From contig CM068825.1 of NCBI GenBank assembly GCA_028554795.2, forward strand, positions 153,342,053 to 153,406,052: a stretch of DNA of 64,000 nucleotides, read 5' to 3'. The position numbers and the translations under genes were made by a program. The first letter of the stretch is position 1. The number at the start of each line of letters is the position of its first letter. Below are positions 1 through 64,000 of this stretch, one piece after another. The notes under the pieces were generated by a model that did no database searches, had not been told where the DNA came from, and worked only from the letters and a program-made list of their open reading frames with translations. Origin of the DNA: Sinohyriopsis cumingii (Eukaryota > Mollusca > Bivalvia > Unionida > Unionidae).

Positions 1-218
1 ACCTACTGGGGACGTTTATGTGTTAGAATAACAAGTTTGTTTGTATCTGTACTACACTTCATGCATCGTTTAGTTTCTGAATGGAATTTTTTATTAAGCC
101 AAGTGCCCTCGAAGTTTAAAACCATTTCTTCAGAAATCACTGTTGCATGTCTATTATCCCAATTTTAACTTGAAAATTATGTGATTTAATTTGAAAGCTT
201 TTTCTTCCATTCTGATAG
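1..218 (+). other. Intron sequence upstream of first visible lipase exon
   Basis: AT-rich non-coding sequence ending in a pyrimidine-rich acceptor (AG at 217-218) before the first recognisable exon of lipase gene A. It is presumably intron 1. The signal-peptide exon would lie left of the window. Confidence 0.6.
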
Positions 219-486
219 ACACAGCTGATAACAAGCAAGGGATATCCATGCGAGAATCATTATGTCACAACTGAGGACGGCTTTGTGCTCAATCTTCAGA
301 GAATTCCACATGGAAAGAAAAACACGGGTAAAGAAGGTATGTGTGAGATAGATATTTAGACGGATGGATGGATGGACATACACACATACATACATACATG
401 CAGATAGATAGGTCATGAAGCAGACAACAAATGATGGTGTAATGATAGTATGGTAGTAATGGAAAAGAGTGAGAGAGCGAGCGAGC

Positions 487-538
<52 letters not shown>

Positions 539-3500
539 TGAACACATTTATGAATCATACGAAATATAAACGCTGTGGTGTTATAGAAGAAGAAGAAAAG
601 ACGATGACAAGTGAAGATATATTGTACTCAGATATGTACGTGTGTGCATGTGTGTTTGTCTTTAAAAATATTTAAAAAATCAATTACAGGGAAGACAACC
701 AAACCAGTAGTTCTCGTGCAGCACGGCCTTCTGGCCAGCTCTACATGTTTCTTGGAAAATTTGGCGAACGAGAGTCTGGGCTTCATCTTGGCTGACGCAG
801 GCATGGACGTATGGTTGGGGAACAGTCGAGGGAACTTCTACTCCAGGAAACACAAGACTCTAAAACCGTCAGATAAGGAGTTCTGGGCATGGAGGTTGGT
901 ACAAATTGACAAACTCGTGCTCATTTTTACGCACAGTGAACAATTTCAATCATTTGGTGGAGTTGGCTGTTTAGTTGCATTTTCATAAGCACATTCAAAT
1001 GTTGTCACCAATGATATTGTAACACGCAAGAGGGTCCCACTGCTGACCGAATCAAAACAACTATTGCCTGAATCTGGCTTGAAGTCCATGTTTTCCCTAT
1101 TAGGGACCTTAAGACAACAATCGTTATCAAATGAAGGGTTCTTAGGCGCGTAAATACTAAAAATAATTTTTCTTTCTAAGTACCCAGTGCCCTCACATCC
1201 CAAAACTTTAAACTGATATTAGCATGAGTTTTTCTTTGCTTCACGTTGGTAAGCCTTTCCAAGCCGACAAGATTGGTACTTTACCTCATGCTTCACAAAA
1301 CACCACCCAAACACGTTGCACAAAGAAGTATTCATATATCAAATTATTAAATACGTATACGTTAAAATATCCCGAGAATTTCTTACGTTAAGAAACTTCT
1401 GAGGGTCCATTTTACAAAACAGATCCTACTGTGCATTATGCTTGTCTGCTTTTAGAAATTGGCTAACTACTCGGTTTGAGAAATATCTTCCCAACACATA
1501 CTCCCCATAATCAAACAAATTAATCACTAAAATCTAACAAAGCTATTAATAAATGCAGACGTAAATTCATGTAGCACGAATCCTAGGTTTTTACAATATT
1601 GTATGCATGCTGCATCCGATTCTTTACTTAAAATTAGATATGACATATATTACAAACTTTCATTGGACTAAAGTAGAACTGATAAGGTCACCACAAACTC
1701 TTTCACGCTAAGATCTGACAAGGTCATGTTTTGGTGGTCGCTCTTGTTGCAGCTTTGATAATTTTGGTTGAAATCGAGGTCCATAGCCGTTCGTTTTATT
1801 TTGCCAATACATGTCCATCACTGCTGAGAAACAAAGATTGAAGCTGCTTTTAAAAGGAATTTTTTGACTGTTCCATAAACTTCATCATGGAAATAACCAG
1901 AACATTATCCATTATATACATTTGCCCAATTTCAGCGTAAAACATGCAGAGATTTGATTTTAGTCAGATTGTTGCTTGTTCCAAAAATTTCGAACATGCC
2001 TGATTTTTTTTACGGTCAAGTGTAATCACCCTTAGGTAGAATCATCGATTGACATTTGATAGAGTTTGCATGATTAGAATCTGTTAGGGACCGACCTTTT
2101 AGTTTTCAGCCGATTGTTTTTTGGTGGTGAACTGATTTTTTAGTGCAAGCCAGAATATTTTAATTCATTTCAAGTCATGATACTATATTTCCGCTAATAT
2201 ATTCAGTATATGTTTTTTATTTCTGTAAATCACAGCAAGAATAGTTTTAGGTCATTCGAGGACCAGAAGTTTTGCTTGTACAAAATGCAGCCCCACCCTC
2301 ACGCTCTGAAGTTAAAAATGGTCTGCCCATTCGTATTCTTTGTTGAATAACCAATTACGCTTACTTTACACTGAACTTATATTACATACTCAGTATCGCC
2401 ATCATGTATTCCAGGAATTCTATTAAATTGCAACACCAGTCTGCTTTGAATAGCTTTAGTTAGGTATATAATGTATGCTACTTATTATTAGCATTGTACT
2501 CCACACTTAACAAGGGCGTCGGAACTAAAAAGACCGCTATGACCACAACAAAGTTTTGTAGAGAGTAAATGATGTCCACTCCTACCCCCGATTTTGACAA
2601 AGTGCCTCTGCCCCGAAACGGCCATCCAAATGGGCATTAGAGATTGTTTCGAAGCCCTTTAATTAAGTTGATATAATACTAGAAATGCAAAACTATTTTC
2701 ATTAAACATTTAGTTATGATGAGGTTGGGATTATTATCTGTTATTTTTCTTCTGAAGCTGGGATGAAATGGCCAAATACGACATGCCCGCCAACATAGAA
2801 TACATATTAGACTTAACTGGTGCCAAACAACTCACTTACATTGGGCATTCTCAAGGGACGGAAATGGCCTTCGGACGACTTAGTGAAGATGCGGAACTCA
2901 ACAAAATGATCAATCTCTTCGTGGCATTGGCGCCTGTTGCAAACCTTGGCAATATAAAGGGACCTGTTAAGGTCTTTGCTCCGTATTCGAAGGATATAGA
3001 GGTAAGCACGCGCGCTTCATGCACACGCATGCATCAAAACAAATAGACATGTAATATTTCGTTTTCTTCAGTTATAAGTCAACGGACAGCTTGTGCATCA
3101 AGAGAAACAGAAAAAATACACTCTGGAATGAAATGATTATTGTAAAAATATCACTTATTTAACCCATGTATTAAAAAATTCGGGGATATCGTAATAGCCT
3201 CGCTCGCCATCTCTCTCTGTCTCTGTCTCTCTCATTTTCCCCTAAACCTCTTCTTGTAATTTCGCGAAGCTTTGGAGTGTGCTTCCCCAGGCGTCTTTTT
3301 CTACGATAGGGGTGTCATCTTTGGATACCTCCTGTGGGTTCCATAGAAGGGGTGACAAAGGTCAAAGATGTGTGTGTGTGTGTGTGATTTGGACTTTTAA
3401 CACTAACCTCTTAATGCTGAGGGCCAAGCGAGGCAGCTGCTAGTACCATGTTTTAATAGTCTTTGGTATGACTCGACCGGGATTCGAACTCGCGATCTCT

Positions 3501-4494
3501 CGCATTTTCCAAACTTTCTTACCATGCTTACTACATGCAATCATCGCAGGAAGACACGTTATATATTTGACGGATTTTACATCATGAACTCACTTCTAGT
3601 GTGGGCATTTGCGAATGCGAATGCGAGCCATTGCAGGTGCTCCAGTTGTATGATACTTATAATAATTATGTAAATTCGTATGAGAAAAAAGTTGAGACAG
3701 ATAGATTCGGACGTACAGAGACGGACAGACAGACGGACGTGCATGATTATGTCTCGGAGTCACCCTGTGCCACTTTAAGTGTACAAACTATTTCAAAGCT
3801 CGTAGATTCGATATACTTATAGGATATTTGTAGACTCAATAATTTTAAATAAAAGCCTATTTCATTAACATACTTCAGCGAATAATGCAGATGAATACAG
3901 CGAAGAAATCCTGACCATATGCAAATATTATAAGGGGCTATGAATAACAGTAAAATGAATTTTAATTTTTTTCAGGCATTTTTCGACACATTAGGAATTT
4001 ATGAATTCCTGCCGGATACGAAGGTCAACCAATGGCTTGCAAAGAACTTCTGCGACAAAGAAATCCCTGAATTCTTATGTGAAAATGTCCTGTTCTTACT
4101 ATGTGGATTTGACTACAAGGAAACAAACATGGTATTTTGGACTAAATAATGTATTGGTTCTCAGATAAAAATTTTGGGTAGTCTACGATTACTAAAACCG
4201 TTCCAATTATAGATAGTGGATAATCTCCTCATAAATATAAAACAGCAAAGAACATAAATACTTTTCTAAAAAGATGGATAAAGCTATTCTACACAACGCA
4301 GAAATTGTGTCAAACAATACCGCTATGAGATTTTCATGAACGTTGCATTGTGATTTCCACGCAGTAAAATATGTATTTTTTTCTTCCCAGGTATCTTTGT
4401 ATACTTTCAATATTTCAGAGCCGTGTACCAGTCTATGTGGGACATAACCCTGCTGGAACCTCTGTCCAGAACATGCTGCATTATGCACAGGTAG

Positions 4495-4538
<44 letters not shown>

Positions 4539-7500
4539 TATATTTAAATGCGTTGTGGGGAACCGGGACCCTGCAACGACTGTTTCTTTTCCTCCGTATT
4601 TAATGCGGCCTTGAATAGATGTATCATCAGTATTCAAACGAAAAGTCACGTATTGTATCCAATTTTCATATCTTGCAAAAACAATTTAGGAATGCCTGTA
4701 GTGCAGGGAAAGTTAATTAATTTATCATATAAATTCTTTTTGTTTTTATAGTTAAATTTTTCAGAATGTTGATACTTTATCTCAAATTTCAAGAGTTCAT
4801 CATTATTATGTCCAATTATGGTCAATGTTTTTTTGTTCTACATTATTATGTACTATTATGGTCGTGTTAATTTTGCTCCTCATTATGTTCCTTTATGGTC
4901 GTTTTGTTCTACATTATTATATCCCATTAAGGCCAGTGTTAGTCTTTTTTTTATACATTATTATGTCCCATTAAGGTCAGTGCTAGTATTGTTCCACATT
5001 ATTATGTCCCATTATGGTCAGTGTTAGTCTTGTTCCACATTATTATCTCCCATTAAGGTCAGTGTTAGTCTTTTTGTACGTTATTATGTCCCATTATGGT
5101 CAGTGTTAGTTTTGTTTTACATTATGCGTCATTAAGGTCAGTGTTGGTCTTGTTCTACATTATTATGTCCCATTATGGTCAGTGTTAGACTTGTTCTACA
5201 TTATTATGTCCCATTAAGGTCAGTGTTAGTCATGCTCTACATTATTATGTCCCATTATGGTCAGTGTTTGTCTTGCTCTACATTATGCGTCATTAAGGTC
5301 AGTGTTAGTCTTGCTCTACATTATGCGTCATTAAGGTCAGTGTTTGTCTTGTTCTACATTATTATGTCCCATTATGGTCAGTGTTAATCTTGTTCTACAT
5401 GTTTATGTCCCATTATGGTCAGTGTTAGTCTTGTTCTACATTATTATGTCCCATTATGGTCAGTGTTAGACTTGTTCTACATTAGTATGTCCCATTATGG
5501 TCAGTGTTAGTGTTGTTCTACATTATTATATCCCATTAAGGTCAGTGTTAGTCTTGCTCTACATTATTATGTCCCATTATGGTCAGTGTTAGTCTTGCTC
5601 TACATTATGCGTCATTAAGGTCAGTGTTTGTCTTGTTCTACATTATTATGTCCCATTACAGCCAGTGTTAGTCATGCTCTACATTATTATGTCTCATTAT
5701 GGTAAGTGTTAGTCTTGTTCCACATTATTATGTCCCATTACAGCCAGTGTTAGTCATGCTCTACATTATTATGTCTCATTATGGTCAGTGTTAGTCTTAT
5801 TCTACATTATGATGTCCCATTATGGTCAGTGTTAGTGTTGTTCTACATTATTTTATCCCATTAAGGTCAGTGTTAGTCTTGCTCTACATTATTATGTGCC
5901 ATTAAGGTCAGTGTTAGTCTTATTCTACATTATTATGTCCCATTATGGTCAGTGTTAGTCTTGCTCTACATTATTATGTCCCATTAAGGTCAGTGTTAGT
6001 CTTGCTCTACATTATGCGTCATTAAGGTCAGTGTTTCTCTTGTTCACATTATTATGTCCCATTATGGTCAGTGTTAATCTTGTTCTACATTTTTATGTCC
6101 CATTATGGTCAGTGTTAGACTTGTTCTACATTATTATGTTCCATTAAGGTCAGTGTTAGTCATGCTCTACATTATTATGTCCCATTATGGTCAGTGTTAG
6201 TCTTGTTCTACATTATGCGTCATTAAGGTCAGTGTTAGTCATGCTCTACATTATGCGTCATTAAGGTCAGTGTTTGTCTTGTTCTACATTATTATGTCCC
6301 ATTATGGTCAGTGTTAATCTTGTTCTACATGTTTATGTCCCATTATGGTCAGTGTTAGTCTTGTTCTACATTATTATGTCCCATTATGGTCAGTGTTAGA
6401 CTTGTTCTACATTAGTATGTCCCATTATGGTCAGTGTTAGTGTTGTTCTACATTATTATATCCCATTAAGGTCAGTGTTAGTCTTGCTCTACATTATTAT
6501 ATCCCATTATGGTCAGTGTTAGTGTTGTTCTACATTATTATATCCCATTAAGGTCAGTGTTAGTCTTGCTCTACATTATTATATCCCATTATGGTCAGTG
6601 TTAGTCTTTCTCTACATTATGCCTCATTAAGGTCAGTGTTTGTCTTGTTCTACATTATTATATCCCATTATGGTCAGTGTTAGTCTTGCTCTACATTATG
6701 CGTCATTAAGGTCAGTGTTTGTCTTGTTCTACATTATTATGTCCCATTATGGTCATTGTTAGTCTTGCTCTACATTATGCGTCATTAAGGTCAGTGTTTG
6801 TCTTGTTCTACATTATTATATCCCATTATGGTCAGTGTTAGTCTTGTTCTACATTATTATATCCCATTAAGGTCGGTGTTAGTCTTGCTCTACATTATTA
6901 TGTCCCATTAAGGTCAGTGTTAGTCATGCTCTACATTATGCGTCATTAAGGTCAGTGTTTGTCTTGTTCTACATTATTATGTCCCATTACGGCCAGTGTT
7001 AGTCTTGCTCTACATTATTATGTCCCATTAAGGTCAGTGTTAGTCATGCTCTACATTATTATGTCTCGTTATGGTCAGTGTTAGTCTTGTTCTACATTAT
7101 TATGTCCCATTACGGTCAGTGTTAGTCTTATTCTATATTATTATGTCCCATTACGGTCAGTGTTAGTCTTATTCTACATTATGTCCCATTATGGTCAGTG
7201 TTAGTCTTATTCTACATTATTATGTCCCATTATGGTCAGTGTTAGTCTTATTCTACATTATTATGTCCCATTATGGTCAGTGTTAGTCCTGTTTTTACTT
7301 CATTACGATTAATTTTATCTTTCAGTCAGTAAATTCAGGTTTATTCCAGAAATTCGATTATGGTTCTGCAGATGAAAACATGCGACATTATAACCAGGTA
7401 GGTCCTAGCAACACCGTTTAATTGCTTACCTCATTGCTGAAATTAAATTCTCAGATCGATGCAAAATAAGGAATCATAAATCCAGATATGCCATTCATAT

Positions 7501-10500
7501 CAATAAGTCCAAGAGAAGGAGGGAATTTCTTTAAAAAACAAAACGCTGACACGATCAAATGATATTTAGAGAATGTCAGTGATGTGCCCGGACTATGCAT
7601 CAAAACGTGATTTCTTCATATAGACAATGGGCAATAACTCTTGCCTATTATTTTCCTTGCCACCGCCAGGTGCTGAGAGTTATAAGCTGTGCGATATTGA
7701 GCATGGATGCTCGTATAGCGGGTGCTGGAGGGTTGGGTTGGGAGGTTTTTAAAGCAATGTGATTGGGTACGTATTGTCCTTGAAACACACTGATGTTAGG
7801 AGAATAGGTAATAGGAGGAGGGGATGCTGATCTTGACTTATCTCTCAGGTATCTTTCCAGGAAAATGTTGCTCGGTTCCCCATGTGAACAATAACCGTTT
7901 CTCCTTACCGATATACAGCACAGCCTAAGGTCGCATGATTGTGACGTTTATGCTGTTAAGAAGACAGGTATCGAAATATTCTTATCTACAAAATTCACTG
8001 TCGAATCCAGTAAAGCCAACAGGCTATGTTGACTATTACATGGGTCTGATGGTCATCTGGGCCGCTGACACAGGATCTACCAGATCCTTAGTTTGTCTCT
8101 ACGAACCTAAATCTCTGAGATAAAAACTGTATACGGCTGACTCTGCATGCCAGCCAACCGCTTCTACTATGTCTCGGATAGAAATTTTGCGTTCCAACTG
8201 AGGCTCACAGAGATCACTCTAATCTCATGAGCTGAAATCTTCATGAGACGACTTTGATCTTGTGATATTTCAGAGTAGGTTCAGCGTAGAACCTACCTCA
8301 GCCACGACGACAGGGTTTCAGGGGTGATATCTTGCTTTCATGCTTTCACTGGAAGAAAGAGTCGTTGCCGCGTGCAAGGACTTGCCTTCTTGCGTTTCAA
8401 GAATTGTTTGAGAGCACGAACATGGTGTTGCATGGCTGCTGTTCTCCATTTGTCTATGGAGGAGAGAGAAATGTGTATGACAATTTTCTGATTGCCCATT
8501 GATTGTAACCTAGTTGTGGCGTTTGATAGGGTTGGGGAGGGGTGCTTCCAATATATTATTTAAATTACCATAGAAGTTCCACATCGGGCTCGATTTTGTA
8601 GGGAGTGGAAAAAGTGATAGAGAGAGGTAAGGCTCCGAGCCCCCAGTCAGCAATGCCGACAGTTAAATTATTGAGAACACAAAAGGTGAAATTAAAAAGA
8701 AAAACAATTTAATACAATTCAAAATTCAAATGATAATAATTTCCCAATCACTCTTCTTCCTCTCGACCAAGTGATAGCCTATTGCATCCTTTGATTTATA
8801 GTGTGAGAACGCGTTTCCACCTGTCCTTGTTTTCTACTCATCTGTATCTCTCCTATCCCACCAATTTCTTCTGTCTTTCCGACTTCCTTCCTAACTTCTT
8901 CTGCAAGACTGCTCCTTCTCCAATTCATCTTCCTCGACTCCTTCTCCTCCTTGACTCTGCTCTCCAACTAGCCTTCGATTCACAATCGACTTCTCCACTA
9001 ATCTCGATTCCGTCTCTCTCCTAGAGACTCGGGACTAAACCACACCGGAAGTCTGTCCCCTAAAAGCTTCCTGTGAAAACACAAGGATGTTAGCATATTT
9101 CCTTATCCATCTCGTCTCAAACTAAGCCAACAATCAATCGTCAGATAAAGGCTATTACATTTTTCGGTCACGCATTCGTGCACATCGCAATACCCATAAG
9201 TTCTTAAATGGTAAACAACGTCGTAATAAAAGCACAGTATCAACTACTTATCATACAGACATCAATAAATTGCGTCACATCAGTATATATATTCTTAATC
9301 TCATTATACTGAACAATAGCACAGCAATCAGACACATTCTGTACATTACACTCTCACAAGTGTACACAAATATTCAGATATCCATATTAACTAATTTTAC
9401 ACACTGCAACAATTTTCGAAAGTTACAATTCAATTCAACAGTTGCAAAATCTAGAATATCATATGATTAAGTGTACCAGTTTACTACGAAGTAAACAAAT
9501 ACTGAATTGCAATATTAAGTCTAACCACGAGCTAGCAATCTACATAATTCTTTACATAATCATAGCTCATTTCTCAAATATGCATGTAAATTAAACACTA
9601 CAAAGGTAATTCTACGTACTAACGATTCTAGTAATGAAGTATACATACTGCACATAATTACAATTACAATGCCATAATAGTCTGCAACAATGGAGCAAAT
9701 AATTCACTGACCTTTACGAAGCTTTGTCTTTCCTTAGAATTTCCTAAGTTTTCCCGCCAATTTACGAGTGGCTTTCCGGGAGTTATTGCCTTAATTTTCG
9801 AGCACGATGTTTCACAATTACTGAAGTTTCTAGTCTAAATTACTCAATTAAATTCGGATTGAAATAGTGACCACGCCCTCTCTCAATTCCGATTGGATAT
9901 CGATTCTGCCCTGTTCTATTCAACTTAGCAGACAATGCTCCTACCGTCTGTCAACGTGGTGAGATTTACGACACCAATAAGGGTCCTTTGTTCTTGAACA
10001 AAGCTTTCAACGTCCACATGTGATTTTTGACACCCAACAAACCTGGCTCTCGTAACAATTACGAACAGGACCACTATAGCCGCGGAGTCTAACCTATATA
10101 CATAGATTCTAACCAATTCCTTTGTCCTTGACTTACGTAATCACGGGCATGCAACGTGACACTAGTCTTGGATACAAAGCCTGGTTTTGTCACGACCACC
10201 ACTGAACCATTCGGATCAGAACTGAAGATAGTTCGGATCAACTGAAAAGGTATGTAATTCGTTCACCCTATATATTGACGTTAAGGAAACATGTTTTGTA
10301 TGATAGCTGCTTCGGCGAAGTGCGAGCTAAAGGCTCGAACTTATTTGAATTGAGTCATGTTTAGCTCCCAGAACAGATTCCGTTTGGGAAACAGGGTGAG
10401 TGGAGTTGGTCGCCGATTTTAAAAGTGGTTAACAAATCCGATAGATCTGTATCATGACCGATATAGTAGCCTTTGATAGTAATTGGAATCAAGTTTTCTC

Positions 10501-13500
10501 CTCGAAAATCCAGAGAAAAAAGTAGGTCAGTTGGACAATTGAGACATTAAAAGAGATAATGTTATTGATTTAGCACAATTCCTTGAACACCTGCATTTTT
10601 TCCCTCACAAGCCTTAATATAGGAGGGCCATCTTGCTCGTGAGATTCTCTCCACAATAGGTTGAATTATTTGTTCCGCATGGCTCTCCGAACAAGAACCA
10701 TGCATGAAAAATAAGATGTTCCGGGTAGGGATGGAACACTTGCGTCTGTGGTTGCTTGAAAAGATTCGGCCTGGCCGGAATCTTCCTGGGTAAATCTATG
10801 TCTAGATATAATAGATCTTTGACTCAGTACTTGTCCCATCTGAGAGTGTCTATCGGAATCATTTTGCGATTCAGACCGCATAACTTCTGGAATATTTTAG
10901 GTACCAAAACTGTGGAAGGGTAGGTGAAGGCCCATAATCCATAGCTTATTGACAATGCGTCCACGGCTCACGCGTCTGGATCTGGAACTTTGGAGACGAA
11001 GATGAAAACGTGTAGTTCTACCATGTCGCAAATAAGTCTATCGTCGGGCGCCCACAAAGTGCGTAAATCCAAAAAAAGGCTTACGGGTAAGAGACCATTC
11101 TGTGTGAATGATTCGACCATTCCTAGTCTGCTGAAATATATCGCATTTGTACATTTATGTTGACTACTTCTCACCAAAGAAGAAACTACCAAATCAGAAC
11201 ACACAGGTCGGGTGATTTGGTGTCCCTACTAGGTAGGTCACTACTATCGAGTTGTTGGACATTAGGAGGAACATTCGACTTGAAAGACCATCCTTCCAGA
11301 ACTAGAAGACAGAAGACGTTGATATCAGCTTTCATACCTAGAACGTTGATGTGGAGGAGCCGATCCCCTGGCTCCAACGTACCACTGACAATAGTTAAGT
11401 CTGACATCAAATGGAAGTCTCAACAGTTTGTACTGGCATTGGTATATACCGTCATTTCCTTCTGTGGCTTCTACAGAGAGACCCCTGACATAAGTCAATT
11501 CAGGCTGTGCCAATGACAGAGGAATTATCATTCTGCGGGTGTGATCATGACTTGTTGATCGAGGAAATCGGAGAATGTGCGTCACTGAACTAGCAGTATC
11601 ATCTGTAAGGGGCGCATAAAAAGATGGCCGAGCGGAATCAAGTAATATTGTCGCACTGAATAAGCAGAGGATCTGCAAAAATGCTTTCGCTGAAATTCAA
11701 GTCTTGTTGGAAAGGGACTACACCAGTTCGACGGTCCTGCTAAAGCGATCGAGTAGAAACCGTAACCGAATGAGGTTGGTGAGAAATTAACCCAGGTGGA
11801 CAAAACACAGGGACGTTGAAGGTCGGATTTGTCCCCATTCATAAGAAAGCCTAGTGACGCTGTGTGGATAGGTATCTGAAAATAATAGTCGATCAGATCG
11901 AGACTGACGGCATACTCATCCTTCCTGATGAAGAGATGGATTTATCTCACAGTCTCCATCTTGAATTTTGGTGGTAGAATGTATTGATTGAGGTGACTCG
12001 GATCGATGATCGCTCTCAAATTCCCGTTCGTCTGCTGAATGAGAAAAACCCTGAATTAAACCCATGGTGATTATGGTTTCTGTACAATCTTCACCGCCCG
12101 ATTGGCGATAAGTGTCCGTATCTCCCTTTGTGAAAAACATCTTTCAACCCGGTCTGACGGTATTTACATATGAAGGGGTGAAGGAGAAAGGGGAGGGGTT
12201 GGATAAACGAAATCTGAAGCCCTTCCGAAACGATTTGGATTACCCAATCATCCTGAGGGAAAAGAGTTATCCACTGAGCGTGAAAATGTTGGAGACGGTA
12301 GGCTGGCTACGGGTGGTGGGGTTAGCATGTCAGCATCTGTCAATGGGAGGTTTGAAGACAGAGAAACTCGGTTTCTTGCCTCCATGGTAATTTTGATTAG
12401 ACTGTTTTCTTCTGTCATTGGGCTGGAATCTATACAGAGTCCTTGACTATAGAGATCCCTTGTCCCTATTCCGCCTAATATCCCTCTTTTGTGGTTGTGA
12501 CGGATTGTTCCGAAATGCCGAAGTGGGGTGGGAGGCAAGTTGGGGGTAGTTCCTGAGCTTCCGGCCTCCGAACTTATTCAATCTTTCCTTCAAAAAGTAA
12601 AGGTGGCACATTCGGGGTAGTTCTTATCACCAGACTGTGGTGTGGCTTAAGTGACATGCAACGTAAGGCACGCGTAATGTGTGACCAAATCCAAATAGGC
12701 GGAAGCTGTAAAAGCATTTCCCAGAGAGTAGTGAGCTGCTCTATTGATTACTCGAACACTTCCGGCTGTCACTTTCTAGGCGTGGTCGTTGCCTGATTTA
12801 TCTACCAGTTGGAAAATGGTTAATGATGCTAAGTCAATCATAGAGAAAGTAACAACTACATTCCTGACTAGCTTGGAAGTATCCCTAAGCACATATTTGT
12901 CCACATCATACAACGTTGGCAGGGACATGTGTACTGCCACCATATTTTTGTCTAGTGCTGGGACGTTTGTACAAAAGGCATCTGACTGTGTCTCGTACCA
13001 ACGGTATGAGGATGCCACTGATACTTGGCTTTCTGTAAAGAAAGCCTTGGCATTAGCTGGATCCCTAATCCGATCTGATAGACGATCATTAATTTCTTTT
13101 ATTTTCCAAGATTAGGGAAGTACCCAGAAAGGCGGTGTATCTTCATCGTCAGTGTCTATAGACGCCTTAAACTTATAATTCGTTGTGGCTGTAGGGTTTG
13201 GAAAGGCGCTCTGGATCCGGTAACAGACTAAAACTGTAAACTAAATTCCGTCTTTTCCATATTGGGACCGGAATATGTCTGGTTTGGAGTCAGTTCGACG
13301 TAATCGTTTGTAAGTCTTGATCTTTGTCAGCCTGCATTTCTGGGTATACCATTCCAGGAGGTAAAGATGACGATATTCCGTCATCTCTATCTAGTTCACT
13401 GATTCTGGCTTGAGGAAACGCAGTGAATGTTGGGATGGCTGGATCGGTCGGTCGCATTTGTCTCGCATGGACCGACGGATGTTTTTCCGGGCGAAACCAT

Positions 13501-16500
13501 TTTGCACGGATGCCGGCTGTTAAAATGTCCGTTACGGGATTAGCCGGTACCGGCATCGTCAAAAGCCGGTCTGGTATGATGGAATTTCCAGTAAAATCTC
13601 CGTCGTTTAAAGAATATGTTGCCGAAGGTGCGGAAGAACGGCAGGATCGATCACTAAAATCCCCGTAAATTGTATACGGCCGGTCCGGCGTATGAACCAG
13701 TTCCTTAGCTTGAGACCGCTGAACGCCAGGACGTCAAAGACAGGTCCAGTTTCTGATCCATTGGATCTAGTAATGGTCACATTCGCCTGGACTTGCAGAC
13801 TCTAAGGCCATGTTCAGACATGAGTGGGAACTTAAGTCCATCGGGGTTCCTAAAAGTGTGTGTGTGTGTGGGCACATTTCCCTAAAGCGTAGAAATTCAG
13901 ATTCAAGGAAGGGAAAAGAGGCCAAATTTGCCGACACTTCTGTTCAATGGTAAAAGGACGTAACCACTCTGATAAATTTCCCTAAATTTATATTGATGCC
14001 CCGTAGCTTTTTGACGTCGTAAATTAGGTGATAGGGTGGGGTAGTGACCCCGCTAGCGTCCTCCACAAGGCTCGCAAGAGATCTTGATTTAAGATGGAGA
14101 CTTAAAATATCAACCTCCTTGCGATTTGTGGTTCTTTTATCCATTCCTTTAGTTGCTTTTTGTAACACCGTTGACCAAACGTGGTAGACGTTACACACGC
14201 TGCATGTTAGAGAAGAAGTGAATCTTGTGCAACCCAGGTACATGTCGTAGTTGTCTTGACTGGTCTTAACTTTGTGTACAATTAGTGCATTTGGTCACCA
14301 TTTCAGACATAAATGACACAAAATTAAAGAAAATTAGCACGAAATATTATAAGAAGCAATTCAGCGTGTAAATATTATGAATCTACACTAAAATGTTATA
14401 GTAAAATTTACATTGGCACGCTAAGTCAACAATACAACAACAGGGTGGACGCCATTTTGGTAAAGTGAGTTTAAAAGAGAAAGTCCGTAAATGGCAAATT
14501 TATCCAAACTGCTGAAGAAAATATAAAAGTAATGCATACCACTAGGTAGCAATGATTAGGGAACACAGTACTTTCAAGTTCAGCATTAGCTTGTGATAAA
14601 AACGTAGAATATTGACTTTAATATCAAGATGTAATATCAAAGCGAAGCTTAAAAGCTGGCGACACCTGGCGGTGAAAAGGTAATGCACAAGAGTTATTGC
14701 CCTTTGTCTATATAAAATAGACGGGAACGGATGAGTTTGTTCTTTTGGTATGGCTGTAATCGGGAGGTAGTAGGCTTATATCCAAACGTTAATGTCATTG
14801 TTAACTATTCTTGAAGAAACGTAATTGAATTTTGCTTTCTTTATGGGTGCGTTTTCGCACGAATAATCAAAAATAGGTTTTCATTTTTTTAAAAAGTGAT
14901 TCGCCGTTCTGGTGACCATGATCATGAGATAATGGCGGCAGTATACACTATTTTGACAAGAATGTAACGGTACCTTTATAACCTTAATAAAAGTTGCCAG
15001 TATGGCGGTTAGCTGAGAAAGCATTTCGCAGGGAAGACGTTTTACTATTCGATTAGGAATAAAGGTTTAAACGTGTTAATCTTATAGTAGAATTAAAAGT
15101 AACGAATTTTAAAGAAAATTAATTATTCGTGTAGAATGAATGTTCCGTCATGTAATTCAAACTTTTTATTTCTGAAAGTGACACATTTTCATGAAATGTC
15201 ACTAAGAACAGGTTTAACTTTTGAGTGTGGTTGAACATTAAGCGAGACCATATAATTAACAATCAAATGCGCTAGCAAACTATTCACAATCTGGCTGCAG
15301 TTTCTCAAACATTCTCTAAATTTTTCACTAAATTGAGATTTTGCATTATCTTCCGTATGATTTTAATAATACTGGGAAGTTTGCGACATTTATATATTAA
15401 TATAAGAGATGTAGCACTGTCCTTTTTTTAAAAAATGGTATACCTGGAATTCTTTTATTCTTGAAGAAAAAAGTTGAAGAATTCAATAGATTTGAGGAAA
15501 TCCCCTGTTTTTCAGACATAAAACAATACTAATTTTCGTAGAATACACGATATCATAACCGTATTTAAACCTAATCGCAACCCAATGGTCAGGTAAAACC
15601 ATACCTCCGAACTAAGCAATGAGAAATAAAATTAATCACCTCACTTGCGGAAGAAAATATGAGATATTTAGTTATGCCGAACCTACTCAATCTTTCAAAA
15701 AAGTCTCAAATTTGAGGAAAAATTCAGCTCAAAATTTAGTGCTAATTATTTATGAACTTTGATGGAATAACTTTGAATTATATATTTTGAAGCAAGTGTG
15801 TTATTTTGGGCTGATAAAGATGGACACAATTTTCATTTCAAAACGTTTTATATAAAGATCACCAAGGTTATGTGCAATATGCCTATTACCAGCCCCACCC
15901 ACCTGTCAATCAATCTATGTATGTTCGAGAACCGATGGTTAACTTTCCAAACCTTTCACACGCTATCTGGAAATCATGAGCCAATCACTTCTATACTAAA
16001 CTTTTGTCGAATATCCGACTTGAACTTGTCAGATATCAGGGTAGTTTTCAAATTCATTTTGTCACATCCTCGATTTTCTCATACAGTTTTTCAGGATATA
16101 CTTAGGCTGTTCAGTTTTTATGACGCATTTAATAAATTTATTACACTGATTACATTGTGAGTAGCACGATGTGCCTTCAGTACCGTCGACTTATTAGTAT
16201 ACGTGCGCTTGTATGTACGTTCTTGGCACATTCTGTAGAATAGGGTATATAGAATAGGCCCGATGCGTCATACTGCATTTCGTAAGTGGCGTCTGATGTT
16301 GGAAGGAATGACGGTGGCACAGTGGTTAGCGTGCCGGACTTTCGACCGTTCGAATCCCAATGCTGAATCAGCCCGGGTCAGTTAACGCGCTTACGAAAGA
16401 GGCATTTTACACCATTTGACTCGGCACTGAATAACCTATTTGTGTTGATGTACCGTAAAACACCAGATGAAACCTTATTTTGGTTTAAATGTTAGATTAT

Positions 16501-18970
16501 GTGCCTGTTTATGTCGTTCTTTAGATTCCTTTGCAGTTTTGTTTTCCCTCCAGCACAAAATGACCAACCATGTAAATAACCCTAAGCTAGATTAGTAAGT
16601 TATAATTGTTTAGTTGCCTCCTGCAGTTTGAGGTTTCTTATTTAATGACATCATATGTACACATGGGAAAAATATTGCGACGACTGTTTCTATATGTATC
16701 CGAGTCTTTGTACGTGTTTCTTTTTGTTAGTTCTAAGGTAGGTTCATCCAAAATGACAAGTCTTTTATTTCATTTGAACTTGACCAATCTTTATTAGAGG
16801 TATTTTTGTCAAAAGAAATTGCTTTCGATATGGAGAATATGGTACCATCGCCGAGGCAGCTCTTTTCTAATGGGTGTTTGACTATGTCCCTTACTAGCTA
16901 GAATTAGTGTTGGGTGGAAGATTTTTTGTTGTTGTTGCACTTACCCCATTTCTTGTATGACACTTTATTTAGTGATTTCGCGACTTGGAATATTACAAGT
17001 CAAGTCCTCTTCTCTGATAATTCGGGGACTAAAATCCCTGCCAATCAGTCAGACTTTACCTTGTGCAGAGGCGTAATGTACGAGCCTTGGCGTAGCAAAC
17101 TACACATAGAATACAAATCACGTGGTGAGCAAGTCATTTCGTGTGCATTGGAACCAGCAAGGGTTCGCCTTTGTTTGGGATTGATTAAGATAATTGTACC
17201 AAACAAATATGACTGAGAACAAAAACTTCAAAACTGGTTGTTCTTATTTTAACTAGCCTGGGTTCTTTCGACTCTAATGGGTTTTTGTCCAAGACAAATA
17301 CAAAATTGAGACATAAAAGACAAACAATAACAAATACGAAAGCTCAGAACTGACACTGATTCTTTGTGAGGCCAGAATAAGGTGGTATGAAGCCCTGAAC
17401 AATTTCATAAAATCCACCCAGACTCAACCCAACACCCGAAATAAACAACAAAAAAGACTAAAAGAATAAAACACCATTTAACTGGGTTGCGGCCCCCTCT
17501 TAAATTTCTCAGTGCGGAGGACGCTTGGTTTCAGGGTTCAGGTAAGATTCTTTTTTTTAAAATTTTTTTAATTATTTTTTTGAGGTCTCAGATCTCCAGC
17601 TGCGGTTGTGGGTAACTGTAATTAGTATAATGTCACTGAGAGTATGGCCAATTACTTGAGACGTGTTCTGCTACTGGACTGCTGTCCTAATTTCTCTTCC
17701 GATCAGATCTGTGACTATGGGTCCTTTTGTGTAGATTTTCAGTTTTTCAGACATGCTGAAGCTGCAAATTTTGCATGTGATGATATAAATTACATTCTTA
17801 ATTTTGCAATTTTGTTTTGCCATATATGTTCAATTTTTCGTTCGTCACTGTGCTAGAGAAAGTGTTTTTTTTTATACCTATAATATTTTAACCTGTTTTG
17901 CACCTTTTATCAACACCACAAAGCCCAGATATACCATTATGGTCGTGGCATGTGATTGATGTTGACTTTGCTCTTAGATATCTCAGCAGTTTTTGGTCTG
18001 CGGTAGACTAATGCTGGTTTGTTCGGGAGGATTAGCTTTGGTGTGTCACACGATTCCACATGTGCCAGCACTTCTGGATAATTTGATCAACATTGGTATT
18101 GCATGTCTGGACTTTAGACTCGAAAGACAGAAATCTGTTTGCTCTGTCTGGGCTTTTGACTCGAAAGACAGAAATCCGTTTGCCACGTCTCTAATGCAAA
18201 TTAATGGATATTGTTTGGGATCCGTTTTCTTTCCTTTAGAGGGTGGTTGCTGTGACTGGTTAGTGTGCCAGACTCATGACCAAAATGTGCTGGTTCGAAT
18301 CTTACCATCAGACAAGCCTGGGTCAGCTACCATGGTGTGTCCTTGGGAAAGGCACTTTAGTCCAATTGCCTTGGCACTAAGTAACCTATTTGTGTTGCTG
18401 TGCCGTAAAGCACCAAACCAAACATTTCGTTTATCTTAGATCCGAATTATACACGGGTAAATTGAATATGTACCAAATTCCTGAAAAATGGAATTTTTAA
18501 ACACGAAATATCTGTTTCCGACTTTTGGGAACGAGTGATATCACAAAGACACAACCAGCCGAAATTGGCTTGAGTATGTATGAATATGTATGTTTTTGAA
18601 GAACACATGAAAATTAGTGTTGATGTTCCGTAAAGAAATTGAAGCATCCAGTTACAGAACTCTCGAAGTGTTAAGTACTATGAGATTGAAATGTTTGCTG
18701 TGTTTGCGATTGTTTCTCAATTTTATTCTGCAGACAACTCCGCCATTATACGATGTGAAAAATATAGAAACACCGATAGCACTTTTCACGGGACCAGAAG
18801 ATTGGTTGGCAGACCCTACTGATGTCAGCAAGCTCCGTCCCCTCTTGAAAAATGTCATATACGATAAGGACATTCCAGGCTGGAACCACCTTGACTTCAT
18901 TTGGGGAATGAACGCACCCCAGGCCTGCTACAGTGACATCATTAGATTGATTGGACGCATACAGCAATAA
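219..18970 (+). CDS. Lysosomal acid/gastric lipase-like gene A (5' partial, 7 visible exons)
   Basis: Acid lipase of the alpha/beta-hydrolase fold, family of lysosomal acid and gastric lipases, which hydrolyse triacylglycerols or cholesteryl esters in lysosomes or outside the cell. Exons by splice sites and reading phase: 219-336 (alternative donor after 327), 690-894, 2758-3001, 3976-4131, 4419-4490, 7326-7397 and 18734-18970 (stop TAA). The first carries the N-terminal [15 protein letters not shown] lid/AB-hydrolase region. Exon 690-894 has VLVQHGLL and [10 protein letters not shown]. Exon 2758-3001 has the nucleophile elbow GHSQG (Ser codon 2849-2851). The last exon has the catalytic Asp in EDWLADP (codon 18800-18802) and the His in WNHLDFIW (codon 18887-18889), so the triad is complete. 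The signal-peptide exon is left of the window. In the exon at 4419-4490 the family's usual HSPAG is HNPAG. Exon structure matches gene B downstream. The last intron is 11.3 kb and full of repeats. Exact physiological substrate cannot be told. Confidence 0.9.
489..535 (+). repeat. (GA)n microsatellite
   Basis: Uninterrupted GA dinucleotides inside the intron between the first two visible exons of lipase gene A. The serine/leucine-rich and arginine/glutamate-rich ORFs across it are translation artefacts. Confidence 0.95.
895..2757 (+). other. Lipase gene A intron, nothing recognisable
   Basis: AT-rich intron of 1.86 kb between the HGLL exon and the GHSQG exon. I see no coding remnant, tandem repeat or SINE here. 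Confidence 0.6.
3372..3512 (-). mobile_element. SINE family 1, shortened copy
   Basis: Reverse-strand copy of a tRNA-derived SINE. It shares 'cactaacctcttaatgctga', the 'aagcgaggcagctgctagtacca' block and the 'gtctttggtatgactcg' block with the copies at 29.96-30.28, 46.6 and 52.3 kb. The middle of the body and part of the tRNA-like head are missing. It ends in a (TG)n tract. It lies in an intron of lipase gene A. Confidence 0.7.
4498..4534 (+). repeat. (GA)n microsatellite
   Basis: GA dinucleotide tract starting 8 bp after the 5' splice site that follows the exon at 4419-4490. Confidence 0.95.
4800..7295 (+). repeat. 41-bp minisatellite array in lipase A intron
   Basis: About 60 head-to-tail copies of a roughly 41-bp unit with core CATTATTATGTCCCATTATG followed by GTCAGTGTTAGTCTTG. 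A shorter variant (about 38 bp) carries ATTATGCGTCATTAAGG in place of the ATTATGTCCCATTATGG segment and is interspersed throughout. AAGG and ATGG versions of the centre recur, so there are several monomer classes. The array fills most of the intron between exons 4419-4490 and 7326-7397 and stops about 30 bp before the acceptor. ORFs through it are repeat artefacts. Confidence 0.97.
7398..10150 (+). other. Lipase gene A last intron, left part
   Basis: Non-coding. Includes a 57-bp segment at 7617-7673 that reappears inverted at 14657-14713. The 8.6-9.1 kb stretch has pyrimidine-rich ORFs on both strands with no recognisable protein, and 9.1-9.7 kb is AT-rich. I cannot assign a gene. Part of it could be the 3' flank or terminal sequence of the DIRS remnant that starts near 10.2 kb. 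Confidence 0.5.
10200..13700 (-). pseudogene. Degenerate DIRS-type (tyrosine-recombinase) retrotransposon
   Basis: Read on the minus strand, frameshifted pieces follow the DIRS order. Reverse transcriptase comes first, about 12,080-11,580, with [20 protein letters not shown], then DEYAVSLDL, then [11 protein letters not shown]. RNase H follows at about 11,440-11,190 ([20 protein letters not shown] and SPDLCVLIW). The linker at about 11,090-10,660 has the [20 protein letters not shown] and FHPYPEHL blocks. A trace of the tyrosine recombinase lies at about 10,500-10,250 (ITIKGY, FEPLALTSPK). Several stops and frameshifts mean no product is possible. Sequence from 12.15 to 13.7 kb has only short ORFs and may be the gag-like ORF1; that part is a guess. 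The element is antisense inside the last intron of lipase gene A. The family assignment comes from recognising conserved blocks, without a database search. No terminal repeats were identified. Confidence 0.75.
13701..16300 (+). other. Lipase gene A intron, nothing coding
   Basis: AT-rich intronic sequence. A 120-codon ORF at 15798-16160 shows no recognisable domain and its composition looks like chance. The inverted partner of the 7.6-kb repeat lies at 14657-14713. Confidence 0.5.
16308..16485 (+). mobile_element. tRNA-derived SINE, family 3 (copy 1)
   Basis: Starts with an RNA polymerase III box A-like GTGGCACAGTGGTTAGCGTG, then a box B-like CGTTCGAATCCC. The body ends in AATAACCTATTTGTGTTGATG followed by a CACCAGATGAAACC tail. 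A second copy lies at 18.24-18.43 kb in the same intron and orientation. Confidence 0.7.
16486..18239 (+). other. Lipase gene A intron, no clear gene
   Basis: Contains ORFs of 63-100 codons (16606-16797, 16914-17216, 17644-17856) rich in Phe, Leu and Tyr, with no recognisable motif. Regarded as chance. Confidence 0.5.
18240..18428 (+). mobile_element. tRNA-derived SINE, family 3 (copy 2)
   Basis: Shares with the 16.3-kb copy the head GGTTAGTGTGCCAGACT, a box B-like GGTTCGAATCTT, and the tail AACCTATTTGTGTTGCTGTG with CCGTAAAGCACCA. The 148-codon ORF across it is a shadow. Confidence 0.7.
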
Positions 18971-18995
18971 ACTGCTATAAATTAATGAAGTTTGC

Positions 18996-19001
18996 AATAA
19001 A
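18996..19001 (+). promoter_or_regulatory. Polyadenylation signal of lipase gene A
   Basis: Canonical AATAAA 26 nt past the TAA stop of the last exon. It supports 18734-18970 being the real terminal exon. Confidence 0.7.
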
Positions 19002-20522
19002 TTTAGAATGCTAAAATATGATTTTGTATATTTGCAAAGGCCGTTATATATAAAGAAAGATTTAATCCTAAACGGACACATTCTGAGACCAAAAAACTGA
19101 ATGAACAAAGATGCACGAAAACAACTACAAATGCGTAGCCTCTAATCATCCCGCTTTCTGCAATTAATGTCTGAATAAAAATCACTATCAGTCTCCATAC
19201 ACATACACACACACACACACAGTGCCAGATTAAGGCCCTCGGGCCCTGAGCGCTGAAAATATTATGGTGCACACACATCCTTATGAATATGTATATAAAT
19301 AACTGTGGATTTCGGTTTAGTCCGACAATGTGAGACATAGCACATGTTGATTTTGTTTTAGTGCTATGTCTTACCATCCAAATAACGGCCTTGTATAGCG
19401 TGTTCCAATGTCGTTGACATCGGAACGAGTAGTCACAGTTTCAGGAATATCTCATACATTTGTCAGCATATATCGGCACTCTTCCGCTAATCTATGTGTA
19501 ATTAATATACTTACTGTGCTTTTATTATCCTGGGGGAATGAAAATATGACGTAAGCAAATGGACGCATGTTTATGTTCCGTTAACATACATTTGAATCTG
19601 TTGCAATGCGACGGTAGTCGAGATATGCCGAAGTATGTTTAAGTAGATTCATGTGGCGGATATGTTTCTTGAACGAAACGAAACGTTGCTATACAGTTAC
19701 AAAAGGTAAAATATATTTTTATTCGTTTCGTTAAAGAATAATATTTCAACTTAATCCGATTTCGGCATTCCCGGCTTTCATCGCTTTCCAGTCAAATGAA
19801 ATGTAGGCCAACGAAACTTGAAAAGCGGTTCCATTTCTTTTGTGAGAATTTGAATTTATTAGAGAAAAGACGTCAGAGTAAGTAAAGTCTGTAAAGCGCC
19901 GTTATTTAGTTGCCAGTTGTGTGAGATATTCAGAAAATTTGACTTTCGTTATGATATTAGTCAACATCAAAACACACTGCACAGCGCTGTTAATTAGGCA
20001 GTAAGACCCTGACTCCCAAAAAAATAAATATCAGCGTCAAGGTCTTAGATGTAGGTCTATATTTCGGTTATGAACGTGTTCGGTGTTTCATTGACAATCT
20101 CAAGCACTGTGCGCCTCGTTTTGAAATCGCGAGATTTTGCGAGATAACCCGAGAGCGTTATTAACAGGTATTGTGAAAGTGGGTCCATTGTAAAGATTAC
20201 TTGGAAGTGGGGAGGGAGGGGGACATTTTAGAAGGTACAAAATGATACTCAGTACCAATATGCTAAAAGAAATAAAAAGTCCCGAAACACCCGGATGCGT
20301 TCTCCCCTATCTAAAGATGACATCGAGCGTTTCTAATAATCTCAAGCCCTTTGGTGACAGTTGTTGATTATGTCGGCATGAGACAGTGAAACTGAAAATC
20401 AACTTGATCTTTGACCTCTTATCAGCAAGTTTCCGTCAGGCGGTGTTATCGAGTGACCGGTATACATTTATAGATAGTGTTCGATAGTTTTTACTCCTCG
20501 TCATCGTTCCTCTTTAATCAAA
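19002..20522 (+). other. Intergenic region between the two lipase genes
   Basis: About 1.5 kb between the poly(A) signal of gene A and the ATG of gene B. It should hold the gene B promoter, but I see no convincing TATA element at a usable distance. Contains a short (CA)n tract near 19200. At 19333-19343 and 19361-19371 there is a perfect 11-bp inverted repeat (AGACATAGCAC with a 17-nt loop). Confidence 0.6.
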
Positions 20523-21251
20523 ATGACAACAAAACTCTGTTGTACAGTTTGGATATTACTAATTGTACAATGTAATACGTTATTATTAGGTTCGCCTTTA
20601 AAATTTAGGAAGAACCTGGATGATCCCATTGATCCAGATGCCTACAGAAATGCAGTAAGTGTTCTGCATCTTTCCATCTGTCTGTACATGTTACCAATTG
20701 TACATGTTCTCGATCAAAAACACCATACAGTATAGTATACCCCCCTCAATATTAAAAACAAAAAGCTTCAAGGATATAAAACAAATGAACAAATATTAGT
20801 TATTTAATTCTTTGATTTTTATTTTCTAACTTGATTATCGCCAGGGGGTCCCAAATACTGTTATCTTGGTGTTTCGAATCAAACGGGAGTTTCTTTAGAA
20901 ACACTGTCGCCATATTTGCTAAGGCGAGTCTATGTTTTCAAGCAGTTCACCTTCGTTGATAATCGCAATAATTCCGTACATTTTAGAGTTACATCTCTTT
21001 GAATACATAAGACTCCCTTCTTTTTATTTGTTCAATTTATTAAAATGGACTAGTCTTGAAACCACACATGTATAGGGAGCAGGCTGCTTGTTTACATCGA
21101 GAGTTTCCGTTTGCTTTGAAACGCAAATTGACTGTATATTTAAACAGGAAAGCAACTTTATATCTAGCATTTTTTTGTTGTTGGTTCATTGCAACATAAA
21201 CTTGAGTCTCTCTCCCATCTCTCTATGTATGTATGTATGTATGTATGTATG

Positions 21252-21283
<32 letters not shown>

Positions 21284-21295
21284 TGTATGTATGTA

Positions 21296-21367
<72 letters not shown>

Positions 21368-22044
21368 AAGGAAACTTTTCTTAAGGTTGAGACATTTCTC
21401 TCTATGTATGTATGTGGGTATATATATATATATATATATTCATTCAGAGATACCAGATCTGGTAAACGGTGTTGGGGAAAATAACTAACTTCACAACATT
21501 GTGAACTAAAAGCCAAACTTGTCTTGCGGGAACAATGAAATAGAGAGACAACAAGCACAAAAATGACAGGTGTAGAAAATTAAATGTTTATTGTTTTACA
21601 TGTGTCAGCTTTTGTGTGTGTTGGTCTCCTTGTATTTATTGCATTTTTAGGATACTTTGCTTTTGGTTGAGGGGCCCCGAGTGGCCGAGTGGTCTAAAGC
21701 GCTCTTCGTTACGGATCACTGCCATCTCACCTCTGTCTGCGGCGGTTCGAGTCAAAGATTCAGCCAATGTGGGCATGTGAGAAAGCTTGCCAGTAGCTTC
21801 TCGTGGGTCGGTGGTTCTTTCCGGGGTTTTCTGGGTTCTTCCTCCACCATTAATACTGGCCGCCATGTATAGCCTATCATGCTGAAAAATGGCGTTAAAC
21901 CCCACAACAACAACAGCTTTTGGTTGAGACATTTCCTGATTTTCTGATGCCATTTTCCAAGTTTTGTGTCATCATAAAATATTTGTGCTGATGGTTGCAT
22001 TCCCAGTTTGTTTACAACTCCATGAGAATCAGCTAGCAAACAAG

Positions 22045-22108
<64 letters not shown>

Positions 22109-25100
22109 TGAGAGTTTTGGATGAACTATTTAAAATTAAGTAGGTATAGGTTTTATTTTATCTAAGTATCATAGAAAGGCTCCTCCAACTAAAAAAAATC
22201 CCCCCAGAAAGATAAAATGGTCTCTTTGACATAAGCGTTTCACCTGTGGACACATGGTGAACTCTGCACACCTGAAGGCACACAGAAGACTCATTTAAAA
22301 AACATCATTTTGTGGTAGACTGGCTGTATCTGTCTTGCTGTGTTCTTCATGTTTTCAGTCTCAGTTGATAACGAGTAAAGGGTACCCTTGTGAAGAGCAT
22401 GAGGTGCACACAGTGGATGGGTTCATTCTGGGTTTGCAGAGGATTCCGAAGTGGAAATCCAGTCTGGCTGGTGAGTGAAGATAGGGGTAATCCTGAAAAC
22501 ATTTCTCCTTCGCGAGTCTCAGCATACATTGAATTGTAATATCTTGACAATCTTTGGACTTTTGTAAGAGAGTAAATATTCAAGCTTAACAATATATACT
22601 AATTAATCCTTATATGTAATTAAGAATTTCCTGAAATTTGATAAAATCCTAAAATTTGAAACTGCTAATTTTATGAAGGGCAAATATACATTCTTTAAAT
22701 AAAAATCCTGTCGTAGCAAGGAAGTAGTTTAGAAGAAAATATCTGTCAGTGTATATGTGCATTTAAATATTCACTATTTTCAAAATATTTGATGTGTTCA
22801 TTTTGGTGATTTACACTACCACAAAAAAAGGCAAGCTCTCCTTTCCTTTTTTCATAAACTTGAAATTGAGGTAAAAGACTTTACAAATTTCATGAGACCG
22901 ATTTCAATTGTTTTTTTCAGCATGTGTTCATATATACTGAACATACAGCTGAAAAACCTGGCAGTATTCCAGGTTTTCAAGTGCTACACTTTTTGTCCAG
23001 ACTGGATGCTCACATGTGAAAATAATTATAGTTACCTCCATGGAGCTGTGGGGATATTGTAATGCAGTCTGTGGGGATATTGTAATGCAGTCCATTTGTA
23101 TGCACTTGTATGATGTAATTGATCTACTCCTGCACTGTTAAAGAAACACATGAAACTTTATTCATTGAGAGTCTTATGATTGCAGATTGTGGCAGCACAT
23201 TTAAAATTTTGATGAGGCATTTTTCCAACCTCTGGGACTTTGACCCTGGGTCATAGACTTGAAACTATTGAGTGTCCCTTCATATACGATATAAACACTT
23301 GTTGGATATGAACAGACATATTTTTGCATTTAGCATACATTGGTCAAGGGTCCATCAATTCCCCAGGGATTTAGCCCTTTGGTCACAACTGGGCTACATA
23401 CACATAGTGGGTATGAAAAGACAAATTTATACTTGTAACTGATATTGATACTGGGGCCCATTCTTACTTGGCATGAAACAAAAAATACACGTACCTCATT
23501 GCATATGCCCAGTAGCAGTCCTTACCCTCAGGAACTTGCCCAAGGATCTCAGACTTCATGGTTGTGGTCAAATGGGGAAATTGCAGGGATAAGCATCTTT
23601 GATGATACATTATTCATTTTCACAAGCATAACACATGTTTATGAGAACAAACTATACATTGATTGTGGTGGTAGGGTAGGTACACAATATACATATTCAG
23701 ATAACATTGAGGACTTAGACCATACCTGGATCCTGCAGGTAACAGTGGGGGAAAGGAAAGACTGATTATATTTATAATGAAGGAATCAATTTATTAAATG
23801 CTATATTTTTTGTGCAAACCCACAGACAATGACACTTAATGAGCATTCCCTCAATGTTAAATATATCTACCTCTTCTCTATTAGATGTAATAAAATATTT
23901 CCTTATATCTACTCTAGGGAAACTAGGATTTATTTTCTTTTTATTATACATTTTTGGGAAATATGCTTCAATTTGTATTGATTTGTTTTGCCATTATGTG
24001 TCATTGCAATGAAAGCAGCAAATAATTTCCATAATTTTCGGACAGCGACATTTTCCAAAGTTGTATTGTGCATATAATGCTTGAAAATTTGTATTTTCTC
24101 AATTTATTGACTTTTTATGATTTTTATTTTTGTTAACATGTTTTTTGTGTGGATTGCTACAGTTAACATTGCTGGGGTGGTGATACTTTAGCAAGAAGAC
24201 AGAATGGTCCAGTCGACTTCAGAACCTAAGATAACAAAAAAATGTTTATTGATTGTGAGGTTAACAGTAAGGATTTTGGTTGATATCTTTGCTTATTTCT
24301 GCGTGAATTTTTGTATGCTGGCAAGCTTGCATTCAGTTTGCAGTAGACACTATCATAGATGCTAATCAGTGCCTGATTTCTCCATCATTCTTATGCATGA
24401 TTATGATTGAAATAATAGTTAAAATCATTACTTAAATTTTTTATTACTATGTCAGTATGTGTGATCAAAACGTTTTCTTAGAAATGTGTACTATTTGTCA
24501 TTGAAAATAAAGGTATGATATTTTATGGGTGGCACAGAATATCAAATAGAAACAGGTCATTTAAGTTCAGTCTCTGACAATTTGCATGATTAATGTGGAA
24601 AACTGGTTATTTAGAAGTTAAATCTTTAAGCCTACAGTTTGTTGTTTGAGGTTCATTTTTAGGCATTCATAAACATTTACTCAGAGTCATATTTTAAGAT
24701 ATATGCATCTTGATGGAGAGGGACAGAGAGAAGGAAAAGTGGAAGAAAAAAGAAGAAATAGGCTTTAATTTGGATATACAGGACTGAATAACAGAAAAGG
24801 CTAATATATATATACTAAATGAAAGAAGAAATCATACTATTAATTGTTAATAAGTCACAATCAAATCAAATCAATCAATCCTCTGTGTGCCGTCTGGTGC
24901 TTGAGGCGACAGCAAGGGAGCACCATTTTGGTCTGTCGGCTGCTGTTATGGTGGCGGTCTGCAGAGTGAAGCCTCTGTTCTTGAGTTCTTGCTCCACGGT
25001 TCAATGCCAGGTCTCTTTGGGTCTGCCATGATTCCTTTTCCCCTGTGGAGTCCATCTCAGTGCCATCCTTGGTAGTGAGTCAGTGGGCATTCTGCAGACG

Positions 25101-28100
25101 TGGCCGAGCCATCTCCATCGACGAGGTGTGATGGTACTTGCGCCTGCTCTGTGCCGGAGTTCCTCGTTAAAGATCATGTTTGGCCAGAAGATCCTCATGA
25201 TCCATTGCAGGCACTTGGTCTGGTGTTAGCAGTGGTCTTCCAACACTCTGACCTGTACAAAAGGACGCTCAGCACGTTGCTCTTGAAGATACGGGTCTTC
25301 GTGTGGGCGCTGAGGTTTGTTGTTCTCCTGGTGGGCTTCAGCATTGCGAAGGCCTGGTTGGCCTTGCTGATTCTTGTGGTGACTTCCCTTGTGCAATCTC
25401 CATCCGTGGCATCCTTGCTGCGGAGGTATGTGAATTCGTCTACTTCTTGCAGAGGCTAGCCATTGATGGTAATTGGGTCGCCCACTCTAGTGTTCTTCCT
25501 CAAGACTTGTGTCTTCCCTATGTTGACTCGAAGACCTATGGTGCTTGCTGTCTGTACCAACTGTTGTGTCTTCTGTTGGATATCCTGGTGTCTGCTTGCC
25601 AGCAACCCGTTGTCGTCGGCATAATCCAGGTCATCCAGCATTGAGGTCAGCGTCCACTGTATTCCTTGCCTCCTGCCCTCTATGGTGCGGCGCATTATCC
25701 AGTCAATGGCCAGTGAGAGGAGGATCGGTGAGAGAATGCATCCTTGCTTCACTCCGGTTTCTACCTTGAATGGTTCAGTGAATAGGTTGTTGTGGATGAC
25801 TCTGCACTCAAAGTTCTCGTACAGGGGCCTGATGACGTTGACAAGTTTCTGGGGGATGCCGTAGTGTCATAGGATCTTCCACAGAGAGGCTCGGTGCAGG
25901 CTGTCGAAAGCCTTCTCAAAGTCCACAAAGACCATATAAAGGGATCCATTCCACTCATGGGACTACTCAAGGATCTGTCTCAGAACGAAGATGTGGTCGA
26001 TGCAGGATTTGCCCTTCCTAAAGCCTGCCTGTTCCTGGCGTAGGATGCTGTCCACAGCTGTTGTGATGCATTGGAGGATGATGTGACTGAAAATCTTACT
26101 GGAGATGGATAGTAAGGTGATTCCTCGCCAGTTGTTGCAGTTCCCCAGATCTCCTTTCTTGGGAAGTTTGACGATGATTCCTGTTTTCCAGTCATTTGGT
26201 GCTTCTTCACTATCCCAGATCTTTTGGAGACTCTGGCAAAGAAGCTGTGGTGTCTTTGTGTCTTCTGCCTTCAGCATCTCGGGACATACTCCATCATCGC
26301 CAGGTGCCTTCCCATTCTTCAGCTTGTGGACGGCCTGCTTGACCTCCTCAACAGTGATGTCGTCGCACTTGATGTCAAGGTCCTCCTCTGCTTCAGGAAT
26401 GTCAGCGAGTACTGGTGGGTCTGGGTGATTCAGTATGGACTTAAAGTGTTGCTTCCGTCTCTTCAGCTTCTCTTCCTCCTCAGTGACAAGAGTTCCATCT
26501 TCATCACTCACTGGAAGGTCGTGGTGCTGGCCATAGTCGCCCTTCAGCTTCTTGGTGTTCTGGTACACCGTCTTCATGTCTTTCTGCTCTGCTGCTGCCT
26601 CTGCCTCCTTTGCCAGTCTCTCTGTGTATTTTTTCCTGTCTCTCCTTGCTGATTTCTTCACCTCCTTGTCTTTTCCTCTATACTCCTTCGAAATTCTCTC
26701 TTTCAGTCTTGGTGACTTGGAGTCCAAAAGCCTCTTCTTAATCTGTCTTCTCTCGTCTATGCGAGTCCACGTCTCTCCTGATATCCACTCTGTCTTCTTA
26801 CTATTCCTATAACCTAAAACTACTTCTCCTACTTCCCTCATTACTCTGTTGAAATTGTCGATGGTCAGAGCTGTCTCATCTTCTAGAACACTAAACCTAT
26901 TCCTTAGGGCCAGCCTAAATTCTTCCTTCACTTTTGGATCTTTCAGCTTGGCCACATCGAAGCGCTGATTCCTGGAGACCCCTATTCTAACTTTCCTAAG
27001 CTTCAAAGTCACCTTGGCCACCAGAAGACTATGGTCGCTGCCGATGTCAGTGTGCCGCATCACTCGCACGTCCTGCAGGGATTGTTTCCATCAGCCATTG
27101 ATGATGATGTGGTCAATCTGATTCTGAGTTCTGCCGTCTGGTGACGTCCATGTGAGCTTGTGGATGTCCTTGTGCTCGAACAGGGTCCCTCCTATGACCA
27201 AGTCATTCTCTTCACAAAAGTTGACCAGTCTTTCCCCATTGTCGGTCATCACATCTACTCCATGGTGCCCCATGGTCCTCTCTCTGTCTTTATTGTTGCA
27301 GCTGACCCTAGCGTTGAAGTCATCAAGTAGCAACAGCACATCATGTCAAGGGACGTCCTCTAAAACGGTTTGAAGAGCGTCGTAGAAGGTGTCTTTGTCC
27401 TCTTCTTCTGCGTCGTCTATTGGTGCATAGGCCACAACAACAGACAGCTTGGCGTACTTGGAGTTTATCCTGATGCACAGCAGGCGCTCATTCACTGGTT
27501 TCCACTGTAGAACGGTATTGGTCTTGTTCTTGCTGATAATGATGGCGACCCCCTCCCGGTGGTCATAAGTCACAGAGACCCTTAATTTAAGTGCTTTAAG
27601 TATATTAGAGTTGTCAAATGGTCACGTTTTAATAATTTAATATATTTAAACATTGATTGTCACTTCCAATAGTAATTATTAATAATTTAATATATTTAAA
27701 CATTGATTGTTACTTCCAATAGTAATTATTAATAATTTAATATATTTAAACAGTGATTGCCACTTCCAATAGTAACTATTAATAATTTAATATATTTAAT
27801 CAGTGATTGCCACTTCCAATAGTAATTATTAATAATTTAATATATTTAAATATTGATTGTCACTTCCAATAGTAACTGTTAATAATTTAATATATTTAAA
27901 CATTGATTGTCACTTCCAATAGTAACTATTAATAATTTAATATATTTAAACATTGATTGTCACTTCCAATAGTAACTATTAATAATTTAATATATTTAAT
28001 CAGTGATTGCCACTTCCAATAGTAATTATTAATAATTTAATATATTTAAACATTGATTGTCACTTCCAATAGTAAGTATTAATCTGTGCTCTCTGACACA

Positions 28101-31100
28101 GAATTTTAGTTGATTGTTGAAAAAATTTCAAGACATTGAAACAGTTGCAGTTGTATAATGTGAAAACAACTTTAATGATTAATGTCTGATATAGGCAGAA
28201 GGTAACTAATAGACAATGCCACTTCAAGTAATAAATTACAAGTGAAATATAAAGCCTGAACTTTTAGTCTTGCAATACCTGTTATGCTTGATAGTTTCAT
28301 GTGTGTGTGTATGTGCAAATGCTGTATTGAAAAGGCACATACTGAATAGTAATCTCTTTACATGGTTTTAACGGGTCCATTATCTCATGCATATAGTAGA
28401 AAGTTCCCTATTTTTGATTGATGGGAAGTCATTGCATGAATTTGAATTACAGAGATATGGGGGATAGTTAATAAGATCTGAATATTACAGTGCCTTTAAT
28501 TAGTGACCAGTAAATCCTCTTAGATTGCTTCCATACACTTCTTCATGTTTTGTGTCTTTTTATCAAGTTATAAAATGCCATTTTGTATTCGCTTTTGGGT
28601 ATGTTGTTCAGACACTGCTAAAATGTACTTCCAACCAGATGATAACTTTCAAATTGTCTACCATTTGGCGAATCTAAAATAATGGCATTCAGCCAAAAAA
28701 GACTCAGAGCTTGACTGTATGGAGATGTGGCAGCAAAGTTTAGTGCTCCTTCAGAAAGTCTGCTGTCACGATGACATTTAATCGGCAGTGCGTTGTAATG
28801 GAGTATGTGCAGGCAAGTCATGTTCCACAACATTTGGTACCACTTTGGAGCACATAAGACACTACCAGAGTGGTGAGTGGCTCAGTAGTGTTCCACAACA
28901 CTTGGCACCACTTTGGAGCACATAAGACACTACCAGAGTGGTGAGTGGCTCAGTAGTGTTCCACAACATTTGGCAACACTTTGGAGCACAAGAGACACTA
29001 CCAGAGTCAGGCACAGATATCTAGATGACTGGCACTTTTGCATGCAAAAATAATGCGACAAACCATGCTGACAGTCTCACTTCATAGAGCAATTTGTGGT
29101 CTCCTGCCCTTTTTTCCTAACCAAACTGTATTGCCCTTGGGTGGATTTAAAAAATGTTAATCCATGTCTCATCATCAGTGACAATCATATTCAAATGTCT
29201 CTAATCACCCTTTTCATATTTAGCTATTAGTTGTTCGACAATTTCAACCTATGTCTGTTTTTTGTCAACTGTCAACAAATCCATGACCTGTCATGTACAA
29301 ACATTTCTGAAATTCAAATAATTCTTTGGTATATTGGTAGCAGCAGACAAATTAGTTCCTGTGATAACTAAGATATTGTATATCAAACATCTTAAGCAAG
29401 TACCATTTACCACTCACCAATCACAAACAACTGCCTTCCAGAATGTAGGTCATTTTCCATTGAATCTGGCCATGTTTCAAATGATAAAACCACATGAAAA
29501 TTGTAGGATATGACAGAGAATTACATACATACAATTTATTCAGTTTGGCCTTGAGATCCGTCAGAGATTATCCTAAGAGTGCCTGATTGTACAGTGTGCC
29601 CTTTGCATAGAAGTAGAACTGTTTCTCATTCTCCAGCATTTTTATGTTAACATCATTTACCTGTTATGTCACATGCCCGTTTCTGGAATGCTGTACATGT
29701 AACTGTGCTGTGTATACTTGTTGAGAGCATTTTTTGTCTATAAATCAGCGTTACAATTATTGAGAGGTTAATAAACCAAAAGAAAGCATCAACAAAATAA
29801 ATTTTTTTATAATAATCCGTCCTTCTCTGCATCACCCAATGTCGATCATCCATTTGAATCATTACCATACATTACCTAATTTGTAGACCACGCTTTATTT
29901 ATGAAGATTATACAAACATATTAAAAATGTACTGATATAATTTTTTTATTTTGACTTTGTGTGTGTGTGTGTGTGATTTGGATTTTTAACATAGCTTTAA
30001 CATTTTTTTAGTCATATCGCTGCGATGTCTGCAGTGTGGCAGTTTACAGTGATGTCTAGCACCGGGGCATCATGCCACAGACATGTAGCACAATGTCCCA
30101 CCCAGTCACATTCTGACACCAGGCCGACCAGTCCTAACACTAACCTCTTAATGCTGAGCACCAAGTGAAGTATCTGAATGTACCATTTTTGTAAGTCTTT
30201 GGTATGACTCGGCTGGGGATCGAAACCACGACCTCCCGCATCTGAGGCGGTCGCTCTAACCACAAGGCCACTACTTTTGTGTGCTAGTGTGATGACTGAA
30301 GATTTTGCTGAACAATCAGTGGATCACCTTTTTGTTAAACGCCTTTTTTATCTGTAATAGAGGAATGAAGCTTATTATGGTATATTCTACACAGATAAAC
30401 ATAGCTTTTTGTGTAATCTCCAGTTCTAAAGTGCTGTCTCAGGGCCTTGTTTGAAGCACTGACTCAGGGCCTCATTTGAAGCAGTGACTTTAGGCCCCAT
30501 TTGCAGCACTGACTTGGGGCCTCAATTGAAGAAATGACTTCAGAGCCTCATTTGAAGCAGTGGCTCAGGGCTGTATTTGAAGCACTGACCCAGGGCCTTG
30601 TTTGAAGTGCTGACTTGGGGCCTCATTTGAAGCACATAAGCATATCAATAGGGAGTCAGACATAGGTTCATAAAAGGCTTACATATCACTTTAGTCTATT
30701 ACTGAGAATAAAAGAATGAATTGAACACACCTCACATTATGGTATGATTTATTAATAATATTAGTTACGATATTGTCAGTATCAGCTAACATTGGATCAC
30801 TGTAATGTGCTGCAGACACCAATCCACCGGTAGTACTTGTGCAGCATGGGCTTCTCGCCAGTTCCATGTGCTGGCTGGACAATTTAGTGAATGAGAGTCT
30901 GGGGTACTTATTGGCAGATGCTGGCTTTGATGTTTGGTTCGGAAACAGTCGTGGCAACGTCTACTCCAGAAAGCATGAGAAGTATAGTCCGTCACAAAGG
31001 GAATTCTGGGATTGGAGGTAAGGCAGGAATAGTCAGTTGTAATAATAATAACAGTAATAATAATAATAATAATAATAATAGCAATAGCAAAAAATAATAA

Positions 31101-34100
31101 CAACAATAATAATGCACATACATTGTCCTGTTTTCAGCTGGGATGAGATGGCTAAGTATGATCTGCCTGCCACCATTAACTATATTCTGAAAATGACCGG
31201 TGCCCAGCAGTTGTACTACATAGGTCATTCTCAGGGAACTGAGATTGGATTTGCCCAGTTCAGTCAGGACCAGGATCTGGGCAAGAAGGTCAAGCTATTT
31301 ATTGCTCTGGCCCCAGTTGCCTTCTTGAAATACATCAAGAGCCCCATTCGATATTTGCTGCCATTTGCAAGTGATGCAGAGGTATGTACAAGTACATGTG
31401 CTATAGACTGATGCAAATTATCACACATACATACATACATACATACATACACACATACATGAATACATACATACATACATACATACATACATGCATATCT
31501 CTGTGTGTGTGTGTTAACTGTTTTGTATTTGCAATGTAATATTATAAAATGAGACCAATATACCAGGTAGAGAGAAAAGTACTTAATCTTGCATTCCACA
31601 TCACATGTTTGGATACATGACTAGATGAAAAGTAGTGAGTCATAATTTGTTTCAAGCAGACACAAACCCATGCTGTGAATGTTGATAACAATTACCAAGG
31701 TCCCATACATCAATACCTGAACCAATACGGCTATGCACTCATCCCCAGAAAAGGATGGAACTAGATCGGTGGTAAGGATTTGAGGTGTACAAACAGAATG
31801 TTAACACTTGGCTCTCTTCACAAAAGGCCAATGAGTTTCTGTTGATAAATGCAAGGTTATTAATATAAATCAGCATCTACATACTTAGGGGGGCCCACAT
31901 AATAATTTTTGGCAGGTTGGGGGCAGACATATAGTAGTCAGCTATTTTACAAATGTAGGTCAAAACATGTTTAGAGGTGGGTGGGTGGGGGGCAAGAGCC
32001 ACCCTTGACATTGTGTGCAGGCGCCCACAAGTTATAGCAAAAATTTGCTTAGGGATTAAAAGACATTCAGATGCTATTGTTACAACACACGCAAATACTG
32101 GTGGAGCATCAGCACTTGGGTCTTCCTCCTGTGATTTCATCTGTAGTTTCTTCATTTCTTCTTTTCCTTGTTCATTTCTCCTTAAATTGAAAGTATAACA
32201 AAGAAACAAACGTGCACACGCCTGGGGGATCAGCCTCCTCACAAACACTTGGAGGATCTGCCCCTTAAGGGGCTGTCCATTTAGTACATACACATGGAGG
32301 GGGGAGGGGGTTATAACCCAAATGCATATGTTTGCATATGGGGGGGAGGGTCAACTGATAATGTACGTACACATAGAAGGGGGTGAGGGGTGAAACCGCG
32401 ATAATAATTTGTCGAATAGGTAACCTGTTTGACTGGGTTCAGTCAGCTTTGAATTTTAGCAGACACTAGACAAACTTTTTTAAGTTACGCAGCTTATTTC
32501 TTTGATGCAGCCAGACATCCAACATCAGTGGACTATCTGTTTTATTAAACACATTAATATTATTAATCCTTTATGGTTTCTGCATGGATTAAATATAGGA
32601 CATTCTATAGAAATTTGGGTGGGGGTGGAGGGTGCATCAAGCATACATACTCAGGTGGGGTGTGTAAAAATGTATGCATGTGTACAGGGAGGGGTAAGGC
32701 TTTGCCAGATTTTTGCGTACATACTAAATGGATGGCCTCTAATGAGTAATATGTTTCTGCTATTTCCAAGATATCATGTGATCATTACTTATTAGATTGT
32801 TCTATTTTCTGCAGGAATTTTTGGCACTTTTTGGAGAGTATGAGTTTCTACCAAACACCAACATCAATCGTTGGCTTGCACAGTTTATATGTGGCTTCAA
32901 AATACCTGACTTCCTGTGTGAGAACGTTTTCTTCATTTTTGGTGGGTTTGACTTCAAACAGATGAATATGGTATGATGCATGTGTAATCATTTTCCAATC
33001 TTTATGCCATCTTTTCCAGGTTTTCTCTACACAAAAAACTAGGGTATTTTTGTAGGGGTGAGGTGGCGGGGTGAAATAAAGAAAAAACGAGAATGTGCAA
33101 TTTCATTTTGCCTTGTACATACCTTTGTAAGAGGGATTTATGGAAACTGCATATGGGTTTTCATCTCAGGTGAATAGTCAGTTTTTTTTATCTCAGTTGG
33201 CCATTACAATGTCTGTAAATATCTTGATATCTAGATGGAGGGCTGGCATATTGCCAAACACATCACCTAGTTAAATATGTTATGAACAAATAATACTAGG
33301 CATGCCACTTATGAGAAATTCTATAAAGTACTAATGTCGGTTCCAAGTAAAATCGTAGGCTTATAAACAATTTGAATGGCAAAAACTTTCAGTCAGGCTG
33401 CTTCATTGAACCTTTATACTTACATAACTAGAATATGAATTTCGTTGCTGTAGATAATTGCAGGACTCTGTAGATAATTGCAGGACTGACTTATTAAAAT
33501 TTCAAGAATAACATCAAAACTAATATGTAGTGTTTGATAAAACCTTGTTTTAATTGTATAAAGGAGACTACATTCAGTGGGATTTTTGTTGCTCTAGCGA
33601 TGTAAAACTTTGATTTTTACAGAGTCGAGTACCTGTTTATGTTGCGCATTCACCGGCAGGAACATCAACTTTCAACATTATGCATTATGCACAGGTAATC
33701 ATTAGGTAGTAACAAACACAGTGTTTCCCTTTTTGGGACATCTGTTCACTTTCGCCAGTAAAAAGAATGTAACATCTCTCAGATTACTGGTGGAAGCTAT
33801 TAAATTTGTCTCTTGGGCAAACAATTTTGAAAATAAAAAAGGAAAATGAACTTTAACCTCACTGGTTAGTCAGTTGATATATATTATAAGAGTCATTTAG
33901 TAGCATACAAGAAACATCTAAAAGTCTTTTTCCTGTTCTTAAGATTTTTATCAAGCATGAATTTTATTCTCATATACTATTATATATTTGTTATTTTGCT
34001 ATACTAATTACCTGAATAGCAGAGGATCATTTTATATTTGACTGTTAATAATGGTCAAAGAGTGAACAGTTCATTTTATTTTTTTAACTAGTTTCATTTT

Positions 34101-37100
34101 GCGAAAGGTAGTAATTTATCAAGATTACAGTTTTGTGATTTAAGAATAGGTCTGTTATTATCTGAAATTATACCCAGCGCAGTCATAGAATTTTGTGTGT
34201 AAGATGTTGAAAGTTACTAATGCATAAGTAACATTCAAGTTTTTTTTTTCTTCCAGAGTGTTACCTCTGGAAACTTTCAGATGCGAGACTTCGGTTCCCC
34301 AGAAGAAAATATGAAACATTACAATCAGGTTAGCATCACAACCTTTAAGGTCCCAACGAATTCAGTGGGGAGGGGGGGCTGGAAAATATGTCCAGCCCTC
34401 GAATAGCTGAAAAAAATTATTTGAGTCAGGAGGGAAAAAATAGTCTGATCTAAAAGAAAATCATTGCTCTCCCTCCATTAAATAGTCAATTTAACTGATT
34501 CATTGAATGTCACTATTAAAGCATTGGGAGATTTTATTTTAGGAGCCAAGCAGTGTGGGAACTGCTTATTATCGGCCACTCCATGAACCTACTGGTTGAT
34601 GGAAATAACCTCTTTGGAAGGAGCGGGGTAACCTTGGAGACCTACTGGAATTTAACATGAGAATGGAAATAACCATATTTTTTTGTTCCACTCTGAGGAC
34701 CTGTTGGAACCTTAACATGAGGGTTTGCAGTATGAGGTTCTAAGGATATAAGCGTGGCAAGAAAAGTAGATGAATATACTAGGAGAGGAAACAACAAAGA
34801 TGCATCATCGTTGCAAGAAAGTCACTGTGATGATTTGTTTGGAAAAACCCTTGGCAGATATGTTACAGATAGATGTATCCTATCATAATTTCAGGGTGGC
34901 CAGTAAGGAATCGAAAATATTAAAGACCAAAGGGTATAACGAATGCACATCCATATACATGATTTGTTCTCCTTGAGATTCCTATGCATCATGCAACAAG
35001 CATGTAGCACTGATAGTCCTTGAATAAACTGTCATGAAGCTCTAAAAGTTTGATGTTTAAGATGAAATTCTGTGTCAGCTTTAAGAAGTCATTCGTATTC
35101 ATGCTTCCACATTTCTGCCAAGTGGCATCCTAGACTTCTCAGTTCTGACATCGTTGGTAAGTTCTTTCATAAAAGTATTCCATGGTATACACAGCATTGG
35201 GATTTTCAGGTTGAGATAACACATGTCACATCTGGTTCATGGACATCTCCGAAGTTCATACACTTTTGGGATTTTTCAGGTCTTGGCTGGGAGAACACAT
35301 GTTACATCTGGTTCATGGACATCTCTGAAGTTCATACACAATTTGTGGGTTTTCCAAATCCTAACAGTGGACTGTATAATGACCAGTCTTCTTTTCTGGC
35401 ATGTTTGATCTATTTTTCTTGAGTTTCAACCAAAGCCTTTGCTGAATAATTATGGCTCACCGAATGCTAGGTTTGAGGTGGTACAATAGTTAGCATGATA
35501 TCAGGCATGAAATTCTTTCAGTACCCAAGTCCACAAACTTTCATAATGAATGAGGCTTCCTTCAGGGAATCAATAACACTGTGCTTGAGAAACGACTTCG
35601 AAATTGTCCAGAACATCATAGAATATCTACATTAGACAGACTATAGTGGAAGCATGTATTGTTGAAAATCAAAAGGGTGAGAAGAGCGAGTCTGGTACCA
35701 TGTGTTGAAAGCTTGCCACTGTTATTTTCTGGATCATGATACAGTGTATTGTGTATCAGTCATGGGAAATAGTATGATGCATTGATTTTTCGTGGTGCTG
35801 AGAAAGTGAGGAGAATATCCTTTAGCCATTTCAGTCATTAAAAAACATGTTAGGTGTCTCACTCAAAAACATAGCAAAGTAATTAATGAAATCTTTGAAC
35901 CATACAGGTCTCATTTTTATATAAATGATCTTGGATCCATTCATGGTCACTTGTAGATATTCCCGTTCTTTTTTTGCAAAATGTAAAACAAAACTAAATT
36001 ACAAATCCTATGTGTCGTACCCAGGTGAATTGTGAGCGATCACTGAAGCATACTGGTGACTACTGTTGTAAAAATCTACATCTTCTTTGTTGGTGGGGAC
36101 CAAGACACACACACACCGAAATCATGTTGGGTGTACAAAATATCTTGACTCAACTGCCCAGGTGCATGCTACAATTCCATCGGTGCCATGAAATGTATTT
36201 CTGAATGGAAGCATGAGGGGATGCACAACAGGTGGCGGTGTAAATGCCAACAGGTGGGGGTATAAATGCCAACAGGTGGGGGTGTAAATGCCAGTGTCTT
36301 GTGAACATTCAGAAATAAAAAGATAACATCTACTGGATGGTTCCATTTCTTTTTTTCAGGTTCAGGTTATCCATTAATTTGTATTATTCCTTGAGAGCTG
36401 AATGTAACACCGGTGATTAAGATAGACAAAATGATGATGAATAGGACCAAAATAAGTCCTGAGCCCTTTTCTTCTGTTGAAACTCCTTCATTCTATGTTG
36501 ATTGTAACAAGCTTGACTCACAAAATGATGTATACAAGTGTAACACCTACTAATTAGTTATCCCCAGGAAACAGAAGGACTCGATGCCGAACAGCAACTA
36601 CAACTCTTTCCATAATGTATATGTTGCTCTCGATGCTTGAATCTTCTGTCACATTAATCACAACAGCTTATGAATCCGAGAGATGCAGAATATCCTGGAA
36701 GTGTTAGCCTCTCAGTACACTGTGTGATACATGGAAATTTCCTGGTTCTAGGCCCAAATGATCCAGACAGAAAATACATTCACATTTATCCTCACCAAAA
36801 TAAGTCCGAAATAAGTTTGATGCCATTACAAATATCAAGAATTCTTGTGAATGGTTGATGGTAGAAATGCAAATTTGTACGTGCAGAGAGTCACGCCTCA
36901 CATCATCCTGACTTATGATTGGTGGATACAAAACAATAAGTGTATGAGACGAATGCATTCTGATTAGTTGGGACTAGAACAGGACATGTTACAGCTAACA
37001 ACATTCCAAAACTCAGCTTCAATCTATCAGGCAGAGTGTATTCCAAAATCAAAACTTAAATATCCCACCTCATTCACTTTGTTATGTGTGACTGTATAGG

Positions 37101-37537
37101 TATATGAGTGTACGTGTTACTAGTCCTGTGTAATAGTGTGTTTGTATAACATTATGTGAGTATAAAACAAAAATAGACCCTTTTCCTACTTATTCATTGT
37201 ATGTATGTATGTATGTATGTAGAATGCAATACAGAATTTGAACATTTAAGGTCCAGTCATTGTATTTTTGTGAACAATTACATTTGCTTTGCAGACGACT
37301 CCACCTCTGTATGACGTTACCAAGATGCAGACTCCAGTTGCGTTGTATTCTGGAACAAGTGATTGGTTAGGTGACCCACAAGATTATGCCAGGCTATTGC
37401 CACTACTCCGCAATGTGAGGAGGAATAAAGTTATCAAAGGATGGGAACATTTAGACTTCCTCTGGGCAAAGGATGGACCTTCAGAGTGTTACCATGACCT
37501 CATTGACTTAATAAAAATAGACAGCAAAATTGTGTAA
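20523..37537 (+). CDS. Lysosomal acid/gastric lipase-like gene B (complete, 8 coding exons)
   Basis: Second copy of the acid lipase family (alpha/beta hydrolase; lipid ester hydrolysis in lysosome or gut lumen). Coding exons: 20523-20654, 22359-22470, 30816-31017, 31138-31381, 32815-32970, 33623-33694, 34257-34328 and 37295-37537. They sum to 1,233 nt, or 410 residues plus stop, close to the usual length of the family. All internal introns are GT-AG and phases join without a break. Residues 1 to about 24 ([16 protein letters not shown]...) form a signal peptide. Exon 2 carries [15 protein letters not shown]. Exon 3 has VLVQHGLL and [10 protein letters not shown]. Exon 4 has GHSQG with the nucleophile Ser (codon 31229-31231). 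Exon 6 has AHSPAGTS. The last exon has the catalytic Asp in SDWLGDP (37361-37363) and His in WEHLDFLW (37448-37450). It lies 1.5 kb downstream of gene A and has the same exon pattern, so it is a tandem duplicate. Substrate preference cannot be read from sequence. Confidence 0.93.
21227..21296 (+). repeat. (TATG)n microsatellite
   Basis: About 17 ATGT/TATG tetranucleotides, running directly into an AT tract. In intron 1 of lipase gene B. Confidence 0.95.
21297..21365 (+). repeat. (AT)n microsatellite
   Basis: Almost pure AT dinucleotides for about 69 bp. A second short ATATAT tract follows at 21419-21439. The Tyr-Ile repeat ORFs over this region are artefacts. Confidence 0.95.
21670..21918 (+). 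mobile_element. tRNA-derived SINE, family 2 (sense copy)
   Basis: The head resembles a class II tRNA: box A GTGGCCGAGTGGTCTAAAGC and box B CGGTTCGAGTC. The body contains GTGAGAAAGCTTGCCAGTAG, then TACTGGCCGCCATGTATAGC, and it ends in GTTAAACCCCACAACAACAA. The inverted copy at 45.87-46.13 kb shares these blocks, which shows this is a dispersed SINE and not a functional tRNA gene. Confidence 0.8.
22050..22106 (+). repeat. (AT)n microsatellite
   Basis: Pure AT dinucleotide tract in intron 1 of lipase gene B, about 250 bp before exon 2. Confidence 0.95.
22471..24854 (+). other. Lipase gene B intron 2, left part
   Basis: AT-rich intronic sequence with no recognisable coding remnant. The 106-codon ORF at 23445-23765 shows no domain. 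A short direct repeat around TGTGGGGATATTGTAATGCA occurs at 23048-23090. Confidence 0.5.
24855..27585 (-). pseudogene. 5'-truncated non-LTR retrotransposon, probably RTE-like
   Basis: Read on the minus strand it has an AP-endonuclease part (27,573-27,090) with [42 protein letters not shown], and then [11 protein letters not shown] after 27,069. The reverse transcriptase (26,700-25,450) has [45 protein letters not shown] and the catalytic [11 protein letters not shown]. The C-terminus (25,200-24,880) has [20 protein letters not shown] and GRPKETW. Endonuclease and most of RT share one frame, interrupted by in-frame stops (near 27346, 27091, 25963, 25862, 25456). Frameshifts follow near 25,210 and 25,020. 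It ends in a TGATT-rich tail (plus-strand CAATCAAATCAAATCAATCA). The 5' end is missing just inside the endonuclease at about 27,585. It lies antisense within intron 2 of lipase gene B. Confidence 0.87.
27631..28080 (+). repeat. 50-bp minisatellite, 9 copies
   Basis: Nine units of exactly 50 bp beginning at 27631, 27681 and so on to 28031, each with AATAATTTAATATATTTAAA then a TGATTG(T/C)CACTTCCAATAGTA block. Point differences only, no length variation. The array begins about 45 bp past the truncated 5' end of the neighbouring retrotransposon. Confidence 0.97.
28081..28490 (+). other. Lipase gene B intron 2, unassigned
   Basis: About 400 bp of AT-rich sequence between the 50-bp minisatellite and the mariner remnant. 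Nothing recognisable. Confidence 0.5.
28490..29260 (-). pseudogene. Mariner-like transposase remnant
   Basis: Minus-strand translation gives short matches to mariner transposase in the correct order and in shifting frames: [12 protein letters not shown] (DDD/E core, about 29,200-29,160), LLPHLHTV (about 28,720), then [18 protein letters not shown] (about 28,600-28,550). Stops and frameshifts are frequent. A 68-bp tandem duplication at 28822-29006 interrupts the catalytic core. Terminal repeats were not found. Assignment is by recognition of blocks only. Confidence 0.6.
28822..29006 (+). repeat. 68-bp tandem repeat, 2.7 copies
   Basis: GTTCCACAAC recurs at 28822, 28890 and 28958, each followed by TTGG-ACCACTTTGGAGCACA and ACACTACCAGAG. 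It is a local tandem duplication within the mariner remnant. Confidence 0.9.
29960..30275 (-). mobile_element. tRNA-derived SINE, family 1 (fullest antisense copy)
   Basis: On the minus strand it starts with a box A-like GTGGCCTTGTGGTTAGAGCG (30,272 leftward) and a box B-like GTTTCGATCC, then the family body (GTCATACCAAAGACTTAC, AGCATTAAGAGGTTAGTG, TGACTGGGTGGGACATTGTG, GCCCCGGTGCTAGACATCAC). It ends in AAAAATCCAAATCACAC plus a (CA)n tract. Same family at 3.4, 46.6 and 52.3 kb. Confidence 0.85.
30432..30640 (+). repeat. About 30-bp minisatellite, roughly 7 degenerate copies
   Basis: Repeats of GCACTGACTCAGGGCCTCAT TTGAA with many point changes. It sits about 175 bp before exon 3 of lipase gene B. 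Confidence 0.85.
31040..31113 (+). repeat. (AAT)n/(AAC)n microsatellite in short intron
   Basis: Trinucleotide tract filling most of the 120-bp intron between exons 30816-31017 and 31138-31381. Shadow ORFs here encode poly-Asn or poly-Leu. Confidence 0.9.
31427..31493 (+). repeat. (CATA)n microsatellite
   Basis: About 16 CATA/ACAC tetranucleotides just after the exon 31138-31381 donor. Confidence 0.9.
32262..32745. mobile_element. MITE-like element with inverted ends
   Basis: The left end GGGGCTGTCCATTTAGTACA (32267-32286) is matched in inverse by the right end TACATACTAAATGGATGGCC near 32719-32738. The roughly 480-bp interior is non-coding with G-rich tracts. A TTAA stands just left of the left end and a CTAA just right of the right end, which would fit a decayed TTAA target duplication. 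No transposase. It lies within the intron before exon 32815-32970 of lipase gene B. Confidence 0.55.
34329..37294 (+). other. Lipase gene B last intron
   Basis: 3-kb intron with no coding remnant that I recognise. It holds a duplicated segment containing TCTGGTTCATGGACATCTC (35.22-35.34 kb), three copies of a 24-bp unit with CAACAGGTGGGGGTGTAAAT (36.22-36.30 kb) and a short (TATG)n at about 37200. Confidence 0.6.
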
Positions 37538-37596
37538 TTGGAGGCTAATTCGGCAGTCTCCAGTGTCCATGGAATATGTCTTTAAAATCTGGATAT

Positions 37597-37602
37597 AATA
37601 AA
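37597..37602 (+). promoter_or_regulatory. Polyadenylation signal of lipase gene B
   Basis: AATAAA 60 nt past the stop codon of the terminal exon. Confidence 0.65.
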
Positions 37603-38402
37603 TTAAAACTTGATGTGAAAGCTTGACTATTTAATAATTCAAATCCTAAGTAATTATTTTCAATAATAACTTAGCCTGAGGTGGGGTGGTGTGGGAGCTT
37701 TCAGAGTTTGCAAAAATTGCATGCAGTAGCTTGAATTGCTTAGACAGCATTGGAACAAAGTGCTGAAAGTTTCAAGAATTCAAGACCAAGTAGATTTGAA
37801 TGTTGATCCGGCTGACTAAAAGGATCAAAGGTGTAAATGTGATTTCACTAAGCTTCTGGATATGAAGTTGATTGTCAACTCAAAATTTACAATTCTTTTG
37901 CTAATACAATATCAATGAAAGTTTTGATTTTCAGCAGGACAGACATAATAAACTGTAAAAAGTTTTCAAGAAGAAATTTGTGGACTGGAGTATGTAAGAA
38001 GACTTGTGTGTTATGTACAAGTGGGATCAAACTGGATCTTATCAACATATTTTCATTTGGATTGCAAATTACATATTGAATCAAGCAATATGATGGGATG
38101 AAATTAAGTCTGATTGCTTTTATCAGTCAGATAACTGAAGTATTGAATTTAACTTTAAGACCTATTGTCCGAGTGGCGACTGAAGTTACTATGTAAATCC
38201 TGCCTGTTTATCTCACATGATATGACCTGATATCCCCTTATGTTATACCTTGACCTTCTATGTACAGCAGTGATAGCTGTGGAGGAGATTTACATATTTA
38301 ATGGCAAGATAAGAGCTGACTTGTTTATGAGACTAGAAATGCCCTTTTTCATGAGAGAGAGACAAAATACAAGGAAAATATTGTGGAAGAGTTCTTGTAT
38401 GA

Positions 38403-38443
<41 letters not shown>

Positions 38444-38963
38444 GAGCCATAGAAATACACTATATCTGTGTACATGCATGTTACCATGATAATAATTTGT
38501 TTTGCAAGGCATTTGTCACCTTAAAGCAGTGTTTGAAGAAAAAAGATGAGTCTTCTTCCAAATATGTTAATAACTAACCAGTAGGGACACCCAAAAACAT
38601 CTAGCTATAGTGAAATTATGTTTCTATTCTTAGCACTATACTTTCAGGGATATTTGAGCTGTACATACAAGTTCTGAAATTCATTTTGTTCTTGCTTCCA
38701 TTTGAAAAAAATCCATATCCCCAGTTAAGTAATTGTTTGGTTTTTTTAAAATTTTTTTGTTGAATGAATGAATCTAGTATTGACATATCACCAGATTAGA
38801 GAGATTTTGAGATAAAATAGATTTAGAATTTGAAGATAATACTGTTTTTTTAATTAGAATACCAATAGAAAATATAATTTCTTCAAATAGAACATGATAG
38901 ACTTAAACAGAACCGGTTAATTTAGTAATAAAGTAATTGGTCATGATATTCATGATCAGCATA
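37603..38963 (+). other. Intergenic sequence between lipase B and satellite
   Basis: AT-rich, no recognisable gene. Includes an (AT)n tract at 38405-38441. Confidence 0.6.
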
Positions 38964-41900
38964 CAAAATCAAAACCATACATGTTATTAATAAAGTTAGA
39001 TTTGAATGGAGACAGTGTTGTTACAAAACCAAAACCATACATGTTATTACTTAATAAAGTTAGATTTGAATGGAGACAGTGTTGTTACAAAATCAAAACC
39101 ATTCATGTTATTACTTAATAAAGTTAGATTTGAATGGAGACAGTGTTGTTACAAAATCAAAACCATACATGTTATTAATAAAGTTAGATTTGAATGGAGA
39201 CAGTGTTGTTACAAAACCAAAACCATACATGTTATTACTTAATAAATTTAGATTTGAATGGAGAGAGTGTTGTTACAAAATCAAAACCATACATGTTATT
39301 ACTTAATAAAGTTAGATTTGAATGGAGACAGTGTTGTTACAAAACCAAAACCATACATGTTATTACTTAATAAAGTTAGATTTGAATAGAGAGAGTGTTG
39401 TTACAAAATCAAAACCATACATGTTATTACTTGATAAGGTTAGATTTGAATGGAGACAGTGTTGTTACAAAATCAAAACCATACATGTTATTAATAAAGT
39501 TAGATTTGAATGGAGACAGTGTTGTTACAAAACCAAAACCATACATGTTATTACTTAATAAAGTTGGATTTGAATGGAGTGTTGTTACAAAATCAAAACC
39601 ATACATTTTATTAGATAATAAAGTTAGATTTGAATGGAGACAGTGTTGTTACAAAATCAAAACCATTCATGTTAATACTTAATAAAGTTAGATTTGAATG
39701 GAGACAGTGTTGTTACAAAACCAAAACCATACATGTTATTACTTAATAAAGTTAGATTTGAATGGAGTGTTGTTACAAAATCAAAACCATTCATGTTATT
39801 ACTTAATAAAGTTAGATTTGAATGGAGACAGTGTTGTTATAAAATCAAAACCGTACATGTTATTACTTAATAAAGTTAGATTTGAATGGAGACAGTGTTG
39901 TTACAAAATCAAAACCATTCATGTTATTACTTAATAAAGTTAGATTTGAATGGAGACAGTGTTGTTACAAAATCAAAACCATACATGTTATTACTTAATA
40001 AAGTTAGATTTTAATGGAGAGAGTGTTGTTACAAAATCAAAACCATACATGTTATTACTTAATAAAGTTAGGTTTGAATGGAGACAGTGTTGTTACAAAA
40101 TCAAAACCATTCATGTTATTACTTAATAAAGTTAGATTTGAATGGAGACAGTGTTGTTACAAAATCAAAACCATACATGTTATTACTTAATAAAGTTAGA
40201 TTTTAATGGAGAGAGTGTTGTTACAAAATCAAAACCATACATGTTATTACTTAATAAAGTTAGATTTGAATGGAGACAGTGTTGTTACAAAATCAAAACC
40301 ATTCATGTTATTACTTAATAAAGTTAGATTTGAATGGAAACAGTGTTGTTACAAAATCAAAACCATACATGTTATTACTTAATAAGGTTAGATTTGAATG
40401 GAGACAGTGTTGTTACAAAATCAAAACCATACATGTTATTAATAAAGTTAGATTTGAATGGAGACAGTGTTGTTACAAAACCAAAACCATACATGTTATT
40501 ACTTAATAAAGTTAGATTTGAATGGAGTGTTGTTACAAAATCAAAACCATACATTTTATTACATAATAAAGTTAGATTTGAATGGAGACAGTGTTGTTAC
40601 AAAATCAAAACCATTCATGTTAATACTTAATAAAGTTAGATTTGAATGGAGACAGTGTTGTTACAAAACCAAAACCATACATGTTATTACTTAATAAAGT
40701 TAGATTTGAATGGAGTGTTGTTACAAAATCAAAACCATTCATGTTATTACTTAATAAAGTTAGATTTGAATGGAGACAGCGTTGTTACAAAATCAAAACC
40801 ATACATGTTATTAATAAAGTTAGATTTGAATGGAGAGAGTGTTGTTACAAAATCAAAACCATACATGTTATTACTTAATAAAGTTAGATTTGAATGGAGA
40901 CATTGTTGTTACAAAACCAAAACAATACATGTTATTACTTAATAAAGTTAGATTTGAATGGAGAGAGTGTTGTTACAAAATCAAAACCATTCATGTTAAT
41001 ACTTAATAAAGTTAGATTTGAATGGAGAGAGTGTTGTTACAAAATCAAAACCATACATGTTATTACTTAATAAAGTTAGATTTGAATGGAGACAGTGAAG
41101 TTACAAAATCAAAACCATACATGTTATTACTTAATAAAGTTAGATTTTAATGGAGAGAGTGTTGTTACAAAATCAAAACCATACATGTTATTACTTAATA
41201 AAGTTAGATTTGAATGGAGACAGTGTTGTTACAAAATCAAAACCATTCATGTTAATACTTAATAAAGTTAGATTTGAATGGAGACAGTGTTGTTACAAAA
41301 CCAAAACCATACATGTTATTACTTAATAAAGTTAGATTTGAATGGAGTGTTGTTACAAAATCAAAACCATACATTTTATTACATAATAAAGTTAGATTTG
41401 AATGGAGACAGTGTTGTTACAAAATCAAAACCATTCATGTTAATACTTAATAAAGTTAGATTTGAATGGAGACAGTGTTGTTACAAAACCATACATGTTA
41501 TTACTTAATAAAGTTAGATTTGAATGGAGTGTTGTTACAAAATCAAAACCATTCATGTTATTACTTAATAAAGTTAGATTTGAATGGAGACAGTGTTGTT
41601 ATAAAATCAAAACCGTACATGTTATTACTTAATAAAGTTAGATTTGAATGGAGACAGTGTTGTTACAAAATCAAAACCATTCATGTTATTACTTAATAAA
41701 GTTAGATTTGAATGGAGACAGTGTTGTTACAAAATCAAAACCATACATGTTATTACTTAATAAAGTTAGATTTTAATGGAGAGAGTGTTGTTACAAAATC
41801 AAAACCATACATGTTATTACTTAATAAAGTTAGATTTGAATGGAGACAGTGTTGTTACAAAATCAAAACCATTCATGTTAATACTTAATAAAGTTAGATT

Positions 41901-43437
41901 TGAATGGAGACAGTGTTGTTACAAAACCAAAACCATACACGTTATTACTTAATAAAGTTAGATTTGAATGGAGTGTTGTTACAAAATCAAAACCATTCAT
42001 GTTATTACTTAATAAAGTCAGATTTGAATGGAGACAGTGTTGTTACAAAATCAAAACCATACATGTTATTAATAAAGTTAGATTTGAATGGAGAGAGTGT
42101 TGTTACAAAATCAAAACCATACATGTTATTACTTAATAAAGTTAGATTTGAATGGAGACATTGTTGTTACAAAACCAAAACAATACATGTTATTACTTAA
42201 TAAAGTTAGATTTGAATGGAGAGAGTGTTGTTACAAAATCAAAACCATTCATGTTAATACTTAATAAAGTTAGATTTGAATGGAGAGAGTGTTGTTACAA
42301 AATCAAAACCATACATGTTATTACTTAATAAAGTTAGATTTGAATGGAGACAGTGAAGTTACAAAATCAAAACCATACATGTTATTACTTAATAAAGTTA
42401 GATTTTAATGGAGAGAGTGTTGTTACAAAATCAAAACCATACATGTTATTACTTAATAAAGTTAGATTTGAATGGAGACAGTGTTGTTACAAAATCAAAA
42501 CCATTCATGTTAATACTTAATAAAGTTAGATTTGAATGGAGACAGTGTTGTTACAAAACCAAAACCATACATGTTATTACTTAATAAAGTTAGATTTGAA
42601 TGGAGTGTTGTTACAAAATCAAAACCATTCATGTTATTACTTAATAAAGTTAGATTTGAATGGAGACAGTGTTGTTACAAAATCAAAACCATACATGTTA
42701 TTAATAAAGTTAGATTTGAATGGAGACAGTGTTGTTACAAAACCAAAACCATACATGTTATTACTTAATAAATTTAGATTTGAATGGAGAGAGTGTTGTT
42801 ACAAAATCAAAACCATACATGTTATTACTTAATAAAGTTAGATTTGAATGGAGACAGTGTTGTTACAAAACCAAAACCATTCATGTTATTACTTAATAAA
42901 GTTAGATTTGAATAGAGAGAGTGTTGTTACAAAATCAAAACCATTCTTGTTATTACTTAATAAAGTTAGATTTGAATGGAGACAGTGTTGTTACAAAACC
43001 AAAACCATATATGTTATTACTTAATAAAGTTAGATTTGAATGGAGAGAGTGTTGTTACAAAATGAAAACCATACATGTTATTACTTAATAAAGTTAGATT
43101 TTAACGGAGAGAGTGTTGTTACAAAATCAAAACCTTACATGTTATTACTTAATCAAGTTAGATTTTAATGGAGAGAGTGTTGTTACAAAATCAAAACCAT
43201 ACATGTTATTACTTAATAAAGTTAGATTTGAATGGAGAGAGTGTTGTTACAAAATCAAAACCATACATGTTATTACTTAATAAAGTTAGATTTTAATGGA
43301 GAGAGTGTTATTTCAAATGAAAACCATTCATGTTAATACTTAATAAAGTTAGATTTGAATGGAGACAGTGTTGTTACAAAATCAAAACCATGCATGTTAT
43401 TACTTAATAAAGTTAGATTTGAATGAAGACAATGTTG
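38964..43437 (+). repeat. 64-bp satellite array, about 70 copies
   Basis: Head-to-tail monomers of 64 bp beginning AATAAAGTTAGATTTGAATG and continuing GAGACAGTGTTGTTACAAAA, (T/C)CAAAACCATACATGTTATTACTT. Variants include two 60-bp forms (loss of ACTT before AATAAAG, or loss of ACAG within GGAGACAGTG), GAGAGAG for GAGACAG, and TTTTAATGG for TTTGAATGG. Marker variants recur at fixed larger offsets: CAGTGAAG at about 41091 and 42349, and CATTGTTG at 40901 and 42159, both 1,258 bp apart. That indicates block duplication. The array starts about 1.4 kb past lipase gene B. The roughly 78-98 residue ORFs are artefacts of three 64-bp units making 192 nt. Confidence 0.98.
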
Positions 43438-45870
43438 TATCGATATTCAATATGAGAGTCTTCACACTGCATCAAATAAGTATATATAGATTTTGCCATG
43501 ATTACAAGTTGCCAAATTTAAAAAGCAAAAACTTGAAAATAAGCACCACTGACCAAATTTGCATCATGTCTTTAAGACAAGTTTAGTGAATTTGCTAAGG
43601 CATTAAAATCGTTCAATGTATTGATCACTGATAAGGTTTTTGTTTACAAAATTAAACACTTAGGCTCATCTATTCTATATTAACTACCCCGCCAGAAAAA
43701 ATGCTATAAATGGAAGATTTCATATATAGGATGCTTGTATTTACAATGCATGTGCAGCATTGTTGGATGAGATGTATCGGTGTGGTTGTATCCATATATT
43801 AATATCTAATTTTACGCCGCGTTGATGCCTTGGTGTGTTGTTATACTTGTACTTTTTCCAAACTTCTCCCAAAACAAATGACTATTCTGCATCTTTTAGT
43901 GACTGAAACTATATAACTTGTATCCCCCGCCAACTATTCCAAGAATAAGATTGGTACTTTCAAAAGGAACCAAGGATACAAGAGTAATGGTAAGTAACAA
44001 AGCTTTAACTGAGGTTAATATACATGAAATTTGTGAGAAGGAAGGAATTTATTTTGTTTCGTGCATAATACCTTCGGTTGCATGATTTGTTTCAAAGGGT
44101 ATTGTTAAACATTTTTTTGTGTATGAAGTGATGGCGCTGTGTTGTATAGGACATGAAAGTTTTATAATCTCATAAAGAAGAGTATGATGGAAGCAGAAGT
44201 AAAAGGAAAAATAATTGCTAAAGGGGTAGGTAACTGTTACCTACATTGCCTTGTAAGTGATACATATTCCAAAAGGAACACAGTGATACAAATGAATGGA
44301 AGGACTTGTCATATGTACCTTAGAATAAATAACAATAGAAAGCAAAGATGAAATACAGGTAGATCTGTTAGGTATCAAGATATAACTGGAGGGTAAGGTA
44401 TACTGCTTTTACATCAGATTTCACAATTGTAGTTTATACAGTATCAATACTAAATGAGCTGTGGTTGTTAAATGTTTATAAGGCATGGTTCATCAATTAA
44501 ATATAGTAGACCCAGATGTTTGTACCGTTCTTTCATTAATGAAACTATTTATTTCAGTAAAAGTAATACCATATAAACATTTAAAATGCATTATGATAAC
44601 TAACTGCTCATCACCTAATGTTACTGATTTGATAAATGAAGTAATATCTTGAGTTTTAGCCCGCGATGACCAACCTTAGTTCCAAACACCCAGATTTTCT
44701 CAACTGAGGATTTTACAATCATGCGTGTCCATGCTTTTAAACCCGCTTGAGCCCAAGCAGAATGTTCATGGAGTGACCCAGCATTTTGCCTGTAGGTAAC
44801 ATAAGGCAGTTTTATACAGTTCTGTGAGCTCACAGGCAGATTGTTGCATATACCAAAAGATCGATATAGGCTGGCAGTGCATAATGACATGCTATTAGAG
44901 AACTATATAGAAATATTATGTACATTACTAATAGAAACTCTACCATTTGACACACACAATATTGTAAATGACTCCACATCTGTGGCTAATGTGAGAATTA
45001 AATTAAACAACCAATGGTGTGTTAACATCTTAGAAAAGATTAACTAGCTGTTAAGCCTGAGTGTGTCTTATTATCTTAAAGGCCCCAAATATCCTATATA
45101 ATTTATTCAAATATGTATCCAGATCGCCTTGATAAATTAACTGGATTTGGGATTGTGTTGGAGTGAGTATGGCGAAACATAGCAAAGAATATAATAAAGT
45201 GTCAGAAAAGTCATTACTTAATATTGTACAAGTAAACTTTTAGTGCCTGTCTTTAACTGAGTTGCCAGTAAATGAAGACATTGAAACCTCTAGCAAAAGG
45301 ACTCAAAATGTCCAGCGAAGACAACAATGATTTTGCAATATCTAGGAAAGATGATGAAGATTAAGAACGAAGATCTTCATCTATCACTGTCAAGGACAAA
45401 TTAATCAGAGAAATTCTTTCAAGAATAAAAATACCAATGGAGGTTACACAAATGCACGACAATGTATTTACTTGCAGCAAGAAACGGTATCAGACAATAA
45501 TAGACAACGCATGTGCAGGCAGGAATATGGTCTCATATCTGTTAAAGTATATTCAAGTGCAAAGACACAAGTACTACTGAATCAGTACACAAACACTGCA
45601 ACACATTTGCAATTATTGGGCAATAGGTGGTCACTTACAAGCTGATGTTATTGCATAGTAGTGGCAATTATACAGTGATTTGGCCTAATACCACATGAAT
45701 ACAATTTTATATGAGCAACAAAATATATTCCCAGTTAGTCTGCAGTCTTTGAAGCCTGGTTTCAAAGCTTGTTTACAAAATGCTACCCTGATTTTTATTA
45801 TAGGTGAAAGGTATTTTAAGGCTGATGATCATATGATTAAATACTATCTACTGTTGTATACTCTGAAACA
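43438..45870 (+). other. Unassigned sequence right of the satellite
   Basis: AT-rich, with only short ORFs (for example 43359-43586 running out of the satellite, 44841-45047 and the start of 45695-46066). I recognise no domain. Ancient repeat debris is likely. Confidence 0.5.
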
Positions 45871-45871
45871 T

Positions 45872-46125
45872 GAAGTTGTTGTTGTTATAGGGTTTAATGC
45901 CTTTTTTCAGCACAAGATAGGCTATACATGGCAGCCAGTATTAATGGTGGAGGAAGAACCCGGGAAAACCCTGGAAAGAACGACCGACCCACGAGAAGCT
46001 ACCAGCAAGCTTTCTCACATATCCACATTGGCCGCACCCGAGACTCAAACCCAGGCAGACAGGTGAGTTGGCAATGATCCGTGATGGAGAGCGCTTTAGA
46101 CCACTCGGCCATTTGGGGCCCCCGA
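45872..46125 (-). mobile_element. tRNA-derived SINE, family 2 (antisense copy)
   Basis: Reverse complement of the 21.67-21.92 kb SINE. The tRNA-like head is at the right (minus-strand GGCCGAGTGGTCTAAAGCGC, then GGGTTTGAGTC), followed by AGAAAGCTTGCTGGTAGCTT. The tail at the left is plus-strand GTTGTTGTTATAGGGTTTAA. Confidence 0.8.
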
Positions 46126-46599
46126 AACATGAATTAGCGCCTGAAATAAAGGACAGGATGCGTAGCAAGTCACTCAGCTACGTTAATAATCCTAATCATA
46201 CACACACAACTTTATAAACACTGGCACTGAATACTATTTCTGTGGTTGCCGGTGAAAACACATTGAAACGAAACACTAGACTTCGTCATGTATTAAGAAA
46301 TAAATACAAAATTGCTCAGTAGAGTGTCCCATAGATGGGCACCCATGACATATCCTGGGGGACCTGAGTACTCGGCAAGGATGTCCCTCTAGCTTAAAAA
46401 TAACCTGTAACCCACCCTAAAACCAGATTAATATAAATAGATGGGCACTTTTGATACGCCCCTATGGACCTGCATACTCAGCAAGGGTCTTCTTAAATCC
46501 CAAATATATCCTTAAAAATCAACAAAAATAATATATATTTTTTTAAAAAAATCTTCTCTGCTCTCTACATAGCCCTAACATGAAAGACAGCCAAGGACA

Positions 46600-46825
46600 C
46601 CACTCCGGTGGCCTAGTGGTTAGAGCATCCGCCTCGGATGCGGGAGGTTGTGGGTTCGATCCTTGGCTGAGTCATACCAAAGACTTACAAAAATGGTACT
46701 AACATCTGCCTCGTTTGGCGCCCAGCATTAAGAGGTTCATGTTAGGACTGGTCAGCTTGGTGTCAGAATAATGTGACTGGGTGGAGCAGCATGATGCCCC
46801 AGTGCTAGACATCACTATAAGAGAA
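46600..46825 (+). mobile_element. tRNA-derived SINE, family 1 (sense copy)
   Basis: Box A GGTGGCCTAGTGGTTAGAGC and box B GGTTCGATCC at normal spacing, then the family body: GTCATACCAAAGACTTAC, AGCATTAAGAGGTTCATG, GTGCTAGACATCACTATAAG. Its tRNA-like head is the best preserved of the four copies. Confidence 0.85.
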
Positions 46826-47279
46826 GCTAGTAGAAGCAGCTAACTACATTTCTACTCTACATAGCTACCATTTCCCCAAAATTGCCTGAGATGAAAAAGG
46901 ACTGCGGAGAAATGTAAAGAAGCAGAAGAAAAACGGAGAACTCTTGCTTAAAAGCCCTTCTAAGGGCTACCAATATTACCTCTGATCCAGGGAACCATTT
47001 TGGCTTGGTATCCCATTTCGATAAAACTATTATGTACACTAACTTGATCCTTCAGTCCACCGCTTCAAAATTCAAACCTTTTATGACCTAACAGTGACCA
47101 AACTTTTTATATGTCGCTCAGACATATTAGTTATTAAAAATTTGTAGGGCATCTACAACATACACTATGTACTAAAATTTGTACGATTGTTAGGACGTAG
47201 GAAAATTTTACAACTTGTTTTGATTTGACCCAATTACACAGGTGGCTAACACATTATTGGCATTTTTTATTGTCCATTA

Positions 47280-47900
47280 GTACAACTAGACTAAATCTGA
47301 CTAAGTATGGGCTGGCGTTCGTGGGAGTGTACAACATCTATGGCTGGCTTGCCGAGTTCCTTGCCCTCTTGCCTCTCTCGGACATAGTATAACAGTGGAG
47401 ATGTGGAACAATTTCCACCTGCCCAAAACTAGGTGTCCCGATGTGATGTGGTGTTACATACTGCTCGGGTCGACACCTAGTAGTCAATAACGGACTGAAA
47501 TCAACTCTTTGTTAACATGAGTGTGTGTTGGGCCCATTCCCACTCATGAAAGCCCTTCATTCAGGTCGTTAGGGACATATAGTCCTACGACCTGATGGCT
47601 AAATTAGCAGTGCTTCTTGAGCACATAAACGCCTGGGGGATGTGGCACTAATTCCTTCCCCCAGGAATATTTAGCATCCTGCTGTGCGGGAATAAACTCG
47701 TCACACATGCCCTTTTGAGCGCACGCGACATAAATCCAAGTAATCAATCAAATTAAGTCCCCATTAATTATCACTTGGACCAAAGCATCGTTCCCAGCCA
47801 AGGATCAGAACTAAATAAAAGCCCAAAACAAAACGCCTACGATGCGAACCAATACAAAATTATCCAATTCGTTTAAACCACGCGCCATGGGCATCACAAC
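47280..47900 (-). mobile_element. Probable tRNA-derived SINE with long body
   Basis: Minus strand from about 47,895: ATGGCGCGTGGTTTAAACG resembles box A, and TTGGTTCGCATCGTAGGCG about 40 nt on resembles box B. The roughly 550-bp body is GC-richer than its flanks and has no ORF. No second copy occurs in the window, so the right and left limits are soft. It could instead be a fragment of another repeat. Confidence 0.4.
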
Positions 47901-50900
47901 AGCTCTAGCTATATAAAAAACAAACAAAGGTCACACAGGTCATGTAGGCATTCAACACAGACTATTTAGTAATGGGTGTCATTTTTTAGAATTTGATTCT
48001 TCATACCTTTAGTGGCAAGTATTCAATTCATTTGGATTCATATACATCCATATTCCTTTGGAAGGTCATTACTTAGGCGCCCTGAGAGGTGCATACGGCA
48101 AAATCAATGTAAGTAAGTAGACATTTTTGGACGAAATGAACCTAAAGGTGTGATCCAGTACAATCTGGATTGAATGTCGCACACTGTGATGTCACAAAGA
48201 AAGTTACGAATATTGATAAACAAATTCGTACTACCCTCAATTGTGACAATTCCTCTCCACGCGCTCTTATTTTGACCCAAGTTTAGTACATGGCCACCAT
48301 TGTAAAAGTCCATAGCGATATATAATTTTCGTCTGGAAGTTTCTTGGTGACAGTTAAGGTGCAGAGTATTTAATAATCAAGATTGAACAGACTTTGGTTA
48401 AAGAAAATTAGTGTTAAATTTTAAAAGAACATTTAATATTTAATTTAAAATGAGTAAATGCGCATACATTATTTAAAAATATGCCATTCGCCATGACCAG
48501 TAACGATGTGTTCCGTCTCTATGAGCTTGGGTCAGCTGAATACATTACACGTGGGTATCATAGATAGATTTGATACATTACACGTGGGTATCATATATAG
48601 ATTTGATTGCATCAAGTATTTTCATATTTAGTAAATTCAAATTGTAATCTTTTCTATTCCATAAACAGTTGCCTGCCATCCTCTTCCACCCCTTCCCCCC
48701 AGTCGACCTGGTCAACTACAGTACGCTAGAAATGCTCTTTGTAAATGAACTAAATGTATGAATACTAAACCCTGAAATGCTTTATTTAGGTTAAACGTTT
48801 AATTTTCATTTCATACGCGAGCACAATAAACTTTTGAGGCAAATTTACGAGAAAGGGAGAGAGATCCAAATCTTTGTACAATGATGATAATGGCATGAGT
48901 GTTTTCTGATAGTAAAATTACTTTTTGCATGGTACAGTTGCAATAAAGTTGTTGTTTTTTTACATATCAAAATGCACATTCCAAAAATACATTTACTTAC
49001 AAAACTCTAAAGAAAGAAATGAACTTCTGCGTGTAGATAACAAAGTTACAGTATTATGTCAATACAATTTTATAGATATAGAGGGTGAAAAAAAGAAACA
49101 CAACGAAAATAACTAGTAAATACAATTTGTAGGGATCTCAATATCACTTGCCGAGAGAACAGCACGTACAGAGGAAAATCAAGAAACAGGTTCTTAGATA
49201 TTACTGTAAAATCCACTGTAATTATATTGGGGAAGAACTTCATGTTGTTTGCCCATGATTATTTTGTCTGTAACATATTTGTTTCTAACACTTAATGCTT
49301 AAATAATAGTTGTGACATTTCATTATCAGGATAGTATGATTAGAAAAACAATACAAGAATCAACTTAATTGCGGCATTAGGTCTTGGTCTTGTCCACATA
49401 TGCGGATTAACCAAGTAGACCTGTTAAAGGTAATTTATTGTAAGGTACTTTACTGACAAATCGTCAGACTCCTTCGGTAGCAACTATATACTCAATAATA
49501 TAAATATTGTTGCTACCTCTACCTGTAACCAGCAGAATGTTTTTATTAGTATTGCTTCAAAATAGTATAAAACCTGCTTGATACCTTTGGATATGAAATT
49601 AATGTAGTAGTAAAAAAGATTAATACAAATTTATGCTTGTGTCTTCGCAGATGAGATGTGATTGTTTTCTGTTTGAAGAATAAGACCCCCCCCCCCCCGT
49701 AATAATTAAAAAAATAACTTTTGAAGTTTTTAAGTTTACTCACAGCTCAGGCTGTTGTAGCATCCATACACCCTGCATAAACATCCTCATTTGTATGTAA
49801 TGGTATCGTTATTTTACATTGTTTAAAAAATAAGTTAATATTGTTATGACAAAAAATGCCAGCACAATCCAACTATGCAATCGAGCACCTGCAAAATAAA
49901 TAAATAAAAAATAAAAAGTATATACTAAACATAAGTTTCACAGGAATTATTAGAGAAAAATAAATATTTTATGTAAACTCTCAGTCATAAAACAATATTT
50001 TTAGATGAATTAGTCTAAACAAATTCTAATACAGGTAGGCATTTAAAAGAAATAAATACCTGGATTGTCTTGTTACATTGCTCTTATAAATTTATTTTGA
50101 AAAGTAAGGAGGCATATGTTACCAATCCCTTTTGTTTTTCACTTTCACATGAATAAAACATGAATAAAAACAAGCTTTACACATAATTTGGCTTTTGGAT
50201 TGGACATACATTCATAATTGTAAATTCTGAGTAATTAAAGCTGTGAATTCTGGATTGGCTGATGCACATTTCCCCAAAATTTCCTTCTATATGCCACATA
50301 CATTTGTAAAAAAAAAGAATGGATTTGTTTTCATGATATACACTGTAAAAAATTCTTTTTTTTTGCAGGAATAAAATAATATTTTTGCACTTGTTATGAA
50401 CAAAAACCATGAAAAGGAGTATACGTTATTTGCTAATTTGTTATTTCTGATGCTTTGACCATCTCAAAAATACTATATTTATTAACCTGAGATGAAATTT
50501 TAAATTTGGCCTGTAATCCTTTCAACTTCTATATGGTGATCTGTTTGAACTGAAGTACCGTTGTACCGGCTTCTTCAGTTTATTAATGTATAGCATCATG
50601 TTTACGTCGTTGTTACTTTGGTTTTCATTCAAATCATAATGTCATGTAGCTGCATACAAATGAACATGTATCTAACAATTACATTAAAGTATCTGATACT
50701 AATGAACATTCTTATAGTAGTGCATCCTCGAGTTTCCCTTGATGTGTATTATGAAATGATCTGTAAGAGTAATGTCCCGTGCGGGGTCTGGCAAATATAG
50801 ACAGTGAATAAACGTGATTTAATTCGGTGGTTAAATCTGTCATTCAACCCTTGTTTAGAAAGGGTCATTAGCACCAAAAAGGCTACAGACCAGCAACGAG

Positions 50901-51090
50901 GACATTCCTTTGAACCCGTGAATGTTGGAAATGGATGGCATTCCAGCATTCGATTGCATAGGAGACATCACAGGGATTACTAGCAAATATAACCATTGGA
51001 AATGGACATTTTAACTATTTATTGTTGGAAAAAGACTTAGTGAAAATAAAGAGAATCGCGCCCTTCTTTCCACTGCTCCGGCACTGATGC
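47901..51090 (+). other. Unassigned AT-rich sequence
   Basis: No recognisable gene. Includes a 35-bp direct duplication with ACATTACACGTGGGTATCAT (48.54-48.61 kb) and a C12-type homopolymer near 49,690. Confidence 0.5.
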
Positions 51091-51097
51091 ACAAGAA

Positions 51098-52305
51098 ATG
51101 TTTAATCCTTTAGACGAAACTGGTGAGGACAGTGATTATCAATATGCAATACAGAAAACTGGACGAATATTTTGCCCTCCCCACCTATCAGACATTCAGT
51201 ATGAAAGACACCCATTTAAAGAGATGAAACAAGGGAATTCCGAAACAGTCGATCAGATCATCACACAATTAAAACGAAAGCTGTCCATGTGACTTTGCAG
51301 AAAAGAACAAAGCTAAATCAATCTACAACCAATGCATCGACAGGTTCAAGTTACGCGTTGTAAGACACTTACGTTGAAACATGTACTAGAAATAGCTAAG
51401 GCTTGTGAAGATGCAGAGAACAAGACCTCGCCGATCGAAAGGTCACCAAGAGGTGGGGTACATGCAGTAACAAATAAGATGAAAATGAAGGGAAATGAGA
51501 TTGATGAAAAATGATGAGTTATGCTAAAGGTGAGGCAGGCGATGACATGATAGCATAAATAACAAATATACGACAAGAGGAGAACTAAAAAGCTCATCAA
51601 AACATTGGTAATTTTGGTAAAGTGTGCAGAAAAGAGATGGGCAAAAAAGGAGAAATTAAACAGAGCAGTACCAAGAAAAATAACAATATTAATTTCACGA
51701 GAGTGATTATGATTATGTTTTCAGTATTAACATAAAGCACGTGGACTGCCTTGCAAGAATTGAAATTATAAATATTCCAATAAAAATGCACATAGAATAT
51801 GGTGTAAGTTGCAACATCATTGATAAAAAGATAGCAGATCAAATATTTCTTGGAATGAGTCAACAAGACGTTATTCCCATATGGAGCTCAACATGTTTAG
51901 AAAACTCCAGACAAATAATCAGAAGAGTGTGCTGTGGACAAGCCAATGTTTTGTTATTGACGGACAAGGGATTTCCCTGTTAGGAAAATAAATTGCAGTT
52001 TTACTCTGTATTCTTAAAGCTGGCCTTTGTGTGACTTTCGTCTTTATAACATAAACGTTTTGCAAAATACACGAGTTACTTTGAGGCAGTGGGAAAGATG
52101 AAAGGTCAGCAAGTCAAAATGCACGTAAACGAATGTGTGAAACGAGTTGCACATTCAGATGGAAGAATTCTGTTCTCTTTGCAAGAAAATGTAAATGATG
52201 AGCTAACAGAACTTGACCATACCGACATCATTAAAAAAGTTAACGGTCAATCGCCATGGGTGAGTCTAAAAGTTGCAGTGCCAAATTGTTGGAGAAAGAT
52301 GTGAT
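51098..52305 (+). pseudogene. Gypsy-type LTR retrotransposon remnant: gag, protease, RT start
   Basis: Plus-strand frames give pieces in gag-pol order. A capsid-like region comes first at 51098-51290 (YERHPFKEMKQGNSETVDQI), then LTLKHVLEIAKACEDAE near 51370. A retropepsin-like part lies at 51741-51870 (IKMHIEYGVSCNIID), where the catalytic Asp position of the usual D-S/T-G is altered to E-Y-G. The start of reverse transcriptase is at 52089-52300 (GRILFSLQENVNDELTELDH, DIIKKVNGQSPWVS). Stops and frameshifts separate all parts, and the SINE beginning at about 52306 cuts the RT. No LTRs were identified. Confidence 0.75.
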
Positions 52306-52530
52306 GTGGTGTGATTTTGGATTTTAACGTAGCTTTAACAATTTTTCAATCCTAATGCTACGATGTCTGCAATGTGGCAGTTTATAGTGATGTCTAGTAT
52401 TGGGGCATCGTGCCGCAGACATGTAGCATGATGTCCCACCCAGTCACATTATCCTGACACCAGGCCAACCAGTCCTAACACTAACCTCTTAATGCTGATT
52501 GCCAAGCGAGGCAGCTGCTAGTACCAGGAG
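52306..52530 (-). mobile_element. SINE family 1, antisense copy lacking tRNA head
   Basis: Same body as the 29.96-kb copy (plus-strand GTGATTTTGGATTTTAACGT, GATGTCTGCAATGTGGCAGT, CCCACCCAGTCACATTATCC, AGGCAGCTGCTAGTACCA). The tRNA-like head is absent at the right end. It is inserted into the Gypsy RT remnant. Confidence 0.8.
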
Positions 52531-52568
52531 AAATTAGATTTTGTGATGGTATGAAATATGTTAATCAA

Positions 52569-52572
<4 letters not shown>

Positions 52573-52606
<34 letters not shown>
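52573..52606 (+). repeat. (GA)n microsatellite
   Basis: GA dinucleotide tract between the SINE and the minisatellites. Confidence 0.95.
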
Positions 52607-52608
<2 letters not shown>

Positions 52609-52763
52609 AGCATTCTTCAGCAGGCTACATTTAAAATGGGGCTGCAACCACAGTTAGTGTAGCAAAGAGTGGTGCGCCTTAGCGACATTTATTACTCATA
52701 AGGGATTACACAGATTCAAGAGATTTATGTTCCGGATAAACTCCCAAAATTAGTAGCACACTG

Positions 52764-53212
52764 AACAGGAATGTCAAGGTTGCCAAGGTGTCCGAAATAT
52801 GTATGAAGACATCAAACAGGAATGTCAAGGTTGCCAACGTGTCCGAAATATGTATGAAGACATCAAAAAGTACATGAGAATGACTTAAAAGGACGAAAGA
52901 CTTTGGCCACAACTGGGAGACTAGGAAAAACGGGGTTGACAATTAGGAAAGACTTTGGCCACAACTGGGAGACTAGGAAAAACAAGGTTGACAATTAGGA
53001 AAGACTTTGGCCACAACTGAGAGACTAGGAAAAACAGGGTTGACAATTGCGAAAGACTTTGGCCACAATTGAGAGATAGGAAAAACAGGGTTGACAATTA
53101 CGAAAGACTTTGGCCACAACTGAGAGACTAGGAAAAACAGGGTAGACAATCACGAAAGACTTTGGCCACAACTGAGAGACTAGGAAAAACAGGGTTGACA
53201 ATTAGGAAAGAA
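52764..53212 (+). repeat. Two adjacent 52-bp minisatellites
   Basis: First, two copies of a 52-bp unit with CAGGAATGTCAAGGTTGCCA (52766, 52818). Then about six copies of a different unit of about 52 bp with GAAAGACTTTGGCCACAACT and GACTAGGAAAAACAGGGTTG. Both lie inside the Gypsy remnant, between its RT start and RNase H parts. Confidence 0.85.
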
Positions 53213-53339
53213 CAATCTTTTCTACGGCCCCTGAAACCGGAGTATTGCGGCTCATATTGTTCGAAAAGATAGCTGATCATCATGTAGTCAAAGTCAAAGC
53301 TGTATCGGATGCTGGCAGACCGGAAACAGCCTCAAAATT

Positions 53340-53850
53340 GGAAGTTTCTTAGGACTGGTTAATTTTAACGGTAAGTCGTATCAGAGTTAATTTCACCGAT
53401 CTCATTCGCAAATTGACACGGAAAAATAACATATTCCTCTGGAGAAAAGGCAAAAGAAAACATGGTGTACACTGAAAGACAGACATTCCCCAATGCAGAA
53501 AATCTTGGATGCTTTAACTAAAATTTTGATACTCTAGTGACTGCTGATGCAAGTTAAGTAAGTCTAGGAGAGCTGCATGCGCAGCCTCACCGATGTGTAA
53601 CGCGGTTATTCACAGACTAAACAGCTCTCGCTCTAGTTTCGAATTGTAAGAGATTTTATCTCTACCTTTTAAGAACTGAATTTGAATTAGTGACTGACCA
53701 CCCGCAAATAGGGACTTTCTACTCACAAAAATCGAAACGGTCAGATCACATAGAAAGAATTTGTCCATCCTTATAATTTGAAAGCTAAATATACACCTGG
53801 ACCTCAAGATGTAACAAGTGCGCTTTTCGATATTATCTTCAAAATCAATG
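53340..53850 (+). pseudogene. Gypsy retrotransposon remnant: RT end and RNase H
   Basis: Plus-strand frames show FTDLIRKLTRKNNIFLW, then VTADAS at about 53,560, NCKRFYLYLLRTEFELVTDH, and SKRSDHIERI followed by KYTPGPQDV. These are the thumb/connection and RNase H blocks of a Gypsy polyprotein, with several stops. It is probably the continuation of the element at 51.1-52.3 kb. Confidence 0.7.
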
Positions 53851-54100
53851 GGGAAAAAATACATTTGTGGTACAAATAGCAGTTGGGGTGTGTGTGTCAT
53901 AATCATATAAGAATAAGAGCAGGAATCTGCGTGCGAATGACGCAGAATTTTGAGGCTGGTTAGGCATATTATCAAGACAGGTAATTTGTCAGAGTGTGAC
54001 GTCACATGTCAATCAATCATTGAGGAGTTATGGAAATGTGGACGGTTGTATTTAGCATACTCTTGTCTCTTTCCGTCTCGATTCGAATAACTCGTGAGTA

Positions 54101-54192
<92 letters not shown>

Positions 54193-55220
54193 AAGGTGTT
54201 GGCGGACGACCATTTTTCTGGATACGAAAAATAATTAATAAAGAAAGATAGGCGTTGTAAATAACATTTAATGATGTGGCATCCATGAATTTTGAATTTC
54301 TAATGATATTCTGGGGGAATCGTTCAGTTACCATATTAGAAACTATTGCTTACGTTGCAGCTAGTAATAATACTATCACTGTGATGTCAATGAGGTCATT
54401 TATGAAATAATAATCACAACGGGCACGAAGGCAATTCAAAACAGCCACTATATTCATCGGATATCTATATTACATATCTTATTTTTATAATATTATTTTT
54501 ATTTGAGTCATTTAGGTTCCTGACAATATTTTTATGATTGGTATTCTAACACTACAAAGCAGTTTAAAGGTGAGGTTACGTCGCGTATGCAGAATACATG
54601 AAAACTACGTTGTAAATTTTCCATTCATAAATTAAGGTCGAACTGGCAAGTTCAAATCAACAACTAATTCGGTCAAACAAGGCCAGGAATGAGTTGAATG
54701 CGGGTCACGATATCACGTGATCCTAGGAGAACATCTGGACTCCAGAGATGTCATGTCATGACTCACAAGGTTCCATTTGTAAATAAATCTTCCTCTCAGC
54801 TGGGTTTTGTTAAGAAACCAAGTTCAGTCTCGTGTGAGTACTTGCAAGTGTCAAGCTGATATAACTGAAGGAATCAAATTTCTGATAAAACGGATAAAAA
54901 ATCTTTATCTTTTCTAACGTGTACTTATTGTAAGAGGAAAGGCACGTTATTTCTGATAGGGTGAAAAATAAGCAACACAATTATAACAGACCTATTCCAA
55001 ATGCTGTTGTTTTTAAGAAGTCAAGATCACGCCATGCATTGAAAGATATACTTTTGTTGGTTCTTGCAAAACCCAGTCTGAATTTGTTATGGAGAATTAC
55101 GAATCATTCTTGTCGAAGGGTTCAGTATCTCTTGTTTGTGATTTCACTTATTGGAGTTTTAACCAAAGTTACTTCTATTGAAATATTGTGAGGCACAGGA
55201 GTTTCTAAGAGTTTATTGTT
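53851..55220 (+). other. Unassigned, includes a long (AT)n tract
   Basis: (AT)n at 54102-54190. 54.69-54.96 kb has a palindrome ATATCACGTGAT and an AATAAA, and could be an LTR edge of the Gypsy remnant that follows. That is not supported by a second LTR copy. Confidence 0.5.
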
Positions 55221-56110
55221 GTGGAGTATTTTACCCTCTTCTTTGTTAATGTTCGTCTCCATTATGTTGATGTGACACCAGACTTCGTTTTAGGACCGGT
55301 GAATGTTGGAGTTGTAACCTCTTTGCCCAGTGAGGGTGTTCAGCTGTCACTAGGTAATGATCTAGCTAGAGAAGAGGTAGTAGTTAATCCACTTGTAGCT
55401 GACAAACATTGTATGGATCAAAATGTTGATCCTATTGAAGTAGAAATCCCAGGTTTATATCCAGCTTGCGCAGTTACTAGAGCTATGGCAAAGAATGCTC
55501 TTGAAAATGATGTTGATCAAGAAGGTATACCTTTTACCTGACATCTTTATGGGTCAGAAATTTACTGCGGCCACTTTTGCTTCGTTTGATTAATCAGGAA
55601 GTATTGATTATAGTGATACTCTTTGAGTTGCACATTCTCTTAATTCCAACCAAGATGATACAAATAAAATCACTAGGTGTCTTACAGGAATAAGGCCCTG
55701 ATATCTCGTGTTTGTCTCAGAGGTTTTTATCAGTGATAGCCCATGCAATTTTGTTGTCTGATCATTTAGGATTCAATAATACTTATAATATCTTAAATCA
55801 TTTTTATTGGCATAAAGTTAGAAGTGTCGTTTCTATTTTGTTTAGGTCAATCTTGTCACACTTTTCCACTGGTAGGAAAACTCAATCAAAATATACCCAA
55901 AGCTCATCTGCAACCTATTCCTGCGTTTGACGAACCGTTTAGTAGAATAATGGAAGATCGTGCCGGCTCTTTACCTAAGACCAAAGTTAGGCATACTTGT
56001 TCACGATCATGTGTGCGTTCACAAGTTTCCCAGAAGCTATTCGCATGAGGAATATAAAAATAAGACTTTAATAGAAGCTTCGGTAAATATTTCATTTTTA
56101 CACATTTTGA
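55221..56110 (+). pseudogene. Gypsy-type retrotransposon remnant: protease C-terminus and integrase
   Basis: ORF 55221-55541 carries LSLGNDLAREEVVVNP and YPACAVTRAMAKNALE, typical of the linker after the retropepsin of Gypsy-type pol. From 55,700 to 56,100 come integrase blocks in changing frames: NTYNILNHFYWHKVRS, then CHTFPLVGKLNQNIPKAHL, QPIPAFDEPFSRIMED, SLPKTK and FPRSYSHEEYKNKTLIEA. RT and RNase H are absent between the two, so this is an internally deleted copy. It seems a different lineage from the 51-53.9 kb element. Confidence 0.72.
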
Positions 56111-56753
56111 GATAGATGAAAGGATGCACACATATAGATAGAGTAAAGGGTGAACCTGATTGAAAACAGTCAGAACAGCTCGTGTTGAACGATTAGACTG
56201 GTGACAAAAGAACTGTTTAAGTTTCTGATAGTATACGGAAAAATCTCCCATTCAACAACGGGAATGTGACCTGAAGAAACTGAGACTAAACTTTTGGAGA
56301 ACAAAGTTTAGGCGAAGACTTTTAATGGCCATTGCCCACATGCACGGAAAGATGATATTTTTGTTGCGGGACAAAGTTTTATGACAGCAGAGTGTAATAT
56401 GTTTGTAGCCGGGTCTAATTGGATCTCGCGAAGACATTAAATGCAATTACGTAAATGAGATATTTATTCATAACGCATATGAATGATGATTGTATCTGAC
56501 ACCTTACACATGTGCATGAGTAGTGAATGGGGATACCCTAGGGACAATGGGACTTAGCATTAAAAACACCCCTGGGACAATCTAGGGACAATGGAAATTT
56601 AACATGGAGAAAAATCGTGGGTCACTGTAGGGACAATGGGAATTTAACATGGAGTTTGGGTTTGTCTAGGGACAAGGGGAATTGAACATGGGATTTTTTT
56701 TTAAAAAATTTTTTTTAAAATTTAAATTTAAATTTAAATTTAAAAAAGGGGTA
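56111..56753 (+). other. Non-coding left flank of the polymerase element
   Basis: From 56,525 to 56,695 about four degenerate copies of a unit with CTAGGGACAATGGGAATTTA ACATGG occur. They are followed by a T/A-rich palindromic run (AAATTTAAATTTAAATTTAA) to 56,747. The left border of the virus-like element should lie somewhere here, but no terminal inverted repeat partner is visible in the window. Confidence 0.45.
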
Positions 56754-56791
56754 GGCAATTGAAAGGCTATCTCTTTTCGAGAAATATGGGT

Positions 56792-56807
56792 GGCCCTGAA
56801 AAGGGCC
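56792..56807 (-). terminator. Histone-type 3' stem-loop after the small basic ORF
   Basis: On the minus strand, 24 nt past the TAA stop at 56832: AAAGGCCCTTTTCAGGGCC then ACCCA. It has a 6-bp stem, a TTTC loop and the ACCCA 3' flank of replication-dependent histone mRNAs, which are cut, not polyadenylated, after SLBP and U7 snRNP binding. A purine run (CGAAAAGAGATAG) 12-15 nt downstream fits the histone downstream element. The 57-bp block 56754-56810 is repeated, inverted, at 57887-57944. Confidence 0.8.
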
Positions 56808-56831
56808 TTTGGGTTTATGTTAATGTATTCA

Positions 56832-57065
56832 TTAACATAAAGGGCACCGCATTGGTCTTCTTCTTGTCCTTAGGCTGCGTCTCACTGTTGGCCCGTAAAT
56901 CAGGACTCTTTTGAGGCATCCTTGCCTCTCCACGTAAATCCTACGTATCCACAGACTGGTGTTTGTCCTGTGGACAACGGTCCACTTGGATCGGACATAC
57001 ATGAGCATGTCCGTCCTGAACATCATGGAAGACACAAGCGTAGAAGATTGCACATCGGTCCACAT
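56832..57065 (-). CDS. Small basic protein of unknown function (77 aa)
   Basis: No family recognised. The product is Arg-rich, especially in the C-terminal half (RRSLRTRRRPMRCPLC), and has no membrane segment. Support for its being real is structural. There is a TATA box (minus strand TATAAATA, 57117-57110) 45 bp before the ATG, with a TCA initiator-like site about 31 nt downstream of it. The stop lies 24 nt before a histone-type stem-loop. It is divergent from the coiled-coil gene at 57285 across 219 bp. Small Arg-rich proteins occur as DNA-condensing core proteins in several DNA viruses, which is only a thought here. I compared the reading frames with core histones and saw no convincing match. 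A chance ORF remains possible. Confidence 0.5.
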   Translation of the reverse strand: MWTDVQSSTLVSSMMFRTDMLMYVRSKWTVVHRTNTSLWIRRIYVERQGCLKRVLIYGPTVRRSLRTRRRPMRCPLC

Positions 57066-57284
57066 CTTGAAGCGACGAGAACAGGTGAATCAATGCAGTG
57101 AACTGCGCTTATTTATAGGTAGAGGAAGGATTGAAACGGATTGAGTTCATTCACCAATCCAAACACGCGTTACAAAATTCAGTCAGCCCGCATCCAATCC
57201 GAAGAGAGCAGTCTGTGACGTCACGTAGTCTATATAGATTCGCTAGCGCTTGTGTGCAGTCAATCTATGCAACAGTGATTCAAC
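57066..57284. promoter_or_regulatory. Divergent histone-like promoter
   Basis: 219 bp between two divergent ATGs. It contains TATAAATA on the minus strand (57117-57110), TATATAG on the plus strand (57231-57237), a perfect palindromic CRE/ATF site TGACGTCA (57216-57223) eight bases before the plus TATA, and two CCAAT motifs (about 57153 and 57194). The plus gene has TCA at 57260-57262, 31 nt after its TATA. Paired CCAAT boxes, TATA boxes and short 5' leaders in a divergent layout resemble histone gene pairs. Confidence 0.7.
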
Positions 57285-57860
57285 ATGACGGAAATTCAGA
57301 AAACGATCCATTGGGGTGCACCAACAGGGGAGACTGCCCAAGGGAACCCGGACTTACTTTCAGAAGAGGTGAATTGGGATTTTGTGGATTTTCTCTCCTC
57401 GCAAGAATTTGTTCCGGAACCTTCGTTACCTTCTTCATTACCGCAAGTGGAGAATGTTAGACAGAGACAGAAAGAAGAATTGGAGAAATTTATACAACGA
57501 CAAAAGGAAGCGGAACAGGTTTTTCTCCTACAGCAACAGCAGCAAGAAGAAGAGGTAAGAAAAAAACAACAGCAACAACAGCAAGAAGAAGTAGCAGCAA
57601 AGAAACAGGAGGGTGAAAATCAAACGGTCACGGTACTGTTGGACATTTTAGCGGAGTTAAGAAGTCTGAAACAAATGTATCAGACTTCTTTATCACGACC
57701 GAAGAGAATACGACCTTCCCGAGCTAAACACGTCAACCCTGTGACTAAGCCTACCGTACCACCCTTAGTGATTTCAACCCAATCATCATCAACGTTACGC
57801 AGTCCAGAAGTAGGCCTTGGCCGTGGCAAAGGCTTAAGGCAGTTAAAGTTGATTGCTTAA
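57285..57860 (+). CDS. Gln/Glu-rich coiled-coil protein (191 aa)
   Basis: No family recognised. The acidic N-terminus (residues 1-55) is rich in Trp/Phe/Pro (VNWDFVDFLSSQEF). A long Gln/Glu/Lys segment (about 57-112) with QQQQQEEEVRKKQQQQQQEE should form a coiled coil. The C-terminus (about 135-191) is basic and Pro/Ser-rich (RPKRIRPSRAKH) and could bind nucleic acid or act as a nuclear signal. The ATG is the first in frame after TATATAG at 57231 and the TCA initiator-like site at 57260. The stop is 28 nt before a histone-type stem-loop. The gene is paired divergently with the 77-residue ORF. A structural or scaffold role in the virus-like element is conceivable but not shown. Confidence 0.7.
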   Translation: MTEIQKTIHWGAPTGETAQGNPDLLSEEVNWDFVDFLSSQEFVPEPSLPSSLPQVENVRQRQKEELEKFIQRQKEAEQVFLLQQQQQEEEVRKKQQQQQQEEVAAKKQEGENQTVTVLLDILAELRSLKQMYQTSLSRPKRIRPSRAKHVNPVTKPTVPPLVISTQSSSTLRSPEVGLGRGKGLRQLKLIA

Positions 57861-57888
57861 ACTCACCCCTACACCATAAAGAAAAAAA

Positions 57889-57904
57889 GGCCCTTTTCAG
57901 GGCC
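57889..57904 (+). terminator. Histone-type 3' stem-loop after the coiled-coil ORF
   Basis: AAAAGGCCCTTTTCAGGGCC then ACCCACA, with a 6-bp stem and TTTC loop, 28 nt past the stop at 57860. The purine-rich CGAAAAGAGATAG at about 57917-57929 stands where U7 snRNA would pair. Together with the copy at 56792 it brackets the divergent gene pair in mirror symmetry. There is no AATAAA between stop and stem-loop. Confidence 0.83.
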
Positions 57905-57944
57905 ACCCACATTTCTCGAAAAGAGATAGCCCTTCAATTTTGCC

Positions 57945-58154
57945 AATAACTCAACAAAAAAAAATAACCCACCCATTTTACCCTTATAGTACGTGTCTTT
58001 TTGTATGAGTGCGTGAGTGTAGCTTCTTATTTTAAAATCAAAACTCAAAGACACTTACCTTATATCATTCACTTATTCTTTTCTCCATTGTTACAATACA
58101 ATTCACAACACAACACTTTAATTAAAAGTTCATTAACTTCTTCTGTTTCCTTGT
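57945..58154. other. Convergent intergenic spacer
   Basis: About 210 bp between the 3' ends of the coiled-coil (+) and zinc-knuckle (-) genes. AT-rich, no ORF. Minus-strand GGTAAGTG near 58,060 resembles a 5' splice site, but no partner exon is evident. No histone-type stem-loop serves the zinc-knuckle gene. Confidence 0.5.
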
Positions 58155-58607
58155 TTAGTCTCTCTGTTTTTTGAATTTTTTCACCGTCACACTCTTTTCC
58201 TCTTCTTCCTCCTCCTCGCTTTCTTCCCTTCTTCTTTTTTTCTCCTGTTTCTTTTTCTTCACCTGTCTTTTTTCTTCCTCAGAAGAATCCCTCTCTTCCT
58301 CTGAAGAATTCCTCTTTTCTTCTGACTCCTCTTGTTTCTTTTTTGGGCAATCTGGAGACCAATGTCCTTTTTCTTTACAATAATAACAGGTATCTTGACT
58401 TTTGCCTTTTTTAGCCCCTGTTTTCTTTCTTTTTTGACGGTCTGGACACTCTGAAGACCAATGCCCTTTCTTCTGACAGATATAGCAAGTATCTTGACTC
58501 TTATCTCGAAAGGAAGGAGAGTAGTCCGTGGGCTGGTCTGAAGAGAATTTTCTAGTGACCCCTCGCAAAGCTCTGACGAAACGTTCGATTTGGCTAGTCT
58601 CTTCCAT
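58155..58607 (-). CDS. Double CCHC zinc-knuckle protein with charged tail (150 aa)
   Basis: Two zinc knuckles of the pattern CX2CX4HX4C: C41-C44-H49-C54 (CYICQKKGHWSSEC) and C74-C77-H82-C87 (CYYCKEKGHWSPDC), joined by a Lys-rich linker. Such knuckles bind single-stranded nucleic acid, as in retroviral nucleocapsid and cellular RNA-binding proteins. Residues 90-150 are runs of Ser-Glu-Glu and Lys/Arg, a disordered charged tail. The ATG at 58607 is chosen because a TATA box (minus strand TATATAAAAAG, 58671-58661) lies 54-64 bp upstream, with TCA sites 28-38 nt after it. The reading frame stays open a further 16 codons upstream without an ATG. It is transcribed divergently from the DNA polymerase gene. 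No protease or RT adjoins it, so it is not a gag remnant. Confidence 0.8.
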   Translation of the reverse strand: MEETSQIERFVRALRGVTRKFSSDQPTDYSPSFRDKSQDTCYICQKKGHWSSECPDRQKRKKTGAKKGKSQDTCYYCKEKGHWSPDCPKKKQEESEEKRNSSEEERDSSEEEKRQVKKKKQEKKRRREESEEEEEEEKSVTVKKFKKQRD

Positions 58608-58742
58608 CGTTGTGCTCGGCTTGAGAGTGAAATGAATAGTGAAAGGACAAGACACACGCCCTTTTTATATACGCTGGTCTGCCATGACTATAAATTAGTC
58701 TATGGTGTTTAAACTTGAGTCATTTGACGTTTTGCACTCAAG
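58608..58742. promoter_or_regulatory. Divergent promoter, zinc-knuckle and polymerase genes
   Basis: 135 bp with back-to-back TATA elements: TATATAAAAAG on the minus strand (58671-58661) and TATAAAT on the plus strand (58689-58695). TCATTT at 58720-58725 lies 33 nt after the plus TATA and is a plausible initiator. It is the same layout as the 57.1-57.3 kb divergent promoter but has no CRE. Confidence 0.65.
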
Positions 58743-61700
58743 ATGAAACGATCCTATTCATTCGAGAATAAAGAAGAAGAAGAAAGTAAGAGGCAGAAAC
58801 GTGATCTATCGCCTCGAACCAGGGCTGAAATCTTGGCACAAATTCATGCCAGTGATTTTGAAGAGGACATGAGTGAACCGGAATTTGAAACCTCTAAACC
58901 AAGTTCACCACCCTTAGTCAACCCTGAAAAATACTATTCCATTCGAGAGACGGAAAAGCGCTCCTCTAGAAAATTTAGAACCACGGCTTACACCTACACG
59001 GTGAAGTTTAAAGATTTCAAGGCCGACGTACCCTTGGAGAAAGCAGAAGGGTTTATCACCGAGATGTGGGATTCTTTGCTTACCGCACTCAAACGACAAT
59101 GTCAACCCAAAGAAGACGATCGCTTGACACTATCCATAGATCACGACGGTTTGAAATCCCCTGTTTGGATCGAGTTTAGCAGACCCGCAGAACTAACCCC
59201 TTCCAAAGTCATGGACAAGATTCAACACGTACAACAATCTAATGACCAGTTTGACATCACCGATGGTAAAGCCACACTGAAAATGGCCCACTTCTCTCCT
59301 CCTCAAGGGACTGGACGCAAAAAGATGTTATTGGTGGACGACCTTCGCAACACCAAAACAAGTCTCGTCCGAATTAACAACCCTCAAGACCAGATGTGTT
59401 TAGCCCGTGCCATCGTGGTGGGACGAACCTATGCCAACAAGAACGACACGGTAGAATGGAAAAGAACCTGGGAGAACATTCGAAAATCGAACCGAACCAA
59501 ACAACGAAACGAAGCAGAACTCCTCTTGCAACAAGCTGGCCTGTCCAAAGACACACCCTGTGGCATTCCTGAGATGCAAAAATTGCAAGATGCCCTAGCT
59601 CCACGCTACACCTTGAAAGTGCACCCTCAAGAAATGCGCGGGCCTCTGTTGTTTCGAGGCCAAGATTTTAAGGACGGAAAATACATTCATGTCTATTATC
59701 ACGATGAACATTTCGATACCATTACCAGTATCACTGGATTCCTGGGATACGGTTATTATTGTGAGAAATGTGACTATGGTTATAATAATCGAGAGCAGCA
59801 CAAACATTGTGGATGGAAATGCTCAGGATGTTTGGCCTCTCCACCCTGTCTGAGCGAAGAACCAGTGCCTTGTTCAACTTGTCTGCGCACGTTTGTCAGC
59901 CCTACCTGTTACCAACAACACTTGAAGACGCAAGGTTCACAGAAGAAATGCTCTTGTCAACTGCTGAGATTGTGCCCCGCGTGTAGACAAGGCATACGTA
60001 CCAATAGTACCAAGGCACACGTATGTTCAGGAAAGAAAAAATGTCACATTTGTCACCACATCGTGGACTTGGAACACCAATGTTACGTGCAAAAATACCA
60101 ACCCCCACCAGAGAAAGAGGACGGTCACAAGAAGAAAGGCAATTTCATCTTTTTCGATTTCGAATGCATGCAAGAGACCGGCATTCACATTCCTAATTTC
60201 TGCGTGGCTCATCGAGCGTGCGAGAAGTGCATTCAAGAACCTATCTTCAGTCATTGCCCTTACTGCAGCAAGATTCCTGGAGGGCGTGAAAAAATCTTTC
60301 GGGGACCGAACACGTTAGCCGATTTTGCCCAATGGGTTTTAGACCCCATCGACAAGACGTGGAGCCAAGAGGACATCGAACGTTACGGAGATTGTCATCG
60401 TCATGCCACGGTGATGGCTCACAATTTCTCCGGATACGATGGACAGTTTCTTTTGAGGTACTATACGGAACATGGCACCGAACGTCCTAAAGTGACTTTG
60501 AACGGTGCCAAAATCATTTTCATGCAAGTGGGACAAGTACAGTTTAAAGATTCGATGAGCTATTTGGCCATGCCTTTGAGTCGAATGCCTAAAACGTTTG
60601 GAATGACAGAAATGGCTAAAGTGTACTTTCCACACTTTTTCAATACGGAAGCCAATCAACATGCCGTTCTACCCCATTTGCCTGAGGCTCACTATTACGA
60701 CCCCGACAACATGCGTACCGAACAACGAGAAGCTTTCTACGCTTAGTACCAGGCTCACGCCTCGGACCCCTTCGACTTTCAGGAAGAAATGCTAAAGTAT
60801 TGTCGTTCCGACGTGGACATTTTACGACGTTGCTGTGGAAAATTTCGAGAACTGTTCATGGAACACGGAGGGGTCGATCCTTTGAAAGAAGCTTGCACCA
60901 TTGCCAAAGCGTGTTCCTTAGTGTACCGACAACGATTCATGCCTGAAAACACTGTAGCTGTCATCAGCCCACAAACGACCCACTATGTCAAGCGTCAATA
61001 CTCGGTCAAAGCCCTACGTTGGTTACATTACTTGTGCGACAAGGAAGACAAATGGATTCAGCATGCCCGCAACGGAGGAGGCGAAAAGACCATCGGAACG
61101 TATTCGGGCGATGGCTGGGACTTAGAAAACCCCAAGATCGTGTACGAGTTTAACGGTTCCTTATTTCACGGATGTCCCGTCTGTTACCCTGACCGTGGCA
61201 CTAGAAATCAGTTTTTGCAACGAACCATGGAAGACTTGTACCAGGACACTTGTCAGCGACGCCTAAAGTTGGAACAGCAAGGATACCAAGTGGTGGAAAT
61301 ATGGGAACACGAGTACGATCACCGTATGAAAACCGATCCCGAGTTTAAACGCCTCGTGGAAAGTTACCAGTTCATGGACCCACTGAACCCGAGGGATAGT
61401 TTGTACGGAGGAAGGACCAATGCCACCTGTTTGCTGTACCAAGCCGACGAAGAGAAAGGAGAAGAAATCAAATACTTGGACGTGTGTTCGCTGTATCCCT
61501 ACGTGTGCAAATATTGTCGCTTTCCTGTAGGGCACCCGCAATTGCTGACGGAACACATTGACCTGAAAAACATTCGACAATACGAAGGCTTGATCAAGTG
61601 TAAAGTTTTGCCTCCCACGAACCTATACCATCCCGTTTTACCTCACCATTGTCAAGGCAAACTGATGTTTCCCTTGTGTCGTACTTGTGCCGAAACGTGC

Positions 61701-62807
61701 AACCAAGACCAACCTTGTCAGCACACCCAGGAAGAACGGGCCTTGACGGGAACCTGGGTCAGCGTAGAATTGTTCAAAGCTCTGGACATGGGATACCAAC
61801 TGTTAGAAGTGTACGAAACTTGCCACTTTCCCAAGACACAACAGTACCACAAGGGTGATCCCAGTCAGAAAGGCATTTTCGCCGACTACGTGGATGCCTT
61901 TTTGAAACTGAAGCAAGAAGCCAGCGACTATCCTTCCTGGTGTCACACTCCCGAAGACCAAATACAATTCAAAGAGAAATACTACGAACAAGAAGGCATC
62001 ACTTTAGACCACATCGAGAAAAACGAAGGCAGACGGTCGTTTGCCAAAGTGATGTTAAATTGCTTGTGGGGTAAAATGGCACAACGCACGTGTTTACCCA
62101 AGACGGAATATTTGACAGAACCTTCCCGCTACTTCCAGATGATTCACGACAAAACCAAATACATGAAACACGTGGACGTCGTTCGAGAGGATTTGATCTT
62201 GGTCAATTACGAAGAAGATCTGGACTTTGTACAAGACGACTCTTTTGGAAATGTCATCATTGCGGCTTACGTGACAGCCCATGCTCGCTTAAAATTGTAC
62301 GAAGCTTTAGAACTGTTAGAAGAACGCGTCCTGTACTTTGACACGGACAGTTGCATTTACATCCATCACCCGATTCAACATCACCCTGACATCGAAGGAG
62401 ACCGTTTAGGAGCCTGGACAGACGAGCATCCCGACGACAAGATTCTAAGTTTCGTCAGTGGTGGTCCCAAAAATTACGGCTACGAATACCGGGACAAACA
62501 AGGAGAAGTGCACACGACGTGCAAAGTGAAAGGACTGACTCTGAATTATCGTACCAGTCGAGTGGTCAACTTTGGGGTATTGAAAGAAGCCTTGCAATCG
62601 GGAGAGGATGGAGACTTTAAAGTGACCACCTGTCAACCGAACAAGATTGTACGTTTACCCACTCACCACATCGTCAGTCGACCATTGCAAAAAGTCTATC
62701 AAATCGTGTACCAGAAGCGAGTGAGACTTCCCAATCACTTTACGTTGCCGTACGGTCACGTCGGTATTGGTCTGTATATAAAAAGGAACCCTAGGCAAGA
62801 TCGATAG
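58743..62807 (+). pseudogene. Protein-primed family B DNA polymerase, interrupted by one in-frame TAG
   Basis: Family B polymerase of the protein-primed type found in Polintons, adintoviruses, adenoviruses and linear plasmids; it would replicate the linear element. It reads in one frame from the ATG at 58743 to the TAG at 62805-62807, with a single stop, TAG at 60744-60746, and no frameshift. Exonuclease: motif I FFDFE (Asp472, codon 60156-60158), motif II NFSGYD (Asn561, Asp566), motif III YCRSD (60798-60812), just after the stop. Polymerase: motif A LDVCSLYP (Asp codon 61479-61481), motif B KVMLNCLWGK (from 62046), motif C YFDTDS (62334-62351), then KVKGLTLN. Residues about 335-450 form a Cys/His-rich region with many CxxC pairs, known from Polinton-like polymerases. 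The N-terminal 300 residues may hold the terminal-protein-like part. The stop falls between Exo II and Exo III, so the first 667 residues alone would lack polymerase activity. All catalytic motifs look preserved, so the break is recent, suppressed, or a sequencing error. Confidence 0.88.
62775..62783 (+). promoter_or_regulatory. TATA box of BIR gene inside polymerase 3' end
   Basis: TATATAAAA followed by AGG, 65 bp before the BIR ATG and still inside the last codons of the polymerase ORF. TTCATTG at 62808-62814 stands about 35 nt downstream as a likely initiator. Confidence 0.65.
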
Positions 62808-62839
62808 TTCATTGTGACTACCAAGACCGAGCGAACAAG

Positions 62840-63577
62840 ATGAATACTTTGAAAGAGACATCGTTCCAGTTTGGGGATTGTAAAAAAGTTGTATCTTCCT
62901 CTAGTGTGACTAATACTGGATGGATAAGACCCAGGCATTGCGACGGAAAATGTCCGGAAGGAAACTGCGATTGTCCATGTGGTTACCATTGTAATTGCGT
63001 AACGGAGTTTGCAGACGAGTGCGATTGTGAGCCTTGCGATGGGTACGATGCTGTACGTTGTGACCTGAGCGATGCCGTAAAGCATCATGGGAACTTTAGT
63101 GTCACTACCCCTATCATGGAAAGTGATGCTGTGCGTGTCAAACCTGTGGGATGCGAAAGTGATGCTGCTCGTCCTCTTGGACATTTTACTGGGTTTAAAG
63201 GGGAATGTTCACCTTCACGTCTACCTCCCTACGGATGTCATCCAGCCCTGAGCAAACTCCTGTTCATGTCACCCAACCCTCATCGAAACGAACCTGTGAA
63301 AAACGAATATTCGTTTCCTGTGCGTTTGTCGGAATACTGCGACTTTGAAAATCGTCTTCAATCGTTCAAAGGAAAATGGCCTAAGTATCTAGGAGGACCG
63401 ACCCCCGAAGAATTAGCCAGAGCCGGATTTTTCTACTTGGGCGAAGGAGATAAAGTCAAGTGCTTCAGTTGCGGTGTGTCACTTCACCACTGGGAACCGC
63501 AAGATTCGGCCTACGTAGAACATGCTCGATGGTCACCGAATTGTCATTACTTACCCTTAGTGGGACCGAGACATTGA
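62840..63577 (+). CDS. BIR-domain (IAP-like) protein with Cys-rich N-terminus (245 aa)
   Basis: A single C-terminal baculoviral IAP repeat (about residues 170-240) with the exact zinc pattern CX2CX16HX6C: C208, C211, H228, C235. The preceding GPTPEELARAGFFYLGEGDKV is the usual BIR core. BIR proteins bind caspases or IAP antagonists, or act in mitosis. In DNA viruses they commonly block host cell death. There is no RING finger or CARD. Residues 34-66 are unusually Cys-rich (HCDGKCPEGNCDCPCGYHCN and CDCEPC) and might form a second metal-binding module not typical of IAPs. The middle has two near repeats around ESDAVRVKPVG and ESDAARPLG. The ATG lies 32 bp past the polymerase stop and 65 bp after its own TATA box. 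No intron, unlike most host IAP genes, and colinear with the polymerase, so it belongs to the element. Function inferred from the domain only. Confidence 0.88.
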   Translation: MNTLKETSFQFGDCKKVVSSSSVTNTGWIRPRHCDGKCPEGNCDCPCGYHCNCVTEFADECDCEPCDGYDAVRCDLSDAVKHHGNFSVTTPIMESDAVRVKPVGCESDAARPLGHFTGFKGECSPSRLPPYGCHPALSKLLFMSPNPHRNEPVKNEYSFPVRLSEYCDFENRLQSFKGKWPKYLGGPTPEELARAGFFYLGEGDKVKCFSCGVSLHHWEPQDSAYVEHARWSPNCHYLPLVGPRH

Positions 63578-63602
63578 AGTAACTTCTTACCATAATCTGT
63601 TC

Positions 63603-64000
63603 ATGGATACTTTACAAGAGAACATTCGTGCTTTGCCTGTGGAGTTGAGAGAACGCATTTACCGAGAGCTGGTCAAAATACAAGTGAAACGTAAAGAACA
63701 ATTGCATCCGTTACGTCACCGGTGTTTGAACCACTGGTACCTTCAGGCTATACAAGGACTGATTGAGTTGAAAGTGTTCCATTGGACAGACATTGATCAA
63801 CGACCTCCTGGTTATAAAAAGGAATGGTTTGGTATTGACGATTCTATCTACTACATTGTAAACGTACTGCATCGAATTCCAGAGAAAGAGTTAACGAATT
63901 ACCAACATCTTGTACGCAATGTCAATTTGGTGAAAGAGGAAACTTCTGAACGAATTGTAACGTGTAAATTAGTAACTAAACGATTTAGATTCGACAATGA
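63603..64000 (+). CDS. Uncharacterised ORF, 3' cut by window edge (at least 132 aa)
   Basis: Open from ATG 63603 to the last base with no stop. Starts 25 bp after the BIR stop. The N-terminus LPVELRERIYREL resembles the first helix of an F-box or a similar LPxELR motif. Next come a basic segment and a Trp/Tyr-rich region (HWYLQAIQGL, GYKKEWFGIDDSIYYIVN). An F-box protein would recruit host SCF ubiquitin ligase, but the match is short and the call is weak. No TATA box at the usual distance was found, so it may be co-transcribed with the BIR gene or use another promoter. Confidence 0.65.
   Translation, partial: MDTLQENIRALPVELRERIYRELVKIQVKRKEQLHPLRHRCLNHWYLQAIQGLIELKVFHWTDIDQRPPGYKKEWFGIDDSIYYIVNVLHRIPEKELTNYQHLVRNVNLVKEETSERIVTCKLVTKRFRFDN

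Follow-up and report, generated by a model that had tools for sequence, protein, structure and literature searches.

Histone-type mRNA 3'-end signals on non-histone genes of a Polinton-like element in the genome of Sinohyriopsis cumingii

Two non-histone genes of a virus-like mobile element, here called A and B, end in the stem-loop and purine-rich downstream element that are typical of replication-dependent histone mRNAs, and in other copies of the element two further genes, C and D, are followed by a stem-loop of the same type. We consider it likely, with a probability of roughly 80%, that some of the element's accessory genes (A to D) have their mRNA 3' ends made by the host's histone pathway, a reading drawn from sequence. 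That non-histone genes might borrow this machinery was the core of the original prediction for this DNA, and as a reading it is supported by the signals themselves, by their match to the host's own histone genes and by their conservation.

Two histone-type 3' ends in the window

The window, that is the whole 64-kb stretch of DNA that was analysed, would contain one copy of a high-copy adintovirus/Polinton-type element with the following features (positions are those of the window):

56530..56766, no strand: terminal repeat side, AT-rich and with tandem GGGACAATGGGAATT-like repeats, immediately outside the gene A stem-loop
56767..56812, minus strand: gene A's histone-type 3' end, consisting of stem-loop, ACCCA and the downstream element AAAAGAG (RF00032 42.5 bits)
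56832..57065, minus strand: gene A, an ORF of 77 aa, very basic (pI 11.6), C-terminal end RRSLRTRRRPMRCPLC; two database relatives
57066..57284, no strand: divergent A/B promoter region with TATA boxes both ways, CCAAT boxes and one CRE (TGACGTCA)
57285..57860, plus strand: gene B, 191 aa, with a long helix predicted at residues 53-136 and a tail that is conserved; 20 database relatives
57884..57929, plus strand: histone-type 3' end of gene B (RF00032 41.8 bits)
58155..58607, minus strand: zinc-knuckle gene (zf-CCHC), convergent, without stem-loop; ATTAAA 32 nt past the stop
58743..62807, plus strand: Adintovirus/Polinton-type DNA polymerase B in two ORFs (58743-60746 and 60789-62807) with an in-frame stop between them, without stem-loop
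62840..63577, plus strand: BIR (inhibitor-of-apoptosis) gene directly after the polymerase, without stem-loop (PF00653, E 1.3e-23)

When all of Rfam was run over the window, exactly two matches lay above the cut-off, both to RF00032, whose gathering score is 34 bits; the covariance-model search of both strands that had been proposed as a check thus found the A site (E 3.2e-9 over the 64-kb window) and the B site (E 6e-9). Both align to the model from end to end with the six-pair stem intact, and a separate window-wide stem-loop scan returned the A and B sites only. Each reads stem GGCCCT, loop TTTC, AGGGCC, ACCCA and then AAAAGAGA, at a stop-to-stem distance of 24 nt for gene A and 28 nt for gene B, and in the element's sites the purine-rich AAAAGA(G) lies 14 nt past the stem. 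The arrangement that had been described from the letters alone, a stem-loop, ACCCA and a purine-rich element at these two distances, is therefore borne out by the layout and by the model. The inverted arms (56757-56810 and 57886-57939) are 54 nt long and 96% complementary, and the original prediction was right about the existence of such a pair, its exact coordinates being a few nucleotides off.

As had been stated, neither the 77-aa nor the 191-aa ORF is a histone: Pfam has no histone match for either, and it names no known function for them. The relatives of gene A are P0141 (79%) and P0142 (78%), and its ORF precedes the stem-loop in many copies. Because the contigs of P0141 and of the gene B relative P0010 are equal in length (both 1455 bases) and come from the same source, another species has probably kept the A/B pair as well. 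AlphaFold2 predicts the B protein to be essentially one long helix (mean pLDDT 68, pTM 0.25). Among the 30 best copies of gene B, which were chosen by the B protein irrespective of any stem-loop, 29 have the CRE within 230 nt upstream, and the combination of CRE, CCAAT and TATA elements fits an early, growth-linked A/B pair, without being proof of one; no promoter motif was found within 250 nt of gene C in four loci. The idea of histone-like promoters was abandoned, as A and B have CCAAT, TATA and CRE but the five host histone promoters lack a full CRE. Nor can all stem-loop genes be taken as encoding histone-like packaging proteins: A (pI 11.6) and C (9.2-9.7) are basic, but B is near neutral (7.9), and both D (5.9-6.2) and the zinc-finger protein of the contig L001 described below (6.5) are acidic.

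The second ORF of the polymerase matches PF03175 at 101.5 bits and the first at 23.7 bits, just below the 25.8 cut-off, and relatives of the second include PolB-C of a Rhodactis coral adintovirus (44%). The Saccostrea echinata PolB database entry P0087 likewise bears a BIR domain. Elsewhere in the window there are a 64-nt tandem array of about 71 copies that are 92% alike (38962-43438), in which the ORFs are repeats of METVLLQNQNHTCYYLIKLDLNG, a 52-nt tandem repeat of about six copies (52893-53211) and a 365-aa ORF (25963-27060, minus strand) with a reverse-transcriptase match (PF00078, E 1.1e-5, 25.7 bits) that is below the 29.6 cut-off.

Host histone genes and other copies of the element

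The genome that contains the window is 2.9 Gb in size and has its histone genes in tandem units of about 8.3 kb, from one of which five genes (H1, H2A, H2B, H3 and H4; L050, L096) were compared with the element. Their stems are of the GGCCCT type, H1 carrying a U-A pair where the other four carry C-G, and their loops are TTTT (H3, H4), TTTC (H2B, H1) or TTTA (H2A). All five have AAAAG(A) after the stem, at 14 nt in H3, H4 and H2B and at 15 nt in H2A and H1. The layout is the same as in the element and the H2B stem-loop is identical to the element's over its 16 nt, so that the element carries what the host histone machinery reads. The RF00032 scores of the five genes are 35.0-39.4 bits; the element's best sites, at up to 45.6 bits, are the top matches in the genome and lie above all five, and many further copies of the element score 34-37 bits. 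Histone array genes occur in both orientations on one contig (G000 contig C1058).

For the comparison with host U7, the downstream elements of the host histones served as a stand-in; AAAAGA(G) would match CUCUUUU, the general U7 sequence. Rfam found no host U7 in the 2.9-Gb genome, a weak search as the genome is intron-rich, and in a similarly weak pattern search three matches were obtained as against 12 with the reversed control, and none of the three had a 3' hairpin that was convincing. A six-frame Pfam search for host SLBP found none, an uninformative result in an intron-rich genome of this size.

The original prediction also turned on whether other copies of the element keep the stem-loops, and most of those looked at do. 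Of the 30 best B copies, 24 have a perfect gene B stem-loop and 26 a perfect gene A stem-loop. Among the six imperfect B stem-loops, two have a C to T change that leaves a G-U pair, three are otherwise altered and one is destroyed; for A, two are altered and two are without a match. At the cut-off, the first 20 of these loci gave 27 RF00032 matches, including an extra one in L026, and the remaining 10 loci gave 18. The extra site (L026:214-259, 38.4 bits) has no recognised gene upstream, and the A and B ends are present in that locus as well.

Across the genome, 75 RF00032 sites were scored out of 589472 candidates, a lower bound, and the best 28 of the 75 were inspected. A recognisable element gene or remnant was found at 27 of these, the remaining one (L088) being an element end alone, and at none of the 28 is the stem-loop preceded by a histone ORF. 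By type they comprise 14 gene A ends (three without a full A frame), two gene B ends, 11 gene C ends and L088. Gene C is rich in K and E, with frames of 129-204 aa preceding the stem-loop in L008, L009, L081 and L084 and shorter or broken frames elsewhere, and its RF00032 scores are 43.5-45.6 bits. The next gene upstream of C is gene D, with a length of 105-150 aa in four loci, and a second, D-type match is present in nine of the 11 C-type loci, at 30-31.7 bits and thus below the Rfam cut-off. The D stem is AGCCCT/AGGGCT in eight of these nine, the outer pair being mispaired in L005; the two C-type loci in which D has no RF00032 match are L008, whose D ORF is complete and whose stem is mispaired, and L084, with a D remnant.

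Gene B copies in the genome are 96-100% identical and 146 of 150 are without an internal stop (best 150 of 32799 first-look candidates). Among 150 listed B places and 150 listed D places there are nine B-D pairs within 60 kb, as against 0.9 expected by chance; in six of them B and D are on one strand, with D 17.5-21 kb downstream, and in the other three they are oppositely oriented and separated by about 50-55 kb. Each of the 11 C-side ends was compared with 12 A-side ends, including that of the window, and its best match had 77-96% identity over 203-516 nt. The inferred element has a length of about 20 kb or slightly more and carries A and B at one end, D and C at the opposite one. Because no stem-loop gene was found in the 3 kb at the expected right end of the window copy, where D and C would be, that copy may be truncated or of a different size. 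As for what kind of element this is, the clade-type B DNA polymerase of adintoviruses and Polintons is present, as are terminal inverted repeats, the latter seen in the ends of other copies (11 of 11), and together these support its description as Polinton-like. Viral contigs (IMG/VR) queried with PolB, alignments of B and of PolB and two stem-loop patterns yielded no relative.

A more distant version came from a PolB search of contigs from 84,980 prokaryote species, which found four related contigs (L001-L004) that we take for animal DNA inside bacterial assemblies. L001 encodes a PolB that is 37% identical to the window's, an rve integrase with a chromodomain, a TBP-like gene and a C2H2 zinc-finger gene, and its single RF00032 match (35.8 bits) lies 28 nt past the stop of the zinc-finger gene, with AAAAAAGAGA behind it; the product of this gene has no histone match in Pfam. 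An AATAAA is found 114 nt past the same stop, and the end of L001 has CCCATTGTCC repeats that by eye resemble those of the window element. The TATA-binding-protein homologue (PF00352; L001:7189-7695) is an observation in its own right on a polinton-type contig. L002, L003 and L004 have no RF00032 match, L003 being 3.6 kb long and L002 and L004 apparently lacking an element end.

Proposed processing and competing explanations

In the mechanism that we propose, host SLBP would bind the stem-loop in nascent A and B transcripts (and in those of C and D at the other end, in other copies), host U7 snRNP would base-pair with AAAAGA(G), cleavage would follow a few nucleotides after the stem and the products would be exported as non-polyadenylated, stem-loop-ended mRNAs. 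The zinc-knuckle, polymerase and BIR genes of the window are without the signal. The likely benefit would be that production of the proteins from genes with the signal is tied to S phase or active DNA replication, a time at which the host histone machinery runs and the element can be copied.

It is unlikely, though a possibility to be taken seriously, that the signals function alongside ordinary polyadenylation, giving mixed 3' ends and no strict restriction to S phase. Some histone genes make both kinds of 3' end, and AATAAA or ATTAAA is present in L001 and, within 200 nt past the stop, in 11 of the 30 best B copies (ten of these have it at +17, immediately ahead of the stem-loop). On the other hand, there is no such signal within 200 nt in the other 19 B copies and none within 250 nt of either A or B in the window. 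The absence of a poly(A) signal is itself weak evidence, because none was found within 250 nt of PolB or BIR either; of 26 copies of the zinc-knuckle gene, 25 have AATAAA or ATTAAA within 200 nt past the stop, most often at +32.

Pairing in the stem was compared across 29 sites (24 distinct), namely every C and D site with a match in the inspected loci, A and B of the window, one further B, L001 and the five histones. They share a 6-bp stem, a 4-nt loop and conserved flanks as in host histones, and 143 of 144 stem cells are paired over the 24 distinct sites, a number that is favoured by the sites having been found by a covariance model. Double changes occur at two pairs, the outer G-C to A-U in D and C-G to U-A in host H1, which may represent only two evolutionary events. 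Slid controls were at most 66% paired and had no double change, and none of 500 shuffles reached the covariation score.

A measure of conservation comes from 15 loci picked for a match to an A-side or unassigned end, 12 of which have a B end that was consequently not selected by its own stem-loop. The B stem-loop is perfect in eight of the 12 and altered in L073 (a G-U outer pair), L006, L011 and L082. Taking the 12 together with the window, the stem-loop is 95% identical, AAAAGA 100% and ACCCA 91%, as against 79-84% in the UTR before, between and behind the signals. For the 30 best B copies the corresponding values are 92% for the stem-loop, 100% for AAAAGA, 96% for ACCCA, 94% for the spacer and 82-83% for the flanks, so that here the stem-loop is only modestly more conserved than its flanks, a weaker contrast that is expected because the copies are young and partly decaying.

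It is very improbable that the block is instead a DNA-level part of the terminal inverted repeat, such as a replication origin, packaging signal or integrase site, that merely looks like a histone 3' end. The stem-loops of A and C are indeed found at the inner edge of these repeats, and two such copies could therefore stay alike by repeat homogenisation, but those of B and D lie away from the ends; moreover, where a readable gene precedes them, the stem-loops are sense-oriented and some 15-36 nt past its stop codon, their ACCCA and AAAAGA are spaced as in host histones, and their paired positions change together. We give slightly less credence still to capture of a histone 3' end by chance and its copying as a functionless passenger: the identical 16 nt in host H2B, the alteration of four of 12 unselected B ends and the recent, similar copies, much of whose identity is thus shared ancestry, would suit it, but the signal is kept by four gene types, one with a compensatory change, AAAAGA and the stem-loop exceed their flanks in identity, and the distant L001 has its own version. 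The last point and the four gene types also do not fit a random histone-cluster fragment inserted twice, which the original prediction had named among its refutations.

Relation to known systems and implications

With replication-dependent histone mRNAs and their SLBP/U7 pathway the element shares the stem, the loop, the ACCCA-type flank and the AAAAGA spacing, but its genes are non-histone and sit on a virus-like mobile element scattered over chromosomes. By common teaching, 3' processing of this kind is peculiar to replication-dependent histone genes. With adintoviruses and Maverick-Polintons the element shares a related PolB and terminal repeats, and L001 adds the integrase with rve and chromodomain, the TBP-like gene and the zinc finger; it differs in having accessory genes with histone-type 3' ends.

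Zinc-finger genes are present in some adintoviruses (PMC11071296), and in the main text of that paper the terms 'stem-loop' and 'polyadenyl' are absent. A 2025 scan of 8300 polinton-like virus genomes lists six histone 3'UTR stem-loops (RF00032) (PMC12220804), the same Rfam motif as here in polinton-like viruses and virophages. In the accessible portion of that paper these six are a bare count, with no gene, host comparison, downstream element, mechanism or discussion attached. The original prediction, which knew of no such description for Polinton-like elements, needs qualifying on account of this count.

We lean towards the broader view that certain animal virus-like elements, as a class, have shifted a block of their accessory genes to the host histone mRNA pathway, which would give them non-polyadenylated, replication-coupled mRNAs. 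If this is true, these would be, to our knowledge, the first non-histone protein genes to use the pathway as a conserved strategy. They would provide a natural test of how a stem-loop and U7 site function without a histone coding region. There would also be practical consequences, as RF00032 matches outside histone clusters in animal genomes could mark such elements and poly(A)-selected RNA-seq would miss their stem-loop genes. This would also point to a means by which a DNA element could sense S phase, and expression of a mobile element would then be coupled to the S phase of its host at the step of RNA processing.
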